Part shown: piece by piece, positions 1-64,000 of the stretch
Layout of the letters: every line of letters starts with the position of its first letter
How positions within the stretch are numbered: position 1 is the stretch's first letter
NCBI RefSeq assembly: GCF_000425585.1
Contig: NZ_AUDS01000021.1
Location: 1 to 64,000 of the forward strand
Direction: 5' to 3'
DNA length: 64,000 nt
DNA from: Terrimonas ferruginea DSM 30193
Lineage (GTDB): Bacteria; Bacteroidota; Bacteroidia; Chitinophagales; Chitinophagaceae
Notes under the pieces: model-generated
The model's input: the letters and a program-made list of their open reading frames with translations, nothing else
Database searches by the model: none
What the model was told of the DNA's origin: nothing
Translations under genes and position numbers: made by a program

Positions 1-2159
1 TTGGCATCATAAGCCGTCGTAGCATCCGTACCATTGCCCATCTGCATGCTGAAGTCGATACCAGCGGTGGTATTGAACGAACTGCCGGTGTATTGGGTAA
101 AGTTGCCTTTCAGTAAACGGTTGGCTGCATCATAGCCAAAATCATATTTTCTTTTTTCCTGGTCCCCGGCGCTTTTCCAGACCATACCCGTGATGTTGCC
201 ATTGTATTGCGCATTGGTGTAGGACTGGCTGCCGATCAGGTTGTTGCTGATTTTATCATAACCTAGATCAAAACCAAAATAATGATCGGTAATCGCATCC
301 CTGGCATAAGCCCGGTTCGCTCCCAGCATCCAGCCTCTGATGTTGTAGTCGTAGGTCAATGTCTCCAGCGGGTCGGTGCTGTTTTTTCTTCCCAGCTTTT
401 TTTCTTTTAATTGCCCCAAGGCATCGTAGCTCATCTCGCTGAGCACCTTGAAGTTCGTGGGCAGTGTCACATCGCTGGTGCCGGTTTTCTTTTCGACTTT
501 TACTACACGGCCGAGATCATCGTAGGTCATTTTGGTAACGGTGGTAGTGGCTTGCGAAGCCGTGGCCATCTTCTGCACCGTGATCAAGGGTTGGCCTGAC
601 CAACTATACTGCGTCGTGGCTACATCGATACTACCGGTGATGTTTTGGCTTTGCACCTGGATCACCCTGCCCTTTTCATCATAGATGCTAACGGTAGCGA
701 GATAAACCGGCGTACCACCCTTCAATACTTTTACCTCCGACCATGTCGCCATGCCTTTGACATTGCTGGTTCTTTGCGTGGGCGTTACCGGAAAAGGAAA
801 ACTGGTTGAAGCAGCTAAAAAATGTGTATTCCAGGTCGTTAGAAACGTAGCCGATAAACCCGAAGGAAGACCAGCATAGTCATCGTAATGTGTTCTCGTT
901 AGCCTATCCCAGCCACTGCCGGGCGTTGAGGTGGCCGCAAACGGATAGTCCGTGGTGGCTGCATTCGCTTGTGTCTGCTGCCAGCTCCGGGTCTGGTTGC
1001 TGGTCCACAGCCCGGTTTGTACCGGACGGTTCAAATAATCATACAGCGTCACCAGCCATTGGTTGCTGCTTCTGAGATTACCGTCTTGGGTAAGCACCAG
1101 GCGGTCTTTGTTATCATACACCATGTACACCGGTTTGGCGCCGGGCACCTGCTTGGCGATCATTCTGCCGCGCTCATCATACGCGTAGCGGAAGGTCTGC
1201 TCTTCTAAAATGAGAGGGGTAAACGTCAAACTATTGGCCACTAAATCAATAAACCCTTGTGGCTGGATCACACCAGCCAGCCTGTTATGCTTGTCATAAA
1301 TATAATAAGTACATAGCCAACCGCTGTGCTCGCTGCCGGTCCCATTATCCGCCGTAGCCGTTAACTGTACTTTTTTCAAAATAACCAGTCCATCTTTGTC
1401 CTTGTACTCGATCACCTGTTTACCGTGTTCATCCGTGGTGATCGTTTTGTAGAGTTCTCCTTCGGGATAGGTGCCCGGTGTAGTATAACCTGCGAAGTCA
1501 CCGGAAACTGTTCCAAGGTTCCAGATCCTTACTGCATCGGTGGCAGTATTATGCACGTATGACGTTTGCACGCCTCTTGCCGCACCAGTCCAGCTATTGC
1601 CGGGTGCCATCGCTTTCAACGGACGGCTCAGTGGCGATGCTTCAAAGTCCGTTTTACCATAGTAATAGGTTTCCCCCTGACCCGCAACCGGGTTCAGCGC
1701 GGCATTGCTGCTGCTATAAAAAGCGTTTTGTTGCTCAAACGGGTTACGCTTAAACAAACCATCCGTCACGCTGCTGTTGCCACCCGTTGTATTAGCCGGA
1801 GCGGGCAAAAACTTGTATTGTTCCCTACCCAGTTCATCATAAACAATCGTGTTAACGATATCCGTCGCCGTTCCGCCTGTAATTAATGACCCTTGTTTGA
1901 TCACCGTTTGCACCGGTCTGCCTACGCCATCCATGTATTGCGTGGCCGTCCGCACATCCGTCAGCGGCCGTGCGATCAAATTATCAGGGTTCGTCTCCGG
2001 TCCTGTCGCATCCCAGGTGCGCACCCAGTTGATCTTCGAACCCGCCGGATAGACCGAAGGGGCCTGGGCAAAAACAGACGATCCCATGAATAATAGTGTA
2101 AGGGAAATGTTTACTGCGCAATACGGCAGTAAACGCAGCAATAGGTGGCGCTTCGGCAT
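1..2159 (-). CDS. RHS/YD-repeat protein with DUF6443-type N-terminus (partial, C-terminus beyond left edge)
   Basis: The frame opens at an ATG at 2157-2159 and is still open at base 1, giving about 719 residues; the C-terminal part lies outside. I translated the first ~200 codons, a stretch near 1000 and the edge, all in one frame. It starts with a signal peptide ending near SSVFAQ (about residue 32), followed by 'TATQYMDGVGRPVQTV' and 'YDELGREQYKFLP', typical of the N-terminal domain of Bacteroidota RHS proteins; the edge reads '..DATTAYDA', a YD-type repeat. Such secreted or surface proteins often end in a variable, sometimes toxic, C-terminal domain, which cannot be judged here. A GTG at 2207 is an alternative start. 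A 6-bp hairpin (2191-2210) lies upstream of the ATG. Confidence 0.85.
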   Translation of the reverse strand, partial: MPKRHLLLRLLPYCAVNISLTLLFMGSSVFAQAPSVYPAGSKINWVRTWDATGPETNPDNLIARPLTDVRTATQYMDGVGRPVQTVIKQGSLITGGTATDIVNTIVYDELGREQYKFLPAPANTTGGNSSVTDGLFKRNPFEQQNAFYSSSNAALNPVAGQGETYYYGKTDFEASPLSRPLKAMAPGNSWTGAARGVQTSYVHNTATDAVRIWNLGTVSGDFAGYTTPGTYPEGELYKTITTDEHGKQVIEYKDKDGLVILKKVQLTATADNGTGSEHSGWLCTYYIYDKHNRLAGVIQPQGFIDLVANSLTFTPLILEEQTFRYAYDERGRMIAKQVPGAKPVYMVYDNKDRLVLTQDGNLRSSNQWLVTLYDYLNRPVQTGLWTSNQTRSWQQTQANAATTDYPFAATSTPGSGWDRLTRTHYDDYAGLPSGLSATFLTTWNTHFLAASTSFPFPVTPTQRTSNVKGMATWSEVKVLKGGTPVYLATVSIYDEKGRVIQVQSQNITGSIDVATTQYSWSGQPLITVQKMATASQATTTVTKMTYDDLGRVVKVEKKTGTSDVTLPTNFKVLSEMSYDALGQLKEKKLGRKNSTDPLETLTYDYNIRGWMLGANRAYARDAITDHYFGFDLGYDKISNNLIGSQSYTNAQYNGNITGMVWKSAGDQEKRKYDFGYDAANRLLKGNFTQYTGSSFNTTAGIDFSMQMGNGTDATTAYDA

Positions 2160-2365
2160 ACGATGGTGGTTGGTTGGGACGACATGATCAGCGGTGGGTT
2201 CGATCACCGCATGTTTCTATTCTTCTCTAATTGCAAACCTCAGGCATTTACATAAAAAGACTACACAAAATTCTCCTTTTTTGTCCACATCAAAAATCAA
2301 AACACCCATTTGACTTCACAAAAACCCTCCACCACACTGCGGGAAAGGTTCATATGCGTTCGCGC

Positions 2366-4234
2366 TCACTTCAGCAACTCAAATACAAAACTCTCTCCCT
2401 CCTTCACCCGGATATTTTCAATAGCCACCACTTTTCCTGAGATCACATCGCGGGCTTTGGTAAATCCTTTTGTCCGTTCGGCCCACTCCTTCCAGCGCAT
2501 TTCGCCGGGCTTGTTGCCTGTGTTGGCCATCACCATCACTGTCTGTTCAGGTGTGTAACGGAAATACACATAGAAGTTGTTACGCGGAATGAATTGCATC
2601 ATTTTACCGCGGGTCAATGCAGGCGATTGTTTACGGAATTGGGCCAGTTTACTGATATAGGTATAAATGCTGTCTTCCAATGACGTACGTCCGCTGCGCG
2701 AAAATTTGTTAACCGAATCTCCTGCCCAGCCTCCGGGGAAGTCCATCCTCACCATCGCATCATTCGGGTTTTTGAAATTTTTCATCAACACTTCCGTCCC
2801 GTAGTACAGTTGCGGAATACCGCGAAGCGTGAGCAACCAGTTCAATGCCATTTTCAATCTTTCGGGGTCTTCTCCCGCTACCGAAAACACGCGGTCCATG
2901 TCATGATTATCCAGGAAGATGCAATTGTGCATCGGATCTTTGTACACCACATCCTGCGCCAGTGTTGAATAGATTTTATTGACACCATCGGTCCAGCCTT
3001 CGGCTTTGTTCATGCCGGCGAGCATGGCAAAGCAGGTTTGAAAATCTATCACCCCGTCTGCATTGTGGCGGAAAGGCGTTTGAATATTGTTCCGGGTAAA
3101 ATAGGCATTGCCGACCACAGAGTTCACCCAGGCTTCTCCCAGGATAGTGATAGCCGGAAATTCCCTGTATAAGGCTTCATTCACTTTATTCAGAAAGGCT
3201 TCATCACAATATTTATACGTGTCCACGCGCCAGCCATCGATCCCAAAGTTCTCCGTTGTCCAGATGGCATGCTGGATCAGGTAAGTAGCCAGGAAAGGAT
3301 TGCGTTGATTGAGATCGGGCAAATGATCCACGAACCATCCATCGAGCATCACCTTGCGGTCGTAGGCAGATGCATAGGGATCAAACAATACTTCTTCGCG
3401 GTGGCTCGGCCCCTGGAAGGAAGGCCAGTTGTTGATCCAGTCGTCTGTCGGCGGATCCAGCACAAACCAATGCTCTTTGCTTACATGGTTGTATACGGCA
3501 TCCTGTATCACCTTGAGACCGCGGCGATGCGCGGCATCACAGAATTCCTGGTAGCCATCGTTGCCGCCGAATCGTTTGTCGATCTGGTAATGATCCGTAA
3601 ACCAATAACCATGATAGCCTGCCACATTGTTGCCGAATTCATGCATCATGGTCACATCATTCTCAATCACCGGCGTCATCCAGATCGTCGTGATGCCAAG
3701 GTTTTGCAGGTAATCAAAATTGTTTTGTATGCCTTTAAAGTCGCCGCCATGACGATCGTACCGGTTGGCGCGATCTGCCGTATTGGACCGATAACCGGGA
3801 ATAACATCATTGGCCGGGTCACCGTTGGAGAAACGTTCGGGCAACATCAGGTATACGAAATCTTCCGCGTGTACACCTTTCACCCGTTCTTTCCCATTGC
3901 CGCTATGCCGCGCCTTCAATTGATAGGTAAGCCTGCGTTGCGTTTTACCTGCAACACCGTAAGTAAACACCAGCTCCTGCGGACGCGCCGTGGCGGCCAA
4001 CTCGAGGTCGACAAACAGATAACGCGGATTGGAAACTGTGTTTACTTTCACCACGCGTACATCTTTGCTGGAAGAGCGGAACTGCACGTTTTTACCAATC
4101 TCCGTACTATCATGGATCAGCAATTGCAACCGGCGGTCTTTCATGCCGGTGTACCAATGCGAAGGATAAACGCGTTGCGCCTGCGCTACACAAACAAACA
4201 ATACAAGCGTTGTCAAAAATGCAAACAGTTTCAT
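2366..4234 (-). CDS. SusA-like GH13 alpha-amylase/neopullulanase
   Basis: A 622-residue exported glycoside hydrolase of family GH13, predicted to cut maltodextrin or related alpha-glucans. I start at the MKLFAF.. codon because it opens a clean signal peptide ending VAQAQ (residue 20); the longer frame to 4282 would overlap the upstream permease. An N-terminal beta domain of the cyclomaltodextrinase type (about 20-115) precedes the barrel. Visible GH13 regions are QDAVYNH (244-250), GWRVDT with nucleophile Asp338, ILGEAW with acid/base Glu367, FLDNHD with Asp445, and the LPDLN motif near 305. The gene starts 4 bp after the permease stop, so the two are co-transcribed. Exact linkage specificity cannot be read from sequence. 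Confidence 0.9.
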   Translation of the reverse strand: MKLFAFLTTLVLFVCVAQAQRVYPSHWYTGMKDRRLQLLIHDSTEIGKNVQFRSSSKDVRVVKVNTVSNPRYLFVDLELAATARPQELVFTYGVAGKTQRRLTYQLKARHSGNGKERVKGVHAEDFVYLMLPERFSNGDPANDVIPGYRSNTADRANRYDRHGGDFKGIQNNFDYLQNLGITTIWMTPVIENDVTMMHEFGNNVAGYHGYWFTDHYQIDKRFGGNDGYQEFCDAAHRRGLKVIQDAVYNHVSKEHWFVLDPPTDDWINNWPSFQGPSHREEVLFDPYASAYDRKVMLDGWFVDHLPDLNQRNPFLATYLIQHAIWTTENFGIDGWRVDTYKYCDEAFLNKVNEALYREFPAITILGEAWVNSVVGNAYFTRNNIQTPFRHNADGVIDFQTCFAMLAGMNKAEGWTDGVNKIYSTLAQDVVYKDPMHNCIFLDNHDMDRVFSVAGEDPERLKMALNWLLTLRGIPQLYYGTEVLMKNFKNPNDAMVRMDFPGGWAGDSVNKFSRSGRTSLEDSIYTYISKLAQFRKQSPALTRGKMMQFIPRNNFYVYFRYTPEQTVMVMANTGNKPGEMRWKEWAERTKGFTKARDVISGKVVAIENIRVKEGESFVFELLK

Positions 4235-4238
4235 CGGA

Positions 4239-5615
4239 TTATTTTTTTTCGTTGATCTTAACCGCTGCCGGATCGTATACAAAAAGAGCGCTCACCGCGG
4301 CCAGTAACATGAATACACCTGACATGATCAGGGCATAGACCGGCTGGTTGTTATAAACATGTTTCACCATAGGCCCACTTACCACACCGTTGAGTATCTG
4401 CGGAATGGTGATAAAGAAATTGAAAATGCCCATGTAGATGCCCATTTTACCGGCAGGAATGGATCCGGAAAGAATCACATAAGGCATAGCCAGGATACTT
4501 GCCCAGGCGATACCCACGCAAGCCATGGAAAAAATGAGAAACTCTTTGGAAGGCGCGAAGAAAAAAGAGATCAGACCAATTCCACCTATTACCAGCGACA
4601 ACGCGTGCGTACGTTTGCGTCCTATTTTTCTGGCGATTGCAGGCAGACAAAGCGCATAAATAGCCGATACCAGGTTATAAACACCGAAAATAATACCGGT
4701 CCAGTTTTGGGCACTGCGATAAGCATCCGAACTTCTGTCTTCAATGGGCAATGACATCACATGGGTAGCGATGGCATCCGTGGTAAACACCCACATACCG
4801 AATAAGGCAAACCAACTGAAAAACTGTACAAGTCCCAACTGCCGCATGGTCTTTGGCATTTTGGCAAAGTCTTTAAAAATGGTTCCAAGACCAGCATGCG
4901 CATTCTCCGGTTTACCATGATATTTTTCATACTCCGCAGGGGTATATTCTTTTGTTTTTAAAACGGTCCAGATAATGCTGATGATAAAAATAGCAGCACC
5001 AATATAAAAGGCAAATTTCACGTTGTCGGCCACCACACCATCAGCTGCAGTGGAAGACACATTAAAATAAGCGAGTACTGCAGGCAGCCAGGAGCCGATC
5101 ACCGCACCGATGCCTATTAAAAATGTTTGTATGGAAAAACCAAGCGTACGTTGCTGATCGGGCAGGTTATCTGCCACCAATGCGCGGAAAGGTTCCATTG
5201 CAAGATTAAAGCAGGCATCCATAACCATCAGGAAACCTGCACCGATGATCATCAGCGGAGCAAGGTCGCCGAGAATATTGGCGTTGGGCATTAGCGTTAA
5301 TGCACTGGCAGAAAGAATGGCTCCGGCGAGGAAATAAGGACGTCTGCGGCCGAGACGCGTCCAGGTACGGTCGCTGTAATGGCCAACAATGGGCTGCACG
5401 ATCATACCGATCACCGGCGCGGCCAGCCAGAACCAGGAAAGATGCTCAACGTCGGCGCCGTAATTACGAAGAATGCCGCTGGCATTGGAGTTTTGCAGGG
5501 CAAAGCCAAACTGGATACCCAGGAAACCAAAACTCATGTTGAAGATCTGCCAGAAACTCAGACGGGGTTTGGGAACAAGGTCATCCTGATCCCGAATAAA
5601 GGAAGCTGTGGCCAT
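4239..5615 (-). CDS. MFS sugar permease, SLC45/GPH-like (maltose or oligosaccharide uptake)
   Basis: A 458-residue inner-membrane transporter with about 12 hydrophobic segments. After a short cytoplasmic N-terminus the first helix runs through 'FGFLGIQFGFALQN'; the loop between helices 2 and 3 carries 'GHYSDRTWTRLGRRRPY', a hallmark of the SLC45/sucrose-maltose transporter branch of the major facilitator superfamily. A second RKIGRKR motif occurs in the second half. It lies 4 bp upstream of the GH13 gene and downstream of glgC, so the likely substrate is maltose or a short maltodextrin. Between it and glgC lie 243 bp with a terminator hairpin and a heptamer repeat island, so it probably has its own promoter. 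Confidence 0.85.
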   Translation of the reverse strand: MATASFIRDQDDLVPKPRLSFWQIFNMSFGFLGIQFGFALQNSNASGILRNYGADVEHLSWFWLAAPVIGMIVQPIVGHYSDRTWTRLGRRRPYFLAGAILSASALTLMPNANILGDLAPLMIIGAGFLMVMDACFNLAMEPFRALVADNLPDQQRTLGFSIQTFLIGIGAVIGSWLPAVLAYFNVSSTAADGVVADNVKFAFYIGAAIFIISIIWTVLKTKEYTPAEYEKYHGKPENAHAGLGTIFKDFAKMPKTMRQLGLVQFFSWFALFGMWVFTTDAIATHVMSLPIEDRSSDAYRSAQNWTGIIFGVYNLVSAIYALCLPAIARKIGRKRTHALSLVIGGIGLISFFFAPSKEFLIFSMACVGIAWASILAMPYVILSGSIPAGKMGIYMGIFNFFITIPQILNGVVSGPMVKHVYNNQPVYALIMSGVFMLLAAVSALFVYDPAAVKINEKK

Positions 5616-5631
5616 AGCAATCGTTAGTTTT

Positions 5632-5713
5632 AATTCAAAATTGGTGAATGGTCAATAGGTGAATAAGTCAATCGATTCATAAGTCAACTTAAAACTTATA
5701 ACTTATAACTCTG
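5632..5713. repeat. Heptamer island upstream of the SLC45-like permease
   Basis: An AT-rich island between glgC and the permease. Read on the minus strand, AATTTTGAATT lies next to the gene, preceded by ATTCACC/ATTGACC units; farther upstream are ACTTAAA and ACTTATA units repeated at seven-base spacing. No coding potential. It has the same word classes as other islands in this window. Confidence 0.7.
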
Positions 5714-5811
5714 TTTACCTTACGCCTTTTGCCTTCACTGTCTTTCGTTGCAGCAAGATAATGATAATATGTAAAAAGTACACATTCCCCTGAAAAATGC
5801 CTTTTAACAGC

Positions 5812-5835
5812 GATCCCCGCACTGGTGCGGGGATC
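5812..5835 (-). terminator. Hairpin after glgC
   Basis: Perfect 10-bp stem GATCCCCGCA / TGCGGGGATC with a CTGG loop, 24 bp beyond the glgC stop. On the minus strand the flank is only weakly T-rich; on the plus strand it is followed by TGTATGTTTTT. Most likely ends the glgA-glgC transcript. Confidence 0.65.
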
Positions 5836-5858
5836 TGTATGTTTTTCTTATCGTTTTC

Positions 5859-7139
5859 TTATATCACGAATCCGTTTGGAAGCACCGCTCCTTTTTTGAT
5901 AACGATCACACCATCTTTTATGGTGTAGAGCGTATGATCGCCATTTTCAAGGTGCGCGCCGCCATTGATCCGTACATCGTCACCAATACGGCAGTTTTTG
6001 TCGATGATGGTGTTTTTGATATAACAACGGTTGCCTACTCCCAATGCCGGCAGGCCACTGAATTTGTCGCTTTGTATGTCTTCCAGCGTTTCATAGTAAT
6101 CGCATCCCATCAGGTAACTGCTTACGATGGTGGAGCCATGTCCGATCCGCGAGCGGATACCTATTACGCTGTTCTCAATACGGGAGGCATTGATAATGGA
6201 ACCTTCCGCGATCACCGTACGCTCTAATGTGGTGCCGCTGATTTTGGCCGGCGGCAGCATGCGCGCACGTGTATAGATGGTATTCGTATTGTCGAACAGG
6301 TTGAAGTCGGGCAGCTCATCGGTCAGGTTCAGGTTCGCTTCAAAGAAGGAATAGATATTCCCGATGTCGGTCCAGTATCCTTCATATTGATAGCTGACCA
6401 CTCTGCGGCTTTCGATGGAATCGGGAATGATTTCTTTGCCGAAATCGGTAGCGTTGGCAAAATCGTCCTGCAGCAGATCAAACAGCAGTTTGCGGTTGAA
6501 GATGTAGATGCCCATCGAAGCGAGATAATTACGGCCTTTTGCTCTCATGGCATCGCCGGTATCACTCACCCAGTCGGGCAGTAATTCTTTAGCGGGTTTT
6601 TCGATAAAGGAGGTGATGAATCCTTCCTGATCGCTTTTAAGAATACCGAATTCCGGTGCTTCCCGGTCGCCGACAGGAATGGTGGCAATAGAAATATCGG
6701 CACCGCTTCGTTTGTGGTTTTCCAGCATATCATGGAAATCCATCTGGTACAATTGGTCACCCGAAAGGATCAGCACATAATCGCTGGCAAACGGGCTGAT
6801 GTGCCGCAGACTCTGACGCACAGCATCGGCCGTACCCTGGTACCAGGTGGGGTTATCGGGTGTTTGTTCCGCCGCCAGTATATCCACAAAAGCAGCACTG
6901 AACGCGCTGAAGTGGTAAGTATTTTTGATGTGGCGGTTGAGTGAAGCTGAGTTAAACTGCGTCAGCACAAACATCCGGTTGATACCGGAATTGATACAAT
7001 TGGAAATGGGAATGTCCACTAATCTGTATTTGCCGGCAATGGGCACCGCCGGTTTTGATCTGCTGGCCGTTAGCGGGTATAAACGGGAACCAGCGCCTCC
7101 TCCCAGGATCACCGTCAGTATTTCTTTAGAAATAGACAT
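5859..7139 (-). CDS. glgC: Glucose-1-phosphate adenylyltransferase (ADP-glucose pyrophosphorylase)
   Basis: A 426-residue cytoplasmic enzyme that makes ADP-glucose from glucose 1-phosphate and ATP, the committed step of bacterial glycogen synthesis. The N-terminal nucleotidyltransferase signature ILGGGAGSRLYPLT (11-24) is followed by SKPAVPIAGKYRLVDIPISN, and YQGTADAVRQ marks the ATP/regulatory region. The C-terminal third is a left-handed beta-helix-like repeat region typical of GlgC. Length matches the family. It lies 98 bp downstream of glgA on the same strand, supporting a glycogen unit. Confidence 0.95.
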   Translation of the reverse strand: MSISKEILTVILGGGAGSRLYPLTASRSKPAVPIAGKYRLVDIPISNCINSGINRMFVLTQFNSASLNRHIKNTYHFSAFSAAFVDILAAEQTPDNPTWYQGTADAVRQSLRHISPFASDYVLILSGDQLYQMDFHDMLENHKRSGADISIATIPVGDREAPEFGILKSDQEGFITSFIEKPAKELLPDWVSDTGDAMRAKGRNYLASMGIYIFNRKLLFDLLQDDFANATDFGKEIIPDSIESRRVVSYQYEGYWTDIGNIYSFFEANLNLTDELPDFNLFDNTNTIYTRARMLPPAKISGTTLERTVIAEGSIINASRIENSVIGIRSRIGHGSTIVSSYLMGCDYYETLEDIQSDKFSGLPALGVGNRCYIKNTIIDKNCRIGDDVRINGGAHLENGDHTLYTIKDGVIVIKKGAVLPNGFVI

Positions 7140-7237
7140 AAGAACTGTTGTATTATAGTTATTTGGTTATTTGCTCAAAAGATAAGTAAGAAAACGGATA
7201 TCACCATCCGGCGGTTTCTTTTTTGACCGGACCGGTT

Positions 7238-8668
7238 CTATGCTTCAGTCTTAAGGGACGTGTAAAGATCGATGTACTGTTGTGCCGATGCGTCCCAGGA
7301 GTGGTCGATGTTCATCATGTGTCCGCGCATCCACTGGTACAGGTCGGGTTTGTTTGCATAAAGATCTATTGCTCTTCCCACTGAGTAAGTGATATCGCCA
7401 ACGGTTGCCTGGTCAAATCGGATGCCGAATCCCTGCCAGTCGCCAAAATCGCGGATGGTGTCTTTCAATCCTCCGACGCTGCGCACCATGGGCACCGTAC
7501 CGTAGCGCAATGCATACATCTGGTTGAGTCCGCACGGCTCCACGCGGCTCGGCATCAACAGGAAATCGGAGCCTGCGTACATCAGGTGACTAAGCGATTC
7601 ATTATACCCAATATAGGAATTAAAATACCCATTGAACTGGCTCTTCATGTGATCGAGTTGTCCTTCGAGCTGCTGATTGCCCGAACCCAGCACGAGGAAA
7701 TTAGCTTTACCGTGGTGCTGGTAGATGGATTGACTGATGGCATCGGGTAACAGATCGGCTGCCTTCTCTCCCACCAGCCGGCCGATAAACGTGATCAGCG
7801 GTTTGTCGGGATCGAGACCAAATTGTCCGCACAGTTCCGCCTTATTCTTTTGTTTTCCTTTTGCTACCAGTTCCGTGTTATAGTTTTTGGCGATGAAATT
7901 ATCCGTTTGCGGATCCCATACCTGCGTATCGATGCCATTGAGAATGCCGTAGCTTTTACCTTTTTCGTATTCAAAAAGATTTTGCAGTCCGGCGGCGCTC
8001 TCGCGCAGCTCGTGCATATAGCTCGGGCTTACCGTGGTTACTTTCCAGGCGCACTTCACCGCCGATGCCAGCGGGTTGATGGTATTGTCCCAGTCGAGCA
8101 TGCCCCAGTTCCAGCTATCATACGCCGGTATCAGGTAATATTTATCCCAGCCCATCCATCCCTGGTATTCGCCATTGTGTACGGTGAATACGGTGGGAAC
8201 GTTGGCCAGTTGATAACGGAAGGCATAAGTATACTTGCACATAAACGGAATCAATCCGGTGTGATGATCATGGCAATGGATAACATCCGGTTTGTGCTGC
8301 CAGCGGCTGAGCCAGTCGCACACGGCAATCTGAAAAGCCACGAACCGCTCGTTATCGTCATCATAACCGTAGATCTTTTCGCGATCCAGCAGACCGTTGA
8401 TATCGACGAGGTAGAGGTCGAAGCCGAGCTTGTTGGTCTTTTCTTTAATCACACTATAATGAAACCAATGCGAACCGAGCGCTTGTCCACCCTCGTGCAC
8501 AAGCTCCCATTGATTATCGTAAAGAAATTTTGTACGATACATCGGCATCACCACTTTGGCAACGTGACCGAGCTCGTTCTGGTACTTGGGCAGTGCGCCT
8601 ACCACATCACCTAAACCTCCGGCTTTAGCAACCGGATAACATTCTGCAGCTATATGAATAATCTCCAT
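7238..8668 (-). CDS. glgA: Glycogen synthase (ADP-glucose type, GT5)
   Basis: A 476-residue cytoplasmic glycosyltransferase that extends alpha-1,4-glucan from ADP-glucose. The N-terminal ADP-glucose motif KAGGLGDV (15-22) is intact, and the C-terminal donor site reads SRVEPCGLNQMYALRYGT with its key Glu. Length fits GT5 synthases. It is the first gene of the minus-strand block glgA-glgC-permease-GH13. No branching enzyme or glycogen phosphorylase is in the window. It diverges from the FHS hexose permease across 129 bp, so promoters of storage and import face each other. Confidence 0.95.
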   Translation of the reverse strand: MEIIHIAAECYPVAKAGGLGDVVGALPKYQNELGHVAKVVMPMYRTKFLYDNQWELVHEGGQALGSHWFHYSVIKEKTNKLGFDLYLVDINGLLDREKIYGYDDDNERFVAFQIAVCDWLSRWQHKPDVIHCHDHHTGLIPFMCKYTYAFRYQLANVPTVFTVHNGEYQGWMGWDKYYLIPAYDSWNWGMLDWDNTINPLASAVKCAWKVTTVSPSYMHELRESAAGLQNLFEYEKGKSYGILNGIDTQVWDPQTDNFIAKNYNTELVAKGKQKNKAELCGQFGLDPDKPLITFIGRLVGEKAADLLPDAISQSIYQHHGKANFLVLGSGNQQLEGQLDHMKSQFNGYFNSYIGYNESLSHLMYAGSDFLLMPSRVEPCGLNQMYALRYGTVPMVRSVGGLKDTIRDFGDWQGFGIRFDQATVGDITYSVGRAIDLYANKPDLYQWMRGHMMNIDHSWDASAQQYIDLYTSLKTEA

Positions 8669-8797
8669 TCAAACGGTTTATACACTAACAATTGTTGTCA
8701 AATTAAGTTGTTTTTTCCAATGATAACGGGATAATTAAAATTTTTGGATAACTGAATTCTGTTTATTTTCAGGACTTAATTAAAATAAACGATTGTA

Positions 8798-10681
8798 ATG
8801 GCAGATCAATCTAAGCAGCCCACCAATTATGGAGCGCTGGGCACCCTCGTGACCGTATTTTTCTTCTGGGGGTTCATTGCCGCAGGCAACAGCGTGTTCA
8901 TTCCTTTCTGTAAACACTACTTCAACCTTGATCAGTTTCAGAGTCAGCTGATCGACTTTGCATTTTATCTCGCTTATTATGTCGGTGCCCTTATTTTGTT
9001 TGCGTATGGCGCATACGGAGGAAAGGACCTTGTAGGCAAATGGGGATACAAGAAAAGTATTGTTTATGGTCTGCTCTTCTCTGCGCTTGGTGCGGTAGCC
9101 ATGATCATTGCCGTTAATGCCAACGTATATGCGGGCATGCTCGTGGGATTGTTTATTGTAGCGCTCGGGTTTTCGCTTCAGCAAACGGCATCGCAACCCT
9201 TTGCCATTGCACTCGGCGATCCGTCTACCGGCACCAGCCGTGTAACGCTGGGCGGTGCGGTGAATTCCTTCGGCACCACCATCGGACCATTGGTAGTAGC
9301 CATTGCCCTGTTTGGTACCACCGCTCCCATCACCGATGAAAAAATTGCCTCGCTCGGATTGGAAAAAGTGATCCTGCTGTATGTATGTGTGGGCGCTTTG
9401 TTCCTCGGTGCGGCCGCGCTGTTCTTTTTCTCCAAAAAAGTACCCGCAGGCATCAACGAAGAAAAAACAGAGAAAGCCAATAAAGCACTCAACTCCTTAT
9501 TAATCCTTACCGGTTTCCTGATCATGATGTTTGTGCCCGTCTTCACCAGCTACAAAAGCGAAGAAGCCGTGAAGATCGACAAGATGGAAAAGCGGATTGC
9601 TGATGACAACAAACTTAACGACAGCCTGCTCAAACAAGCCGGCGTACCGGCAGCCTATGTAAAAGAATTGTCCGCCAAAGAGCCGCTGGTTGCCACGGCG
9701 AGTCTCGATTCGCTGCAAACGGCCCTTCCTGCTGCAGCACAAACCATCCAGGATGTAAAAACGGCTAAAACAGCACATGTGGCGCAGAAAGCAGAGATCG
9801 CTGCGCTGAAGCATCCGCTGGAGAAAAAACGAATGTACTGGCTGCTCGGCGCCCTTGGCGTAGTGGTGGTAGCTTTGTTGGTTTCCAATAAAATGGCGCG
9901 CAGCAAACCGGATGGCTGGGGAGCGATGCAATATCCGCAACTTGTACTCGGTATGCTGGGCATCTTTGTATATGTCGGTGTGGAAGTAGCCATCGGCAGT
10001 AACCTTGGTGAACTGGTAAGACAAAAAGAATTTGGCGGATTGTCTTCCTCGGAAGCCACGCCTTATATCGCGATGTACTGGGGAAGTATGATGATCGGAC
10101 GATGGACAGGTGCCATCTCCGCCTTCGACTTCAGCAAAGGCGTAAGAACCGTATTGATGTTTATCGTGCCGTTATTGGCTTTCGGCATCATCATTGGCGT
10201 AAACTCGTTATTTGGTTATGATATGTCGCCCCTGTATTACTATGTGGTATGTGTGGTGATCCAGATCGTGGCCTTTTACCTCAGTAAAGAAAAACCTGCA
10301 CGCACGCTGCTGCTGTTCAGTGTACTTGGTATTGCGGCCATGCTGATCGGTATCATGACTACCGGTAAAATTGCGATTTATGCATTTCTGGCCGGCGGTC
10401 TGGTCTGTTCCATCATGTGGCCCTCGATCTTTGCACTTTCGGTAGCAGGGCTTGGCAAGTATACCACGCAGGGTTCGGCCTTCCTGATCATGATGATCCT
10501 GGGTGGTGGTGTTATTCCTCCGATCCAGGGAAAGCTGGCCGACGTGATCGGTATCCACCAGTCATATATCGTTGCGGCACTCTGTTTTGTTTACCTGGCT
10601 ATTTTTGCATTTGTGGTAAAAGGAATTCTGCGTAAGCAGGGAATTGATTATGATGCGGAAACAAGCGGCGGAGGGCATTGA
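8798..10681 (+). CDS. FHS-family (FucP/GluP-like) hexose MFS permease with an inserted membrane hairpin
   Basis: A 627-residue transporter. The first half carries FHS features: 'TVFFFWGFIAAGNSVFIPF' in helix 1, 'ALGFSLQQTASQPFAIALG' in helix 4 and GGAVNSFGTTIGP in helix 5, pointing to glucose, galactose or fucose proton symport. FHS members usually have about 420-450 residues. Here about 155 residues (222-378) are inserted mid-protein: two extra hydrophobic segments (231-250 and 346-364) flank about 95 polar, helix-prone residues. The gene faces away from glgA and is followed by an ROK kinase 178 bp downstream, consistent with glucose import and phosphorylation. Confidence 0.85.
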   Translation: MADQSKQPTNYGALGTLVTVFFFWGFIAAGNSVFIPFCKHYFNLDQFQSQLIDFAFYLAYYVGALILFAYGAYGGKDLVGKWGYKKSIVYGLLFSALGAVAMIIAVNANVYAGMLVGLFIVALGFSLQQTASQPFAIALGDPSTGTSRVTLGGAVNSFGTTIGPLVVAIALFGTTAPITDEKIASLGLEKVILLYVCVGALFLGAAALFFFSKKVPAGINEEKTEKANKALNSLLILTGFLIMMFVPVFTSYKSEEAVKIDKMEKRIADDNKLNDSLLKQAGVPAAYVKELSAKEPLVATASLDSLQTALPAAAQTIQDVKTAKTAHVAQKAEIAALKHPLEKKRMYWLLGALGVVVVALLVSNKMARSKPDGWGAMQYPQLVLGMLGIFVYVGVEVAIGSNLGELVRQKEFGGLSSSEATPYIAMYWGSMMIGRWTGAISAFDFSKGVRTVLMFIVPLLAFGIIIGVNSLFGYDMSPLYYYVVCVVIQIVAFYLSKEKPARTLLLFSVLGIAAMLIGIMTTGKIAIYAFLAGGLVCSIMWPSIFALSVAGLGKYTTQGSAFLIMMILGGGVIPPIQGKLADVIGIHQSYIVAALCFVYLAIFAFVVKGILRKQGIDYDAETSGGGH

Positions 10682-10855
10682 TGGTGAATGGTCAATGGTG
10701 AATCGTGAATGGGCCGTTTTAGTTCCTGGAAGTATATCAGTACTTACTACTTATTACTTAATACTTATTACTTAATACTTATTACTTAATACTTACTACG
10801 GCTGTTTCACCCTTCTGCATTTTTTTTGAATTTTGACTTTTAAATTTTGACTTTG
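10682..10855. repeat. Heptamer island between the FHS permease and the ROK kinase
   Basis: Directly after the permease stop come GGTGAAT/GGTCAAT/CGTGAAT units, then eight in-phase heptamers TACTTAN at 10741-10796, then a T-rich box of TTTTGAA/TTTTGAC units (10821-10855) that ends 4 bp before the kinase ATG. The box must therefore lie in the kinase 5' UTR unless that message is leaderless. Confidence 0.75.
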
Positions 10856-10859
10856 TATT

Positions 10860-11828
10860 ATGTCTTTAGTAGATCTATCTAACGAGCTGGCGATCGGCAT
10901 TGATATCGGTGGAACCAATACCAAATTCGGATTGGTGAATCACCGTGGTCAGATACTTACGCAAGGTGACATTCCAACGGATAAAACACCCGATATTGAA
11001 GACTATATCGAAGATTTATTCAACGCCCTGCAACCCGAAATTGTGAAAGCCGGCAATAAGCCTGTGCGCGGCATTGGCGTGGGCGCTCCGAACGGCAATT
11101 ATTATACAGGTACGATCGACTACGCTCCCAACCTTCCGTGGAGAGGTGTTGTGCCACTGGCCAAACTCATCGGCGATCGGTTCAACCTGCCCTGCACATT
11201 AACCAATGACGCAAATGCTGCAGCGGTTGGGGAAATGATGTATGGTGCAGCGCGTGGCATGAAAGACTTTATCATGATCACCCTTGGTACAGGCGTTGGC
11301 AGTGGTATTGTGGCAAACGGGCAACTGATCTATGGACATGATGGTTTTGCCGGTGAACTCGGACATACGGTTATCCGTCCCGGAGGTCGTCCGCATTGGT
11401 CTACAGAGATAAACGGATCGCTGGAAGCTTATTGTTCTGCCACCGGCATTGCGATAACGGCCAGGGAACTGCGTGAACGTTATCCTGATTCGACGCTCAA
11501 TAATTACAAGTCTGAAGAAATAAATTCAAAGGTGGTATTTGAGTGTGCTGATAAAGGAGATGAAGCGGCGAGGGAAACCTTCCGTTTTACCGGTCAGTTG
11601 CTCGGCGAAGCACTCGCGAATTTTATCATGTTCTCTTCTCCCGAGGCGATCATCTTGTTTGGCGGCGTAATCAATGCCGGCGATTACATCATGAAGCCCA
11701 CACGCGAGCATATGGAAAAAAACCTCTTGCCTATTTTCCAGAACAAAGTGAAATTGGTGTTCAGTGAATTAAAAGAAGCGGATGCCGCGATTCTTGGAGC
11801 GAGTGCGTTGGTGTGGGAAGCCAAGTAA
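10860..11828 (+). CDS. ROK-family sugar kinase, probable glucokinase
   Basis: A 322-residue cytoplasmic kinase. The phosphate-binding motif GIDIGGTNTKFG (13-24), the catalytic Asp in LTNDANAAAVGE (Asp117) and the LGTGVGSGI loop (142-150) are present, as is GELGH with His169. The usual ROK zinc-binding cysteine cluster after this His (CxCGxxGCxE) is replaced by RPHWSTEINGSLE (177-189), with no cysteines. Function as a glucokinase is inferred from family and from its position beside a hexose permease. A heptamer box abuts its start, and its stop is followed by an AT-rich inverted repeat shared with the convergent small ORF. Confidence 0.88.
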   Translation: MSLVDLSNELAIGIDIGGTNTKFGLVNHRGQILTQGDIPTDKTPDIEDYIEDLFNALQPEIVKAGNKPVRGIGVGAPNGNYYTGTIDYAPNLPWRGVVPLAKLIGDRFNLPCTLTNDANAAAVGEMMYGAARGMKDFIMITLGTGVGSGIVANGQLIYGHDGFAGELGHTVIRPGGRPHWSTEINGSLEAYCSATGIAITARELRERYPDSTLNNYKSEEINSKVVFECADKGDEAARETFRFTGQLLGEALANFIMFSSPEAIILFGGVINAGDYIMKPTREHMEKNLLPIFQNKVKLVFSELKEADAAILGASALVWEAK

Positions 11829-11914
11829 TAATTCAAAATTAAAAAGTCAAAAGTCAAAAAGGTCACTGGGACATAAATACCTTTTGAATTTTTAATTTTG
11901 ACTTTTGACTTAAT
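11829..11914. repeat. AT-rich inverted heptamer repeat between convergent genes
   Basis: Left arm of AATTCAAAATT and AAAAGTC units (11831-11862) faces a right arm of CCTTTTGAATTTTT and TTTTGACTT units (11879-11911), with about 16 bp between. The arms can pair along most of their length, giving a long A/T hairpin between the ROK gene and the small minus-strand ORF. It may act as a two-way terminator. Confidence 0.65.
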
Positions 11915-11916
11915 CC

Positions 11917-12105
11917 TTAGCGTTGAACGGTCATGCCGTGCATCACGGGTTGAGCAGGTGCGGTCTTTTCCCATACCGTTTCATTGGACCGGGGTAATTC
12001 TTTATCGGCGGCGAGGTACAATACTTTTGAGATGACGCTGGTAACCAGTACCGATGATACCATTGCAAAAACCATCAATAGGATAAATAATGCAGGCCTT
12101 TTCAT
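11917..12105 (-). CDS. Small single-span membrane protein, unknown function
   Basis: A 62-residue ORF beginning MKRPALFILLMVF. Residues 4-30 form one hydrophobic helix; the remainder is a short polar tail with no recognisable motif. I chose this ATG because the longer frame to 12303 runs over the downstream end of the neighbouring phosphodiester glycosidase gene and has no signal-like N-terminus. It lies 64 bp downstream of that gene and could be the last gene of its transcript. I do not recognise the family. Coding status rests on the start codon, the membrane segment and the fit to the gap. Confidence 0.5.
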   Translation of the reverse strand: MKRPALFILLMVFAMVSSVLVTSVISKVLYLAADKELPRSNETVWEKTAPAQPVMHGMTVQR

Positions 12106-12169
12106 ATGGATTATTTTCCTAAAAAGCCATAAAAAGTGTGCCAGTCCTGCGTTTAAAGGCACCAGGAGG

Positions 12170-13129
12170 TTATTTACGGGAAATAATAAATACGGCCGGC
12201 ACCGGGCGCTGCTGTTTATCCGAAGGCTTAATGGTCTCTTTTCCATTGACAAGCATGCAACTGCTGCCGCCGCCGTCGAGGTTAAGCGCTTCGGCACAAC
12301 CAAGGTCCTTCAACAACCGGGCTTCCTGCTCCAGCGATGCACCCTCCGCAACCCCCGGATTTCGTCCTTCGATCACCATCACGATTAATTTGCCCGAGGC
12401 GGTATAACCCATGGCTGTACGCGGGTGTTTGTCGGTCAATCCTTTTCCGGTAAACTTCACCTCTTCTTCATTGGTCACCTTTATTTCGCCGTTCTGAAGC
12501 AATACCGGGCCGCCACCTACTGCCGTCTGCATTTTCCATTTATGGAATCCGCTTCCGTTTTTACTTCTGGCGGTAAACGTTTTGAAACCGGGCGTCTCCA
12601 CCGAATCTCTCCAGGCAGAGAGACTTTCCTGCCGCGCATAAGCGAAACGCTTTGACGAGTCGGTGTACAACCAGGCCACATCCGCTTTCCGTTTCCTGGA
12701 AATCCCGATCGCACTGCCCAGGGGATGACGGTAAGTAAGCGTATCTTTTCCTTTCCCCGGGAGCGAATGAATATTATACCCTACCAGTTCGCCATTACGG
12801 ATCACTGTATTCAGGTTCCGGTTGGTGGCAAATGAAAAGAATGTACAGTTCACAACCAGCAACGGTTGATGGTTACGTTCATAAAATTGTGAAGGGGTTT
12901 GCCTCCTGTTCAGCGTAGTATCGGCAGAAAAAATAAGTGAGCGGTCTTTGAGATCGGCTTCCACATACCAGGCGATATTAGGTTTTCCATCGAGCGGATC
13001 CTGGGTGCGGTAGACATGTACGGAAGCGGGCAGACCGGCAAACGCAGTGTCCATATTTACCCATTTCACCTGGGCAGACAATTGCTGACCGGCCAGCAAA
13101 CAAAGGGCGGCAACCATTTTTTTTACCAT
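12170..13129 (-). CDS. Phosphodiester glycosidase family protein (NAGPA domain), exported
   Basis: A 319-residue protein with signal peptide MVKKMVAALCLLAGQQLSAQ. The body matches the NAGPA (DUF2233/PF09992) fold: VNCTFFSF, 'MQTAVGGGPVLLQNG', 'HPRTAMGYTASGKLIVMVIE' and 'AEALNLDGGGSSCMLVNG' are the conserved blocks, with the DGGGSS loop near 289. The prototype removes N-acetylglucosamine from a phosphodiester; bacterial members act on surface polysaccharides or lack a known substrate. It lies 18 bp downstream of lipA on the same strand, so it is probably co-transcribed with it although no functional link is evident. Confidence 0.85.
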   Translation of the reverse strand: MVKKMVAALCLLAGQQLSAQVKWVNMDTAFAGLPASVHVYRTQDPLDGKPNIAWYVEADLKDRSLIFSADTTLNRRQTPSQFYERNHQPLLVVNCTFFSFATNRNLNTVIRNGELVGYNIHSLPGKGKDTLTYRHPLGSAIGISRKRKADVAWLYTDSSKRFAYARQESLSAWRDSVETPGFKTFTARSKNGSGFHKWKMQTAVGGGPVLLQNGEIKVTNEEEVKFTGKGLTDKHPRTAMGYTASGKLIVMVIEGRNPGVAEGASLEQEARLLKDLGCAEALNLDGGGSSCMLVNGKETIKPSDKQQRPVPAVFIISRK

Positions 13130-13147
13130 AAAAGAAGGGATAGTTTT

Positions 13148-14080
13148 TTACTGAGCAGAACGGCTTTTTTCCCATTCGAGTCTTCCCAATCCGGCAAACA
13201 CATGGCGTTCGCTGTGATAGGATGAACGCACCAGCGGACCGCTCTCCACATAATCCAATCCCATCTCATATCCGGCTTCGCGGTATTCGGCGAACTCATC
13301 GGGGTGAACAAAACGTTGAACGGGCAGGTGTTTTTGTGTCGGTTGCAGGTACTGACCGATCGTTACCACGTCGCAACCATTGTCGCGAAGGTCACGGAGC
13401 GTCTGCAATACTTCTTCTTTTGTTTCGCCGAGGCCGAGCATGATACCACTTTTGGTACGCATACCGCCTTCTTTCAGCGTACGGATCACCTCCATGCTTC
13501 TCCAGTATTTGGCCTGGATCCGCACTTTGCGGGTGAGGCATTCAACGGTTTCGATGTTGTGGCTCACCACTTCGGGTGCCGCTTCGATTACACGTTGAAT
13601 ATCGGGTTTATTGCCTTTGAAGTCACCAATCAGGGTTTCAAGGGTTGTGTCGGGGTTGAGTGTTTTAACGGCGCGGATGGTATTGTGCCAGATCTCGGCA
13701 CCACCGTCTTTGAGTTCGTCGCGGTCAACAGAAGTGATTACGGCGTGTTTCACCTTCATGAGGTGGATGGCTTCTGCCACACGTTGTGGCTCATCCCAGT
13801 CAACAGGCTCCGGCCGGCCGGTGGCAACAGCGCAAAAACCGCAACTACGCGTGCAAACATTTCCCAGGATCATAAAAGTAGCAGTGCCAGCACCCCAGCA
13901 TTCGCCCATATTCGGGCAATTGCCACTTTCGCAAATAGTGTGCAGCTTGTGCGTGTCTACCAGACCACGGACATGCTTGTAATTTTCGCCTATAGGCAGC
14001 TTAACCCGCAACCAGTCCGGCTTTTTAACACGGGCAGGTGCGGCAGGATTTATAGAGGAGGTAACAGGAAGCTCAATCAT
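13148..14080 (-). CDS. lipA: Lipoyl synthase
   Basis: A radical-SAM enzyme of 310 residues that inserts two sulfurs into protein-bound octanoyl groups to make lipoyl cofactor. From the ATG at 14080 the auxiliary-cluster cysteines are Cys50, Cys55 and Cys61 ([14 protein letters not shown]) and the radical-SAM cysteines are Cys76, Cys80 and Cys83 (CTRSCGFC). The C-terminal RSSYHS serine motif is present. A TTG five codons upstream extends the frame, but the ATG gives the usual N-terminus. The window also encodes the pyruvate dehydrogenase E1 beta subunit, whose complex depends on lipoylation. Confidence 0.97.
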
Positions 14081-14136
14081 CGTACAAATATACAAATCAG
14101 ACAGTGGATTTGTTCGTTGCCATGGGAAACCACCGC

Positions 14137-14919
14137 CTATCTGCGACGGCCGAACATCAGTGCAATATGTCCCTGGAAGAAAATTTGTTCTTCTTTATTG
14201 TTCGCCATGATGGGCACTTTGGAGCCGTATGCTTCTACGCTCATACCGATCTCGATAGCCGAAACCGTCTGGTTGTATCGTCCATAATCGAAGCGGAGGC
14301 CTATTTTGGCAAAACCGCCGGGTTTGAGTTTGATCTCGCCCCAGCCTTTACCCAGGCCAGCGCTCTGTTCGATGGCTCCGTTCAGGAATTTGTCGGAATC
14401 ATCTTCATATTTAATTGTACGTTCCTGTCCGTTATCATTGATGATCAGATAATAAGGGCGAAGTAATCCAAGCGCCAGACCGGCGTTGTAAATTGCCGAA
14501 ACCGCTACACCGTTCTTGTTGCCTTTTTGTCCCAGCACATATTGCTGCCCGAATCCGAGTGTGACAGGGTAGAAATAATTGATTTTTCCGTAAATGAAAG
14601 CGTTGCCAAAGATGCCCGGGTTCATCAGTTTCTGTTCCTTGACGTGTTTGCTTTCCTGGATATCGATGCGGTAAATATTGGATTTGCGCGGCGATCTCAT
14701 GCGTGCGTGTTCGTAGAACGCACCATAGCCGTTTGTGCGGAGCTGGATACCGAAAGCGTTCTGGCGTTGAAACACCAGGGTGCCTTCTTCTGCCAGCCGC
14801 ATGGCTTCTTCTGATTTTTTTCGTCGTTCTTCTTTGCGCTCTTTCTTGGACATGCCTTCCTGAGCTGAAGCGCCCAGGGCTACTAATAATACAATCGTCA
14901 GGAGACTTAGTTTCTTCAT
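14137..14919 (-). CDS. Predicted outer-membrane beta-barrel protein, unknown function
   Basis: A 260-residue exported protein: signal peptide [20 protein letters not shown], then a highly charged segment [14 protein letters not shown] (25-38), then alternating hydrophobic/polar strands rich in aromatic residues and glycine (for example [59 protein letters not shown]) that suggest a small barrel. I do not recognise a specific family. It precedes lipA by 56 bp. Its 5' flank is a heptamer island with the box TTTTGAATTTTGAATT a few bases before the ATG. Confidence 0.7.
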
Positions 14920-14921
14920 AT

Positions 14922-15111
14922 TAATTCAAAATTCAAAAGCGTGAATCGTCAATCGTGAATGGTCAATGGTGAATCGTCAATCGTGAATAGATTTATTACC
15001 TATCCCCAACTCTTAAACCTTATACCTGTAACTTATCACTTATTGACTTATTACTTAAAACTTATCACTTACTACTTATTACTTAAAACTTATTACTTAC
15101 CACTTATAACG
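14922..15111. repeat. Heptamer island between divergent OM-protein and OsmC genes
   Basis: Next to the OM-protein start is AATTCAAAATTCAAAAG, then about six in-phase CGTGAAT/CGTCAAT/GGTCAAT units (14940-14987), then about ten ACTTANN units (15031-15108) broken by one or two extra bases. Nothing else is visible apart from a weak TAAATTTA (-7-like) at 15112-15119 in front of OsmC. Confidence 0.75.
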
Positions 15112-15133
15112 TAAATTTAGGGCAAAAATTGGA

Positions 15134-15547
15134 ATGACCTCTTCTGTAATTTATAATGGCGATCTCCGTACTACCTGTACGCATCTTCAAAGCAATTCTT
15201 CTATCGAAACGGATGCCCCTGTTGACAACAACGGACGCGGCGAACGCTTCTCACCTACCGACCTGCTGGCAACGAGCCTGGCCACCTGCATGCTCACCGT
15301 TATGGGCATTAAAGCGCGGACGATGGGCTTCGACCTGAACGACCTGAAAGTCGATGTCCTCAAAATCATGAAAGCAGACCCTCGCCGCGTCGGCGGCATT
15401 CACTTGACCGTGCATGTTCCTGATTCGCTCCGGGATATCGACGATAAAACGAAAACAATACTCCGCAATACGGGCGATACCTGCCCGGTAATCAAAAGCC
15501 TGCATCCCGATATCGAGATCCTGACCGATTGGGGCGCCTGGGCCTGA
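15134..15547 (+). CDS. OsmC family peroxiredoxin-like protein
   Basis: A 137-residue protein of the OsmC/Ohr superfamily, thiol-dependent enzymes that reduce organic or fatty-acid hydroperoxides in the cytoplasm. The two family cysteines are Cys52 in 'LATSLATCMLTVMG' and Cys117 in 'NTGDTCPVIKSL', and the ERFSPTDLLA segment (37-46) is typical of the YhfA-like OsmC branch. Length matches the family. The next gene is a lipoprotein 36 bp downstream. No regulatory gene of the OhrR type is nearby. Confidence 0.88.
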   Translation: MTSSVIYNGDLRTTCTHLQSNSSIETDAPVDNNGRGERFSPTDLLATSLATCMLTVMGIKARTMGFDLNDLKVDVLKIMKADPRRVGGIHLTVHVPDSLRDIDDKTKTILRNTGDTCPVIKSLHPDIEILTDWGAWA

Positions 15548-15583
15548 TGCAACGATCCTACTCATCAAGCTGTCAATATACCC

Positions 15584-16009
15584 ATGTTGCACCTCATGAA
15601 GTTAGCGTCCCGAATGACGGCATTAGGCGTTCTCTGCGCTTTTCTGGCCGGTTGTACCAAGGAGGAGGACTCCTTCAAAAACACCGATGCGCTGGCCGGC
15701 ACCTGGAAATGGGAAAAGACCCTTATTCATAATACCCAGACGGTGTATCCCAATCCTGGCGACAACTACTATCTACGTTTTTCCAAAGAAGGCAGTTTTG
15801 CCTTTTTACTCGACAGCGCAGTGTTGCGTTCGGGCACTTACACGGCAAGGGGTGAGCAGACCTATCAGAATGTAGGTCCGGGAAAACTCAACCTCAAACT
15901 GAGCGACGACCGGGGTGAATACCTCGTTACCCTCAACGGGATGGAAATGATTCTCGAATATGATTCCCCTTTCGGCAATCCTACGTCGGCTTATTATCAG
16001 CGTCAGTAG
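15584..16009 (+). CDS. Small lipoprotein with lipocalin-like beta sheet, unknown function
   Basis: A 141-residue protein with a lipoprotein signal: hydrophobic MTALGVLCAF then lipobox LAGC with Cys24. After the linker TKEEDS comes 'LAGTWKWEK', the start of a lipocalin-like fold common in small Bacteroidota lipoproteins, then several beta strands. An ATG four codons in (15596) is an equally good start. Its 3' end overlaps the convergent DUF2851 gene by 29 bp. Specific function unknown. Confidence 0.7.
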   Translation: MLHLMKLASRMTALGVLCAFLAGCTKEEDSFKNTDALAGTWKWEKTLIHNTQTVYPNPGDNYYLRFSKEGSFAFLLDSAVLRSGTYTARGEQTYQNVGPGKLNLKLSDDRGEYLVTLNGMEMILEYDSPFGNPTSAYYQRQ

Positions 16010-17267
16010 GTTGTTTTAATAAATAATTCCCAACGGCACAGTCCAGGCAACGAAGCTGATCGCAGTATTGTTCCTTCAATTCTATCATTGCCTGCGAATC
16101 GCCTGCATGCAGCGGTTTTCTGCCCAGCCGCGCAAATAACTTGCTGTGCCGGTTATTCTCCGGTGCCGACGCTTCCAGCCAGCGGACCGCCCGCTCCTGG
16201 TAAACCGGCTGCCGGTGATATTCGCCGTAGGCAAATAACAGCGGCGCCACCGTGTTGATGACGATATTCTCCTGCATCATCTCTCCAAGATGTTTAACCT
16301 GGTAAGCAGCCGGTTCGTCGAGCCGGAAATGATAATGCCAGTAATCATTGGCCGTTACATTAAACCAGCTTCTCACTTCTTTTACGTCTTTCACTTCGAG
16401 CAAACGTCCGAATAACCCACTCGACTGATGCAACAGCACCGCCAGTTGAGCAAGCCGCACGGTTGGAAAATGAACAGGTCGCATCCGCAAAAAACTCAAC
16501 GGTTGTTGAACCGGTTTCAACGCCCATTTATGCTGCAGGTATCGGTATTCCCGGAACAGCATCCGCGGATAATCTTCATGAAAGCGGGTATGCAGTAAAC
16601 CCGCCTGTCCGAATAACAACGCTTCCAATTGTATCAACTGCTGTTTGTGCCGCGCGATGACCCGCAAAGGAATACTCCTGGCTATCTGTTCGAATGCTTC
16701 ACTGTTGAGCCGCACCCCAAAATTTCTCGCCAGCAACCACCAGCAGACTTCTTCCCAGTGCCCGCCGGTTTGCTGCAGCCATTCAATAATGTGCTGGCTT
16801 CTGCTCATCATTCTTTCCGTCAGCAGGCGGTCCTTCCACGCATGCCAGTGCAGGGAAGGCAGGCGCGTCAGTTGTGTTTCACAAGGTATCTGTGCCGGTT
16901 GCCACATCAGTGAACGGTACCGTTCCAATAATATATTCGGCACACGTCCCTTCAATTCCAATACAGGTATCGTCCGCAGATCCGGTGCATGATCATGTTC
17001 CCATACCACATGCAGTATCACATTCCCATAATGCGGATCCTGCTCGTGGCGATGACGCAGCCAGTCGGATGTGCGGACATGCAGTTCAATCGTGCCCCGC
17101 CATTCCAGTCCACCCAAACGGATCCGGCTTTCCAGGAAATCAGGGCCCTGATCAGTGTTCAGCCGGCCGGGCGATATTATCGTCAACCATTCACCCGTAG
17201 TGGTAGACAGACCAATGTTGTTGAAATATTGTTGTTGCCAGATAAATTGCAGCAGCCGTTCGTCCAT
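15981..17267 (-). CDS. DUF2851 family protein
   Basis: A 428-residue protein with the conserved DUF2851 opening: 'LLQFIWQQQYFN', 'LTIISPGRLNTDQGPDFLES' and 'RGTIELHVRTSDW'. No signal peptide or membrane span is seen. The family is widespread in Bacteroidota and has no established function; the N-terminal acidic/His pattern (DQGPDF, ELHV, DPHYGNVILHVVWEHD) recalls a metal-dependent nuclease-like core, which is only a speculation. The gene lies 76 bp downstream of maf and ends inside the convergent lipoprotein gene. Confidence 0.85.
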   Translation of the reverse strand: MDERLLQFIWQQQYFNNIGLSTTTGEWLTIISPGRLNTDQGPDFLESRIRLGGLEWRGTIELHVRTSDWLRHRHEQDPHYGNVILHVVWEHDHAPDLRTIPVLELKGRVPNILLERYRSLMWQPAQIPCETQLTRLPSLHWHAWKDRLLTERMMSRSQHIIEWLQQTGGHWEEVCWWLLARNFGVRLNSEAFEQIARSIPLRVIARHKQQLIQLEALLFGQAGLLHTRFHEDYPRMLFREYRYLQHKWALKPVQQPLSFLRMRPVHFPTVRLAQLAVLLHQSSGLFGRLLEVKDVKEVRSWFNVTANDYWHYHFRLDEPAAYQVKHLGEMMQENIVINTVAPLLFAYGEYHRQPVYQERAVRWLEASAPENNRHSKLFARLGRKPLHAGDSQAMIELKEQYCDQLRCLDCAVGNYLLKQPTDADNKPT

Positions 17268-17343
17268 ATCCGGGTTTTGTCAAAACTCCGGTTTGAAATG
17301 AACATGACAATGTGATTTACCACATGCAGTAACAGGAAAATTC

Positions 17344-17910
17344 TTACAGCAAGGATAGCTGTTGTACCACGCGGCTTACGGGCAATCCCATTACATTGTA
17401 GAAATCGCCCTGGATTTCTTTGATGCCCACTACACCGATCCATTCCTGGATAGCATAGGCGCCGGCTTTATCATAAGGCTGGTATTTATCTACATAAAAT
17501 TCCAGTTGCGCGTGTGTAAGGGGATGAAATACCACGCCGGTAACATCGGCAAAGGACCACTCTTTTGTTCCCTGGCGAATGACAACGCCGGTCACCACTT
17601 CGTGCCGGTTGCCCTGGAGGTCGGCTAATATTTCCACGGCTTCATCGCGGCTGCGCGGCTTGCCGATAATCCGGTCGCCCAATACCACGATCGTATCCGC
17701 GGACAGGATAATGCGTGATGAAAAATCATTTTCCCGTTGAACAGCCAGTCCTTTCTGCCGCGCGATATGGATCGCAATCTCCGTTTTATCCAATCCTTCC
17801 GGATAGGTTTCTTCGGTAGGACGCACGATCACTTCAAAGGGAATTTCGGCCCATTCGAGTAACTGACTGCGGCGTGGGGACTGGGAGGCTAAAATGATTT
17901 TTTCCTGCAT
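17344..17910 (-). CDS. maf: Maf family nucleoside triphosphate pyrophosphatase
   Basis: A 188-residue cytoplasmic enzyme that hydrolyses non-canonical or modified NTPs (typically dTTP/UTP or m7GTP) to monophosphates. The N-terminal Maf motif ILASQSPRRSQLL (6-18), the catalytic 'ILSADTIVVLGDRIIGKP' region and 'YDKAGAYAIQ' with the C-terminal GDFYNVMGLP loop are present. Length is normal. It follows the UbiA-family gene by 12 bp and is the fourth gene of the DUF2520-HAD-UbiA-Maf run. Confidence 0.93.
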   Translation of the reverse strand: MQEKIILASQSPRRSQLLEWAEIPFEVIVRPTEETYPEGLDKTEIAIHIARQKGLAVQRENDFSSRIILSADTIVVLGDRIIGKPRSRDEAVEILADLQGNRHEVVTGVVIRQGTKEWSFADVTGVVFHPLTHAQLEFYVDKYQPYDKAGAYAIQEWIGVVGIKEIQGDFYNVMGLPVSRVVQQLSLL

Positions 17911-17922
17911 AATAAATTCGTG

Positions 17923-18852
17923 TCAGAGATAAATATAAAACAAGAGCATTGACAAAATACCTGCCAGCATCAGCCATTTGGTCTGGCTGCTGAGCCGTCC
18001 GAAATCTTCGGCAGAAGATGCCCGGAGCAGCCCTCTGAACAACAATAAGCTTTGTATCAATAAGAGGCAGCAATAAGCTGTAGCCAGCCACCAGCGGAAT
18101 TGAAGAATATAAACCTGTACAATGCCCAGCAAGGCAATCAGGATCACAAGCCATATGGCCACGTACACACGCGTCACATTCACGCCCCATACAATGGGCA
18201 TGGTGCGGCATCCGTAACGGGCATCGCCGTCCATGTCTTCCACATCTTTAACAGCTTCGCGGATCACCGAACAGATAAAAGCAAATCCTGCATAGAGAAA
18301 GGCGAAGCGGAAGAATTTAGCCTGGTTCACATGCACCGCCCCGAATGCGTCGGCCGGTGAAAATTTTGAAAAGAAAAGTACCAGTATCGTCCACGAGGTT
18401 AGTGCGGCGATGAGGATATTGCCGATTAGTAATTGCCGTTTGAAAGTGGTGGAATAAAACCACAATACGATCACGCATCCGGCATTCGCCACCACGAGAT
18501 ACCATTTATCCGGAAAGGAAACAGCCGGAATAGTGAGTATAACGCCTGCCAGACTCAGCATGCCGTGCCAAACCAACGCCCAGCGACGGTGAATGACTTT
18601 GTCCACCACCATGCGTTTGGGTTTATTGACCTCATCTATATTAATATCGAAATAATCATTGATGATATACCCCGCAGCGGTGATAAAAACTGAGGCGAGT
18701 AGCAACCATATAAAACGCCTGTCATCACCCGGCACATGCGCGTCGGCGAACAAAGGTTTATAAATGCAATACTGGAAAAGAATTTGCGTGAGCGCCACGA
18801 ATACAAGATTAGGCAGTCGCACCATCCGGAAAAAGGCTGCTGTCAATCTCAT
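17923..18852 (-). CDS. UbiA-family prenyltransferase (geranylgeranylglycerol-phosphate geranylgeranyltransferase-like)
   Basis: A 309-residue membrane protein with about eight or nine hydrophobic helices. Both prenyl-diphosphate sites of the UbiA superfamily are visible: NDYFDINIDEVNK (65-77) and 'VKDVEDMDGDARYG' (201-214), each aspartate-rich and metal-binding. In Bacteroidota, genes with this neighbourhood (KdsC-like HAD upstream, Maf downstream) are commonly annotated as geranylgeranylglycerol-phosphate geranylgeranyltransferase; the true acceptor, a quinone precursor or a glycerol lipid, cannot be decided here. Confidence 0.85.
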   Translation of the reverse strand: MRLTAAFFRMVRLPNLVFVALTQILFQYCIYKPLFADAHVPGDDRRFIWLLLASVFITAAGYIINDYFDINIDEVNKPKRMVVDKVIHRRWALVWHGMLSLAGVILTIPAVSFPDKWYLVVANAGCVIVLWFYSTTFKRQLLIGNILIAALTSWTILVLFFSKFSPADAFGAVHVNQAKFFRFAFLYAGFAFICSVIREAVKDVEDMDGDARYGCRTMPIVWGVNVTRVYVAIWLVILIALLGIVQVYILQFRWWLATAYCCLLLIQSLLLFRGLLRASSAEDFGRLSSQTKWLMLAGILSMLLFYIYL

Positions 18853-18896
18853 GAGGATAAGTTGTAATTGATTTACTGTAAAAAATGCTGATCTGT

Positions 18897-19412
18897 TTAT
18901 CTTGATGCCACTCCTTCTTCCGGTGCCCAGTCTCCTCTTGCTTTCATTACTTCGCGTATTACTTCACGCACGCAGCCCATGCCACCATCGATTGATGATA
19001 TATAAGTTGACACGTCTTTCACTTCGGGTGCAGCGTCTGCGGGACAAGCCGCAATACCTACCAATCCCATCACACCAATATCGGGAAGATCGTCTCCCAT
19101 GAACAACACCGAAGAGGCCGGTATGTTTTCATGCTGAAGATAATTTTTCAGGAAAGCAGCTTTGTCGGTTATACCCATTTGTATATCGTCAATGCCGAGT
19201 TTTTGTAACCGGTCTACTACCGGCGAAACGGCGGCGCCCGAAAGTATCAGCACCCGGTATCCTTTTTTTACTGCCAGTTGCAGCGCAAATCCATCTTTGA
19301 TGCTCATGCGCCGTGCCTGCAATCCATTTTCCAGCACCAGCACGGTACCGTCGGTGAGCACACCGTCCACATCAAAAACAAAACAACTGATGGAAGAAAA
19401 AAGAACCGACAT
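18897..19412 (-). CDS. KdsC-like HAD phosphatase
   Basis: A 171-residue HAD-superfamily phosphatase of the KdsC type (3-deoxy-octulosonate 8-phosphate phosphatase family), possibly for LPS core sugar synthesis. Catalytic motif I is FDVDGVLTDG with Asp14 and Asp16; motif II is LILSGA, and motif III/IV is FMGDDLPDIGVM. I take the ATG at 19412 (MSVLFSS..). The frame also stays open 20 codons further, but that extension is encoded by a heptamer repeat island and reads TIHHSRLTIF, so it is not credible as protein. Confidence 0.85.
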   Translation of the reverse strand: MSVLFSSISCFVFDVDGVLTDGTVLVLENGLQARRMSIKDGFALQLAVKKGYRVLILSGAAVSPVVDRLQKLGIDDIQMGITDKAAFLKNYLQHENIPASSVLFMGDDLPDIGVMGLVGIAACPADAAPEVKDVSTYISSIDGGMGCVREVIREVMKARGDWAPEEGVASR

Positions 19413-19432
19413 GTAAGAGATTTGATGCGAAA

Positions 19433-19506
19433 ATAATTCAAAAATCGTCAATCGTGAATGGTGAATGGTCAATCGTCAATCGTCAATAGATCAATAAGTG
19501 AATAGC
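19433..19506. repeat. Heptamer island upstream of the KdsC-like gene
   Basis: Starts with AATTCAAAAAT (minus-strand TTTTTGAATT) about 20 bp before the KdsC-like start, then about eight CGTCAAT/CGTGAAT/GGTGAAT units in phase, ending near GATCAATAAGTGAATAG. Together with the next two entries it fills the 301-bp gap 19413-19713, which holds no gene. Confidence 0.75.
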
Positions 19507-19588
19507 TTTGCGTCTTGATTACTTTGCAGCTTTGCGTGAAATCGAGGCTTCTTGTCACGCAAAGGCGCCAGGGAGCCAAGATGCAAAG
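19507..19588. repeat. Inverted repeat of CTTTGCGTGA / TCACGCAAAG words
   Basis: Left arm CTTTGCGTCTTG...CTTTGCGTGA (about 19507-19541) and right arm TCACGCAAAG...CAAGATGCAAAG (19555-19588) are complementary at both ends, with a loop containing GAGGCTTC. A related CACGCAAAGCCGCAAAG word recurs at about 48092-48108. Likely a hairpin-forming intergenic repeat. Confidence 0.6.
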
Positions 19589-19590
19589 AA

Positions 19591-19732
19591 TACTTAGTAC
19601 TTACTACTTATCACTTATTACCCTACACCCTACACCCTACACCTTACACCTTACACCCTACACCTTACACCTTACACCTTACACCTTATACCTTACACCT
19701 TATACCTTACACCTTAGGCCGAAGCTTCGGCC
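19591..19732. repeat. Fourteen in-phase ACCYTAY heptamers capped by a GC palindrome
   Basis: A few TACTTAN units lead into fourteen consecutive seven-base units of ACCYTAN (19620-19717) with no insertion or deletion, followed directly by the perfect 16-bp palindrome GGCCGAAGCTTCGGCC (19717-19732). The palindrome overlaps the 3' end of the DUF2520 gene. Confidence 0.85.
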
Positions 19733-20502
19733 AGAAGTGGTGGCCTTCTGCCTTCAATACTGTCCGACAAAAACCGGTACACCTTCTGCAACTCCGGATG
19801 CTGCTGCAGCAACGCAATATGTTTTTGTATCGTTTGCGTATCATGACGGATGGCGGGACCTGTCTGAACTGCTGCCGCTGGCAATTCCTGCAAACGCTCA
19901 CCGGTTTCGCGGATTAAGGGAATGAGTTGCTCGAAGCTGATGCCCTCGCGACGGCAGTAATCCTGCGCCAGACGATAGAGATAGTTGGTGAAATTATTAA
20001 CGACCACCGCAGCCAGATGCAGTTTTACCCGTTCATCAGCCGAAGCCGTTAACACATGATCAAAGGCGATGGAATGTGCCAGCGACTCCAATACACTTTT
20101 TGCACGCTCATCATTTCCCTCAAAAAAAACAGGTATGTCCGGCAATACTTTTCTTTCTTTATTCAGGCTCTGCAACGGATAAAACACACCGTAGTGATCG
20201 CTTACACGCGACAAAACCTCTGCAGGCACCGATGCGGCCGTATGCGCCACCACTTTGCCCGGAAACTCCAGACCGGCAACCACTTCGTTGATCGCGTTGT
20301 CTGATACCGCTATCAAATACACATCCGCCTGGCGGTTGATCAACGTTTGGTAATTGACAGATTCCGTATCCCATTCGTACGCGAGTTCGCTCGCCGCCGA
20401 CGCATTGCGACTTACTACCTGCACGATTTTATGTCCGGCTCTGATAAACTTGCGTCCCAGCACGGCGGCAGTATTGCCCGAGCCAATTATCACAATATTC
20501 AT
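19714..20502 (-). CDS. Rossmann-like and DUF2520 domain-containing protein
   Basis: A 262-residue cytoplasmic protein. The N-terminus MNIVIIGSGNTAAVLGRKF has the NAD(P)-binding glycine motif of a Rossmann fold; the second half is DUF2520 (around ERVKLHLAAVVVNNFTNYLY and 'LIPLIRETGERL'), as in short-chain oxidoreductases related to NADP-dependent F420 and pyrroline carboxylate reductases. I use the ATG at 20502; 29 further codons upstream lack similarity. The last residues (LAEASA) are encoded by the GC palindrome at 19717-19732, so the repeat has supplied the C-terminus. Substrate unknown. First gene of the HAD-UbiA-Maf run. Confidence 0.85.
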   Translation of the reverse strand: MNIVIIGSGNTAAVLGRKFIRAGHKIVQVVSRNASAASELAYEWDTESVNYQTLINRQADVYLIAVSDNAINEVVAGLEFPGKVVAHTAASVPAEVLSRVSDHYGVFYPLQSLNKERKVLPDIPVFFEGNDERAKSVLESLAHSIAFDHVLTASADERVKLHLAAVVVNNFTNYLYRLAQDYCRREGISFEQLIPLIRETGERLQELPAAAVQTGPAIRHDTQTIQKHIALLQQHPELQKVYRFLSDSIEGRRPPLLAEASA

Positions 20503-20546
20503 AGATGGTTGTTCAGCTTTAGCATTAGTAAGATAGATTTGCAGCG

Positions 20547-21401
20547 ATGAAATGGATTCAGCAAATGGCACTTGCATTTGTCCGTACAAAATTGCGGATG
20601 ACGGCGGTTATCTCAAAAAAAGAAGCAGGGAAGCAGGCTTTCCGGCTTTTTTGCACACCTCAGTTTCGCAACCGCGATGCGGTGCCTCCGCTTTTTGCCA
20701 ACGCCGAACAGATTTCTTTTTCTTTTGCCGGCGAAACGATCCATGGTTTCCGCGTTAATCCCGGCGGAAGGATGAAGGTATTGCTAATTCACGGCTTTGA
20801 ATCATCGGTGGTCAACTTTGAAGTCTATGCCGCAGGTTTTGCCGCCAAAGGACTCGAAGTACTGGCATTTGACGCTCCGGCACATGGACTCAGTACAGGC
20901 AAACGCATCAATGCGCTGCAATACCGCGACTTCCTGCTGGAAGTCATGCACCGCTTCGGACCCGTTGAAGCTGCCATGGCGCATTCTTTTGGCGGACTCG
21001 CGCTTTGCCTGGCCATTGCCCAGCAACCGGTCCTTCCCCCTTTGAAAATAGCGCTGATCGCCCCGGCCACCGAAACCACTACTGCCATCGATCAGTTCTT
21101 TAAGATCGCCGGGATCAAAGATCCGGAAGTACAGGCCTCTTTTCTGCAGCAAATACATACAATCAGCGGGCGCGACGCCACCTGGTTTTCCATTACCCGG
21201 ACACTTGGCCCCATTACCGCGCACTCAAAGATTCTGTGGATACACGATACCGACGACCGCATTACGCCTTATGCGGATACCGCCGCCGTACGCGAAATCC
21301 ACAACCCGCACCTCGAATTTATAACGACTTCCGGCCTGGGCCACCGGCGCATTTACAGAGACGAACAGGTGATAGCAAAAGTGCTGGCCTTCATCCCCTG
21401 A
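20547..21401 (+). CDS. Alpha/beta hydrolase, substrate unknown
   Basis: A 284-residue serine hydrolase. Landmarks are the oxyanion strand LLIHGFESSV (79-88), DAPAHGLS (109-116), nucleophile elbow AHSFGG with Ser147, WIHDTDDRITPY with the acid Asp near 236, and GLGHRRI with His266, giving a full Ser-Asp-His triad in the usual order. No signal peptide. It diverges from the DUF2520 gene across 44 bp. Esterase or peptidase activity is possible; nothing in the neighbourhood points to a substrate. Confidence 0.85.
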   Translation: MKWIQQMALAFVRTKLRMTAVISKKEAGKQAFRLFCTPQFRNRDAVPPLFANAEQISFSFAGETIHGFRVNPGGRMKVLLIHGFESSVVNFEVYAAGFAAKGLEVLAFDAPAHGLSTGKRINALQYRDFLLEVMHRFGPVEAAMAHSFGGLALCLAIAQQPVLPPLKIALIAPATETTTAIDQFFKIAGIKDPEVQASFLQQIHTISGRDATWFSITRTLGPITAHSKILWIHDTDDRITPYADTAAVREIHNPHLEFITTSGLGHRRIYRDEQVIAKVLAFIP

Positions 21402-21496
21402 ACTCCTCAGGGGTAACAATTTGTTTTTACCGGTGATCTAATCTGGCAGGACTCTTGCTTCTATAACCCGGCACGTTAAGCGCTCAACTACTCTGT

Positions 21497-22222
21497 ATGC
21501 GAAAAGCAATCATCAGATCTGCCAGCTCATCCTTTTTTGCTGTTGCAGGCATTTCCTTTCTTCTTATTTTCATCGCGGGAATGAAACATCCGCTCATGAA
21601 TGATCAATCATCTGTTGAAAAGACTTATTCTTACCTGGCCCTTGGCGATTCCTATACTATCGGGGAAAAAGTAACCCGCCCCGAAAACTTTCCCAATCAA
21701 CTGGCTTCCGGCTTGCGCGAACGCGGCATTAACTGCCGGGTACCGAAGATCATAGCCAAAACCGGCTGGACAACAGATGAGCTGGAAACCGGCATTTCAC
21801 AGAGCCGGCTTCGCCGGAAATATGACCTGGTAACCCTGCTGATCGGTGTAAACGATCAATATCGTGGACGCCCGGTAGTAGATTATATTCCCCGTTTTGA
21901 AGCTTTACTCAAAAAAGCGATTGCTTTTGCCGGCGATAAACCCTCCCATGTGGTGGTGTTCTCTATCCCCGACTGGGGCGTTACGCCTTTTGCACAGGGC
22001 CGCGACCGCAACCTTATCGCTTCCGAAATAGATGCATTCAATGCCGCCAATGAATTGGTGTCCCGCAAATACGGTGTACATTATATTTCTATAACGCAAG
22101 GCTCGAGAAGAGCGTCCGACGACGTGGAACTGCTCACAACCGACGGCCTCCACCCTTCCGGTAAAATGTATGCGCAATGGACAGCGGATGCGCTGCCCTA
22201 CATTATGAAGGAACTTCACTAA
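21497..22222 (+). CDS. SGNH/GDSL-family lipase/esterase, exported
   Basis: A 241-residue secreted hydrolase. The N-terminus contains one hydrophobic segment (about 12-28) that fits a signal peptide or anchor. The four SGNH blocks are clear: GDSYT with Ser52, the block II region around AKTGWTTDEL, GVND with Asn119, and DGLHPS with Asp216 and His219. Acyl ester of unknown identity. Its stop overlaps that of the convergent rpiA by 4 bp. Confidence 0.87.
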   Translation: MRKAIIRSASSSFFAVAGISFLLIFIAGMKHPLMNDQSSVEKTYSYLALGDSYTIGEKVTRPENFPNQLASGLRERGINCRVPKIIAKTGWTTDELETGISQSRLRRKYDLVTLLIGVNDQYRGRPVVDYIPRFEALLKKAIAFAGDKPSHVVVFSIPDWGVTPFAQGRDRNLIASEIDAFNAANELVSRKYGVHYISITQGSRRASDDVELLTTDGLHPSGKMYAQWTADALPYIMKELH

Positions 22223-22905
22223 AACGATTTCTCCGATATACCGCCATCGGGCCGGGTATGGATAAGCGCATGCGCCATGCCAACGAATAATCCCGTTTCC
22301 ACCACCCCCGGAATAATCTGCAACGCTTTGTCGAGCGCAGCAGGATCGTCGATAACCCCAAATTCCACATCCAGGATAAAATTGCCGCTGTCGGTTACAA
22401 AGGGTTCTTCGCCTTTGCGGCGGAGTTGAATGCCGGCTACGCCGAATTGTTCCGTTATTTTCCGTTGCACCTGCCGGTAGCCGAACGGAATGACTTCTAC
22501 GGGTAAAGGGAATTTCCCCAGTTTCTCCACCAGCTTGGTAGGATCGGCTATAATGACCAGTTTATCCGAGGCCGCCGCTACCAGTTTTTCGCGAAGCAAA
22601 GCCCCGCCACCGCCTTTGATCAGGTTGCCCGAAGGATCGGCTTCGTCTGCCCCGTCGATGGTCAGCTCCAGGCGCTCCACTTCATTTAATTCTTTTACCT
22701 GCCAGCCGGCCTGGCGGGCCAGCCGTGCAGACTGTTCGGATGTTGGCACCACCGTAAGATTGGCATTTTTGGGAAAACGATCCTGCAATTCTTCTATTAA
22801 CCATTTGACCGTGCTGCCGGTACCGAGTCCGAAAGTCATTCCAGGGCTGATCAGTTTGGCAGCCTGGCGACCGGCCTTTTCCTTCAATCTTTCTGTTGGA
22901 AGCAT
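22219..22905 (-). CDS. rpiA: Ribose-5-phosphate isomerase A
   Basis: A 228-residue cytoplasmic enzyme of the pentose phosphate pathway interconverting ribose 5-phosphate and ribulose 5-phosphate. Family blocks: FGLGTGSTVKWLIEEL, TSEQSARLA, TIDGADEADPSGNLIKGGGGALLREK with the catalytic Asp and Glu, and GNFILDVEFG. I start at the ATG at 22905 (MLPTERLKEKAG), which gives the normal length; the frame is open to 23019, but the extra 38 codons are unlike RpiA and run into the repeated RNA-like element at 22998-23069. Confidence 0.93.
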   Translation of the reverse strand: MLPTERLKEKAGRQAAKLISPGMTFGLGTGSTVKWLIEELQDRFPKNANLTVVPTSEQSARLARQAGWQVKELNEVERLELTIDGADEADPSGNLIKGGGGALLREKLVAAASDKLVIIADPTKLVEKLGKFPLPVEVIPFGYRQVQRKITEQFGVAGIQLRRKGEEPFVTDSGNFILDVEFGVIDDPAALDKALQIIPGVVETGLFVGMAHALIHTRPDGGISEKSF

Positions 22906-22997
22906 AGCGCTTTTTGTTTGACCCACTAAATTATGCCATTTGCTAACTAATAATGGCCATTGACCAACCGGATTAGGCAATGTGTTGCCATTAAGTG

Positions 22998-23069
22998 TAT
23001 CCTTGTATTGGTTTTTCATAGGATATTGGATTAAAGAACGGGGCTGGATTTTTATCCTGGCCCTTTTTT
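22998..23069 (+). ncRNA. Candidate small RNA or attenuator, copy B (upstream of topA)
   Basis: This element is shared with 37343-37414 on the other strand. Order in both copies: a TATCTTTG-like box with one mismatch (TATCCTTG, 22998-23005), 4 bp, an identical 23-base core (23010-23032, beginning GGTTTTTCATAGG), 8 variable bases, and a hairpin GGCTGGAT..ATCC..GGCC with a T tract (23041-23069). Transcription on the plus strand toward topA is inferred from the T tract. I do not recognise an Rfam family. Within the RNA, AGGATA of the core could pair with TATCCT of the terminator stem, so attenuation is possible. Confidence 0.5.
23041..23069 (+). terminator. Rho-independent terminator of copy B
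   Basis: Stem GGGC-T-GGAT / ATCC-TG-GCCC with a short T loop, followed by CTTTTTTATTTTT. About 120 bp before the topA start, so it would end or attenuate any transcript coming from upstream. Confidence 0.7.
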
Positions 23070-23107
23070 ATTTTTCACCCTTCTTGCCCGCCAAATCTGA
23101 CCCGGTC

Positions 23108-23138
23108 GTTGCTTTACAGGAAAAATTAATTATTCTTG
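23108..23138 (+). promoter_or_regulatory. Candidate topA promoter
   Basis: GTTG (23108-23111), 19-bp spacer, TATTCTTG (23131-23138), one mismatch from the Bacteroidota -7 consensus TAnnTTTG with an acceptable -33 spacing. The predicted leader of about 48 nt contains a GC hairpin CCGCCG-CC-CGGCGG. Confidence 0.4.
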
Positions 23139-23191
23139 CTTTAACTTGCACCCGCCGCCCGGCGGCAGGATCAATTAATTACGGAGCGATT

Positions 23192-25789
23192 ATGGCGAAA
23201 AACCTGTTAATAGTAGAAAGCCCTGCAAAGGCGAAAACCATAGAGAAAATTCTTGGAAAAGACTTCCAGGTGAAAAGCTGCTTCGGGCATATCCGCGACC
23301 TGGAGAAGGCCGGCATGGGTATCGACCTCGAAAACAACTACGAACCGCGTTATATTATTTCAGACGATAAAGAAAAGGTGGTCAGAGAGTTAAAAACCCT
23401 GGCCAATAAATCTGAAGAAGTATGGCTGGCAACGGATGAGGACCGTGAAGGTGAGGCCATCAGCTGGCATTTGTGTGAAGTGCTGGGCCTCGACCCCGCT
23501 GTTACCAAACGCATTGTTTTCCACGAAATCACCAAACCCGCGATTCAGAAAGCAGTTGAGCAACCACGGAAACTCAACATGAACCTCGTGAATGCACAGC
23601 AGGCCCGCCGCGTGCTGGACCGGATTGTGGGTTTTGAACTCAGCCCCGTGCTCTGGCGCAAAATGAGCATGCGTAACAACCTCAGCGCCGGACGCGTGCA
23701 GAGTGTGGCCGTAAGACTGATTGCCGAACGTGAACGGGAGATCAACGCGTTCCTCACGCAAAGCAGCTTTCGCATCGACGCCTTCTTTACCGCACCGGAT
23801 AAAGACCAAAAGCCGATCACGTTTAAAGCGGAAGGCCGCAAATTTGAACAGGCAAAAGACGCTGAAGCATTCCTGAATGAGTGTGCCGGTGCCGATTATA
23901 CCGTAAAAGATATACAGGTTAAACCCGGCAAACGTACACCTGCTCCTCCATTTACCACTTCTACCCTGCAGCAGGAAGCTGCACGTAAACTGGGATACGG
24001 CGTGGCGCGTACCATGCAGATCGCACAACGCCTGTATGAAAATGGTCATATCACGTACATGCGTACCGACAGCGTAAACCTGAGCGATACGGCCCTTGGG
24101 GATATCACCAATACCGTTAAAGGCCTTTACGGAGAACGTTATCACCAGTTCAGAAAATACAAAAACAAAAACCAGAGTGCACAGGAAGCGCACGAAGCCA
24201 TCCGCCCCACGTACATGAACAATACGACCGTGGAAGAGCCGGAATGGCGCCGTTTGTATGAACTGATCTGGAAACGCACCATGGCCAGCCAGATGGCCGA
24301 CGCAGAACTCGAAAAGACCGTTGCCAAAATAGACATCTCCACCAACCGCGAAGAGCTCACCGCCTCCGGTGAAGTGCTGAAATTCGACGGCTTCCTGAAA
24401 GTATACCGCGAAGACAAAGACGATGACGAGGAAGAAGAAACACAGGAAGGCATGCTGCCGCCATTGGTGAAAGGACAGGATCTTCCGCTCCGCGAAATGA
24501 AGGCTACGGAAAAATTCTCCCGTCCACTTCCGCGTTATACCGAAGCTTCATTGGTGAAGAAACTCGAAGAACTTGGCATCGGACGCCCTTCTACTTACGC
24601 TCCTACTATTTCTACCATCCTCAAAAGAGGTTATGTAGAAAAAAGAGATAAAGAAGGTGTACTGCGCGAATACCGCGTGCTGGTGCTCAAGAACGACAAG
24701 ATCAGCAAGGAAATGCACCAGGAAACAACGGGCGCGGAGAAAAGCAAACTCTTTCCTTCCGACCTCGGGCTGGTAGTGACTGACTTTCTCAAGCAATACT
24801 TCGAAGACATCATGGACTACGGCTTCACGGCACGTATCGAAGGTGAATTTGACGAAGTAGCCGAAGGCAAGCTGAAATGGAATAAAATGATCGATGACTT
24901 CTACAGTCCTTTTAAAGAAGATGTAGACAAGACCATCGAAACCGCCGAGCGGATCAAAGGCGAACGAGAACTGGGCATCGATCCGGAAAGCGGCAAGCCT
25001 GTTGTGGCGCGTATGGGCCGTTATGGCCCCATGGTGCAGATTGGTAGTGCCGATGATGAAGAAAAGCCTCGCTTCGCCAAAATACAGACCGGACAAAGCA
25101 TCGAGACCATCACCTATGAAGAAGCCATGGAGCTCTTCAAAATACAGGGCACGTTCGGAGAATTTGAAGGAAAAGATATTTCCGTTGGCGTGGGACGTTT
25201 TGGTCCTTATGTGAAATGGGGTGATGAATTTATTTCCATTCCCCGCGGCACGGACCTGGCTACCGTTGATCTCAACAAAGCGATCCAATTGATCGAAGAG
25301 AAAAAAGTAGCCGACGCACCGATTGCGATGTACGACGGTAAACCCGTAACCAAAGGAACCGGGCGTTTCGGTCCGTTTATCAAATGGGATGGCATGTTCA
25401 TCAACGTGCCGCGCCGTTATGACTTTAATAATCTTTCGCAGGGTGATATCAACGAACTCATCGATGCAAAAGTGAAGAAGGAAGAGAACCGTTATATCCA
25501 GCGTTGGGCAGATGATAAAATTGCCATCGAGAATGGCCGTTGGGGTCCGTTCATCCGCTTTGGCAAAAAGATGATCAAGATGGCGCGCAAAGCTGACGAC
25601 AGTAAGTACACGCCGGAAGAAGCCTCGTTGCTGACGTTGGAGGAAGTGAAGAAAATGATTGAAGCAGAAGTGCCCGGCGCTTTCAACGCTCCTGCTAAAA
25701 AAGCTGCAGCGAAAAAGTCCGGCACCAAAAAAGCGGCACCCAAGAAAAAAACCGCAGCCAAAAAAGCAGCACCCAGGAAAAAGAAGTAA
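23192..25789 (+). CDS. topA: DNA topoisomerase I
   Basis: An 865-residue type IA topoisomerase that relaxes negative supercoils. I start at MAKNLLIVESPAKAKTIEK (23192); the upstream 70 open codons are not conserved-looking and overlap a terminator. The TOPRIM part carries ATDEDREGEAISWH, and the active-site tyrosine is Tyr289 in ITYMRTDS. The C-terminal third contains four topoisomerase C-terminal repeats (GRYGPMVQ, GRFGPYVKWG, GRFGPFIKWDG, GRWGPFIRFG) instead of zinc fingers, and ends in a Lys/Ala-rich tail of about 35 residues likely to bind DNA. Arrangement is standard for Bacteroidota TopA. Confidence 0.97.
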   Translation: MAKNLLIVESPAKAKTIEKILGKDFQVKSCFGHIRDLEKAGMGIDLENNYEPRYIISDDKEKVVRELKTLANKSEEVWLATDEDREGEAISWHLCEVLGLDPAVTKRIVFHEITKPAIQKAVEQPRKLNMNLVNAQQARRVLDRIVGFELSPVLWRKMSMRNNLSAGRVQSVAVRLIAEREREINAFLTQSSFRIDAFFTAPDKDQKPITFKAEGRKFEQAKDAEAFLNECAGADYTVKDIQVKPGKRTPAPPFTTSTLQQEAARKLGYGVARTMQIAQRLYENGHITYMRTDSVNLSDTALGDITNTVKGLYGERYHQFRKYKNKNQSAQEAHEAIRPTYMNNTTVEEPEWRRLYELIWKRTMASQMADAELEKTVAKIDISTNREELTASGEVLKFDGFLKVYREDKDDDEEEETQEGMLPPLVKGQDLPLREMKATEKFSRPLPRYTEASLVKKLEELGIGRPSTYAPTISTILKRGYVEKRDKEGVLREYRVLVLKNDKISKEMHQETTGAEKSKLFPSDLGLVVTDFLKQYFEDIMDYGFTARIEGEFDEVAEGKLKWNKMIDDFYSPFKEDVDKTIETAERIKGERELGIDPESGKPVVARMGRYGPMVQIGSADDEEKPRFAKIQTGQSIETITYEEAMELFKIQGTFGEFEGKDISVGVGRFGPYVKWGDEFISIPRGTDLATVDLNKAIQLIEEKKVADAPIAMYDGKPVTKGTGRFGPFIKWDGMFINVPRRYDFNNLSQGDINELIDAKVKKEENRYIQRWADDKIAIENGRWGPFIRFGKKMIKMARKADDSKYTPEEASLLTLEEVKKMIEAEVPGAFNAPAKKAAAKKSGTKKAAPKKKTAAKKAAPRKKK

Positions 25790-25805
25790 CACATTTCCTT
25801 ATAAC

Positions 25806-25842
25806 AAGAAGAACGGTCCCTCCATCAGGGACCGTTCTTCTT
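25806..25842 (+). terminator. Terminator after topA
   Basis: Perfect 16-bp stem (AAGAAGAACGGTCCCT on the left arm) with a 5-base loop CCATC, 16 bp after the topA stop. The stem itself ends in TTCTTCTT, then CTATTCATT. Confidence 0.85.
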
Positions 25843-25843
25843 C

Positions 25844-25901
25844 TATTCATTCACAATTGACGATTCACTCCCGAGGCTTCGGGATGACGATTCACTTATT
25901 A
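25844..25901. repeat. Heptamer island with GC palindrome between topA and the DUF6263 gene
   Basis: ATTGACG/ATTCACT units surround TCCCGA-GGCT-TCGGGA (25869-25884). Bases 25867-25895 match 33742-33770 in inverted orientation with one difference in 29. The island runs up to the stop codon of the minus-strand lipoprotein gene. Confidence 0.75.
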
Positions 25902-26801
25902 CCTGCTGCCCTTCACAATATTTTCCATTTTCATTGTCATGGGAATCTTTTGTCCCATTGCCTCGGCATTGGCCGTGAGATCCATTGTTTGTCTGCCGTC
26001 ACGGATATAACCATCTTTTACTCCTACATTCATCGTACCTGATGCGGTTCCTTTCATATCCACTTCCATCTCGATGCCGTTCTGATTCATCTTGCCTTTG
26101 CTGTCAATCTTGCCGACAGAACGTATCACGGCTATATCGCCCTTTACTTCCACCAATTCGTATTCTGTCTTCATTTTTACATCCATTGACCCGGTGTTGA
26201 CTTTAATATCCTTGTTCCATTTGTCGCCTGGTTTAACGGGTTTGTCGGGATAAAACTGGAAGCTCTGGCCAAACATGCTGTTCAGTTGTTGTTCGGAAAG
26301 CATCTGCTCCAGTTGTGCGCGGCTCTGCGCATCGGTGGACATGGCATCCATCAATGAATCAGTGCCTGATACGGCCGTTATTTCATTTTTTTCATTCATC
26401 GTCAGCACTACTCTTTTATTCTGCATGCGTTCCCCGATGCCGTTGTCGGGTATCGGCGACTCCTGGTCACCCATTTTCATACCGGCATCCATCTTGAAAT
26501 TTTTGTAGGTGAGCGCTACTTCTTTTGTGGTGCCGTCATTTTTTATCACATCAAATTCGGAAAGGCCGCCAATGTTCATGGTTGTTGTCATTTCCTGGCC
26601 CATAATGGCCATATCGATATTCATTTTAGTATCCACATCAAGGGTAAACTTGTCGCCTTCCTTGAGTTGCATAGCCAGCGTGATGCCTTCACCGCTTCCG
26701 GCATTGCTTTTTTTGTCCTTACAGGCAGAAAAAGAAAATAAGACGAGCAGCAGTAATACGCTGCCGGTCCACAGGGATTTGTTGGTTGATTTACTTGTCA
26801 T
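25899..26801 (-). CDS. DUF6263 family lipoprotein
   Basis: A 300-residue lipoprotein: signal LLLLVLFSFSAC with the lipobox Cys at 27, then KDKKSNAGSGEG linker. The body consists of beta strands with a high content of Met, Lys and Asp, including 'LKEGDKFTLDVDTKMNIDM', 'KNDGTTKEVALTYKNFKMD' and a C-terminal 'DLTANAEAMGQKIPMTMKME', which I read as DUF6263. The family is a periplasm-facing lipoprotein group of unknown function. The next gene upstream (DUF4382) ends 93 bp away with a terminator between, so the two are separate units. Confidence 0.7.
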   Translation of the reverse strand: MTSKSTNKSLWTGSVLLLLVLFSFSACKDKKSNAGSGEGITLAMQLKEGDKFTLDVDTKMNIDMAIMGQEMTTTMNIGGLSEFDVIKNDGTTKEVALTYKNFKMDAGMKMGDQESPIPDNGIGERMQNKRVVLTMNEKNEITAVSGTDSLMDAMSTDAQSRAQLEQMLSEQQLNSMFGQSFQFYPDKPVKPGDKWNKDIKVNTGSMDVKMKTEYELVEVKGDIAVIRSVGKIDSKGKMNQNGIEMEVDMKGTASGTMNVGVKDGYIRDGRQTMDLTANAEAMGQKIPMTMKMENIVKGSR

Positions 26802-26843
26802 GACAATTGATTAGGTATTGTTTGTTGGATGATGAAGATAAAT

Positions 26844-26870
26844 AAAAAGCCCCCGCAAAAAGCAAGGGGC
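26844..26870 (-). terminator. Terminator after the DUF4382 gene
   Basis: On the minus strand GCCCC-TTGC-TTTTT-GC-GGGGGC with a small internal mismatch, followed by TTTTTATTT. It lies 24 bp past the DUF4382 stop. Confidence 0.75.
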
Positions 26871-26893
26871 GAGTTGTTTTCCACAGGACCAAC

Positions 26894-27757
26894 TTAATTC
26901 CGTAACCTGATCGTACCGACGTCGGTATCCCTTCCTGCCTGGAGATTCACCGTGAAACTGGTATCCCGGTACCCGTTACGTGTGGCGTTGATCAGTACCA
27001 AAGCACTGCTGCCGCGCAAACCTCTTATTTTGAAACGGCCGTCGTGCCGTTCGGGAATAGCGATCAGCGTATCACCGTTGGCCACCGCCGACACTACGGC
27101 GCGTGCGTCGTCGGGCCACACTTTTCCTTTGAGGCCGGCGGTGCGCGCAGGCACAAATAATTTGAGTTTAGGTTTCAGCACAAACCGGTTGTTGCTCACT
27201 TTCACGATTGAAGCACCTGCGTCGAAATCGAGCCACAACTGCAATTCGTCGGACGTTACTTCGTCAATGTCTTGTCCGCGCACCTGGATCGTTACCGTAT
27301 TGTTATTATTCCATAAGGTCAGCGGATACGATACACTATCCACTACAACACTGTTCTGAGTGCCCAGTACCAGTTTGATCTTGTTGATGCGGCCCGCGAT
27401 GGTAAATCCGTTTGCCAGTAAAGTATCGGTACCGTTCGACAGATCGAGCAGGTTGTAAACACCGGGCCTGATATCCAGCGTATCCCACACGGAGCAACGG
27501 TATTCATCATCATCATAACAATCATTGCCGTTGTTGTCGCGGCCACGGCAACTGTCGGGGATCACCTGCACAATTACCTGCCGGATATCCACATTTACCT
27601 TATCAAAGTTTACAGGATTATCGGAAAGAAAAATGCGTACCCGTTGCTGTCCTTCAGGTACCTTACTACTGTCTTTTTCCTTCTGACAGGCAAAGGGAAT
27701 CGACAGCACAAATAGCAAGACGGCCGAGCACAGCGCGCCAAGACGGAGGTGTTTCAT
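26894..27757 (-). CDS. DUF4382 domain lipoprotein with carboxypeptidase-regulatory-like tail
   Basis: A 287-residue lipoprotein. From MKHLRLGALCSAVLLFVLS the lipobox is PFAC; an ATG three codons earlier (27766) is also possible. DUF4382 covers about residues 40-180 (RVRIFLSDNPVNFDKVNVDI, 'VVDSVSYPLTL', ELQLWLDFDAGASIV), followed by a C-terminal segment 'AGLKGKVWPDDARAVVSAVANGDTLIA' that resembles a CarboxypepD_reg-like beta sandwich. An acidic insert DNNGNDCYDDDEY (around 75-90) could bind calcium. Function unknown. Confidence 0.8.
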   Translation of the reverse strand: MKHLRLGALCSAVLLFVLSIPFACQKEKDSSKVPEGQQRVRIFLSDNPVNFDKVNVDIRQVIVQVIPDSCRGRDNNGNDCYDDDEYRCSVWDTLDIRPGVYNLLDLSNGTDTLLANGFTIAGRINKIKLVLGTQNSVVVDSVSYPLTLWNNNNTVTIQVRGQDIDEVTSDELQLWLDFDAGASIVKVSNNRFVLKPKLKLFVPARTAGLKGKVWPDDARAVVSAVANGDTLIAIPERHDGRFKIRGLRGSSALVLINATRNGYRDTSFTVNLQAGRDTDVGTIRLRN

Positions 27758-28018
27758 ACGTTGCATGGTTTTGTGGTAAAAAAATAAATCATTCAGCCAG
27801 GAATGGCTGCTCATTACGCGGCAGAAGAAGGATCAGGTGCAGAAAAGGAGAACAGCATTTTTGGTCTAACGTAAAAGCCCGTCTTAAAAGTGTATAATGT
27901 GCATTACTTTGTCCGGGCTTCATCAACAAAAACTATTCCTCAACGAATTCCGGTGGATAAGTTTATCCTGCCATTCACTCAACTGAATACGGTATTTTTA
28001 TAGAGAAAATTGACTTCC

Positions 28019-28540
28019 ATGAAAATGCCATTCCTTATCTGCCTGTCACTCATCATCAATAATGTGCTGGCGCAACTTCCTGACCCGGAATTTCCTCCGG
28101 GATTTATTTTACATACGCGACTGCACAATGGTCTTTTGACGAAAATGAATTCCTCACCCGATCGTTATGCCGGAGGTTTGCAGCTGGTGCCGCAGGTAAC
28201 GGTAATACCACATCGTTTACGTGCGGGTGTTTCGGCGGGTGTGTTTTATGCAGATCATAAAGTGCAGGCGCTGGCGGGTCCGTCGATAGCGTGGAAGATA
28301 AAAACATTACATGCGTCTTTCTTTGGCAGTGCCGGTAATATTCACCTGGCTGCCGATCATTGGTGGGGCACGCGTGGACAGGCGTTTGCCGGCGGGAGTT
28401 TCAACCTTGACCTTGGCAATTTATTGGTACTTGGGCTGTCAGCGCACCGCGATTACAGCCGCGGTAATTGGTGGCTGCAGCAGACGCTGGCGGTGAGGAT
28501 CAGTAAGAAGAAAGTGGAGAAGGAACCGTTTAATGAATAA
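28019..28540 (+). CDS. Exported protein of unknown function
   Basis: A 173-residue protein with signal peptide MKMPFLICLSLIINNVLAQ. The rest is rich in Gly, Ala and aromatic residues with alternating strands (VTVIPHRLRAGVSAGVFYAD, LHASFFGSAGNIHLAADHWW, NLLVLGLSAHRDYSRGNWWL), suggesting a small beta barrel or sheet. I do not recognise the family. A TTG three codons upstream is in frame, but the ATG fits the signal peptide. Downstream, a 190-bp heptamer island separates it from the patatin gene. Confidence 0.6.
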   Translation: MKMPFLICLSLIINNVLAQLPDPEFPPGFILHTRLHNGLLTKMNSSPDRYAGGLQLVPQVTVIPHRLRAGVSAGVFYADHKVQALAGPSIAWKIKTLHASFFGSAGNIHLAADHWWGTRGQAFAGGSFNLDLGNLLVLGLSAHRDYSRGNWWLQQTLAVRISKKKVEKEPFNE

Positions 28541-28553
28541 GAGAATGGAACGA

Positions 28554-28729
28554 CGTGAATCGTCAATCGTAAATCGTGAATAAACAGCCGTTGTAGGTTT
28601 TAAGTTATAGGTATTAGGTGTAAGGTATAAGGGTTAGGAATAGGTAATAAATCAATTCACGATTCACGATTGACGATTGACGATTCACGATTGACGATTC
28701 ACGATTGACCCCCTTTTGAATTTTGAATT
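28554..28729. repeat. Inverted heptamer arms forming a large stem-loop before the patatin gene
   Basis: Left arm of CGTGAAT/CGTCAAT units (28554-28581) is complementary to 28655-28682 with two mismatches in 28; the right arm continues to about 28710. The loop (28582-28654) holds GTAAGGT/ATTAGGT-type units, the reverse complement of the ACCTTAY class. The island ends in TTTTGAATTTTGAATT immediately before the patatin ATG. Confidence 0.8.
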
Positions 28730-29770
28730 ATGAAAAGAGCACTTGTGATCAGCGGCGGCGGTTCGAAAGGCGCTTTTGCCGTAGGCGTGGTAAAAAAATT
28801 ACTCGCCACCTGGCCGGGACTTGAATTCGATATCCTGGTCGGCACCAGCACGGGATCGCTGGTCACGCCGTTTGTAGCGCTTGATGAACTTCCATTGGTG
28901 GAAGAACTATACACGACACAAACCACCGACAAAATTCTCACCACTTACAATCTTGGCGACCGCCTGACCAGCCATTCTATTTTCGGTAGTAATCCCTTGT
29001 GGGAATTGCTCACCAGATACCTGCCGGAAAACAAAGCACAACAACTACTCGATCATCCGGCTTATCTCGCATTCACGACCGTTTGCCTGCAAACCGGGCA
29101 ACTGGAAGTATTTGCCAACCGCGACATCTCTCCTGCTCCCCGGCATTATGTGCACAGCCGTTTACGCAGTCCCCTGCATTTACAAAAAGCGGTGATGGCG
29201 TCGGCCAGCCAGCCGGTGTTCATGCCGCCGGTGATGGTCAACAAAGGCGTGCCTGGTGCCGGAAATGAAATGTATCAATATGTGGATGGCGGCGTGCGTC
29301 AGTATGCAGGTATAGAAATGGCCATCGATGCGGGCGCAACGGAGATATTTACCATACTGCTCTCGTCGGGCAAGGACGATCCGGTTACCACTCCGTTCAA
29401 AGACCTGTTTTCCATTTTACAACAAACCATTGCCATCTTTACCGATGATGTGGGGAAAAACGACCTGATCATTCCACAACAGTACAATGAAGCGCTTACT
29501 TATATCGATGCCGTGCAACGCAAGATGAAACGGCAGGGTGTAAGTGCTGAAGACATCGCCAATTACTTCCATATCCGCGGACGCGAGAGTCCGTACGAAG
29601 AAAAAATACCGATCCGTATGTTCACCATCCGTCCTGACAACCCGTTGGGCGGCGGCCCCGGTGGCCTGGTATTTGATCCGGCTGAAATGACCGGCATGGT
29701 GGCCGCAGGAGAAAAGGCAGCAGGCAATTTCATCGCTTCGCTGCCGCCCGGAGAGATAAGCTGGGCCTGA
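28730..29770 (+). CDS. Patatin-like phospholipase family protein
   Basis: A 346-residue lipolytic acyl hydrolase. The oxyanion motif GGGSKG (9-14), nucleophile GTSTG with Ser40 and catalytic dyad Asp186 in YVDGGVRQ are all present, in the patatin order. No signal peptide. The region after 200 contains GATEIFTILLSS and a C-terminal 'PIRMFTIRPDNPLGG'. Likely cleaves phospholipid or neutral lipid acyl chains; location and substrate unknown. Its start codon directly follows a TTTTGAATTTTGAATT box, which must form its 5' UTR. Confidence 0.88.
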   Translation: MKRALVISGGGSKGAFAVGVVKKLLATWPGLEFDILVGTSTGSLVTPFVALDELPLVEELYTTQTTDKILTTYNLGDRLTSHSIFGSNPLWELLTRYLPENKAQQLLDHPAYLAFTTVCLQTGQLEVFANRDISPAPRHYVHSRLRSPLHLQKAVMASASQPVFMPPVMVNKGVPGAGNEMYQYVDGGVRQYAGIEMAIDAGATEIFTILLSSGKDDPVTTPFKDLFSILQQTIAIFTDDVGKNDLIIPQQYNEALTYIDAVQRKMKRQGVSAEDIANYFHIRGRESPYEEKIPIRMFTIRPDNPLGGGPGGLVFDPAEMTGMVAAGEKAAGNFIASLPPGEISWA

Positions 29771-29849
29771 TTCTGCAACGGAAAGCACATCTGTGGAAAA
29801 GTTTAACGATTACATGTCGGGCACTATCAGGAACTTGTGACGTATCTGC

Positions 29850-30737
29850 ATGGAAGATAACAAGGAAATATCAGCCCTTTTCCACCTGATCGACGACCCT
29901 GATGAAGAGGTTTTTGATGTGATCTCGCGCCGCATCGTCGATTATGGCAAACCCATTATTCCCCATCTCGAACATTTGTGGGAAAGCACCCCCGACGAGC
30001 CTACGCAGGAACGCATCGAGTTGCTGATCCACCGCCTTCATTACACCGATCTTACCGAGGATATCCGTCAATGGAACGACGCCGGTCACCACGACCTGCT
30101 GGTGGGTTCATTACTCGTATCCAAATTCATGTACCCCGACCTGGCCACGGCGCCGGTTTTGATGGAGATCGAAAAGATCCGCAGAAATGTGTGGCTGGAA
30201 CTCAACAACTACCTTACGCCGCTGGAGCAGGTGAATGTGGTCAGGAACATCCTGTATCACTATTACGGCCTGAAAGGTGTGGACATCAATTATGCCGAGC
30301 CCAAAGAATTCCTGCTGCACAAAACGATCGAAAGCAAACGCGGCAACCAGCTTGCCAATGGCATCTTATACTTACTCATCTGTGAGTTGCTGGACATACC
30401 CGTTCAACATGTCAATATCCCGCAACAATTTGTAGTCGCTTATTTCCGGCAGGGCCGCAGCAACACGTTTCAACCTTCATCACCGGAAGAAGCCTCCAAT
30501 CCGCGGCAGTTTATCGAGTTTTTCATTGATCCCTCGTCGGGGCAGGTATTTACCCATCACGACGTGGAAACCTATTTCCGGCGGTTATCCATTGATCCGC
30601 TGCCCGTTTACTTCGAACCGCGCTCCAACAAAGAAGTGATCAAAACCCTGCTGAAGGAGTTCAGTAAGTGCTTTTCAGGCGAACAGGACCGCTACAAGCA
30701 GGAAGAATTGCTCCGGCTGGCATCACTTTTGGATTAA
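29850..30737 (+). CDS. SirB1-like transglutaminase-fold protein
   Basis: A 295-residue cytoplasmic protein. The middle part, 'NNYLTPLEQVNVVRNILYHYYGLKG' through 'TIESKRGNQLANGILYLLICELLDIPVQHVNIPQQFVV', matches the SirB1/transglutaminase-like core 2 family (PF13369), though the usual catalytic Cys position is not evident (the RGN..ANGILYLLI segment has no Cys at the start of the helix). An N-terminal helical repeat region (1-90) resembles HEAT-like repeats. Role unknown; non-enzymatic function is possible. Followed by dps after 41 bp. Confidence 0.8.
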   Translation: MEDNKEISALFHLIDDPDEEVFDVISRRIVDYGKPIIPHLEHLWESTPDEPTQERIELLIHRLHYTDLTEDIRQWNDAGHHDLLVGSLLVSKFMYPDLATAPVLMEIEKIRRNVWLELNNYLTPLEQVNVVRNILYHYYGLKGVDINYAEPKEFLLHKTIESKRGNQLANGILYLLICELLDIPVQHVNIPQQFVVAYFRQGRSNTFQPSSPEEASNPRQFIEFFIDPSSGQVFTHHDVETYFRRLSIDPLPVYFEPRSNKEVIKTLLKEFSKCFSGEQDRYKQEELLRLASLLD

Positions 30738-30748
30738 AAAGGTATTAG

Positions 30749-30756
30749 TAACTTTA
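30749..30756 (+). promoter_or_regulatory. Candidate -7 box of dps
   Basis: TAACTTTA, one mismatch from TAnnTTTG, in the 41-bp gap before dps; a TTTTGG lies 16 bp further upstream, slightly close. Suggests dps has its own promoter. Confidence 0.35.
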
Positions 30757-30778
30757 CTACTCACCAATCCTTTTTATC

Positions 30779-31249
30779 ATGAAAGTGAATATTGGCATCA
30801 CCGAAAAGAACCGGCAGGCCGTAGCTACCGAGCTCAACAAATTATTGGCAGACGAACATATCCTTTACAACAAAACGCGTAACTATCACTGGAGCATCGA
30901 AGGTCCGAGCTTCATGGAGTTTCACAAACTCTACGAGCAGCAGTACACGTTGCTGGCCGAAGTGATCGACGAGATTGCCGAAAGGATCCGTACGATCGGA
31001 CATTTTGCCGAAGGCCGGCTGAAAGAACTCATCAAACTTGCATCACTCGACGAACCGGAAGCACCCACCAAACAAAGTGAGCAGATCGCCAACCTCGAGT
31101 CCGATCACGAAACCATCATCATCCGTCTCCGCAAACTGATCAAAGAATTCGACGAAGATTATAAAGACGTAGGCTCCGCCGATTTCATCACCGGTCTGCT
31201 GAAGACTCATGAGAAAATGGCGTGGATGCTTAGGAGTTATTTGCGCTAA
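30779..31249 (+). CDS. dps: Dps-family DNA-binding ferritin-like protein
   Basis: A 156-residue member of the Dps family that oxidises and stores iron with peroxide and shields DNA as a dodecamer. Ferroxidase ligands are visible: His37 in RNYHWSIEG, His49 in FMEFHKLYE, Asp64 and Glu68 in EVIDEIAERIRTIG. The N-terminal tail is short with little basic charge, so DNA binding by the tail is uncertain. The stop codon lies in the loop of a 10-bp hairpin (31237-31260). Confidence 0.93.
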   Translation: MKVNIGITEKNRQAVATELNKLLADEHILYNKTRNYHWSIEGPSFMEFHKLYEQQYTLLAEVIDEIAERIRTIGHFAEGRLKELIKLASLDEPEAPTKQSEQIANLESDHETIIIRLRKLIKEFDEDYKDVGSADFITGLLKTHEKMAWMLRSYLR

Positions 31250-31298
31250 AGCGCAAATAACAATGTGGAAATGTGTAAATGTGCCTTGCTTCGCAAGG
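31237..31298 (+). other. Two hairpins at and after the dps stop codon
   Basis: TTATTTGCGC-TAAA-GCGCAAATAA (31237-31260) is a perfect 10-bp stem whose loop is the dps stop codon plus one base. It is followed by CCTTGC-TTC-GCAAGG (31284-31298). Both precede the main terminator. Confidence 0.7.
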
Positions 31299-31411
31299 AT
31301 ACATTCCTAAATAAAAAAAGGGAACGACCTTTCGCTCGTTCCCTTTTTCAATTCAAAAGAATTCTTGTATTCCATTTTCACATTTCCACACTTACACATT
31401 TTCACATTTAC
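31261..31411. repeat. ACAT-type repeat arms around the dps terminator
   Basis: Left arm GTGGAAATGTGTAAATGTG (31265-31283) and right arm of TTTCACATTTCCACAC and TTTTCACATTTACAG (about 31375-31411) are inverted copies of each other. The same words occur at 41572-41668. Confidence 0.6.
31315..31348. terminator. Two-way terminator between dps and the oxidoreductase
   Basis: Perfect 13-bp stem AAAAAGGGAACGA / TCGTTCCCTTTTT with an 8-base loop, giving a T tract on both strands between convergent genes. Confidence 0.85.
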
Positions 31412-32826
31412 AGACTCCACCCTTCCCTGTAACTTCTCTTCACAAACTCATTCGCTTCATCGAAGTTGGTCACCTTCATGTTTTTGGCGTCCCACAGGAG
31501 TTTCTTGCGGCCCACATATTTATCCTCCCAGCCTTTGCGTTTGGGATTCAGCATCATCCAGCTACGGATGGCGAGGTTGCCCATCAGGATGCTTTCGGTA
31601 AAGGGTCCTGCATATTCGAAGGGAGAACTTGTTACACCTTTTCCATATCCCGCGATACAGGCATTCACCCATTGGATATAATGTCCTTCGGGTACGCGCT
31701 TGATTTTTTCCGCAGGCATTTTTGTTTCCTTCATCAAACGTGTAGGCAGCAGTCTGGGATTGGCGCCGTAGCAATCGAGCAGCAGTTTACCTTTTTTGCC
31801 GACCAGCAACACGCCACCGTCCCAGTTACCAAACGGTTCACCCGGTAATAATTCTTCCGGTAATTGCGGCAATAGTCCGCCATCATACCAGGATACTTTG
31901 ATCTTGCCTTTACCATCCGTCCGCGGATAGTTGAGGTGAATGATTGAAGACGGAGGTGCGCTGTCAACATAATTACCTTCGGCCCACATGTCTTTCCATA
32001 CGTTAGATACGCTGCATTCAGCGGAATCCGGATACAGGATCGGCAGGATGCGGTAGATCGGATCCATGATATGACAAGCCATATCGCCTAAGGCGCCGGT
32101 ACCGAATGCCCACCAGCCGCGCCAGTTGAACGGTACGTAGGCCGGATTGTAATCGATATAAGGTGCGGGGCCGAGCCACAGGTCCCAGTCGAGTTCCTTC
32201 GGCACGGCGTGTTTGCCGGTTGGAGTGGGAATCCCCTGTGGCCAAACCGGACGATTGGTCCAGGCATGCGCTTCTATTACTTCGCCGATTAAGCCAGCAT
32301 CATACATTTCCTTAGCTTTTCGCACGCCATCCCCCGACCCGCCCTGGTTGCCCATTTGCGTCACTACTTTGTACTTGCGTGCCGCTTCTGCGAGCTGGCG
32401 TGCTTCATAGATATCGTGCGTGAGTGGTTTCTGCGTATACACGTGTTTGCCCATGGCCATAGCGGCCATCGTGGCTACCGCGTGGGTATGATCCGGTGTG
32501 GAAATGGATACCGCATCGATGTTGTTCTTCTCAGCCTGCAACATCTTGCGGAAGTCTTTATAATAATTTGCTTTGGGAAAACGCTCGCGGCTTTTGGCGG
32601 CGGCCCTGTCATCCACATCGCACATGGCAACGATATTGACATTTGGACTTTTGGCAAATTCGGCGAGATCACTTTCGCCCTTTCCACCCGCACCAATGCC
32701 GGCGATATTGAGTTTATCACTGGGCGCAACATATCCGCGGCCCAATACGTGGCGCGGAACAATTACGAAACCTGCGCCTGCTACTGCGGCCTGACGTATA
32801 AAGGTTCTCCTGGAAGATTTTTTCAT
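31408..32826 (-). CDS. Gfo/Idh/MocA family oxidoreductase with Tat signal
   Basis: A 472-residue NAD(P)-dependent oxidoreductase exported by the Tat pathway: twin-arginine SSRRTFIRQAAVAGAGF at 4-20. The Rossmann motif GIGAGGKG (43-50), AMCDVDDRAA, and 'YTQKPLTHDIYEARQLAEA' with the catalytic Lys in the EKP-like position are present, followed by the C-terminal GFO/IDH alpha/beta domain with WRGWWAFGTGALGDMACH. I start at MKKSS rather than 15 codons upstream because the Tat signal begins there. Such Bacteroidota periplasmic members act on sugars or glycosides (GH109-like), but the substrate is not determinable. Confidence 0.9.
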   Translation of the reverse strand: MKKSSRRTFIRQAAVAGAGFVIVPRHVLGRGYVAPSDKLNIAGIGAGGKGESDLAEFAKSPNVNIVAMCDVDDRAAAKSRERFPKANYYKDFRKMLQAEKNNIDAVSISTPDHTHAVATMAAMAMGKHVYTQKPLTHDIYEARQLAEAARKYKVVTQMGNQGGSGDGVRKAKEMYDAGLIGEVIEAHAWTNRPVWPQGIPTPTGKHAVPKELDWDLWLGPAPYIDYNPAYVPFNWRGWWAFGTGALGDMACHIMDPIYRILPILYPDSAECSVSNVWKDMWAEGNYVDSAPPSSIIHLNYPRTDGKGKIKVSWYDGGLLPQLPEELLPGEPFGNWDGGVLLVGKKGKLLLDCYGANPRLLPTRLMKETKMPAEKIKRVPEGHYIQWVNACIAGYGKGVTSSPFEYAGPFTESILMGNLAIRSWMMLNPKRKGWEDKYVGRKKLLWDAKNMKVTNFDEANEFVKRSYREGWSL

Positions 32827-32918
32827 CGGCAAACTTTTGCTTAAGGTAAATTCAACCGCTGACATCAGCAAATAAAATCGTCCTCAATAAAACAATTATT
32901 AGATTCGTAAAAAAAAGA

Positions 32919-33248
32919 ATGATTTCCTGGGAAGATTTTGAAAAGATAGACATGCGTACTGGTACCATACTCGAAGCCACTGTTTTTGCGAAAGCAAGAA
33001 AACCGGCTTATCAATTGTCGGTGGATTTCGGAGAATTGGGCATAAAGAAATCTTCGGCGCAGATCACCGTTCATTATACACCGGAAGAATTAGTGGGCAG
33101 ACAGGTAATAGCCGTAGTAAATTTTCCGCCCAAGCAGATCGCCAACTTCATCAGCGAATGCCTGGTACTTGGTATTTATGATGCAAACAATGATGTGGTG
33201 TTATTAAGTCCCGGCAAGCCCGTTCCCAATGGTTTAAAAATTGGCTGA
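32919..33248 (+). CDS. csaA: CsaA-type tRNA-binding domain protein
   Basis: A 109-residue homodimeric OB-fold protein with tRNA-binding activity, proposed as an export-related chaperone. Family motifs: FEKIDMRTGTILEA, SVDFGELGIKKSSAQIT and 'FPPKQIANFISECLVLG', ending NGLKIG. Length is standard. The last 8 bases overlap the next gene (ogt), indicating translational coupling. Confidence 0.93.
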   Translation: MISWEDFEKIDMRTGTILEATVFAKARKPAYQLSVDFGELGIKKSSAQITVHYTPEELVGRQVIAVVNFPPKQIANFISECLVLGIYDANNDVVLLSPGKPVPNGLKIG

Positions 33249-33735
33249 ACAACTTTACCATACCACCTATCAGTCGCCGCTTGGCAAGCTTAAAATTGCG
33301 GTTACGGATACCTGTGTGCGGATGGTGGAGTTTATGAAAGAAGACGAAGCCATTCCGCCAGCAAACGACAGCCCCCTGCTTACAGATTGCGTGCAGCAGC
33401 TCATCGAGTATTTCCAGGGAGAACGCCGTGTATTCGATCTTCCGCTCGACCAGCCCGGCACGGGCTTTCAGCAACAGGTATGGAACCTGCTTTGCGTGAT
33501 CCCTTATGGCAAAACGATCAGTTATCTCGATCTGGCGCTGCAGTCGGGAGACCGGAACAATACACGCGCCGTAGCCAATGCGAATGGCCGCAATCGTATC
33601 GCCATCATTGTTCCCTGTCACCGGGTGATCGGGCACAACGGCAGCCTTACCGGTTATGCCGGCGGACTATGGCGCAAGAAATGGTTGCTCGAACTCGAAC
33701 TGAAATGGACACACGGCGTGCAGACGCTTTTTTGA
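33241..33735 (+). CDS. ogt: Methylated-DNA--protein-cysteine methyltransferase
   Basis: A 164-residue DNA repair protein that transfers alkyl groups from O6-alkylguanine to its own cysteine. The acceptor is Cys126 in IVPCHRVIG; upstream are FQQQVWNLLCVIPYGKTISY and RAVANANGRN for DNA recognition. The start must be the TTG at 33241: a stop codon lies two codons upstream (33235-33237) and the next ATG would remove the N-terminal strand. It overlaps csaA by 8 bp. Confidence 0.92.
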   Translation: MAEQLYHTTYQSPLGKLKIAVTDTCVRMVEFMKEDEAIPPANDSPLLTDCVQQLIEYFQGERRVFDLPLDQPGTGFQQQVWNLLCVIPYGKTISYLDLALQSGDRNNTRAVANANGRNRIAIIVPCHRVIGHNGSLTGYAGGLWRKKWLLELELKWTHGVQTLF

Positions 33736-33739
33736 AACG

Positions 33740-33860
33740 CCGTGAATCGTCATCCCGAAGTCTCGGGAGTCAATAAGTCAATAGGTGAATAAGTGAATGA
33801 AATGCGCTCCCTGAGGCCGAAGTATCGGGCCGATACTTCGGCCCCCGAAGGGCTCGAAGG
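33740..33860. repeat. Heptamer and GC-palindrome island between ogt and cdd
   Basis: Begins with the 29-base segment 33742-33770 that matches 25867-25895 inverted (one difference), with TCCCGA-AGTC-TCGGGA inside. AGTCAAT/AGGTGAAT/AAGTGAAT words follow, then a 29-bp palindrome of two 14-bp arms GGCCGAAGTATCGG / CCGATACTTCGGCC (33815-33843), then CCCGAAGGGCTCGAAGG. Confidence 0.8.
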
Positions 33861-33861
33861 A

Positions 33862-34359
33862 TTATTTACCCGTGGAAGTTTCCAGTTCGGTGCGGGTAAA
33901 CGCGAAAGGCAATAACAAACTTGCCGCCGGAATCACCCAGATACGTCCCTCCTGTCCTGACAGTATCAGCCGGATCGGATGATCGGTTCTTCCTTCGTAT
34001 TCCAGCAATGCCTGGCGGCACATGCCACAAGGCGATATCGGATGATCATTCTCCCCTTCGCTGTTGTAGGAAATAGCCAGCGCATCGATGCCTTCACCGG
34101 GATATTGCATGGCCGCATTGCCCAGCAAAATACGTTCAGCGCAAATGGTCACGGGATAAGAAGCGTTTTCCTGGTTGGTTCCTTTTACAATCGCGCCACT
34201 GGTGAGACGGGCGGCAGCACCTACATGAAAATGAGAATAAGGAGCGTAAGCAAGTCTGGTCACTTCACGGGCCGACTGCAGCAATGCCGCATCTGCCGGT
34301 TCCAGTTCGCTGACCGAGGTATATTCTTTATAAGAAAAATGAATCGTTTTTTCTGTCAT
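33862..34359 (-). CDS. cdd: Cytidine deaminase
   Basis: A 165-residue zinc enzyme of pyrimidine salvage converting cytidine and deoxycytidine to uridine forms. Zinc ligands and catalytic Glu are Cys73 and Glu75 (TICAERI) and Cys111 and Cys114 (SPCGMC); the substrate loop YSHFHVGAAA and TNQENASYPV are present. Somewhat longer than the 130-residue tetrameric type owing to an N-terminal extension. It is 58 bp from lepB with a strong terminator between, so probably separately transcribed. Confidence 0.93.
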   Translation of the reverse strand: MTEKTIHFSYKEYTSVSELEPADAALLQSAREVTRLAYAPYSHFHVGAAARLTSGAIVKGTNQENASYPVTICAERILLGNAAMQYPGEGIDALAISYNSEGENDHPISPCGMCRQALLEYEGRTDHPIRLILSGQEGRIWVIPAASLLLPFAFTRTELETSTGK

Positions 34360-34378
34360 ATGGTTCTGTTGACCGATA

Positions 34379-34408
34379 AAAAATGCCCCTCGTTCGACAG
34401 GGGCATTT
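34379..34408 (-). terminator. Terminator after lepB
   Basis: AAATGCCCCT / AGGGGCATTT (34381-34408) with an 8-base loop, followed on the minus strand by a run of T. Lies 9 bp after the lepB stop. Confidence 0.88.
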
Positions 34409-34417
34409 AAAGGTAAA

Positions 34418-35968
34418 CTATTTTATAATGTTAAACAACCGTTTCCACCGTGGTCCCTTGTCCCAACTCATCCAGATCATCCACGCTTTACCAACGATAT
34501 GATCTTCGGGTACAAAGCCCCAATAGCGGCTGTCCTGTGATTTGTGACGATTGTCACCCATCATCCAGTAATAATCCATTTTGAATGTATAACTGGTCGC
34601 TTCTTTATCGTTGATGAACACTTTACCATTAAACTCCTGCAATTTGTTGTTTTCATACACCTCGATACAACGGCGATAAAATAACATGTTGCGTGGAGTG
34701 AGTTCAACGCTTGCACCTTTTTTCGGTACCCAGAGTGCATGGTCATAAGCAAAGCTGTCTACCGACCAACTGATAGAACGGTCATAAGGGAACATAGCTC
34801 CCGGAGCGGTTGGTTCAATCTCTTTCTGAATAGACGCCACATCAACACTTGCAATACCTTTTAGTTTTTCCAATTCACCAACGGAAAGATTGGCGCGGAA
34901 CATATTGCCGCCAATCGAAGAAAAGTCTTTTGCTCCTCCTTCCGAATCGCCCATATTGAGACGGATGCCTGCCTCGCGGAGATCTTCTTCAGAAATGATC
35001 TGCCCCTGTTTCACCGTAAAACGATAGAACGTGGACGAGTGCGGCGGCACATAAGCAGGTGCGCCGTTTACATACAAAACACCGGCAATGATTTGCAGTG
35101 AATCGCCGGCCACCGCTACGCAACGTTTTATATAGTTATCCGTTTTATCAACCGGATGAATGGCCAGCGGATATTCATCGGGATTGCCCAGGATAGCTTG
35201 GCGTCCGAGCGCGCGCACCATCTGGTAATAAGGTACAGCCGACTGGAATTCGGGTCTGTTGATAACAGTATCCCCTTCGGGAAAATTAAATACTACCGCA
35301 TCATTTCTTTTTACCGGCGAGGCGAACCAGCGGATATAAGGCAGTTCAATCGCTGTTGAATAAGATTTGCGGCCGCTGCTTCCCGGCAGGTAGTTGTGCA
35401 TGAACGGCACACTCAGCGGTGTATTGGGGATACGTGGTCCATAGCTCAGTTTGCTTACAAACAGGAAATCGTTTATCAGCAATGTTTTTTCCATCGAGCT
35501 CGAAGGAATGGTATAGGCTTCGAATACAAATGTGCGGATCAACGTAGCCGCTACGATGGCGAAGATGGCCGCATCCACCCATTCGCGCCATGCGGCCTTT
35601 TTATAATGTTTCACTACATCGGGACCAACGTAACGCAGATCTTTTCTGCCGGCCAGCCAGGGAAAATAAAACGGCGCAAACAAAGAGGCCATGATATGTT
35701 CACCAAATGAGTAGCGGGCAAATACTTTGGCAAATTCTATGAAGATACCCGGCGTAATGAACCACCCTACCACAGGAATGAATTGCCAGAACACCCAGTG
35801 TTTCGGACGTTTCGCAATGTCCTGCATAACCCAAGTATTGTAAAAAGGAACGTAGGCTTTCCAGGATTCACGACCAGCTTTCGCAAAAAGTTTTGCGAGA
35901 CCGAATGAAGGAAGAAAAACCAATAAAACACTGATCAGGTATACAACCAGGATGTGTTGAAGCGGCAT
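34418..35968 (-). CDS. lepB: Signal peptidase I with N-terminal membrane extension
   Basis: A 516-residue type I signal peptidase that removes signal peptides of exported proteins. The first ~115 residues form a DUF5684-like membrane region (about three helices), then a further helix (131-148) leads to the catalytic domain. The nucleophile is Ser158 in IPSSSME and the general base Lys281 in NYIKRCVAVAGD; C-terminal GDNRHKSQDSRYWGFVP is box E. A long insert between 290 and 440 is typical of Bacteroidota LepB. Confidence 0.93.
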   Translation of the reverse strand: MPLQHILVVYLISVLLVFLPSFGLAKLFAKAGRESWKAYVPFYNTWVMQDIAKRPKHWVFWQFIPVVGWFITPGIFIEFAKVFARYSFGEHIMASLFAPFYFPWLAGRKDLRYVGPDVVKHYKKAAWREWVDAAIFAIVAATLIRTFVFEAYTIPSSSMEKTLLINDFLFVSKLSYGPRIPNTPLSVPFMHNYLPGSSGRKSYSTAIELPYIRWFASPVKRNDAVVFNFPEGDTVINRPEFQSAVPYYQMVRALGRQAILGNPDEYPLAIHPVDKTDNYIKRCVAVAGDSLQIIAGVLYVNGAPAYVPPHSSTFYRFTVKQGQIISEEDLREAGIRLNMGDSEGGAKDFSSIGGNMFRANLSVGELEKLKGIASVDVASIQKEIEPTAPGAMFPYDRSISWSVDSFAYDHALWVPKKGASVELTPRNMLFYRRCIEVYENNKLQEFNGKVFINDKEATSYTFKMDYYWMMGDNRHKSQDSRYWGFVPEDHIVGKAWMIWMSWDKGPRWKRLFNIIK

Positions 35969-35989
35969 GGGCCTTTATTTTTTGTTGCT

Positions 35990-35997
35990 CAAAAGTA
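35990..35997 (-). promoter_or_regulatory. Candidate -7 box of lepB
   Basis: On the minus strand TACTTTTG, a perfect match to TAnnTTTG, 21 bp before the lepB ATG. No clear TTTG at -33. Confidence 0.5.
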
Positions 35998-36058
35998 GTT
36001 TATCTCTTTACCGCGTCCTGCGCAGCCATTGAAAGATTTTGTGAAATCATTTGCCGGC

Positions 36059-37219
36059 TCAACGGGGCAATACATAACTTTTCACATCTTCCGCGGTAAT
36101 GACTTTACCGGAAAGGATCACGAGGCGCTCTACCACGTTGCGCAGTTCACGGATGTTACCGGTCCAGTCGTAATTCTGCAGCGACTGCATGGCATTGTCG
36201 TCGATGCTTTTCTTTGCCACGCCATAATCGGCGCAGATATCGTCGAGGAACTGGTCCACCAGCAGCGGAATATCCTGCCTGCGATCATTCAGAGAGGGTA
36301 CGTGAATAAGAATCACGCTGAGGCGGTGATATAAGTCGAGACGGAAGTTTTTATCCTCTACTTCTTTGAGCAGGTCTTTGTTGGTAGCCGCGATTACGCG
36401 CACATCCACGCTGATATCTTTATCGGCTCCTACGCGGGTGATTTTTCCTTCCTGCAGGGCACGCAGCACTTTTGCCTGTGCACTGAGGCTCATATCGCCG
36501 ATCTCATCGAGGAAAAGTGTACCGCCGGTAGCCTGTTCAAACTTACCGATGCGTTGTTTGATGGCAGACGTAAACGAACCTTTCTCGTGTCCGAACAATT
36601 CGCTTTCGATCAGTTCGGTGGGAATGGCTGCACAGTTCACTTCAACGAGTGGCCCTGTGTTACGGTTGCTTTTTTCGTGTACCCAGCGGGCCACGAGTTC
36701 CTTACCTACCCCGTTCTCACCGGTGATGAGGATACGGGCCTCCGTAGGCGCCACCTTTTCGATCGTTTCCTTGATCTTGAGGATGGGATCGGATTCGCCG
36801 ATCATCTCCTGTACGCGGCTTACTTTGCGTTTGAGCACCTTTGTTTCAGTAACCAGGTTGCTTTTGTCCATCGCGTTGCGGATGGTGATCAGCAGGCGGT
36901 TAAGATCCGGTGGTTTGGAAATATAATCGTAGGCACCTTTTTTCACAGCTTCCACGGCGGTTTCAATGTTGCCATGTCCGGAGATCATGATAATGGGAAC
37001 ATCGGGATTTGACTCTCCGGCTTTCTGTAAAAATTCGATACCGTCTATTTTCGGCATTTTGATATCGCAGAGCACCACGTCGTAGGTCTTTTCACGGAAC
37101 TTCTTCAGTCCTTCTTCCCCGTCGGCGGCTTCGTCGATCGTATAACCTTCGAAAGAAAGAATTTCACTCAGTGTCTTGCGGATGGCCTTTTCGTCGTCAA
37201 TGATCAATATATGCGGCAT
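36059..37219 (-). CDS. Sigma-54-type response regulator lacking a DNA-binding domain
   Basis: A 386-residue NtrC-family protein. A receiver domain (1-118) with phospho-acceptor Asp52 in LCDIKMP and the conserved Lys102 in SKPPD is joined to an AAA+ domain (about 138-370): Walker A GENGVGKE (167-174), Walker B TLFLDEIGD (234-242), sensor segment VRVIAATNKDL and RLDLYHRLSVI. The loop that normally reads GAFTGA and contacts sigma-54 reads GSFTSA (214-219). The protein ends just after the AAA+ domain, so the usual Fis-type helix-turn-helix is absent. It may act without specific DNA binding. No partner kinase is adjacent. Confidence 0.9.
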   Translation of the reverse strand: MPHILIIDDEKAIRKTLSEILSFEGYTIDEAADGEEGLKKFREKTYDVVLCDIKMPKIDGIEFLQKAGESNPDVPIIMISGHGNIETAVEAVKKGAYDYISKPPDLNRLLITIRNAMDKSNLVTETKVLKRKVSRVQEMIGESDPILKIKETIEKVAPTEARILITGENGVGKELVARWVHEKSNRNTGPLVEVNCAAIPTELIESELFGHEKGSFTSAIKQRIGKFEQATGGTLFLDEIGDMSLSAQAKVLRALQEGKITRVGADKDISVDVRVIAATNKDLLKEVEDKNFRLDLYHRLSVILIHVPSLNDRRQDIPLLVDQFLDDICADYGVAKKSIDDNAMQSLQNYDWTGNIRELRNVVERLVILSGKVITAEDVKSYVLPR

Positions 37220-37260
37220 AGTAAATCAGGTCAATTGCATTTAAATCGGCAATCAGGGGT

Positions 37261-37268
37261 CAAACTTA
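37261..37268 (-). promoter_or_regulatory. Candidate -7 box of the sigma-54-type regulator
   Basis: On the minus strand TAAGTTTG, matching TAnnTTTG, 41 bp before the start codon. It lies downstream of the small-RNA-like element's terminator, so the regulator probably forms its own transcription unit. The gap 37220-37530 holds this box, element A and two terminators, but no gene. Confidence 0.5.
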
Positions 37269-37342
37269 TTGATTTTTACGGTAATCCGGGCACCGTTGAC
37301 GGAGAGAATCAGGTTATTGGCGAAGTAGCGGAAGATCAGGGC

Positions 37343-37370
37343 AAAAAAAAGGCCGGATAGAAATCCAGCC
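37343..37370 (-). terminator. Rho-independent terminator of copy A
   Basis: Eight-bp stem GGCTGGAT / ATCCGGCC (one T-G pair), loop TTCT, then eight T on the minus strand. Confidence 0.85.
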
Positions 37371-37414
37371 TCGTTGTAAAATCCAATATCCTATGAAAAA
37401 CCGTAACAAAGATG
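37343..37414 (-). ncRNA. Candidate small RNA or attenuator, copy A (between pdhB and the sigma-54-type regulator)
   Basis: Minus-strand partner of 22998-23069. From upstream: CATCTTTG (37407-37414, one mismatch to TAnnTTTG), a 4-bp spacer as in copy B, the identical 23-base core (37380-37402), eight variable bases, then the hairpin GGCTGGAT-TTCT-ATCCGGCC and eight T (37343-37370). It is isolated from pdhB by the terminator at 37486-37509, so it would need its own promoter. The predicted RNA is about 60 nt. No Rfam assignment can be made here. Confidence 0.55.
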
Positions 37415-37485
37415 CATGTTATGCGGCAAAACGCTGCATCAATCTGAAAATAATTATCCAGAGTATTTTTACGATTTATATGAAA

Positions 37486-37509
37486 AAACGCCACATAAAT
37501 GTGGCGTTT
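37486..37509 (-). terminator. Terminator after pdhB
   Basis: AAACGCCACAT / ATGTGGCGTTT palindrome with 2 central bases, 22 bp beyond the pdhB stop, followed by TTTCAT on the minus strand. Confidence 0.8.
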
Positions 37510-37530
37510 CCCAGTCTTATATTAGTAAAA

Positions 37531-38520
37531 TTACTTCTTCGTGTACATTACCTCTTTCACGATTTTTACGGTGCGCTCTACGTTTGGCAGGGCGGCAGCT
37601 ACCAGGTTAGGTGCATAGTGCAGCGGCGCGTCGGCGGCGGTGATCCGGCGGATCGGCGCATCGAGATAATCGAATCCTTCCTTCTGAATGCGGTAGGCGA
37701 TCTCGGAAGATACAGAGGCGAAAGGCCATTGTTCTTCTACAATCACGAGACGGTTGGTCTTCTTCACACTCTCCAGGATGGTCTGCCAGTCGAGCGGGCG
37801 GATGCTGCGCAGGTCGATCACCTCAGCGCTTACGCCTTCTTTTTCGAGCTCGGCAGCGGCACCCAGGGCCACTTTCATCATTTTATTGAAAGAAACGATC
37901 GTAACATCGGTACCGGCTCTCTTCACGTCGGCTTTACCGAGTTCGATATAATATTCTTCTTCGGGAACTTCCATTTTATCGCCGTACATCTGTTCACTTT
38001 CCATGAACATAACGGGATCTTCTTCGTAGCGGATGGCTTGTTTCAGCAGACCTTTTGCGTCATACGGGTTGCTGGGAGAAACCACTTTGATCCCGGGAAT
38101 GTTGGCATAAAGCGCTTCGAAAGCCGTAGAGTGCTGGGCACCCAACTGACCGGCAGAGCCGTTACCACCACGGAATACGATGGGGCAGGAAATCTGTCCG
38201 CCGCTCATGGCGAGCATTTTTGAAGCGGTATTGAGGATCTGGTCCAATGCCAGTACGGCAAAGTTCCAGGTCATGAACTCAACAACCGGGCGGAGGCCGT
38301 TTTGTGCGGCGCCTACACCCACTGCGGTAAAGCCCAGCTCGGCGATCGGTGTGTCGATCACGCGTTTGGGACCAAATTCGGCCAGCATACCCTGGCTCAC
38401 TTTATAGGCTCCGTTGTATTCGGCTACTTCTTCACCCATTAAAAAAACACGTTCGTCCCTTCTCATCTCTTCGGACATTGCCTCACGCAGGGCCTCACGG
38501 AATGCGATAGTTCTTGCCAT
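37531..38520 (-). CDS. pdhB: Pyruvate dehydrogenase E1 component, beta subunit
   Basis: A 329-residue transketolase-like subunit of the pyruvate dehydrogenase complex, which with E1 alpha decarboxylates pyruvate using thiamine diphosphate. Typical segments: LREAMSEEMRRDERVFLMGEE (read in parts), VIDTPIAELGFTAVGVGAA, 'GAQHSTAFEALYANIPGIKVV' region, and 'EVIDLRSIRPLDW' in the C-terminal domain. The alpha subunit and E2/E3 are not in the window. Diverges from ypdA across 95 bp. Confidence 0.94.
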   Translation of the reverse strand: MARTIAFREALREAMSEEMRRDERVFLMGEEVAEYNGAYKVSQGMLAEFGPKRVIDTPIAELGFTAVGVGAAQNGLRPVVEFMTWNFAVLALDQILNTASKMLAMSGGQISCPIVFRGGNGSAGQLGAQHSTAFEALYANIPGIKVVSPSNPYDAKGLLKQAIRYEEDPVMFMESEQMYGDKMEVPEEEYYIELGKADVKRAGTDVTIVSFNKMMKVALGAAAELEKEGVSAEVIDLRSIRPLDWQTILESVKKTNRLVIVEEQWPFASVSSEIAYRIQKEGFDYLDAPIRRITAADAPLHYAPNLVAAALPNVERTVKIVKEVMYTKK

Positions 38521-38546
38521 GTTAATCCTTTACGTTTAAAGTGCCG

Positions 38547-38554
38547 CAAATTTA
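38547..38554 (-). promoter_or_regulatory. Candidate -7 box of pdhB
   Basis: On the minus strand TAAATTTG, matching TAnnTTTG, 26 bp before the pdhB ATG; no clear -33 element. Divergent from the ypdA box. Confidence 0.5.
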
Positions 38555-38603
38555 AGCGACAGAGGGGATAAAACCTAAAATGAAATCCATCCCGGGCCAA
38601 TGG

Positions 38604-38611
38604 TATCTTTG
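38604..38611 (+). promoter_or_regulatory. Candidate -7 box of ypdA
   Basis: TATCTTTG, matching TAnnTTTG, only 4 bp before the ATG at 38616. If used, the message is leaderless or nearly so, and the ATG at 38580 cannot be the start. Confidence 0.5.
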
Positions 38612-38615
38612 CTAC

Positions 38616-39593
38616 ATGCAAGGAACCGAACAATTTGATCTGGTTATCGTTGGCGGAGGCCCTATCGGACTGGCCTGCGCGCTGGAAGCCCGGAAAGCAG
38701 GACTCCGTTATGTGGTGATCGAAAAAGGCGCACTCACCAACTCAATCTTTCATTACCCGGTTAATATGACTTTTTTCTCCACCTCTGAAAGGCTGGAGAT
38801 CGGCGGCGTGCCCTTCGTCAGCAATAATCCCAAGCCCACCCGGGCCGAAGCACTCGAATATTACCGCAGGGTGACCCAGGGTTTCGACATCCCTGTGAGG
38901 CTTTACGAAGAAGTAACAGCTATCAAAGGAGAAAATAACCGGTTTCTGGTAACCACCACCCGTGGAGAATACAAGGCGGCTAAAGTCATCATTGCAACCG
39001 GCTTCTACGATATTCCCTATAAACTGAATATTCCCGGAGAAGACCTGCCCAAGGTTACCCATTACTACAAAGAACCCCACCCCTATGCTTTTCAGAAAGT
39101 AGTGGTAGTGGGCGCGCAGAACTCAGCGGTGGATGCCGCATTGGAAACCTGGCGCAAGGGCGCGGAAGTAACGATGGTGATCCGCCAACCGGAAATAGGT
39201 AAACGGGTAAAATACTGGGTACGGCCAGATATCCTCAACCGCATCGAGGAAGGATCTATCAAGGCATATTACAATGCAAAGCTGCTTGAAGTGCGCGAAA
39301 AAGAAGTAGTGATTGAAACAGAAAACGGGGTGGTGACACTCGAGAACGACTGGGTGATTGCGGCAACCGGTTATCAGCCCAACCTGGCCTTTCTGCGCAA
39401 GATCATGATCAATTTGTCGGAAGATGAGGTAATGTGTCCTGTAGTGGATGCGGACACGCAGGAGTCCAGCGTGCCCGGCATCTTTCTCGCCGGCGTGATC
39501 TGCGGGGGCATGAACACGCATCGTCTTTTTATCGAAAACTCGCGCGAACACGCCGTAAAGATCATGCAGGCGATCACTAAACAGCTTGCTTAG
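38616..39593 (+). CDS. ypdA: YpdA-family FAD-dependent (bacillithiol) disulfide reductase
   Basis: A 325-residue flavoprotein of the thioredoxin-reductase-like fold, proposed to reduce bacillithiol disulfide with NADPH. The FAD motif VIVGGGPIGLA (10-20), a second dinucleotide motif VVVGAQNSAVDAA (about 154-166) and the C-terminal 'GIFLAGVICGGMNTHRLFIEN' are present; there is no CxxC pair, as in YpdA. Start chosen at MQGTEQF because a -7 box lies just upstream. It implies a low-molecular-weight thiol of the bacillithiol type. Stop overlaps that of the next, convergent gene by 4 bp. Confidence 0.9.
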   Translation: MQGTEQFDLVIVGGGPIGLACALEARKAGLRYVVIEKGALTNSIFHYPVNMTFFSTSERLEIGGVPFVSNNPKPTRAEALEYYRRVTQGFDIPVRLYEEVTAIKGENNRFLVTTTRGEYKAAKVIIATGFYDIPYKLNIPGEDLPKVTHYYKEPHPYAFQKVVVVGAQNSAVDAALETWRKGAEVTMVIRQPEIGKRVKYWVRPDILNRIEEGSIKAYYNAKLLEVREKEVVIETENGVVTLENDWVIAATGYQPNLAFLRKIMINLSEDEVMCPVVDADTQESSVPGIFLAGVICGGMNTHRLFIENSREHAVKIMQAITKQLA

Positions 39594-40192
39594 AAGTTGA
39601 AATGTGCGCCTGCTCCGAGCACGTTGGTACGCGGTCTGTTCAGTCCTTCGTAGTAGGAGAACCGTATTTCCACATTTTTCTGACGACGGCCCACCGCGAA
39701 GCGCATGCCGATGTTGGCAGCCGCACCAAAGCTTGTAACGCTGCGCGTTCGTTTATACAAATACAGGTCGTTCGGATCATAATATTCTTCTACAAAATCA
39801 CCGTAGTGAAAGCCTGCACCCGCACCGGCAAATAAACCGAATCGTTTTTTGGTGTCGCGGGTAGCACCGGCGCCCCAGTTGAAATCGATCATGAGCGGCG
39901 CATTGATCATAAAATTGATATCATCTTCGAAATCGTAATCATCAAAATCATCGGAATAAGCATAACTACCGAAGCCAACGGAGATTGGCAGCCCCACCGA
40001 CAGGGAACTATTTTCTTTTTCCATAAAATGAAAACGCGGGGTGTAATTGAGCGCAGAGAAAAAAACACCGGCGTCATCATTTTTCGCCAGGAAACCGCCT
40101 TGTACGCTCAGACCGATACCGTGCCGGAACGTTTGTGAATAAGCTGCAGAAATAAAAAGACTGAGTGTTAATACGAGTAAAATACGTTTCAT
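39590..40192 (-). CDS. Outer-membrane beta-barrel (porin-like) protein
   Basis: A 200-residue protein with signal peptide MKRILLVLTLSLFISAAYSQ (taking the ATG at 40192). It has alternating strands with Gly/aromatic pattern (GIGLSVQGGFLA, 'PISVGFGSYAYS', RFGLFAGAGAGFHYGDF, 'NIGMRFAVGRRQ') and ends in Phe (AHFNF), typical of an outer-membrane barrel recognised by the BAM complex. An acidic periplasmic or surface loop DDFDDYDFEDD occurs mid-protein. No specific function. Confidence 0.75.
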   Translation of the reverse strand: MKRILLVLTLSLFISAAYSQTFRHGIGLSVQGGFLAKNDDAGVFFSALNYTPRFHFMEKENSSLSVGLPISVGFGSYAYSDDFDDYDFEDDINFMINAPLMIDFNWGAGATRDTKKRFGLFAGAGAGFHYGDFVEEYYDPNDLYLYKRTRSVTSFGAAANIGMRFAVGRRQKNVEIRFSYYEGLNRPRTNVLGAGAHFNF

Positions 40193-40227
40193 AATTTGCG
40201 TTGATTTCCCTGTAGACAACCTTAACT

Positions 40228-40260
40228 AAAAAAACCCTCACCTGTAAGGGCAAGGGTTTT
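40228..40260 (-). terminator. Terminator after the thiolase gene
   Basis: AAAACCCT..AGGGTTTT arms with inner CCT/AGG pairs, followed on the minus strand by T-rich sequence; 23 bp from the thiolase stop. Confidence 0.75.
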
Positions 40261-40282
40261 CGCTTTTAATAATATATTAACG

Positions 40283-41464
40283 TTAGTCGATATTTTCCAA
40301 TACCAGCGCACTGGCACCGCCACCACCGTTACAGATACCGGCCGCACCGTATTTAAATCCGTTTGCTTTCATTACATTGATCAGGGTAACCAGGATGCGC
40401 GCGCCGCTTGCGCCGAGAGGATGACCGATCGATACTGCGCCACCATGCATGTTTACACGTGCGGGGTCGAGTTTGAGGCGACGGCTGTTTTCAATACCCA
40501 CCACCGCAAATGCTTCGTTGAGTTCCCAGCATTCGATATCGCTCATTTGCAGTCCTGCTTTTTCCACCGCTTTGGGCACCGCCAGCGAAGGCGTGGTGGT
40601 AAACCATTCGGGTGCCTGTTCGGCATCGGCATAACCGCGTATACGGGCAATCGGTTTCAAACCGAGTTCTTCCATTTTTTCCTTGCTAACGAGTACCAGC
40701 GCAGCAGCGCCGTCGTTCAGGGTTGATGCGTTGGCGGCAGTAACGCTGCCGTCTTTCTGAAAGGCGGGGCTCAGCGCAGGTATTTTATCAAATTTTACGT
40801 TCCAGGGTTCTTCGTCTTTTTCTACGACTACGGGATCGCCTTTGCGTTGGGGAATTTCAACGGAGATTACTTCGCTGGCAAATTTGCCGGCTTCCCAGGC
40901 GCCCTGGCTGCGCTGGTAGCTGCTGATGGCAAATGCATCCTGCTCCTCGCGTGTGATACCACATTCGCGTGCGCATAGTTCGGCGGCATTGCCCATTGCT
41001 TTGCCATCGTATACATCGGTAAGGCCATCTTTCACCAAACCATCTACCAATTGTGTATTACCATATTTATTACCCCAGCGGAGATTTTCCGTATAAAATG
41101 GCACGTTGCTCATGCTCTCCATGCCACCGGCTACCACAATGTCGGCATCGCCGAGCGCAATGCTCTGCGCCGCCTGTGACACGGCTTTCATACCGCTGGC
41201 GCAAACTTTATTGACCGTCGTGCAATTCACCTGATCGGGCAGTCCGGCAAATTTCGCAGCCTGACGTGCAGGTGCCTGTCCAAGATTGGCCTGGATTACA
41301 CAGCCCATCAATACGTCCTGCACTTGTTCGGGTTTCAGTCCTGCACGTTCTACCGCACCGCGGATAGCAGCAGCACCCAATTGTGTAGCGGTTAAAGATT
41401 TCAGTGCACCACCAAAACTTCCGATGGGTGTGCGTACAGCAGCAACAACATAAATTTCTTTCAT
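40283..41464 (-). CDS. Thiolase (acetyl-CoA C-acyltransferase)
   Basis: A 393-residue thiolase II that condenses two acetyl-CoA or cleaves 3-ketoacyl-CoA. The nucleophile is Cys88 in VNKVCASGMK; GGMESMSN, NEAFAV, 'SIGHPLGASGARI' (His) and CNGGGGAS with Cys378 complete the site. Length is standard. No beta-oxidation or hydroxybutyrate genes are adjacent, so biosynthetic versus degradative use is open. Confidence 0.95.
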   Translation of the reverse strand: MKEIYVVAAVRTPIGSFGGALKSLTATQLGAAAIRGAVERAGLKPEQVQDVLMGCVIQANLGQAPARQAAKFAGLPDQVNCTTVNKVCASGMKAVSQAAQSIALGDADIVVAGGMESMSNVPFYTENLRWGNKYGNTQLVDGLVKDGLTDVYDGKAMGNAAELCARECGITREEQDAFAISSYQRSQGAWEAGKFASEVISVEIPQRKGDPVVVEKDEEPWNVKFDKIPALSPAFQKDGSVTAANASTLNDGAAALVLVSKEKMEELGLKPIARIRGYADAEQAPEWFTTTPSLAVPKAVEKAGLQMSDIECWELNEAFAVVGIENSRRLKLDPARVNMHGGAVSIGHPLGASGARILVTLINVMKANGFKYGAAGICNGGGGASALVLENID

Positions 41465-41810
41465 ATAGCGAAAGGATTTTTAAAATTTGAGGATGCTAAG
41501 ATAACACTTGTTAGTACAATACGGAAATGTGTCCGAAAGTACGGAGCCTGCAGCTACCGCACTTTCGGAATGTGGAAATATGTAAATGTGGAAATGGGGT
41601 TTTTAATTCCTGCATTCATCGCTTTTTCATTTTCACATTTTCACATCTTCACATTTACACATTTTTCCGCAGGAAAATCTTCCATCACATCAGTAAAACT
41701 TAACATTGACAACAGCTATGCCCTGTCGTTAGTTTTAACCCAGTTTTACCAAAACCAGTGCTTCCCACCTGCAAGCACTTATTCTAACGATTCAATAAAC
41801 TTCAACTATT
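41465..41810. other. 346-bp gap before susC: repeat words and candidate regulatory sites
   Basis: Contains GTACGGAGCC..GCACTTTCGG words, an ACAT-type repeat island at 41572-41668 (AATGTGGAAATATGTAAATG facing TTTTCACATTTTCACATC and TTCACATTTACACA, the same words as at 31261-31411), and the susC 5' region described separately. No ORF is supported. Confidence 0.6.
41706..41779 (+). promoter_or_regulatory. Candidate susC promoter, direct repeat and 5' hairpin
   Basis: TTG (41706-41708), 21-bp spacer, TAGTTTTA (41730-41737; one mismatch to TAnnTTTG). AGTTTTA occurs twice at 11-bp spacing (41731 and 41742). An inverted repeat AGTGCTT-N9-AAGCACT (41757-41779) ends 31 bp before the susC ATG and would sit in the 5' UTR. 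Any role in regulation is inference. Confidence 0.35.
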
Positions 41811-44800
41811 ATGAAGCGGATGCTGCTTGCCATTGGGTATGGACTTTTTATGTACGTACCTGCCCAGGCCTCTCCCGGTTTTACCGACGATCACTACACG
41901 TATGACCGGTTCTATTTCCAGGAAAAAATTATCAACGGAAAAATTACCAATGATCGCGGCGAGCCGCTCTCCGGTGTAGCTGTGCAGATCAAAGGCACCA
42001 CAAAAAGTACACTCAGTAAGGAAGATGGAAGTTTCTCCATTGCAGCAGATCAGTTTCCCGCCATACTCACGTTTTCTTATGTGGGAATGGAAGCAAAAGA
42101 AGTGAGCGTGACCAGCACAGCCGATGTGCAGGTGCAGCTCAAGACCCTTGAAAATATCATGGACGATGTGGTAGTGGTCGGTTATACCACACAGAAAAAA
42201 GTAAACCTCACCGGCTCCGTCAGCAGCGTATCCGGCGCTACGCTCAGCCAGCGCCCCGCTCCTACTACTACCAATCTTTTACAGGGAAGAGTAACGGGTT
42301 TGCAGGTAGTGCAACCTTCAGGACAACCGGGCCGTGACGAAGCCTCCTTGTTAATACGTGGCCGCGGTTCTTTCCAAACGGCGAGTTCTCCGCTTGTGCT
42401 TATCGACGGTGTGGTGGGTTCGCTCGGCAACCTCTCACCCGATGACGTGGAAAACGTAACCGTATTAAAAGATGCGGCTTCCGCTTCCATCTATGGCGCA
42501 CGCGCAGCTAATGGGGTGATACTCGTTACCACAAGAAAAGGCCGCAAAGGACAACCCGTTATCAGCTATCGTTTCAACATCGCACGACACAACGCAACGG
42601 CGTTGCCCGACTTCATTACCAATTCGGTGGAGTACATGGAAATGTACCGCAAAGCCGCGATCCGCCAGGGCTTGCCTGAGATTTATACACAGGCGCGCAT
42701 CGATGCGTATAAAAATTCCACTGACCGCAACCTGTATCCCAATTTCGATTATGTAGATTACTATGTCAATCCCGCAACCGTTACCAATCACAACCTTTCC
42801 GTTTCCGGCGGCAGCGATAAAAGCACGTATAATTTCTCTCTGAGTTATCTCGATCAGGACGGTTTGTTGCCGGTATACAATTTCAAACGTTACAATGCCT
42901 TATTAAACTACAGCAATCAACTCAGCAAGTCGATTACATTCGGCACCTCGGTGAACGTAACTTATAAAAACCGTACGGATCCGCCGTTTCTGAACGACAA
43001 CATGATGTTGCTGATCTATGCAGCAGGTCCATTATATGGTCCTTACCTTCCTGATGGCAGTGGCCGCATTGCACAGCGCGCCTACCAAAATGAAGGCCGC
43101 AACCGCAACCCCGCCACGGTGTTTGCCATGGGTTATCAAAATACCAAAGAGTATAACCTTAACGGGCAGGCTTATCTGGATATCAAATTGTTCAAAGGCC
43201 TTACCTGGTCTTCCAAAGTAGCCGTGAACTATATCGATGAATATTATAAAATGTACCAGCGTCCTGTCAATACCTATTTGTTGCAGGAAAGGGAAACGAA
43301 TGGCGACTATAAATTTTTCGACAATGGTCCGCCCGATATCCTGGGTGTAACAGATCAGTACAGCAAGATCATCCAGCCAACGGTATACAGCACCCTGCGT
43401 TATGAAAAACGTATCGGCGATCACCAGATCGGTGCGCTCGCGGGTTATGAACAATTGTATTACCGTTATCAAACGCTGCGTGCCAACCGACCCAACAGCG
43501 CATTCCCCAACCTGACGGAACTGAGCGGTTATTCTCCGACCAACCAAACCTTGTTCAATACATCTCCGCGTCTGGCAGGCATCGGTACCAATCCGGCGGA
43601 ATGGGCGATGCAGTCTTTTTTCGGCCGTGTCAATTATGATTTCAAAGGAAAATATTTGTTGGAAGCCAACCTGCGCTATGACGGCACCTCCAAAGTATCG
43701 CCGGATTACCGCTGGGGCGTCTTTCCTTCCTTCTCTGTTGGCTGGAGAGCTTCGCAGGAAGATTTTATCAGAGACCGTTTCAGTTGGATCAGCGACCTGA
43801 AACTGCGCGGCTCCTATGGCACGTTAGGAAACCAGGACATCAGCACTTACGCATATCAACGTATTCTGACAACAGACAACATCGGCTATCCTTTCGGCAA
43901 CACTTCTCTTACACAAGGTGCCGTGCTCAATACACTCGTCGATCAAAGCGTACGCTGGGAATCCACCCGCGTGCTTGATCTTGGCTTTGATCTCGAGATC
44001 AAACGCGGGCTGCTGGGTATCACCTTCGACTGGTTCCGCAAAACAACCTCCGACATTCTCGCCAACCAACCGATTCCCTCCAGCCTGGGCCTGAGTGCGC
44101 CGATTGCCAACGACGGACGTTTGCGCAACCAGGGTGTGGAGTTGGAGCTTCGTCACCAACACACGATTGGCAAAGTGGGTTACGGCGTAAACGGATTGAT
44201 TTCAATGGTAAAAAATAAAGTGTTGTACATCCGTACACCAAGTATTGGTTCCAATATCCGCCGTACCGGCGATGAATACGATGCGCATTACCTCTACGTG
44301 TGGGACGGTATTTTCCAGGTGGAAGACATCGGCAACCCGAGAGTTCCCGTGCATGCACTCAATCCCAATCCCAAACCCGGTGACCTTAAAATGAAAGATC
44401 TCAATGGTGATGGTGTGGTAGATGCCAATGACCGCAAAGTGGTGAAAGGTGCCTATCCCAATATCACTTATTCATTCGGCTTCAATGTTGACTATGCAGG
44501 CTTTGGACTGACCGGATTTTTCCAGGGCGTGGAAGGCACGGCAGCGCGCGTGAATAACTGGGGCATCGATCCGTTCATGCAGGGAACGGCGCCCACAACG
44601 AAGTGGCGCAATGCATGGACACCGGAGAACCGCAGCAACACGATGCCCGCTATGTATATTTCAGGTTACCAGGGTGTGGCCAACTACTCAGGCAGTACCT
44701 ATTACCTGATGAATTCCTCTTACCTGCGTTTGAAAAATATCATGTTGTCCTACACATTCGGCAAGCCGGTCATTTCACGAATACGCGCGAGCAACCTGAT

Positions 44801-44939
44801 GGTGTATGTATCGGCCGACAACCTCCTCACTTTTACGAAGTATGAAGGCGGCGATCCGGAGAGATCGGGTCTCACCGGCAACTTCGCACAATATCCGCAG
44901 GTAAAAATTTTCAACGCAGGTATCAACATCAAGTTCTAA
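41811..44939 (+). CDS. SusC/RagA-family TonB-dependent outer-membrane transporter
   Basis: A 1042-residue TonB-dependent importer. Signal peptide ends near VPAQA (20); a CarboxypepD_reg-like domain follows (about 38-115, 'IINGKITNDRGEPLSGVAVQIKGT'); the plug begins at 'VVVVGYTTQKKVNLTGSV' and includes 'LIRGRGSFQTASSPLVLIDG' and 'VTVLKDAASASIYGARAANG', all SusC hallmarks. The barrel ends with 'VKIFNAGINIKF', terminal Phe. It is paired with susD 21 bp downstream. No sigma/anti-sigma pair, HTCS or glycoside hydrolase is nearby, so the substrate is unknown; some such pairs import peptides or polymers other than glycans. Confidence 0.96.
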   Translation: MKRMLLAIGYGLFMYVPAQASPGFTDDHYTYDRFYFQEKIINGKITNDRGEPLSGVAVQIKGTTKSTLSKEDGSFSIAADQFPAILTFSYVGMEAKEVSVTSTADVQVQLKTLENIMDDVVVVGYTTQKKVNLTGSVSSVSGATLSQRPAPTTTNLLQGRVTGLQVVQPSGQPGRDEASLLIRGRGSFQTASSPLVLIDGVVGSLGNLSPDDVENVTVLKDAASASIYGARAANGVILVTTRKGRKGQPVISYRFNIARHNATALPDFITNSVEYMEMYRKAAIRQGLPEIYTQARIDAYKNSTDRNLYPNFDYVDYYVNPATVTNHNLSVSGGSDKSTYNFSLSYLDQDGLLPVYNFKRYNALLNYSNQLSKSITFGTSVNVTYKNRTDPPFLNDNMMLLIYAAGPLYGPYLPDGSGRIAQRAYQNEGRNRNPATVFAMGYQNTKEYNLNGQAYLDIKLFKGLTWSSKVAVNYIDEYYKMYQRPVNTYLLQERETNGDYKFFDNGPPDILGVTDQYSKIIQPTVYSTLRYEKRIGDHQIGALAGYEQLYYRYQTLRANRPNSAFPNLTELSGYSPTNQTLFNTSPRLAGIGTNPAEWAMQSFFGRVNYDFKGKYLLEANLRYDGTSKVSPDYRWGVFPSFSVGWRASQEDFIRDRFSWISDLKLRGSYGTLGNQDISTYAYQRILTTDNIGYPFGNTSLTQGAVLNTLVDQSVRWESTRVLDLGFDLEIKRGLLGITFDWFRKTTSDILANQPIPSSLGLSAPIANDGRLRNQGVELELRHQHTIGKVGYGVNGLISMVKNKVLYIRTPSIGSNIRRTGDEYDAHYLYVWDGIFQVEDIGNPRVPVHALNPNPKPGDLKMKDLNGDGVVDANDRKVVKGAYPNITYSFGFNVDYAGFGLTGFFQGVEGTAARVNNWGIDPFMQGTAPTTKWRNAWTPENRSNTMPAMYISGYQGVANYSGSTYYLMNSSYLRLKNIMLSYTFGKPVISRIRASNLMVYVSADNLLTFTKYEGGDPERSGLTGNFAQYPQVKIFNAGINIKF

Positions 44940-44960
44940 CCATTGCAAAACCATTCTACA

Positions 44961-46496
44961 ATGAAACGATTATTTTTTCCCCTATATATCTTTGCCTCTA
45001 CAAGTCTGCTACTTGCCGGCTGCAGCAAAGGATTTCTTGACCGTAATCCGGAGAACAGTGTGTCGAGTGAAATTTTCTGGAACTCTGAAACCGATGTCCA
45101 AACCGCATTAGCCGGTGTGTACTCGCGTCTTCAGCAAAACTTTCTCGGTTACGAACGTGTATACCTTGACGGTCTTTCGGACAATGCATTCCTGGATAAT
45201 AATTCCAACCAGGCCAATATGCAAACGATGAGCACCGGCAACTTATCCGCCGCCACCGGCGGTGCATTGAACAACATGTATTCAACGCCGTACAGGGCGA
45301 TTGCTTCCTGTAATTTCTTTTTGGATAATGTAGACAAAGCACCAATCACCGATGCCCAGAAAGACTTATACAAAGCGGAAGTACGTTTTATCCGTGCCCT
45401 CGCCTACTTCGACCTGGTGCAGATTTTTGGAGGTGTGGTGGTTTATACTTCAACGCCGGCTAATGCAGAAGCGGCTAAAATTGCCAAGAGCAGCAAAGAA
45501 GACGTGTACCGGCTGATAGAAGACGATCTTGATTTTGCCATCTCAAAATTACCAGAGATCAAATACAACGGGCATGCGGTAAAAGGCAGTGCGCAGGGAT
45601 TGAAAGCACGCGTATTGATCACGCAACAAAAATTCGACGCGGCCATTCCTTTGCTTGAAGCCGTGATGAGTTCCGGCAATTTTGGATTATCCAATAACTA
45701 TGCATCGATTTTCAAAACAGCCGGTCAGTCGAATGCAGCGGTGAATACGGAGATACTTTTTTCCACCCAATACCTGGCCCCCAACAATATCCAGCGCGCC
45801 AACCAGGGCATGGACATCGAGCTCGGCTGGTTCTCGCTCATTCAACCTTACCGCAACCTGGTAGATGAATACGAAGCAACAGACGGCCTGCCGATCAGCG
45901 AATCACCTTTGTACAATCCGGCCACGCCTTACAACAATCGTGATCCACGGCTCAACCTTACACTCAAACTGCCGGGAGAAGTATGGACCAATCCTGCCGG
46001 TACGGTATGGAGCGGCAGTTATGTATCGCAGACTGGTTTTATCATGGAAAAATATGTGGATCTATCCCGTGCGCCATTTACGACCAACACGGCCAATGCA
46101 ACGGACCAGGATTATGTTCACCTGAGATATGCGGATATCCTGCTGATGTATGCGGAAGCGCGTAATGAAGTAACCGGACCGGTGGCTGCAGCTTATGATG
46201 CAATAGATGCAGTACGTGCCAGACCTGGTGTGGCTATGCCTGCCGTCAACCGTACGCGTTATAACACCAAAGAATTACTGCGTGAATATATCCGCCACGA
46301 ACGCCGGGTAGAGCTGGCCTTGGAAGGTCAACGGTACTTTGACCTGAAGCGTTGGAATATTGCACATACTAAACTGCCAACACTGCAGCAACCGGCCGGT
46401 ACGCCGTTGAAATTTGAAACGAAGAATTATGTACTGCCGTTCCAGCAGGCAGAGCTGGACAACAATCCTAGACTGGTACAAAATCCCGGATACTGA
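44961..46496 (+). CDS. SusD/RagB-family outer-membrane nutrient-binding lipoprotein
   Basis: A 511-residue lipoprotein that acts as the lid of the SusC transporter. Starting at the ATG at 44961, the lipobox is LAGC with Cys21 (LLLAGCSKGFLDRNPEN). SusD features are the TPR-like N-terminal half ('FWNSETDVQTALAGVYS', 'KAEVRFIRALAYFDLVQIFGGV') and the C-terminal RagB segment 'DYVHLRYADILLMYAEARNE', 'ELLREYIRHERRVELALEGQRYFDLKRW' region. Closely follows susC. The pair is followed by a terminator. Confidence 0.95.
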   Translation: MKRLFFPLYIFASTSLLLAGCSKGFLDRNPENSVSSEIFWNSETDVQTALAGVYSRLQQNFLGYERVYLDGLSDNAFLDNNSNQANMQTMSTGNLSAATGGALNNMYSTPYRAIASCNFFLDNVDKAPITDAQKDLYKAEVRFIRALAYFDLVQIFGGVVVYTSTPANAEAAKIAKSSKEDVYRLIEDDLDFAISKLPEIKYNGHAVKGSAQGLKARVLITQQKFDAAIPLLEAVMSSGNFGLSNNYASIFKTAGQSNAAVNTEILFSTQYLAPNNIQRANQGMDIELGWFSLIQPYRNLVDEYEATDGLPISESPLYNPATPYNNRDPRLNLTLKLPGEVWTNPAGTVWSGSYVSQTGFIMEKYVDLSRAPFTTNTANATDQDYVHLRYADILLMYAEARNEVTGPVAAAYDAIDAVRARPGVAMPAVNRTRYNTKELLREYIRHERRVELALEGQRYFDLKRWNIAHTKLPTLQQPAGTPLKFETKNYVLPFQQAELDNNPRLVQNPGY

Positions 46497-46528
46497 TTTA
46501 GTTTTTTTTATCTTTCATATGGCATAGT

Positions 46529-46557
46529 AAGGGGCAACGGTTCTCCGTAGGCCCCTT
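46529..46557 (+). terminator. Terminator after susD
   Basis: AAGGGGC-A-ACGG-TTCT-CCGT-AG-GCCCCTT, then CATTTTG; 32 bp after the susD stop, between convergent genes. Confidence 0.65.
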
Positions 46558-46564
46558 CATTTTG

Positions 46565-47038
46565 CTACCAGTTATTTTTCTGATCGTCGTTCAGCCGCTC
46601 GGGTTTGGTAGCGGGAGTGGTACGCCAATCGGGATCATAACTCACAAAAAAGAAAATCCACAATGAACGGCCGAGGCGCATCAATAAAGGCTGCATGAGC
46701 AGCAATAAAACGGCATTAAACCCAAGCCAGTAAACAAACCGGTTGTCATATAAACCCAGGCCGACGATCAGCCACCAACCGATGAGCGAGGCTACGCTTA
46801 AAGCAATGGAAAGCGCATAGCTCACATAACTGGAACCGTAATAAAAGCCCACTTCAAGGTCGAAATACTGACCGCAAACGGGACAGGTCTCGTGCATCTT
46901 CAAGGTCTCCCGCAGGCGATAGGGATTTTTGGAAACGAACATATCACCCCGGCGGCAGCGGGGACACTTGCAGCGCAGCGCATTCAAGGCGCTGGGACGG
47001 ACATCGGGAGCATTTACGCTCAACTCTTTATCAGACAT
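46565..47038 (-). CDS. DUF983 family membrane protein
   Basis: A 157-residue protein with two cysteine pairs near the N-terminus (CKCPRCRRGDMF, Cys23/25/28; CPVCGQYF, Cys52/55), forming a zinc-ribbon-like head, followed by two hydrophobic helices (about 68-125) and a basic/polar tail. This is the DUF983 arrangement, common in Bacteroidota and Alphaproteobacteria, function unproven. Start at MSDKELS: this ATG overlaps the AraC-family stop by 8 bp, so the two are translationally coupled. Confidence 0.82.
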   Translation of the reverse strand: MSDKELSVNAPDVRPSALNALRCKCPRCRRGDMFVSKNPYRLRETLKMHETCPVCGQYFDLEVGFYYGSSYVSYALSIALSVASLIGWWLIVGLGLYDNRFVYWLGFNAVLLLLMQPLLMRLGRSLWIFFFVSYDPDWRTTPATKPERLNDDQKNNW

Positions 47039-47906
47039 GTGTAAACTGTTTTCTGAATGAATCCGGCGTAACACCGGTGTACTTCCGGAAGAAACGGTTG
47101 AAATAGGAATTATCCTGGAAATTCAACTCGTAAGCGATCTCTGTTACGCTCATGTCAGCGTTCACGAGCAGGCGTTTTGCCTCGAGCAATACTCTGTCGC
47201 GGATCAATTCACCGGCCGTTTTGCCGAGCATATCCTGGCAAAGCGCATTGAGGTGATTGGGTGTAACGTATAACAGATCGGCGTATTCTTTCGGCAGCCG
47301 GATCGTTTTATAATATTGATTAATGAGACTTCTGAAATTGGCGAGTAAGGTTTGTTTATGACGCGGCAATCCATGCGTCGGCTTCTTAGCACAATGTTCG
47401 CGTACGAGCAGGAAGAGCTGCAGCAATAAAACCCGCAGCAGGTCGCGGTCAGCGGTGGCGTGTTGTTCCAGCATTTGCTGAAAAAGTCTGACAGCCATTT
47501 CCCTGACAGACATAGGCAACTGGCAAACGCTTTCTTCACTGTGTCCCCCGAAAAAGCTGAACTTCTCGAGATAATCGGGATTCAGTAAAAAAGTCCGGAA
47601 AAAGTTTTCGGAAAAATTGATGATATAACCATCGGTTTCTCCTTTGAAATGCCAACTGTGGACTTGTCCCGGCGCCATAAAATAGATCTGTCCGGCCTTT
47701 ACATCGAACCGGTCGAAATCGATGGAATGCTTGCCGCTTCCTTTGGAAAAAAAGACGAGGTGATAGAAAGAATGACCGTGCGCGTGATGGAGGTTGTCGT
47801 AATGCCGCCGGATATAATCAGCGAACCGCTCGATGAAGAAGTCGTCCTGGTGATGATCGTGCGCCAGGGTGCAAATGTCGTAAACGGGAATTTTCTTGCG
47901 GGGCAT
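47031..47906 (-). CDS. AraC-family transcriptional regulator (cupin sensor type)
   Basis: A 291-residue regulator. The N-terminal cupin domain (about 20-120) shows 'HGHSFYHLVFFSKGSGKHSIDF' and 'QIYFMAPGQVHSW'. The C-terminal AraC double helix-turn-helix covers about 190-287, with 'LYVTPNHLNALCQDMLGKTAGELI' and 'VTEIAYELNFQDNSYFNRFFRKYTG', ending TPDSFRKQF. It overlaps the DUF983 gene and probably acts on itself or on other loci. Effector unknown. Confidence 0.92.
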   Translation of the reverse strand: MPRKKIPVYDICTLAHDHHQDDFFIERFADYIRRHYDNLHHAHGHSFYHLVFFSKGSGKHSIDFDRFDVKAGQIYFMAPGQVHSWHFKGETDGYIINFSENFFRTFLLNPDYLEKFSFFGGHSEESVCQLPMSVREMAVRLFQQMLEQHATADRDLLRVLLLQLFLLVREHCAKKPTHGLPRHKQTLLANFRSLINQYYKTIRLPKEYADLLYVTPNHLNALCQDMLGKTAGELIRDRVLLEAKRLLVNADMSVTEIAYELNFQDNSYFNRFFRKYTGVTPDSFRKQFTHV

Positions 47907-48165
47907 AAGAGCTGGTGATTATGGTACAAAATTACATTATTACCGTTCGCCGCAGAGGGGAAGATCGGGGAAAATATGGTACTTTTTACCGAATCAAGGT
48001 GTAAGGCCTAAGGAGTAAGGTTTAAGGTTAGATAGCAGGTTATAGGTTTTCGCGGTGTTTGTTTATTTGCTTGAACCTGCGTCTTTTTCACGCAAAGCCG
48101 CAAAGAGATGAGGGCGCAAAGATTGACTTATTCACCATTTTGAATTTTGAATTAAACTTAAGCAT

Positions 48166-48279
48166 TTAACATCCGGCTATCGGTTATCTGTCGTCTTATC
48201 TTGCCGGTGTAGTAAACGATTGGATTAAATGGAAGGATGATTTCCTGCACCTGATGACGGGCTATATGTGCTACAATTG
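48166..48279 (+). pseudogene. Possible C-terminal gene remnant
   Basis: The frame HPAIGYLSSYLAG... runs 37 codons to a TGA at 48277-48279, with no ATG, GTG or TTG before its last third; a TAA precedes it. A TTTTGAATTTTGAATT box lies 13 bp upstream and a T-trailed hairpin directly follows. The composition (WIKWKDDFLHLMTGYM) looks protein-like, but I do not recognise it. It could equally be chance or a small RNA. Confidence 0.25.
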
Positions 48280-48304
48280 AGCCGCAGTGATACTGCGGCT
48301 TTTC
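48280..48304 (+). terminator. Hairpin terminator of unassigned plus-strand transcript
   Basis: AGCCGCAG-TGATA-CTGCGGCT followed by TTTCCC. No complete gene lies upstream on this strand. Confidence 0.6.
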
Positions 48305-48383
48305 CCTTCGAGAGGCCGAAGTATCGGCCTCAGGGCCCGAAGTTTCGGGCCGCCCTTCGAGAGGCGGAAGTATCGGCCTCAGG
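48304..48383. repeat. Tandem GC palindromes
   Basis: Two 31-base copies (48304-48334 and 48353-48383, one mismatch), each with GAGGCCGA-AGTA-TCGGCCTC or its variant, flank GGGCCCGAA-GT-TTCGGGCC. Same core as 19717-19732 and 33815-33843. Confidence 0.85.
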
Positions 48384-48409
48384 TATCCCACCCTTTCGCC
48401 GACTCACTT

Positions 48410-48486
48410 ATTGACCATTCACGATTCACGATTCACCATTCACCATTCACGATTCACCATTCACCATTCACCATTCCCCATTCCCC
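48410..48486. repeat. Eleven in-phase ATTSMCS heptamers
   Basis: Units ATTGACC, ATTCACG, ATTCACC and ATTCCCC follow each other with no slippage and end on the first base of the DUF4268 stop codon. Confidence 0.85.
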
Positions 48487-48938
48487 TACTCAAACCCATC
48501 CCTCACAAGATCCCAGAAAGCATCTAGCGCAATAATGCGAGGTTTGAAAAAGGAAATGATACGCGGCCAGTCGTCCGTTTTGAAGATATTGACACCCGGC
48601 AAAATGGTGCGGATCGTACTCACCAGTTTTCCGTCCTCATCGTATTGATGCAGTTGCCAGTCCCAGCTTTCTTCCGTATGTGATTCGAGAATTTTCTGCA
48701 GCGCTTTGAACTGATCAAAATATAGCGCCTGCCATTCCGGATCGGGATGGCGTATTTCTATGCCAATGGATGCCTGCTGACGACCGGCATCCAGCCGGAA
48801 AAACAGGTGGCGGATACCGGTTTTGTAATTGAGCCAGTTAATGGTATCACCGGATGCGCCGGGCACGGGACGCATGTATTGGCCAAATCGCGTCCAGAAG
48901 TCCCTTTTGATCTGTGCGGCTTCTTCACGTGAGTACAT
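48486..48938 (-). CDS. DUF4268 family protein
   Basis: A 150-residue protein with the DUF4268 opening MYSREEAAQIKRDFWTRFGQ and segments 'GDTINWLNYKTGIRHLFFRL', 'ASIGIEIRHPDPEWQALYFD'. The fold of this domain resembles restriction-enzyme-associated modules, but stand-alone versions are common in Bacteroidota with no known function. I use the ATG at 48938; the 40 codons upstream overlap the intergenic promoter region. It diverges from the sorbosone dehydrogenase-like gene. Confidence 0.8.
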   Translation of the reverse strand: MYSREEAAQIKRDFWTRFGQYMRPVPGASGDTINWLNYKTGIRHLFFRLDAGRQQASIGIEIRHPDPEWQALYFDQFKALQKILESHTEESWDWQLHQYDEDGKLVSTIRTILPGVNIFKTDDWPRIISFFKPRIIALDAFWDLVRDGFE

Positions 48939-48996
48939 GCTGCAAGTTAGGCTTATGGCATTATTTTGGCCGCCTAAATAGCTGTATCTTAAAAAA

Positions 48997-50262
48997 ATGA
49001 TTCCCATGGCAAAATCTACGCTACTTTCTCTTGCCCTGTTGCCCGCGATCGTAATCACTTACGCCTGCGGCAATGGTGGAAAAAATCAGTCTACACAACC
49101 TTCGCCTGTACCGAACGGCGACACGCTGCCCGCTCCTTTTGCTACCAAGTCGGTACGCAATACCAGCAAAGTAATCGGCTGGCCCGATACCCGCATGCCT
49201 GTGGCTCCTGAAGGGTTCAGCGTCTCCCGGTTTGCCGACGGACTGGACCATCCACGCTGGATCTATGTTGGCCCTAACGGCGATGTGTTCGTTTCCGAAT
49301 CCAACACCCGCAGAAGTGCCAACCGCATTACGCTGCTCCGCGACCAGGACAAAGACGGCCGCTATGAAACGCGCCACGTGTTTGCCGAAAAACTCAACCA
49401 GCCTTTCGGCATGCTGATCCTCGGTGACTATTTCTACATAGCCAATACCGACGGCCTGTTGCGTTTTCCTTATAAAGCCGGTATTACCAAACTGGAAGGC
49501 AAAGGCGAAAAAATAGTAGAGCTGCCCGCCGGCGGTTATAATAATCACTGGACACGCAACCTCATCACCAATAAAGAACGCAACAAAATCTATATCTCTG
49601 TTGGCTCCGGCAGCAATGTGGGTGAAAACGGAATGGAAAATGAAGTACGCCGTGCCGCCATCCTTGAAGTGAATCCGGACGGATCGGGTGAAAAAATTTA
49701 CGCGAGCGGCCTGCGCAATCCTGTAGGAATGGATTGGGCTCCGGGCAGCAATGTATTATGGACGGCAGTAAATGAACGTGATGGCTTGGGCGACGACCTG
49801 GTACCCGATTATATTACCAGTGTGAAACAGGGCGGCTTCTACGGATGGCCTTATTCTTATTTCGGTCAGCATCCCGATCCGCGGATGAAAGATGATCCGC
49901 AACCACAACTGGTAAGCCGGGCTATTGTACCCGACGTACCGGTGGGTTCGCATACCGCGTCGCTAGGTCTTACCTTTTATACGAAAGAGGCTTTCCCTGC
50001 ACGGTACAGAAATGGTGCGTTTATCGGCCAGCACGGTTCATGGAACCGCTCGGAACTCTCCGGTTATAAAGTGGTGTTTGTTCCGTTCAGCAACGGCAAG
50101 CCTTCAGGACCGCCTGAAGATTTCTTAACAGGGTTTGTAGCAGATGCTTCAAAAAGTGAGGTATATGGCCGCCCGGTTTGTACAACTGTTTTACCGGACG
50201 GCTCGTTGCTCGTCAGCGATGACGATGCGAATATTATCTGGCAGATCAAAGCCAGCAAATAA
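48997..50262 (+). CDS. PQQ-dependent sugar dehydrogenase family (L-sorbosone dehydrogenase-like) lipoprotein
   Basis: A 421-residue lipoprotein (lipobox ITYAC, Cys about 24), with a second ATG at 49006 just as likely as start. The body is a six-bladed beta propeller of the GDH/sorbosone type: 'GLDHPRWIYVGPNGDVFVSES', 'NQPFGMLILGDYFYIANTDG', 'NNHWTRNLITNKERNKIYISVGSGSN', 'ASGLRNPVGMDWAPGS', 'GQHGSWNRSELSGYKVVFVP'. Probably oxidises aldoses or aldehydes in the periplasm with PQQ; PQQ biosynthesis genes are not in the window. Confidence 0.85.
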   Translation: MIPMAKSTLLSLALLPAIVITYACGNGGKNQSTQPSPVPNGDTLPAPFATKSVRNTSKVIGWPDTRMPVAPEGFSVSRFADGLDHPRWIYVGPNGDVFVSESNTRRSANRITLLRDQDKDGRYETRHVFAEKLNQPFGMLILGDYFYIANTDGLLRFPYKAGITKLEGKGEKIVELPAGGYNNHWTRNLITNKERNKIYISVGSGSNVGENGMENEVRRAAILEVNPDGSGEKIYASGLRNPVGMDWAPGSNVLWTAVNERDGLGDDLVPDYITSVKQGGFYGWPYSYFGQHPDPRMKDDPQPQLVSRAIVPDVPVGSHTASLGLTFYTKEAFPARYRNGAFIGQHGSWNRSELSGYKVVFVPFSNGKPSGPPEDFLTGFVADASKSEVYGRPVCTTVLPDGSLLVSDDDANIIWQIKASK

Positions 50263-50270
50263 TTTATCGA

Positions 50271-51188
50271 TCAACTTTTCTTCGTAGCGGCAGCATCTTC
50301 TTTAGGTGTTGCCGCTCTTTTTTCCTGCGCCGCTTTTATATCTTCCATATGGGGGCTTACTAAACTTTCCAGGTCTCCCGCTTTGATGTCGAGCGCATGT
50401 GCATCCTGCGCCAGTGCCAGCCAGGGTTTCGGACCGTCAAAGGGGTATTTTCCAAAAACAATTACGGGTGTTCCTTTCAGCACAACACTATCTGATCCTT
50501 TCAGCTTCCACTGATCAGCCCAATCGTATAATTGTTTTGCATCAGACTCGAGCAAACGCAGACAGGAGTGGCTGGCCGGATAACCGGGCAATGCGTATTG
50601 ATGCCAGCCGATACCCTCTTTGTTTTCGATATTAAAATTCCAGCGTAATACCCACTCATCATCGAACGTGCTGATCGTTTCTTCCGCTTTCCAGTTGGTG
50701 AAATACAAACCTTCCGGCGTAGGATGTGCTTTGCTGCCCATGCTCGTTGGACCTGCATATACCAGTTGTCCGTAGTTGTAAGCCGCAAAGGATTGCGTGG
50801 CATACGAAAAGAATACGATCTTTTCAATATCCTTTAAGCCTTTCGCCTCGAGCGGAAAAGGCATGTAAGCCTCCCGGTCACCGCTGAGATCATCGGGCAC
50901 CAACAGGGAATCCAGTTGACGGACGTGATCGAGGTCCACGCGGTTAACAGACAGGATGATGTATTTTCCTGCGGAGTCGGGCGTTTCTTTCAGGCGTTTA
51001 ACCCAGTCCTTGGACGGCTGAAAATGATATTGAAGATTTTTAGGCTTCTTCCATTCCCTGGTGGGTACTTTGTTTTCCTGTGCATCCTTTCCGGGCTGAT
51101 TGCTATTCTTGTCGTTGCCGGTGCAGCTTATAAGCATTACTGACGCAGCCACAGCTACCGAAAGGGATAAGATCGAAGTTTTTATCAT
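50271..51188 (-). CDS. L,D-transpeptidase (YkuD domain) lipoprotein
   Basis: A 305-residue lipoprotein (lipobox LISC, Cys22) with a YkuD domain from about 110 to 245. The catalytic block reads HQYALPGYPASHSCLRL, so the usual SHGC has Ser in place of Gly but keeps His and Cys. Such enzymes make 3-3 peptidoglycan cross-links or attach proteins. A C-terminal extension ends in an Ala/Lys-rich tail. It is convergent with the sorbosone-like gene, 8 bp apart. Confidence 0.85.
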   Translation of the reverse strand: MIKTSILSLSVAVAASVMLISCTGNDKNSNQPGKDAQENKVPTREWKKPKNLQYHFQPSKDWVKRLKETPDSAGKYIILSVNRVDLDHVRQLDSLLVPDDLSGDREAYMPFPLEAKGLKDIEKIVFFSYATQSFAAYNYGQLVYAGPTSMGSKAHPTPEGLYFTNWKAEETISTFDDEWVLRWNFNIENKEGIGWHQYALPGYPASHSCLRLLESDAKQLYDWADQWKLKGSDSVVLKGTPVIVFGKYPFDGPKPWLALAQDAHALDIKAGDLESLVSPHMEDIKAAQEKRAATPKEDAAATKKS

Positions 51189-51283
51189 AAATCCATTTTT
51201 CCCTTATCTGAAGCAATATCATGCCAGCCAGCGCAACAGACATGGCACAATTTTGCAGGGTAACAGATAAAAATATTACCATT

Positions 51284-51400
51284 ATGCAGAACTGGCTTAG
51301 AACCTTGCTTGCAGGCTACGCAGGCTACAAATGGGGCGGCGGATGCTTAGGCTTCATCGCTATTTTCGCCATTGTTTATTTCCTGCTGGGACATTGTTAA
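51284..51400 (+). CDS. Small 38-residue membrane protein
   Basis: A very short ORF, MQNWLRTLLAGYAGYKWG..., with a Gly-rich turn GGGC followed by one hydrophobic helix (23-36) and ending GHC. It lies between the divergent starts of the L,D-transpeptidase side and the end of dapA, with AT-rich sequence before the ATG. The pattern Trp/Leu amphipathic head, GGGC turn and single helix looks like a real small protein; I cannot name the family. Function unknown. Confidence 0.55.
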   Translation: MQNWLRTLLAGYAGYKWGGGCLGFIAIFAIVYFLLGHC

Positions 51401-51416
51401 ACGGGGAAATTTTACC

Positions 51417-52301
51417 CTAAAATTTACTGATATAGTCGCGGATTTGTTGACGCAGCTTATCGCTTACGCTGACGACCGGCAAACGGAAATAGTTTTTACA
51501 AAGATTCATTTCATCTAAATAGGCCTTGACGCCGGAAGGACTTCCTTCCGCGAACAGGGAGGTGATGATATCGGTAAGCCGGTGATGAATTGTTGCGGCC
51601 GTTTTCACGTCGCCCTTAAGTGCATGGCGCGCCATGTCGGAGAACGCTTCGGGATACGCGTTAGCCACCACGGAGATAACGCCGTCTGCCCCGCAGGCGA
51701 TCATGGGCAGTGTGAGCCCGTCGTCGCCGCTGATCACAAGAAATCCCTCGGGGCGGTATTTAAGCAGGTAATTGATCTGGTCAAAATTGCCACAGGCCTC
51801 TTTGGTTGCAAATACTTTATCGCACTCGCGTGCAATACGCAGTTGCGTCTCTGCCGTTACATTCTGCCCCGTACGCGATGGTACGTTGTATAACATCAGC
51901 GGCAGCGGTGTTTTTTCATTCAGCGCTTTGTAGTGCTGGAAAATCCCTTCCTGGCTGGGGCGGTTGTAATAAGGCGATACGGAAAGGATCGCATCGTAGC
52001 CGGTGAGGTCATAATGCGCAAAGGCATCGAGCACTTCTCTGGTGTCGTTGCCACCGATACCGGCCATCAGCGGCACGCGGCCGTTGACGGTTTGCTGCAC
52101 AAACGTAAACACTTCCTGTTTTTCTTCACCATGAATTGTCGCGCTTTCACCGGTGGTGCCCAATACGACCAGGTACTCCACCTTACCCTTGATCCAAAAC
52201 TCGATCAACTGTTTATAGCTGTTCCAGTCAATAGATCCATCGGCAAGAAAAGGAGTTACAATGGCGATACCGGTACCGGTAAATTTTTGTTGGAGCGACA
52301 T
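51417..52301 (-). CDS. dapA: 4-hydroxy-tetrahydrodipicolinate synthase
   Basis: A 294-residue TIM-barrel aldolase that condenses pyruvate with aspartate semialdehyde, the first step of lysine and meso-diaminopimelate synthesis. Schiff-base Lys167 lies in FATKEACG, Tyr138 in LYNVPSRTG, and the pyruvate loop is GTTGES (48-53). The frame is open 60 more codons upstream, but the ATG at 52301 gives the family length and follows a candidate -7 box. Confidence 0.95.
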   Translation of the reverse strand: MSLQQKFTGTGIAIVTPFLADGSIDWNSYKQLIEFWIKGKVEYLVVLGTTGESATIHGEEKQEVFTFVQQTVNGRVPLMAGIGGNDTREVLDAFAHYDLTGYDAILSVSPYYNRPSQEGIFQHYKALNEKTPLPLMLYNVPSRTGQNVTAETQLRIARECDKVFATKEACGNFDQINYLLKYRPEGFLVISGDDGLTLPMIACGADGVISVVANAYPEAFSDMARHALKGDVKTAATIHHRLTDIITSLFAEGSPSGVKAYLDEMNLCKNYFRLPVVSVSDKLRQQIRDYISKF

Positions 52302-52339
52302 TTTTAAACTAATTATTTTTTTTAGGTGAATGAATGTTT

Positions 52340-52347
52340 CAAAAATA
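52340..52347 (-). promoter_or_regulatory. Candidate -7 box of dapA
   Basis: On the minus strand TATTTTTG, matching TAnnTTTG, 38 bp before the ATG. No clean TTTG at the expected -33 distance. Confidence 0.45.
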
Positions 52348-52623
52348 AGATTTTGACGCTTACGAATTGCAGAAACCCGCAAATCTTCTAAAGCGTAAGC
52401 AGAAGGCATTTTACAGATGAATGTATAAAATGTAAGGATGAAATGGAGCAGGCAAAGATGCTGCTGAAGAAAAACCCGCAAAGGTCGGCAGTGATGAAGC
52501 GATTTTTTTTTCGTATCCTGCGCAACGAAGAGAAATAATGGGTTGTCAGCCTATTCAGGAACGGAGTTTTTCCGAACCTGATAATATGAAATAATCGATG
52601 TTTCTCATACAGTAGTGTGTAGC

Positions 52624-52645
52624 GGGATGTGTTTCTACACGTCCC
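52624..52645 (+). terminator. Plus-strand terminator of unassigned transcript
   Basis: GGGATGTGT-TTCT-ACACGTCCC followed by TTTTTCTTTTTT on the plus strand. The only genes nearby are on the minus strand, where the T tract is missing. Confidence 0.7.
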
Positions 52646-52671
52646 TTTTTCTTTTTTACTCCGTTACACTA

Positions 52672-53154
52672 CTATTTCGAAATCAGCCGTGAAGTGGCTT
52701 TATCCAGTAAAAGGCTTTTGAGGAAATCGCCTGACTCATCGCCGGTGCAGGCCAGGTCGTGAAGGGTAACATTTTCCAGTAACCGGTCCACCGTGAATTG
52801 GATCATTGTCCAGAGCGAGCGTGCAGAACAATCCACGGAATTGGTACAAAGGCGGAAAGAGGAGCCTGTTTGTGTACCTACTTCCTGTTCCAGGATCATT
52901 CCTCCCAATGCGCTCAATACATCGCGGATCACGATCTCGCGCGAGGGGCGCGCCAGGACGTAACCGCCTTTGTTACCGGGTGTGCTGTTGATGAATCCTT
53001 TCATGCGCAGCACACGCGTAAGCTTGGCCACATAGTGACTGCTGATACCTTCGGCTTCGGTCAGTTGCGGTATGCTGAGGCCTTTCGCGTCTTTGCATCC
53101 TGCAATGCGGATCAGTATGCGTAGTCCGTATTCTTCCTGGGCGGTAACTTTCAT
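52672..53154 (-). CDS. Rrf2-family transcriptional regulator
   Basis: A 160-residue winged-helix regulator with the Rrf2 recognition region 'LTEAEGISSHYVAKLTRVLRMKGFINS' and the wing PGNKGGYVLARP. Three cysteines in the effector region (Cys103, Cys109, Cys136; 'RLCTNSVDCSARSLW') could bind an iron-sulfur cluster as in IscR/SufR. It is the last gene of the SUF cluster, 22 bp after the DUF59 gene, which suggests autoregulation of the operon. Confidence 0.9.
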   Translation of the reverse strand: MKVTAQEEYGLRILIRIAGCKDAKGLSIPQLTEAEGISSHYVAKLTRVLRMKGFINSTPGNKGGYVLARPSREIVIRDVLSALGGMILEQEVGTQTGSSFRLCTNSVDCSARSLWTMIQFTVDRLLENVTLHDLACTGDESGDFLKSLLLDKATSRLISK

Positions 53155-53176
53155 ATCTGTTTAGATCTTTTCAAGT

Positions 53177-53494
53177 TCATAAGAATCCCAGTTCCAGCTG
53201 GGCTGCTTCCGACATCCGGCTCTTATCCCAGGCCGGCGTCCAGGTGAGTACCACGTGTACATCATTTACTCCTTCAATTTCGCGGAGCTTCTGGTCTACT
53301 TCCACAGGCAGCGTCTGCGCAGCGGGACATCCCGGTGCCGTCAGTGTCATCACTACCTGGATATTGTTATCTGCGTTGATGTTGATTTCATAGATCAACC
53401 CCAGCTCCCAGATACTTACCGGCAGTTCGGGATCAAAGATCGTTTGCAAACGTTCGATCACCGCTTGTTTCAATTCCTCCTCCGTTCTGCTCAT
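53177..53494 (-). CDS. DUF59/MIP18-family iron-sulfur assembly protein (SufT-like)
   Basis: A 105-residue protein of the DUF59 family, with 'IFDPELPVSIWELGLIYEI', 'VVMTLTAPGCPAAQTLPVEV' (conserved Cys in APGCPA) and 'VVLTWTPAWDKSRMSEAA'. In SUF operons this protein assists iron-sulfur cluster maturation or delivery. Its start overlaps the sufE stop by 4 bp (ATGA), so translation is coupled. Confidence 0.92.
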   Translation of the reverse strand: MSRTEEELKQAVIERLQTIFDPELPVSIWELGLIYEININADNNIQVVMTLTAPGCPAAQTLPVEVDQKLREIEGVNDVHVVLTWTPAWDKSRMSEAAQLELGFL

Positions 53495-53934
53495 CCGTTT
53501 ACTTCGTTTTTGAGTTTATAAGCCAGCGCGTAATTCTTCATTTGTTTTACCATCGACAACAACCCGTTGGACCTTGTCTGCGCCAGGTGCGAGGTCATCC
53601 CGATCTGCTGGATAAATGCCAGCGGCGTTTCGATGATCGCATCCGGTGTTTGCCCGGACAATACCCGGATCAGCATACTCACCAGTCCTTTCACGATGAT
53701 TGCATCGCTGTCTGCTTCGAAGAACACACGGCCATCACGGTAATTGGCTACCATCCATACGGTCGACTGGCAACCTTTGATCTTGTTCTCATCGAGCTTA
53801 TGCTCCTGTGCAAGCGGCGCCAGTTTTTTTCCCAGGTCGATAATGTATTCATACTTATCGTCCCAGGAATCGAAGAGCGCAAACTCTTCCACAATCTCTT
53901 TTTCTATTTCCGCGATCGGCTTTGTTTCTTCCAT
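53491..53934 (-). CDS. sufE: SufE sulfur acceptor
   Basis: A 147-residue protein that accepts persulfide from SufS and stimulates it. The acceptor is Cys55 in KIKGCQSTVW; flanking motifs DDKYEYIIDLGKKL and 'SMLIRVLSGQTPDAI' are typical. It starts 5 bp after sufS ends. Confidence 0.95.
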   Translation of the reverse strand: MEETKPIAEIEKEIVEEFALFDSWDDKYEYIIDLGKKLAPLAQEHKLDENKIKGCQSTVWMVANYRDGRVFFEADSDAIIVKGLVSMLIRVLSGQTPDAIIETPLAFIQQIGMTSHLAQTRSNGLLSMVKQMKNYALAYKLKNEVNG

Positions 53935-53939
53935 GCGTT

Positions 53940-55181
53940 TTATGCCAGCAATTTGATGGCGCGTTGCAGACCGGCGATGAGCCTGTCCAGTTCTTCCATT
54001 GTGTTATATACTGCGAACGAGGCGCGCACTGTTCCGGGAATACCGAAACGGTGCATCAGCGGTTGTGCGCAGTGGTGCCCGGTACGCACGGCAATACCTT
54101 GCGTATCGAGCAGGATGCCGATGTCCTGCGGATGAATCCCGTCAATAATAAAAGACACCAGGCTGATCTTTTCAGCAGCCTGCCCGATGATCCGCAGCCC
54201 CGGCAGTTGTTGCAGTTTGTCCGTTGCATAAGCCAGCAACTGATCTTCGTGTTGGCGCATACGGTCTTTTCCTGTCTCCGTTACAAAATCCAATGCCGCT
54301 TTAAATGCAACAGTGTCTGCTATGTTAGGCGTACCTGCTTCGTATTTATAAGGCAGTTCGTTGAAGGTGGTGCCTTCAAAACTCACCTCTTTGATCATTT
54401 CTCCCCCACCCTGGAATACCGGCATGGCGTCCAGCAATTCTTTTTTCCCATACAATACGCCAATACCTGTGGGGCCGTATACTTTATGTGCAGACATGGC
54501 AAAGAAATCGCAGTCCAGCACCTGCACATCGATATCGAGATGCACGCTTGATTGCGCACCATCGATCATTACCACGGCTCCCTGCCGGTGCGCCGCATCG
54601 ATGATTTCTTTTACCGGGTTCACTGTACCCAATGCATTGGATACATGCACAATGGAAACAATCTTTGTCCGCGGACTCAGCAATGCTTTGTACGCATCCA
54701 TATCCAGTTCGCCATTATCCAGCACGGGGATCACTTTCAGCACCGCTTCTTTTTCCAGGCAAAGCAATTGCCAGGGTACGATATTGGAATGGTGTTCCAT
54801 ACCGGAGATGATGATCTCGTCTCCTTTGTTCACCTGCTGGCGTCCCCAGGTTTGTGCAACCAGGTTGATGCTTTCGGTGGTACCGCGCGTAAAGATGATC
54901 TGTTCGCGGCTGGCGGCATTGATAAAACGGGCAACCGTATCACGCGTGGCTTCAAAAGCGGCAGTAGCTTCTTCGGCCAGCGTATGAATACCACGATGAA
55001 TATTGGCATTGTAACCCGAGTAATAATCTACAAGCGCATCGATCACCACCTTTGGTTTCTGCGATGTAGCCGCATTGTCCAGGTACACCAGCGGATGCCC
55101 TTTCACTTCCCGCTGCAATACGGGAAACTGACGGCGGATCGCTGCTATATCAAGTGATGGTATGGTTGTTTCCGTAATCAT
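53940..55181 (-). CDS. sufS: Cysteine desulfurase SufS
   Basis: A 413-residue PLP enzyme that takes sulfur from cysteine. PLP lysine is Lys233 in SAHKVYGPTG, with His131 in GMEHHSN and the catalytic Cys371 in RTGHHCAQP. Length fits group II desulfurases. Its start overlaps the sufD stop by 4 bp. Confidence 0.96.
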   Translation of the reverse strand: MITETTIPSLDIAAIRRQFPVLQREVKGHPLVYLDNAATSQKPKVVIDALVDYYSGYNANIHRGIHTLAEEATAAFEATRDTVARFINAASREQIIFTRGTTESINLVAQTWGRQQVNKGDEIIISGMEHHSNIVPWQLLCLEKEAVLKVIPVLDNGELDMDAYKALLSPRTKIVSIVHVSNALGTVNPVKEIIDAAHRQGAVVMIDGAQSSVHLDIDVQVLDCDFFAMSAHKVYGPTGIGVLYGKKELLDAMPVFQGGGEMIKEVSFEGTTFNELPYKYEAGTPNIADTVAFKAALDFVTETGKDRMRQHEDQLLAYATDKLQQLPGLRIIGQAAEKISLVSFIIDGIHPQDIGILLDTQGIAVRTGHHCAQPLMHRFGIPGTVRASFAVYNTMEELDRLIAGLQRAIKLLA

Positions 55182-56479
55182 GATTGAGTGAATTGCAGGC
55201 GACCGGCAATCAGGCTGTCAACATAAGCCCGGATGGGCGCCAGTTTGATTTTTTCCAGCACATCCAATGCAAATCCCTGGAGCAACAGTGCCTGGGCAGC
55301 TTGTTGTGTGATACCACGGGAACGCAGATAGAACAGCGCTTCTTCGTCCAACTGACCTACCGTACACCCGTGTGAACATTTTACATCGTCGGCAAATATC
55401 TCCAGTTGAGGTTTGGTATTAACGCTCGCTGTTTTTGACAGCAATACATTTTTGTTGGTCTGGTACGCATTGGTTTTCTGCGCAGGCTGGCGAACAAATA
55501 TTTTTCCATTGAAAACACCGGTAGACTGCTCATCGAGAATGCCTTTGTACAATTCATAGCTCAGGCAATTCGGCGCCACATTGTCTACGATAGTGTGATT
55601 GTCTACATGGCTGTTGCCCTGCTGAAAGTACAGGCCATAGAGGTGTCCTTCGCAATAAGGAGCTTCGAGTACAAGGTTGAGGTTGTTGCGCACGATACCA
55701 CCGTTCAGGGAAATGGTCACAGTATTAACGTGGCTGGCTCCGGTCTGACGGATATGGCTTGTGCTTACGAGGTTGGCGGAAGCAACGTCGTTCTGGATTT
55801 TGTAATATTCCAGGCGGGCGTCTTTTTCTACAGCTACTTCGAATACCTGGTTGGTAAAACTATCGGCATTGCCGATAGTATGGTATGTTTCAACGATGGT
55901 GACACCGGCGTTTTGTCCGAGATACACGAGGCTGCGGGGCTGCGCCAGTACGGCTTCGGCGCGCGCATCCACGATGTGATAAATATAAACGGGATGTTCG
56001 ATCTCGGTGTTTTTGCCGATATGCAGATAAATGCCGCCATCAGATAATGCTGTATTGAGTGCATTGATTCCGTCACGCAGGTAATCGGCGCTGTGGCCAT
56101 AATGCTGATCAACGATGGCTGCATATTCACCTTCAGCAGCTTCGTTTAATGGAAGCAACACCAGGTTTTTGCTGCGCAGAGTGGATAAAGCGGCCACGTA
56201 CCGGCCATTTATAAATACCAGTTCATTCGCTGCCTCATGGGCTGGCAGGCGGAGATCGTTGATATCCGCGGCCTGCAATGTGTCAGCGGATTGCAACCGG
56301 TATTGTGTATTGAACAGGCTGTTGATACGCGTGTACTTCCACTCTTCATGTTTCACACCGGGCACACCCAGTTGGCTGAATGCGGCGAAGGCCTGCTGCC
56401 GGTGATCATTGAGCACGGAAGTAGTGCCGGTCTGCTGCTGATCAAAATATTCTTTGAAATATAAAGTCGAATCGTTCAT
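55178..56479 (-). CDS. sufD: Iron-sulfur scaffold subunit SufD
   Basis: A 433-residue SufB/SufD-family subunit of the SufBC2D scaffold. The N-terminal part 'GVPGVKHEEWKYTRINSLFN' and the C-terminal beta-helix ending with 'DVKCSHGCTVGQLDEEALFYLRSRGI' and ALLLQGFALDVL are diagnostic. It works with SufB and SufC in the cytoplasm. 73 bp separate it from sufC. Confidence 0.95.
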   Translation of the reverse strand: MNDSTLYFKEYFDQQQTGTTSVLNDHRQQAFAAFSQLGVPGVKHEEWKYTRINSLFNTQYRLQSADTLQAADINDLRLPAHEAANELVFINGRYVAALSTLRSKNLVLLPLNEAAEGEYAAIVDQHYGHSADYLRDGINALNTALSDGGIYLHIGKNTEIEHPVYIYHIVDARAEAVLAQPRSLVYLGQNAGVTIVETYHTIGNADSFTNQVFEVAVEKDARLEYYKIQNDVASANLVSTSHIRQTGASHVNTVTISLNGGIVRNNLNLVLEAPYCEGHLYGLYFQQGNSHVDNHTIVDNVAPNCLSYELYKGILDEQSTGVFNGKIFVRQPAQKTNAYQTNKNVLLSKTASVNTKPQLEIFADDVKCSHGCTVGQLDEEALFYLRSRGITQQAAQALLLQGFALDVLEKIKLAPIRAYVDSLIAGRLQFTQS

Positions 56480-56552
56480 GTAAATTCAGAGTTAAGCAGG
56501 GCTGTCTGATCCGGAACAGGAATGCCCTGTGATTGACCTGTACCGGAGCGGA

Positions 56553-57317
56553 TTAAGCCTCCTGTCCTACTTTTACTTCGTTGCGGATGAAGTCGTATCC
56601 TTTTTCTTCCAGCTCGAGCGCCAGTTCTTTCGGACCTGATTTCACGATGCGGCCATCATATAATACGTGTACAAAGTCGGGAATGATATAATCCAGCAGG
56701 CGCTGATAGTGCGTCACCACCAGTACGGCGTTGTCTTTGCTGCGCAATTTATTTACACCATTGGCTACGATACGGATGGCATCGATATCGAGACCGGAAT
56801 CGGTTTCGTCGAGGATGGCGAGTTTGGGTTCAAGCATGGCCATCTGGAAAACTTCGTTGCGTTTCTTTTCACCACCGGAAAACCCTTCGTTCAGCGAGCG
56901 GCTGAGCAGGCTTTGATCGATATTGGTGATCGCCATTTTCTCTTTCATCATTTTCAGAAAGGCCACGGCGTCGAGTGGTTCTTCACCGCGGTATTTGCGG
57001 ATCTGGTTCACGGCCGTTTTAATGAAATTAGTAGTGGTCAGTCCCGGAATTTCCACGGGGTATTGAAAAGCGAGGAACAAACCTTCGCCGGCACGTTCTT
57101 CGGGCGCCAGGTCCAGCAGGTCTTTACCTAAGAAATCTACAGTACCTCCGGTAACATCGAAATGTTCGCGGCCCGCCAGCACCGAGGCCAGCGTGCTTTT
57201 ACCCGCACCGTTGGGTCCCATGATCGCATGCACTTCACCTGGTTTGATTTCCAGGTTCAATCCTTTTAAGATTTTCTTCCCCTCAATTTCTGCGTGCAGG
57301 TTCTGAATGTTGAGCAT
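56553..57317 (-). CDS. sufC: Iron-sulfur assembly ATPase SufC
   Basis: A 254-residue ABC-type ATPase that drives cluster assembly in SufBC2D. Walker A GPNGAGKST (34-42), signature FSGGEKKRNE, Walker B LAILDETDSGLD and the H-loop VVTHYQRLLDYI are present. Lies 43 bp after sufB. Confidence 0.97.
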   Translation of the reverse strand: MLNIQNLHAEIEGKKILKGLNLEIKPGEVHAIMGPNGAGKSTLASVLAGREHFDVTGGTVDFLGKDLLDLAPEERAGEGLFLAFQYPVEIPGLTTTNFIKTAVNQIRKYRGEEPLDAVAFLKMMKEKMAITNIDQSLLSRSLNEGFSGGEKKRNEVFQMAMLEPKLAILDETDSGLDIDAIRIVANGVNKLRSKDNAVLVVTHYQRLLDYIIPDFVHVLYDGRIVKSGPKELALELEEKGYDFIRNEVKVGQEA

Positions 57318-57360
57318 AGTATGTGTAATTAAAAACGAGTATTTTATTTAAATTAAAATA

Positions 57361-58845
57361 TTAACCAACGCTGCCTTCAAGACTGATAGCCAGCAATTTT
57401 TGTGCTTCCACCGCAAACTCCATGGGAAGCTGGTTCATCACCTCTTTGGCAAAGCCGTTGATGATGAGTGCTACCGCCGTTTCGGTGTCGATGCCGCGTT
57501 GATTGCAATAGAAAATCTGGTCTTCCCCGATCTTGGAAGTAGTGGCTTCGTGTTCTACCACGGCCGTGTTATTCTTTACTTCGATGTAAGGGAAGGTATG
57601 TGCACCGCATTTATCGCCCAGCAGCAGTGAGTCGCATTGGGAGAAGTTGCGCGCGTTTTCGGCGTTGCGGTTTACCTGTACCAGTCCGCGATAGCTGTTG
57701 TTGCTGAAGCCGGCGGAAATACCTTTTGATACGATGCGGCTGCGGGTGTTCTTCCCGAGGTGCATAATCTTGGTACCGGTATCAGCTTGCTGGTAATTAT
57801 TGGTAACGGCAACCGAATAAAATTCTCCAACGGAATTGTCTCCTTTCAGGATCACGCTGGGGTACTTCCAGGTAATGGAAGAACCGGTTTCCACCTGCGT
57901 CCAGGATATTTTTGAGTTGTCGCCTTTGCAGATACCGCGTTTGGTGACGAAGTTGTAGATACCTCCCACGCCGTTCTTGTCGCCGGGATACCAGTTCTGA
58001 ACGGTGGAATATTTCACTTCGGCATTTTCCATGGCAACGATTTCAACCACCGCTGCGTGCAACTGGTTTTCGTCGCGCATCGGAGCTGTACATCCTTCGA
58101 GGTAGCTGACGTAGCTGCCTTCTTCGGCCACGATAAGGGTACGTTCGAACTGCCCGGTATTCTCGGCATTGATCCGGAAGTAAGTGGACAATTCCATCGG
58201 GCAGCGCACGCCTTTGGGAATATAACAGAAAGAACCGTCGCTGAACACGGCAGCATTCAGAGCGGCAAAGAAATTATCGGTTACGGGTACCACCGAACTC
58301 AGGTGTTTGCGCACCAGCTCGGGGTGTTCCTGGATCGCTTCGCTGATGGAGCAGAAAATGATGCCGAGTTCGCCGAGTTGTTCCTTGAACGTGGTACCGA
58401 TAGAGATACTGTCGATTACCGCGTCCACGGCAACACCGCTCAGGCGTTTCTGTTCGTCGAGCGAAATGCCGAGTTTTTCGAAAGTGCGGCGGAGCTCAGG
58501 ATCGATCTCGTCGAGGCTTTTGGGCTTTATCTTCTGCTTGGGAGCGGAATAATAAATGATATCCTGGTAGTTGATGGGAGGATAATTGATATTGGCCCAA
58601 TCGGGTTCTTTCATTTTGAGCCAATGCTGGTAGGCTTTGAGCCGCCATTCCAGCATCCATTCCGGTTCATTTTTCTTGGCGGAAATAAAGCGAACGGTAT
58701 CTTCATTGAGGCCGGGGGGAGCCTCATCGGCTTCAATATTGGTTACAAAACCATATTTATAGTCTCCAAGGACCGCTTTTTCGATGGCTGCACGCTCGTC
58801 ATCCACTATGACCTCCTGGGGGAGTTGTTCTATTTCTGTTTTCAT
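57361..58845 (-). CDS. sufB: Iron-sulfur scaffold subunit SufB
   Basis: A 494-residue cluster scaffold, first gene of the SUF operon. Key blocks are '[19 protein letters not shown]', '[20 protein letters not shown]', '[20 protein letters not shown]' and the C-terminal [22 protein letters not shown] start at the ATG at 58845, ten codons inside the open frame, because a TATCTTTG box lies 5 bp upstream; the longer frame would overlap it. Confidence 0.95.
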
Positions 58846-58850
58846 CGCTG

Positions 58851-58886
58851 CAAAGATACAAATGAATTTGTACAAAAAAGTACAAA
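58851..58886 (-). promoter_or_regulatory. sufB -7 box with upstream inverted repeat
   Basis: On the minus strand TATCTTTG (58858-58851), 5 bp before the ATG, implies a leaderless or near-leaderless sufB mRNA. A perfect 20-bp inverted repeat TTTGTAC-N6-GTACAAA (58867-58886) lies 8 bp upstream of the box, where -33 contacts would be, and is a plausible operator for the Rrf2 regulator of this operon. Confidence 0.55.
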
Positions 58887-59013
58887 CAATGCCGTTTTAT
58901 TGGGGGAGATACTGTAAATCAGGCCCGTTTCCGGGGCGTTTTAACATAATGACACAGCAGGGCTCTATTTGTTCGTAAACGCTTAAAAGTTTCCGGGAGT
59001 CGAAAATGCGGGA

Positions 59014-60042
59014 TCAGGCGATGCCGGCCTGTTGCTGGCGGCGCCAGGCGGCCGGGCTGAGGCCGGTCCAGCGGTGAAAGGCCCGCAGAAAAGCGCGTTG
59101 TTCTTCATAACCAAGCATTGCCGCGATGTCTTTTATGGGATACTGGCCGGCGCGGAGATAATCCTGCGCCAGTTGTTGCCGTACCCGGGTTACGATATCG
59201 GAAAACCGCGTGTCTTCTTCCCCCAGATGCCGTTGCAGGCTGCGCGGGCTGAAATTGAAATTGGCGGCTACCGCTTCCAGGCCAGGCATTTGGCGATAAG
59301 AATTGCTGAGGAGATAATGGAAAACGCGTTGCTTTAAAAGCGCGGCTTCATCGGGCTCGCGGGCACACATAGCGGTTACGCGCTGCAGGAGGAAATTCTG
59401 CAGGCTATAATCGGCGGATAAAATAGCCAGGTCTTCATAACGCCGGTGGAACCCGATCGACAACTCCCCTGCTTTCCCTTTAACCGGGCAACGGAAGATG
59501 CGGGTATATTCATGGTGGTCTGGAATGACATAAGGGAAGCGGGCGGACAGCGGTTCGATGCGTTTGGGCAGCAGGCCGTCCAGTTCGTGCAGGGCAAACA
59601 CGATCAGGTAATCGCCGAAATGCCGGGCGGTGTGCGGGTAACGTTGCGTGCGGCGCGTATTTTCCATAAAATGTAAAGTGGTGGTACGGCTATCGCGGCT
59701 GATCCGGAAGCGATAAAGGTCGGTGAGCAGGTGCGCCATGGCACCGGCATGATCGAGCGCTTCCCCAACCGTGTTGCTGGTAAGGATCACCTGCCCAACC
59801 ACACCCAGCGCGGCGAGTTGCATGGATTCACCAAAATGCAAACCGAATAAAGAATCCTGTGTAAGATGAGCGGCATTTTTCCAAAGCTGTTCGAATTGAA
59901 CGGGCGTCAACTGCATGGAAGCATCGCGGGCAAGCACGGCGTAGTCGATGCCCGAAAGGCGGCATAAATGCGAAGCGGCCACGCCCCGCTGCGCTGCATA
60001 GCTCAATAAAGCCAGGGCTACACGATGCTGCAGATCTTCCAT
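59014..60042 (-). CDS. AraC-family regulator with arabinose-binding-like sensor domain
   Basis: A 342-residue regulator of the OruR/ArgR-like group (PF12625-type N-terminal domain, about 20-210, with 'QLTPVQFEQLWKNAAHLTQD' and 'FGLHFGESMQLAALGVVGQV'), followed by an AraC helix-turn-helix (about 250-335; 'VAANFNFSPRSLQRHL', 'IKDIAAMLGYEEQRAFLRAFHRWTG'). It diverges from a small membrane protein across about 146 bp, a typical regulator-target layout. Effector unknown. Confidence 0.9.
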   Translation of the reverse strand: MEDLQHRVALALLSYAAQRGVAASHLCRLSGIDYAVLARDASMQLTPVQFEQLWKNAAHLTQDSLFGLHFGESMQLAALGVVGQVILTSNTVGEALDHAGAMAHLLTDLYRFRISRDSRTTTLHFMENTRRTQRYPHTARHFGDYLIVFALHELDGLLPKRIEPLSARFPYVIPDHHEYTRIFRCPVKGKAGELSIGFHRRYEDLAILSADYSLQNFLLQRVTAMCAREPDEAALLKQRVFHYLLSNSYRQMPGLEAVAANFNFSPRSLQRHLGEEDTRFSDIVTRVRQQLAQDYLRAGQYPIKDIAAMLGYEEQRAFLRAFHRWTGLSPAAWRRQQQAGIA

Positions 60043-60150
60043 TCCGTTGTTTTATCAAAAATAAACTGAAGCATTTATAAAAAGGCCGGCGTGGCGGAAA
60101 ATGATACATAGTTGGCGTCAACGGACAGCTGCCTGGCGTAAGATGACCAA

Positions 60151-60158
60151 TAGTTTTG
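60151..60158 (+). promoter_or_regulatory. Candidate -7 box of the four-helix membrane protein gene
   Basis: TAGTTTTG, matching TAnnTTTG, 30 bp before the ATG at 60189; no clear -33 element. In the region between the divergent AraC regulator and this gene, so an activator could compensate for the missing -33. Confidence 0.45.
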
Positions 60159-60188
60159 TGGTATTGTCAATCACTAAAACTTTCAATT

Positions 60189-60578
60189 ATGTTATCACTT
60201 AAAAACACACTTTTACTGAATGCGCTTAGCTCAGGCATGACCGGCATCATATTAATCTGTTTTGCCCGCCCCGCGGCTGAGCTGTTTGGCCAGGTGCAGG
60301 CCGCACCGTTTTCGGGTGTTGGGGTGTTCCTGCTTGTATTTGCCCTGTATGTGTTTCGCGCATCCCGCCGGACGCCGGTGCGCAGTAACGAAGTCCGGTT
60401 GATTACGGCGCTCGACCTGTCGTGGGTAGTGGCGAGTGTGGTGTTGCTTTTATGGATAAGCGATCAGCTTTCCATTGTGGGCAATGTACTGGTTGCGGCT
60501 GTTGCGGGATGGGTTGGACTGATGGCGGTGTTGCAGTGGCGCGGATTGCGGGTGGCAATTGCGAACCGGCAACCGTGA
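60189..60578 (+). CDS. Small integral membrane protein (four helices), unknown function
   Basis: A 129-residue protein with four hydrophobic segments at about 8-28, 39-52, 69-88 and 95-115, and a short basic C-terminus. Start taken at MLSLKNTLLL after the -7 box; the upstream eleven codons (MWYCQS..) are not needed. Divergent from the AraC-family gene, so it is the most likely target. Function not recognised. Confidence 0.65.
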   Translation: MLSLKNTLLLNALSSGMTGIILICFARPAAELFGQVQAAPFSGVGVFLLVFALYVFRASRRTPVRSNEVRLITALDLSWVVASVVLLLWISDQLSIVGNVLVAAVAGWVGLMAVLQWRGLRVAIANRQP

Positions 60579-60654
60579 AATGGTGCTAAACAACTGAACT
60601 ATTGGCCTTAATGCTTTGGTACCATTGTTGTTTTATCTTATAAAACATCTCATT

Positions 60655-61014
60655 ATGAAAGACGATATCATAGACCTGGAAAAAAAATATTGGGACGCTA
60701 TGGCCAATAAAGACTTTGAAACAGTAAAAAGCCTTACAAAGTTCCCGTGTATTGTGGCTGGCAGAAATGGCGTGATGAGTGTCGATGCGAGCGCTTACGA
60801 AAAGATGTTTAACAGCAATGACAGGTCGATGGAAGTGAAGAGTATCTCCGACGAACAGGTGCAAACCGGCGAGGATCATGCAATGCTGGCCTACCTGATC
60901 GAATTAAGTTATGATAGAGTTTCCATGAAATGTGCCTGTACATCTACATGGATAAAAGAAAACAATGACTGGAAGTGTGCCATGCATACGGAAAGTGACT
61001 TGGTTAAGCAATAA
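60655..61014 (+). CDS. NTF2/SnoaL-like (DUF4440-type) protein
   Basis: A 119-residue cytoplasmic protein with the NTF2-like opening 'IIDLEKKYWDAMANKDFETV' and strands 'CIVAGRNGVMSVDASAYEKM' and 'VSMKCACTSTWIKENNDWKC', ending MHTESDLVK. This is the small cone-shaped SnoaL/DUF4440 fold that can be enzymatic or a ligand binder. I use the ATG at 60655. Role unknown. Confidence 0.75.
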   Translation: MKDDIIDLEKKYWDAMANKDFETVKSLTKFPCIVAGRNGVMSVDASAYEKMFNSNDRSMEVKSISDEQVQTGEDHAMLAYLIELSYDRVSMKCACTSTWIKENNDWKCAMHTESDLVKQ

Positions 61015-61063
61015 GTCTTTATTCTGCATTGATCAGTTGTGAACCTTTGACCTAATCCTCGCC

Positions 61064-61087
61064 TTTGTTGGTCTTCAGACCAACAAA
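61064..61087. repeat. Palindrome of the GTTGGTCT family
   Basis: TTTGTTGGTCT-TC-AGACCAACAAA, two perfect 11-bp arms, between the convergent NTF2-like gene and accA. A related palindrome is at 63055-63076. Confidence 0.8.
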
Positions 61088-61089
61088 GC

Positions 61090-61116
61090 AAAAGCGCGGT
61101 AGTAACCCGCGCTTTT
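61090..61116. terminator. Two-way terminator between the NTF2-like gene and accA
   Basis: AAAAGCGCGG / CCGCGCTTTT with a 7-base loop; T tracts on both strands. Lies 28 bp after accA. Confidence 0.85.
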
Positions 61117-61144
61117 CTATTTTGTTTCCGTTCGAAAAAATCAA

Positions 61145-62122
61145 TTATGCAGGCACCTCATCCCAGAATCCCATTTTGCTGAACTTCTCGATGCGTTGCG
61201 TTATGCGCTCCTGCGCTGGTATTTCGCGCAGTTGACGGATAACCGGCACAAGATGTTCTTTGAGGATGCGGGCAGATTCATCATAATCCCAATGCGCACC
61301 GCCGGCTGGTTCGGGAATGATGCCATCGATCAGACCGAAGCCCAGCATTTTATCGCCGGTGAGTTTGAGTTGTTCGGCCGCAATTTCTTTTTGCGCCCAG
61401 CTGCGCCAGAGAATAGTGCTGCAGTTTTCGGGAGAGATAACGGTGTACCATGAATTTTCCATCATGAATACACGGTCGCCAACGCCGATACCGAGTGCGC
61501 CGCCGCTGGCACCTTCACCGATGATCACGCAGATCACGGGAACGGTGAGCCGCATCATTTCATAAATATTGCGGGCGATAGCTTCGCCTTGTCCGCGTTC
61601 TTCGGCTTCGAGGCCGGGGAATGCGCCGGGGGTATCGATGAGGGTGATGATGGGTTTATTGAATTTCTCCGCGAGTTTCATGAGGCGGAGGGCTTTGCGG
61701 TAGCCTTCGGGGTTGGCCATACCGAAATTGCGGAGCTGTCGCATTTTGGTATTGATGCCTTTTTGCTGACCAATGATCATCACAGTTTCGCCGTCTAGGT
61801 TGGCAAATCCGCCTACCATGGCTTTATCGTCTTTCACATTGCGGTCGCCGAAGAGTTCCACGAATTGCGTGGTCATCTTCTGAATGTATTTCATCGTATA
61901 AGGGCGGTCCGGGTGACGGCTTAGTTGCACGCGTTGCCAACTGCTGAGCTGGCTGGTCAGTTCTGTGCGTTTATCGAGGATCTTTTGTTCGAGTATATTG
62001 ATCTGCTCACCGAGGTCGAGGTGGTGTTTGTCCTGGCGGGCTTTGGTGATCTCGATCTCTTCGATGAGATCTTTGATCGGTTTTTCAAAGTCCAGGAATT
62101 GTCTGTTGGCGTTACTGGGCAT
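61145..62122 (-). CDS. accA: Acetyl-CoA carboxylase carboxyltransferase subunit alpha
   Basis: A 325-residue subunit of acetyl-CoA carboxylase, which with AccD transfers carboxyl from biotin to acetyl-CoA for fatty acid synthesis. Family blocks: '[17 protein letters not shown]', [19 protein letters not shown], '[19 protein letters not shown]' and '[19 protein letters not shown]'. accD is not in the window. The N-terminus is the usual coiled region [15 protein letters not shown]. Confidence 0.96.
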
Positions 62123-62225
62123 AACTTAATAGATAGTAAAATGAGCGGCTAAATTAACGGAAAAATCCAGAAAAGGGTTTAAATGCAAAAAGCTGAGGTT
62201 GTGAAAGATAAATAATCTAAAAACT

Positions 62226-62257
62226 TTTGGAGGAAATATTGTGTCGCCTTATCTTTG
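62226..62257 (+). promoter_or_regulatory. Promoter of tRNA-Asp
   Basis: TTTG (62226-62229), 20-bp spacer, TATCTTTG (62250-62257): both Bacteroidota elements match, with standard spacing. The transcription start would be near 62263, giving about 34 nt of 5' leader. Confidence 0.8.
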
Positions 62258-62296
62258 CCGTCCCTTAATGATTAACACTTGTGTTGATCAAGGTAA

Positions 62297-62370
62297 GGAT
62301 CGGTAGTTCAGTTGGTTAGAATGCCGCCCTGTCACGGCGGAGGTCGCGGGTTCGAGTCCCGTCCGGTCCG
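62297..62370 (+). tRNA. tRNA-Asp (GTC)
   Basis: A complete cloverleaf: acceptor GGATCGG / CCGGTCC with one G-T pair, anticodon stem CCGCC / GGCGG (62324-62328 and 62336-62340), loop CTGTCAC with GTC at 62331-62333, T-arm CGGGTTCGAGTCCCG. The 3' CCA is not encoded. Its 3' half is repeated, in decayed form, 410 bp downstream. Confidence 0.95.
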
Positions 62371-62373
62371 CAG

Positions 62374-62402
62374 AAAGCCCTCTTAATCAGAGGGCTTTTT
62401 TG
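62374..62402 (+). terminator. Terminator after tRNA-Asp
   Basis: AAAGCCCTC / GAGGGCTTT with a 7-base loop (62374-62398), then TTTT. Confidence 0.9.
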
Positions 62403-62464
62403 TGCGCTGCCTGGTCAATATTTCATTTCTCTGATTTAAAGTCAAAAATTGAAGCGTTTACTGG

Positions 62465-62749
62465 ATGAGTGGGTTTGTCTATATATTAAAAAGCGAAAAT
62501 TCAGCACTGTATTACAAAGGAATTACAGAAGACTACCAACGACGACTGATCGAACATAATTCTGGGAAATCAACTTTTACAGCAAACCACATTCCATGGA
62601 AACTTCTTTACGTGGAAGCACATCCAACTAAACGAGATGCTTTAATCCGCGAAAGAAAACTAAAGGGTTGTAAAAAAGAATATTTTGAATGGTTGGCAAG
62701 TCAACCTACCAACATACTATTGATGCTGCCCGGTCACGGTCTCAGCTAA
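62465..62749 (+). CDS. GIY-YIG nuclease family protein with tRNA-derived C-terminus
   Basis: A 94-residue protein of the UPF0213/YhbQ-like GIY-YIG group. The core reads 'GFVYILKSENSALYYKGIT' (VYI and YKG in place of GIY and YIG), with the conserved Arg in DYQRRLIEHNSG and the Glu of 'LIRERKLKG', so all catalytic positions appear intact. The last codons (LPGHGLS, stop TAA) lie within the tRNA-Asp remnant. Base composition is AT-richer than neighbouring genes. Function: possible homing-type nuclease; not known for this group. Confidence 0.88.
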   Translation: MSGFVYILKSENSALYYKGITEDYQRRLIEHNSGKSTFTANHIPWKLLYVEAHPTKRDALIRERKLKGCKKEYFEWLASQPTNILLMLPGHGLS

Positions 62750-62780
62750 GCCGAGACGGGTTCGAGTCCCGTCCGGTCCG
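62723..62780 (+). pseudogene. Decayed 3' half of tRNA-Asp
   Basis: 62723-62739 matches the anticodon arm of tRNA-Asp (62321-62337) at 15 of 17 bases, with GTCAC retained; a disrupted segment with 8 extra bases follows, and from 62757 the T-arm and acceptor strand are identical. The 5' half is absent, so it cannot be a functional tRNA. Confidence 0.85.
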
Positions 62781-62784
62781 CAGG

Positions 62785-62818
62785 AAGCTTCGAAGAAATT
62801 CGAGGCTTTTTTGTTTTT
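62785..62818 (+). terminator. Terminator after the tRNA-Asp remnant
   Basis: AAGCTTCGAA-GAAA-TTCGAGGCTT (one G-T pair), then TTTTGTTTTT. Different in sequence from the terminator of the intact tRNA, so it is probably the original terminator. Confidence 0.85.
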
Positions 62819-63220
62819 ACATCCTTCGAGAATACCATGCGACATTCATAATCATTTAGTACATACGAATGTTGTTCTTGAAGACACCATAACTATTAGA
62901 AACGTTTATCCCAGGAGTCGCTTTTCATTTTTAAACGTAATGGCGGCGTGAGGTATAAATTAGCGCCCTTGTTCTTCTCCCGGCCAACAGGCAAGCGTCA
63001 GGTAGCTTTGACAGGTTAAGGTCAACTTCGTACATAACTCAAAGATGAGCAGGCCCGTTGGTCTGGAGACCAACGGTGGCGTGATATCGGATTGAGCGGT
63101 TTTATATCTTCCAAACAGTTGTGGTGAAGACACCAACAACGACATGCTTCGCATCTAAAACACCATTCACTATTCACTATTCACTATTCACCATTCACCA
63201 TTCACCATTCACTTATTGAC
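62819..63220. other. Gap of about 400 bp with palindromes and a heptamer array
   Basis: Contains GTTGTTCTTGAAGACACC (about 62871-62888), CCGTTGGTCT-GG-AGACCAACGG (63055-63076), GTTGTGGTG-AAGA-CACCAACAAC (63118-63140), and ATTCACT/ATTCACC heptamers at 63165-63229 that run into the stop of the next gene. A 64-codon minus-strand frame at 62960-63154 shows no protein features. Confidence 0.65.
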
Positions 63221-63229
63221 TTATTGCCC
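63165..63229. repeat. ATTCACY heptamer array at the 3' end of the right-edge gene
   Basis: Three ATTCACT and three ATTCACC units in phase, then two eight-base variants and ATTGCCC, crossing the stop codon (63221-63223) of the minus-strand gene. Confidence 0.85.
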
Positions 63230-64000
63230 TATCGCCTCCCTCACCACTCCCCACACCTTTCCTCTCTCCACCCCATACTTTGCCGCATACCTTGTTACAC
63301 GCACCATGATCTCTCCCATGCCTGCCGCCAGTTCAAGCGCCTGCCGCATGGCAAACCAGGGATGTGAGCGGTAATACGCAAATTGTTTTTTTCTCATCTG
63401 CCTTACCAGCGCCAGCCCTCTGGGATCCAGCAGATCCGACACATCCGGCGTCAATGCTATTTTTACTTTATCCAATATATTCAGTTTTACAAACCCTGCC
63501 TGCTCGTAAGCCGCTGCATGTGTCGCATATATGAGATCATTAAACGCTGTATCGTTCAATTCCGCCACCGGATTGCCGGCCAGCACATCTTCGATCGCTG
63601 TCTGCAGATTGACGAGCGTCCGGTCAAGCCATTGCTGCCCGTCCCTGCTCAAGGTTTCCCTGGTTTCTTCCCTGAACCGTTGCAGGTATTTGTGTCCGTA
63701 GTTTAAATAGTACGTGGGTGGAGCTATACGCCAGTTACCACTTTCAACACGTCTTTGCTGAAAGTCAAAATACCGCAGCAGGTAATAGTTATCCGAACCC
63801 GCCTTATTCCTGAAAGACACTGGCTGCGCCATATCGTATCGTTGTAAGTTATTCGTCGTGTCTACCAACACACCCAGGCTGAATTCATCAAAGTACAGCA
63901 TCGGGAGATATTTCCCGGAAACGCATGGCGTATCGGGTGTAGCCGCTTTAATAAATTGATTGGAAAAAAGCAGCAGGTTCTCCTTTGGTTTGTCCCGGGA
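63221..64000 (-). CDS. Protein of unknown function (partial, N-terminus beyond right edge)
   Basis: The frame is open from the right edge through 33 codons before the first ATG at 63901 and continues 226 residues to the stop, so the true start lies outside. Visible text includes 'PKENLLLFSNQFIKAATPD', 'PMLYFDEFSLGVLVDTTNN', 'GHKYLQRFREETRETLSRDG', 'FNDLIYATHAAAYEQAGF' and 'LTPDVSDLLDPRGLALVRQM'. No signal or membrane span is in the visible part. I do not recognise the family. Its last bases are supplied by a heptamer array. Confidence 0.6.
   Translation of the reverse strand, partial: SRDKPKENLLLFSNQFIKAATPDTPCVSGKYLPMLYFDEFSLGVLVDTTNNLQRYDMAQPVSFRNKAGSDNYYLLRYFDFQQRRVESGNWRIAPPTYYLNYGHKYLQRFREETRETLSRDGQQWLDRTLVNLQTAIEDVLAGNPVAELNDTAFNDLIYATHAAAYEQAGFVKLNILDKVKIALTPDVSDLLDPRGLALVRQMRKKQFAYYRSHPWFAMRQALELAAGMGEIMVRVTRYAAKYGVERGKVWGVVREAIGQ

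Follow-up and report, generated by a model that had tools for sequence, protein, structure and literature searches.

A GIY-YIG nuclease gene and a hairpin-broken tRNA-Asp copy in Terrimonas ferruginea: a candidate selfish element built round a tRNA gene

The window analysed here, a stretch of 64,000 nt from Terrimonas ferruginea DSM 30193, contains a single tRNA gene, tRNA-Asp(gtc), found by ARAGORN and confirmed by an Rfam match (E 1.2e-14). The accA gene lies on its upstream side in divergent orientation. Downstream, the intact tRNA and its terminator are followed by a gene for a short GIY-YIG nuclease, a broken copy of the tRNA and a second terminator that differs from the first in sequence (Table 1), an order of parts that the original prediction had recognised correctly. 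The two tRNA sequences form a direct repeat of 32 nt (97% identical, start-to-start spacing 410 bp), and alignment bore out the proposed 410-bp unit, the 15/17 match of the anticodon arm and the run of approx. 27 identical bases. As had also been proposed, the last codons and the stop of the nuclease gene fall within the remnant, the intact tRNA is retained, and the nuclease stands alone: neither another noteworthy ORF nor an integrase was found between the direct repeats. Two details had to be revised. The supposed displaced tRNA half is a broken copy of the tRNA but not a plain half, as positions 42–50 are replaced by a hairpin; this 17-nt stem-loop, TCTCAGCTAAGCCGAGA, stands where 8 extra bases had been counted. 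The anticodon arm is interrupted, as was claimed, on its 3' side in tRNA-Asp. Searches with NCBIfam, Rfam, PADLOC and PHROGs returned no other family. The palindrome GTTGGTCTNNAGACCAAC flanks the element on both sides (61067–61084 and 63057–63074; 0.02 expected in the window), and a run of ATTCACN heptamers at 63160–63213 resembles the repeats around dispersed palindromes described below.

Table 1. Features of the tRNA-Asp locus (window coordinates)
Feature	Position	Strand	Basis
accA, outside the element; neighbour gene used for synteny of occupied and empty sites	61145..62122	-	
Intact tRNA-Asp (gtc)	62297..62371	+	ARAGORN, Rfam
First terminator hairpin, 3' of intact tRNA-Asp	62374..62398	+	Perfect 9-bp stem, then T run
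Stand-alone GIY-YIG nuclease ORF, 94 aa	62465..62749	+	ORF, PF01541, AlphaFold2 and fold match
Broken copy, tRNA-Asp positions 25–41, 15/17 identical (88%)	62723..62739	+	
17-nt stem-loop TCTCAGCTAAGCCGAGA replacing tRNA-Asp positions 42–50	62740..62756	+	Homologous hairpins in relatives
Broken copy, tRNA-Asp positions 51–75, 100% identical	62757..62781	+	
Second terminator-like hairpin with T run	62784..62813	+	

The nuclease matches PF01541 (GIY-YIG) with E 7.7e-15, and residues Y6, Y17, G19, R27, and E63, which we take to be catalytic, are among the positions invariant across 23 homologues. The nearest solved folds to its AlphaFold2 model (pLDDT 91.7, pTM 0.82) are 1zg2 (UPF0213 protein BH0048; E 8.2e-05) and, next, the structure-specific Slx1. 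Of the gene pairs whose pS exceeds 0.05, the five closest, which include two genes of one T. ferruginea tRNA-Pro array, have dN/dS of 0.04–0.10; in the other 22 pairs, which are near saturation, it is mostly 0.2 to 0.6. The T. ferruginea genome holds three further genes of the family, all adjoining tRNAs (Pro, Pro, and Leu).

The original prediction had called for empty sites in related genomes, and these were found. In the sole other genome of the genus that was compared, that of a sister species (G298), accA is accompanied by one intact tRNA-Asp and one terminator, without a nuclease. Among 30 accA-linked tRNA-Asp loci from seven genera, the window included, 11 carry the nuclease gene (decayed in at least two), one carries hairpin units only, and 18 are empty, some of these being called from short downstream sequence (85 bp in G219 and 134 bp in G257). 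Empty and occupied sites coexist inside genera, and in one genome (G295) the accA site is empty but an element lies approx. 10 kb away. A single tRNA-Asp match was obtained in 31 of 40 genomes. T. ferruginea has a second tRNA-Asp at C14:82389, and positions 51–75 of the broken copy together with the second terminator match that locus at 98.4% over 62 bp; among 41 tRNA-Asp terminators, two rows of which are one site, the C14:82389 terminator is also the nearest to the second terminator of the window (score 32). The further expectation that an empty site would carry this second terminator found weak support: the terminator of the empty site in G298 scores 18.0 against it and 7.5 against the first, but a terminator from another genus reaches 17.75. 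The comparison weakly suggests that the second terminator is the original one.

Taken alone, TCTCAGCTAAGCCGAGA is unremarkable: its stem has one A.C mismatch, its DNA-fold z is -0.51 (-1.56 for the whole remnant), and it is single-copy in the T. ferruginea genome at up to two mismatches. Its importance is visible only through comparison with relatives, in which broken tRNA-Asp copies usually end at position 38 or 41, continue with a TCYC...GRGA hairpin and restart at position 51, the stem sequences varying among lineages with pairing kept. The pattern CTGTCA-(14 to 44)-CGGGTTCGAG is present in 21 of 298 genomes of the order, and its reversed control in five, once each. Four of these matches (L045, L048, L056, and L057), which have neither hairpin nor tRNA, were judged to be due to chance. 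In the remaining 17, the insert is a TCYC...GRGA hairpin; the nuclease lies at the same locus in 14 of them (one locus, cut by a contig end, was recognised by eye), and a full nuclease is absent from the hairpin-tRNA-Asp locus in three. The strict insert form occurs in 38 of 74 nuclease loci, the other 36 including other isotypes, contig ends, and other break points. Pairing was assessed in 34 distinct tRNA-Asp hairpins, retained out of 41 inserts by a cut-off of at least five outer pairs (G-T allowed), the window hairpin not being among them. Outer pairs T-A, C-G, Y-R, and C-G are unbroken, and the variable pairs 5–7 are 94% Watson-Crick; in 2000 shuffles this value averaged 50% and never exceeded 66%. 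Because of the cut-off, selection accounts for part of the pairing at positions 1–5, but it does not touch pairs 6 and 7, which are 94% and 97% Watson-Crick.

The same arrangement recurs at other tRNA genes, as the original prediction had anticipated. A profile search of the order gave at least one match in 173 of 298 genomes. Forty matches were picked by hand in roughly listed order, irrespective of tRNA linkage, with places already seen and a few contig starts skipped and some sister genomes included; 32 of them have an intact tRNA within 600 bp, on the same strand in 32/32. A broken copy of the adjoining tRNA is present in 31 of the 40, with a hairpin at the break in 26, or 24 if L346 and L353, whose hairpins are A/T-rich or terminator-like, are left out. 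At least nine isotypes are represented (Ser, Arg, Val, Lys, Met, Ala, Asn, Pro, and Asp). Four of the eight matches that have no intact tRNA nearby lie near contig ends. A second set, drawn with 11 closer homologues and hence biased to tRNA-Asp, comprises 79 nuclease loci, or 74 after removal of five duplicates (at least one array, L026 and L103, is still doubled, and the unrelated L120 is included). A same-strand intact tRNA lies within 1 kb in 56 of the 74, one of which has an opposite-strand tRNA as well. The other 18 consist of six with less than 1 kb of upstream sequence, two arrays, L120, and nine loci separated from an intact tRNA; on that side of the nine, a Phage_integrase gene is present in three and an integrase arm-binding domain in one. 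At these four (L021, L074, L084, and L096), integrase-type genes stand beside displaced tRNA-Asp 3' ends next to the nuclease elements, and islands seem, from this layout, to have entered the same tRNA and parted it from the element.

The elements were seen in Bacteroidota and reach Ignavibacteria, KSB1, and candidate phyla: six of the seven loci of the second set that are outside Bacteroidota adjoin a tRNA (one in KSB1, two in Ignavibacteria, and three in candidate-phylum genomes), the seventh being L120. The association with tRNAs is confined to small GIY-YIG genes in the three genomes surveyed. T. ferruginea (G000) has six GIY-YIG genes, four small and two in long frames; G235 has seven, four small and three in long frames; and G107 has two, both in long frames. 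All eight small genes are at tRNAs, as against none of the seven in long frames. Broken tRNA segments near tRNAs number 20 in G000 (40 tRNAs; hairpin in 6), 38 in G235 (39 tRNAs; hairpin in 27, though a few of these look like terminators), and 2 in the nuclease-free G107 (33 of 40 tRNAs surveyed; hairpin in 0); under a stricter hairpin rule the counts are 5, 27, and 0. Terminators included among the hairpins of this survey are those of L242 and probably L245. Reversed tRNAs used as control queries gave 0, 3, and 1 segments in G000, G235, and G107, and other tRNAs 3, 3, and 1. Chance was rejected on the recurrence of the arrangement, on the strand agreement of 32/32, on these two sets of control queries and on the reversed-pattern controls. 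Two loci have peculiar tRNA neighbourhoods. At L115 (Patescibacteria, tRNA-Gln), a broken tRNA-Gln is split in two, with the nuclease and a complete intact tRNA in the gap, and the junctions, read by eye, form an apparent long-range inverted repeat. At L350 (G035), ARAGORN reports a tRNA with a stop anticodon next to a nuclease element that has broken copies; in the related locus L347 this place is taken by tRNA-Gln.

Hairpin-tRNA copies are also found apart from the nuclease. Two nuclease-bearing genomes hold such copies at other tRNAs, and none was found in the sole nuclease-free genome surveyed (G107, 33 of 40 tRNAs). By eye, tRNA-Phe, Pro, Met, Leu, and Val of T. ferruginea have hairpin copies at places where no nuclease was found. 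In G235, other hairpins take the place of the T-arm in five tRNA-Pro units that are visible downstream, and of the anticodon arm in four tRNA-Cys units. The hairpin CCCCACAN(2-6)TGTGGGG occurs in 6 of 22 genomes, with 0 matches to the reversed control in all of them; its context was read in four, G140 (two copies) and G095 (one) making up the rest. All five copies in G269 are at five tandem units only, and the single copy in G201 is at the element. Six of seven copies in G235 lie in broken tRNA-Asp, tRNA-Arg, and tRNA-Leu beside the intact genes, no nuclease being found at the Arg and Leu loci, and all three copies in G295 lie in broken tRNA-Asp and tRNA-Arg. The broken tRNA-Arg copy at L191 (G235) starts with GCCTTGTAG and ends with CTACAAGGC, as if closed by a stem of its own (by eye). 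The array of G269 (C3:42288-44002) consists of five tandem 365-bp units, every one of which contains both a nuclease gene and a hairpin-tRNA copy. G255 has three tandem units of approx. 98 bp without a nuclease and, at another tRNA-Asp, an apparent C-terminal stub of the nuclease (E 0.02).

A family of palindromes, TCCCGA..TCGGGA, has 66 members in T. ferruginea (reversed control 1). Since these lie mostly away from tRNAs, palindromes can spread without tRNA linkage. Two are in the window, at 25869–25884 and 33753–33768, and several copies are inside ATTCAC/GTGAAT-type repeats. Among 16 genomes, the shorter CCCGA..TCGGG is overrepresented in several, though not in every one (184 vs 15 in G000; 14 vs 23 in G034). 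In a test for target duplication around 19 dispersed hairpins, a repeat of at least 9 bp was present at 5, as against 5.3% of control positions; these counts support no reading, because many of the sites are in ATTCAC-type repeats and two are doubled (L291/L292 overlap).

The nucleases are sorted by the tRNA that they adjoin. On a tree of 82 proteins, isotype, with labels assigned by hand and Asp as the default even at fragment-only loci, requires 9 changes (minimum 8; shuffled mean 14.9; 0/200 shuffles as low), and the 58 tRNA-Asp nucleases form one group (SH-aLRT 98). On a tree of 34 proteins, restricted to single-class loci (34 rows, the window placed by eye), hairpin classes of our own definition require 7 changes (minimum 5; shuffled mean 19.2; 0/200). 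Both trees are built on few columns, and both kinds of clustering are confounded with host relatedness; nuclease clade can be said to follow tRNA isotype and hairpin class, possibly in part because the hosts are related.

We consider it an even chance that these loci represent a selfish element built round a tRNA gene and composed of an isotype-specialised GIY-YIG nuclease and a hairpin-substituted partial tRNA copy. Its architecture and distribution were observed directly: the arrangement recurs, its presence is patchy and some orthologous sites are empty, units are amplified in tandem, some copies have no nuclease, dN/dS of the nuclease is low in close pairs, and pairing is maintained in the tRNA-Asp hairpins; cleavage and mobility are what we infer from the sequences. 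In downstream units, tRNA 51–75 comes first, followed by the terminator, the nuclease where there is one, the tRNA as far as 38/41, and the hairpin; upstream units run tRNA 51–61, promoter side, tRNA 1–38, hairpin. From this order, and with some help from the tandem arrays, both types may be read as a hairpin-broken tRNA plus one flank that recombined onto the intact gene within one tRNA half. In the proposed mechanism, the UPF0213/Slx1-like nuclease would nick or cut the hairpin, or the tRNA arm that the hairpin replaces, and the break would be repaired by recombination through the flanking tRNA halves, the 3' half giving downstream units and the 5' half upstream units. Each event would add or amplify a unit of hairpin, tRNA part, and flank, sometimes with the nuclease gene. 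One intact tRNA would be left after every event; cells whose sole working copy was hit by the hairpin would die, and nuclease-free copies at other tRNAs would have moved in trans.

Among the alternatives, classic intronless homing is unlikely, though likelier than the others. The arm of a tRNA gene without interruption would then be the site that the nuclease cuts, the hairpin would be a scar that blocks cutting of the element's own copy, and the tRNA 3' part on the element would restore the gene, as in fungal mitochondrial mobile ORFs. Empty sites at accA-tRNA-Asp loci and break positions fixed per isotype agree with this, as does, weakly, the resemblance of the second terminator to that of the empty site in G298, and there are precedents in SegB, which acts in a tRNA region (PMC2988022), and in the mobile ORFs (PMC3630166). 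However, a passive scar need not stay paired, and the stems do; the intact tRNA would remain a target; and hairpin families common to different tRNAs of one genome are left unexplained. As regards resistance to cutting, the nearby broken copy is without positions 42–50, yet intact tRNA-Asp persists. Recognition of the hairpin by the nuclease is preferred over a passive scar because pairing is kept and the hairpin follows the nuclease clade, and the fold agrees. As the intact tRNA, a possible target, adjoins the nuclease, self-cutting must somehow be avoided. It is improbable that we are dealing with REP-like palindromes which enter sites of any kind independently and do no harm in spare tRNA copies, with the GIY-YIG gene as a passenger or repair enzyme. 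The excess of TCCCGA..TCGGGA in T. ferruginea and of CCCGA..TCGGG in several of the 16 genomes speaks for such palindromes, but the nuclease is linked to a tRNA and its broken copy, its clades track isotype and hairpin class, and the hairpins of G269, G201, G235, and G295 are nearly restricted to broken tRNA copies. Dispersed REP sequences as the sole cause were rejected for TCTCAGCTAAGCCGAGA, present in one copy, and for the hairpins of G269 and G201, but not for the TCCCGA family.

Purifying selection on the nuclease and retention of tRNA strand and terminators would also suit a function for the host, such as decoy tRNA fragments that, partnered by the nuclease, protect against tRNA-cutting toxins or phages. 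This is very improbable: the distribution is patchy, the acceptor 5' strand is missing from many copies, and the PADLOC defence library gave no match. It is scarcely credible that the loci are ordinary scars left at tRNA 3' ends by islands that carry an integrase. The nine nuclease loci without a nearby intact tRNA, three with Phage_integrase and one with an arm-binding domain, fit this view, and because integrase-type genes lie on that side in four of them, at least some of these apparent jumps are explained by islands; relocation of the element at the nine is doubted for the same reason. Islands account for the separated loci but not for the hairpins, the 38/41–51 positions or the upstream units, most loci show hairpin-substituted copies without integrases, and the window has none between its repeats.

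The original prediction had not included the recurring hairpin that marks the second copy, nor the nuclease-free hairpin copies at other tRNAs, and its idea of one minimal unit has to be given up because many such loci exist. With matches in 173 of 298 genomes, and with 32 of 40 sampled matches at tRNAs, small elements of this kind may be common and have escaped notice so far. It offers a testable model of a parasite housed in an essential, often single-copy gene without killing its host, and a set of small nucleases that divide by tRNA isotype, the genome sequence itself showing their presumed targets and the hairpins that match them. Annotated tRNA pseudogene arrays and the tRNA-derived C-termini of short GIY-YIG ORFs may likewise share one origin. 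More tentatively, and somewhat short of an even chance, the elements form a separate class of bacterial mobile element. Its GIY-YIG nucleases, each specific to one tRNA isotype, would recognise the hairpin typical of their lineage and transfer tRNA fragments marked by it, both in cis and in trans, to places within or next to tRNA genes, and a functional tRNA would be kept every time. Such a class would be a nuclease-driven counterpart of REP/RAYT living in the most essential genes of the cell.

REP palindromes with RAYT are short, form lineage-specific families, and are found with and without the gene. Hairpin-tRNA copies resemble them in being short palindromes that differ among lineages and occur with and without a gene; the REP/RAYT protein, however, is a Y1 transposase, whereas the protein linked here is a GIY-YIG nuclease and the hairpins sit in tRNA copies. 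UPF0213 and Slx1 nucleases provide the nearest solved folds and, to our knowledge, are not tied to tRNA copies; likewise, we know of no hairpin-substituted tRNA copies for SegB, mitochondrial mobile ORFs (mORFs) or REP/RAYT. Judged by title and start of abstract, the open-licence PMC literature gave no match for GIY-YIG with UPF0213 and no description of the arrangement. Features by which homing endonucleases are recognised are present, namely a homing-family domain with active-site residues and the same locus with and without the gene. The full defining set of any known family is not found in the element. SegB of T-even phages (T4) is a free-standing GIY-YIG endonuclease encoded between tRNA-Arg and tRNA-Ile, with the tRNA intergenic region as its target; it is like the window element a stand-alone GIY-YIG gene outside introns, but the available part of its account mentions no hairpin-substituted tRNA copies, nuclease-free arrays or isotype sorting (PMC2988022). 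In fungal mitochondrial mORFs (Glomus genes, Allomyces atp6), the endonuclease gene arrives together with a 3' gene part, which reconstitutes the host gene and takes the place of the native 3' part, the latter being displaced (PMC3630166). Those are protein genes of mitochondria that receive a foreign C-terminus, whereas the window has a tRNA gene whose displaced copy contains a hairpin; the carried part is not recognisably foreign, positions 51–75 being identical in both copies. In its working mode, the element probably resembles homing or REP-type mobility.
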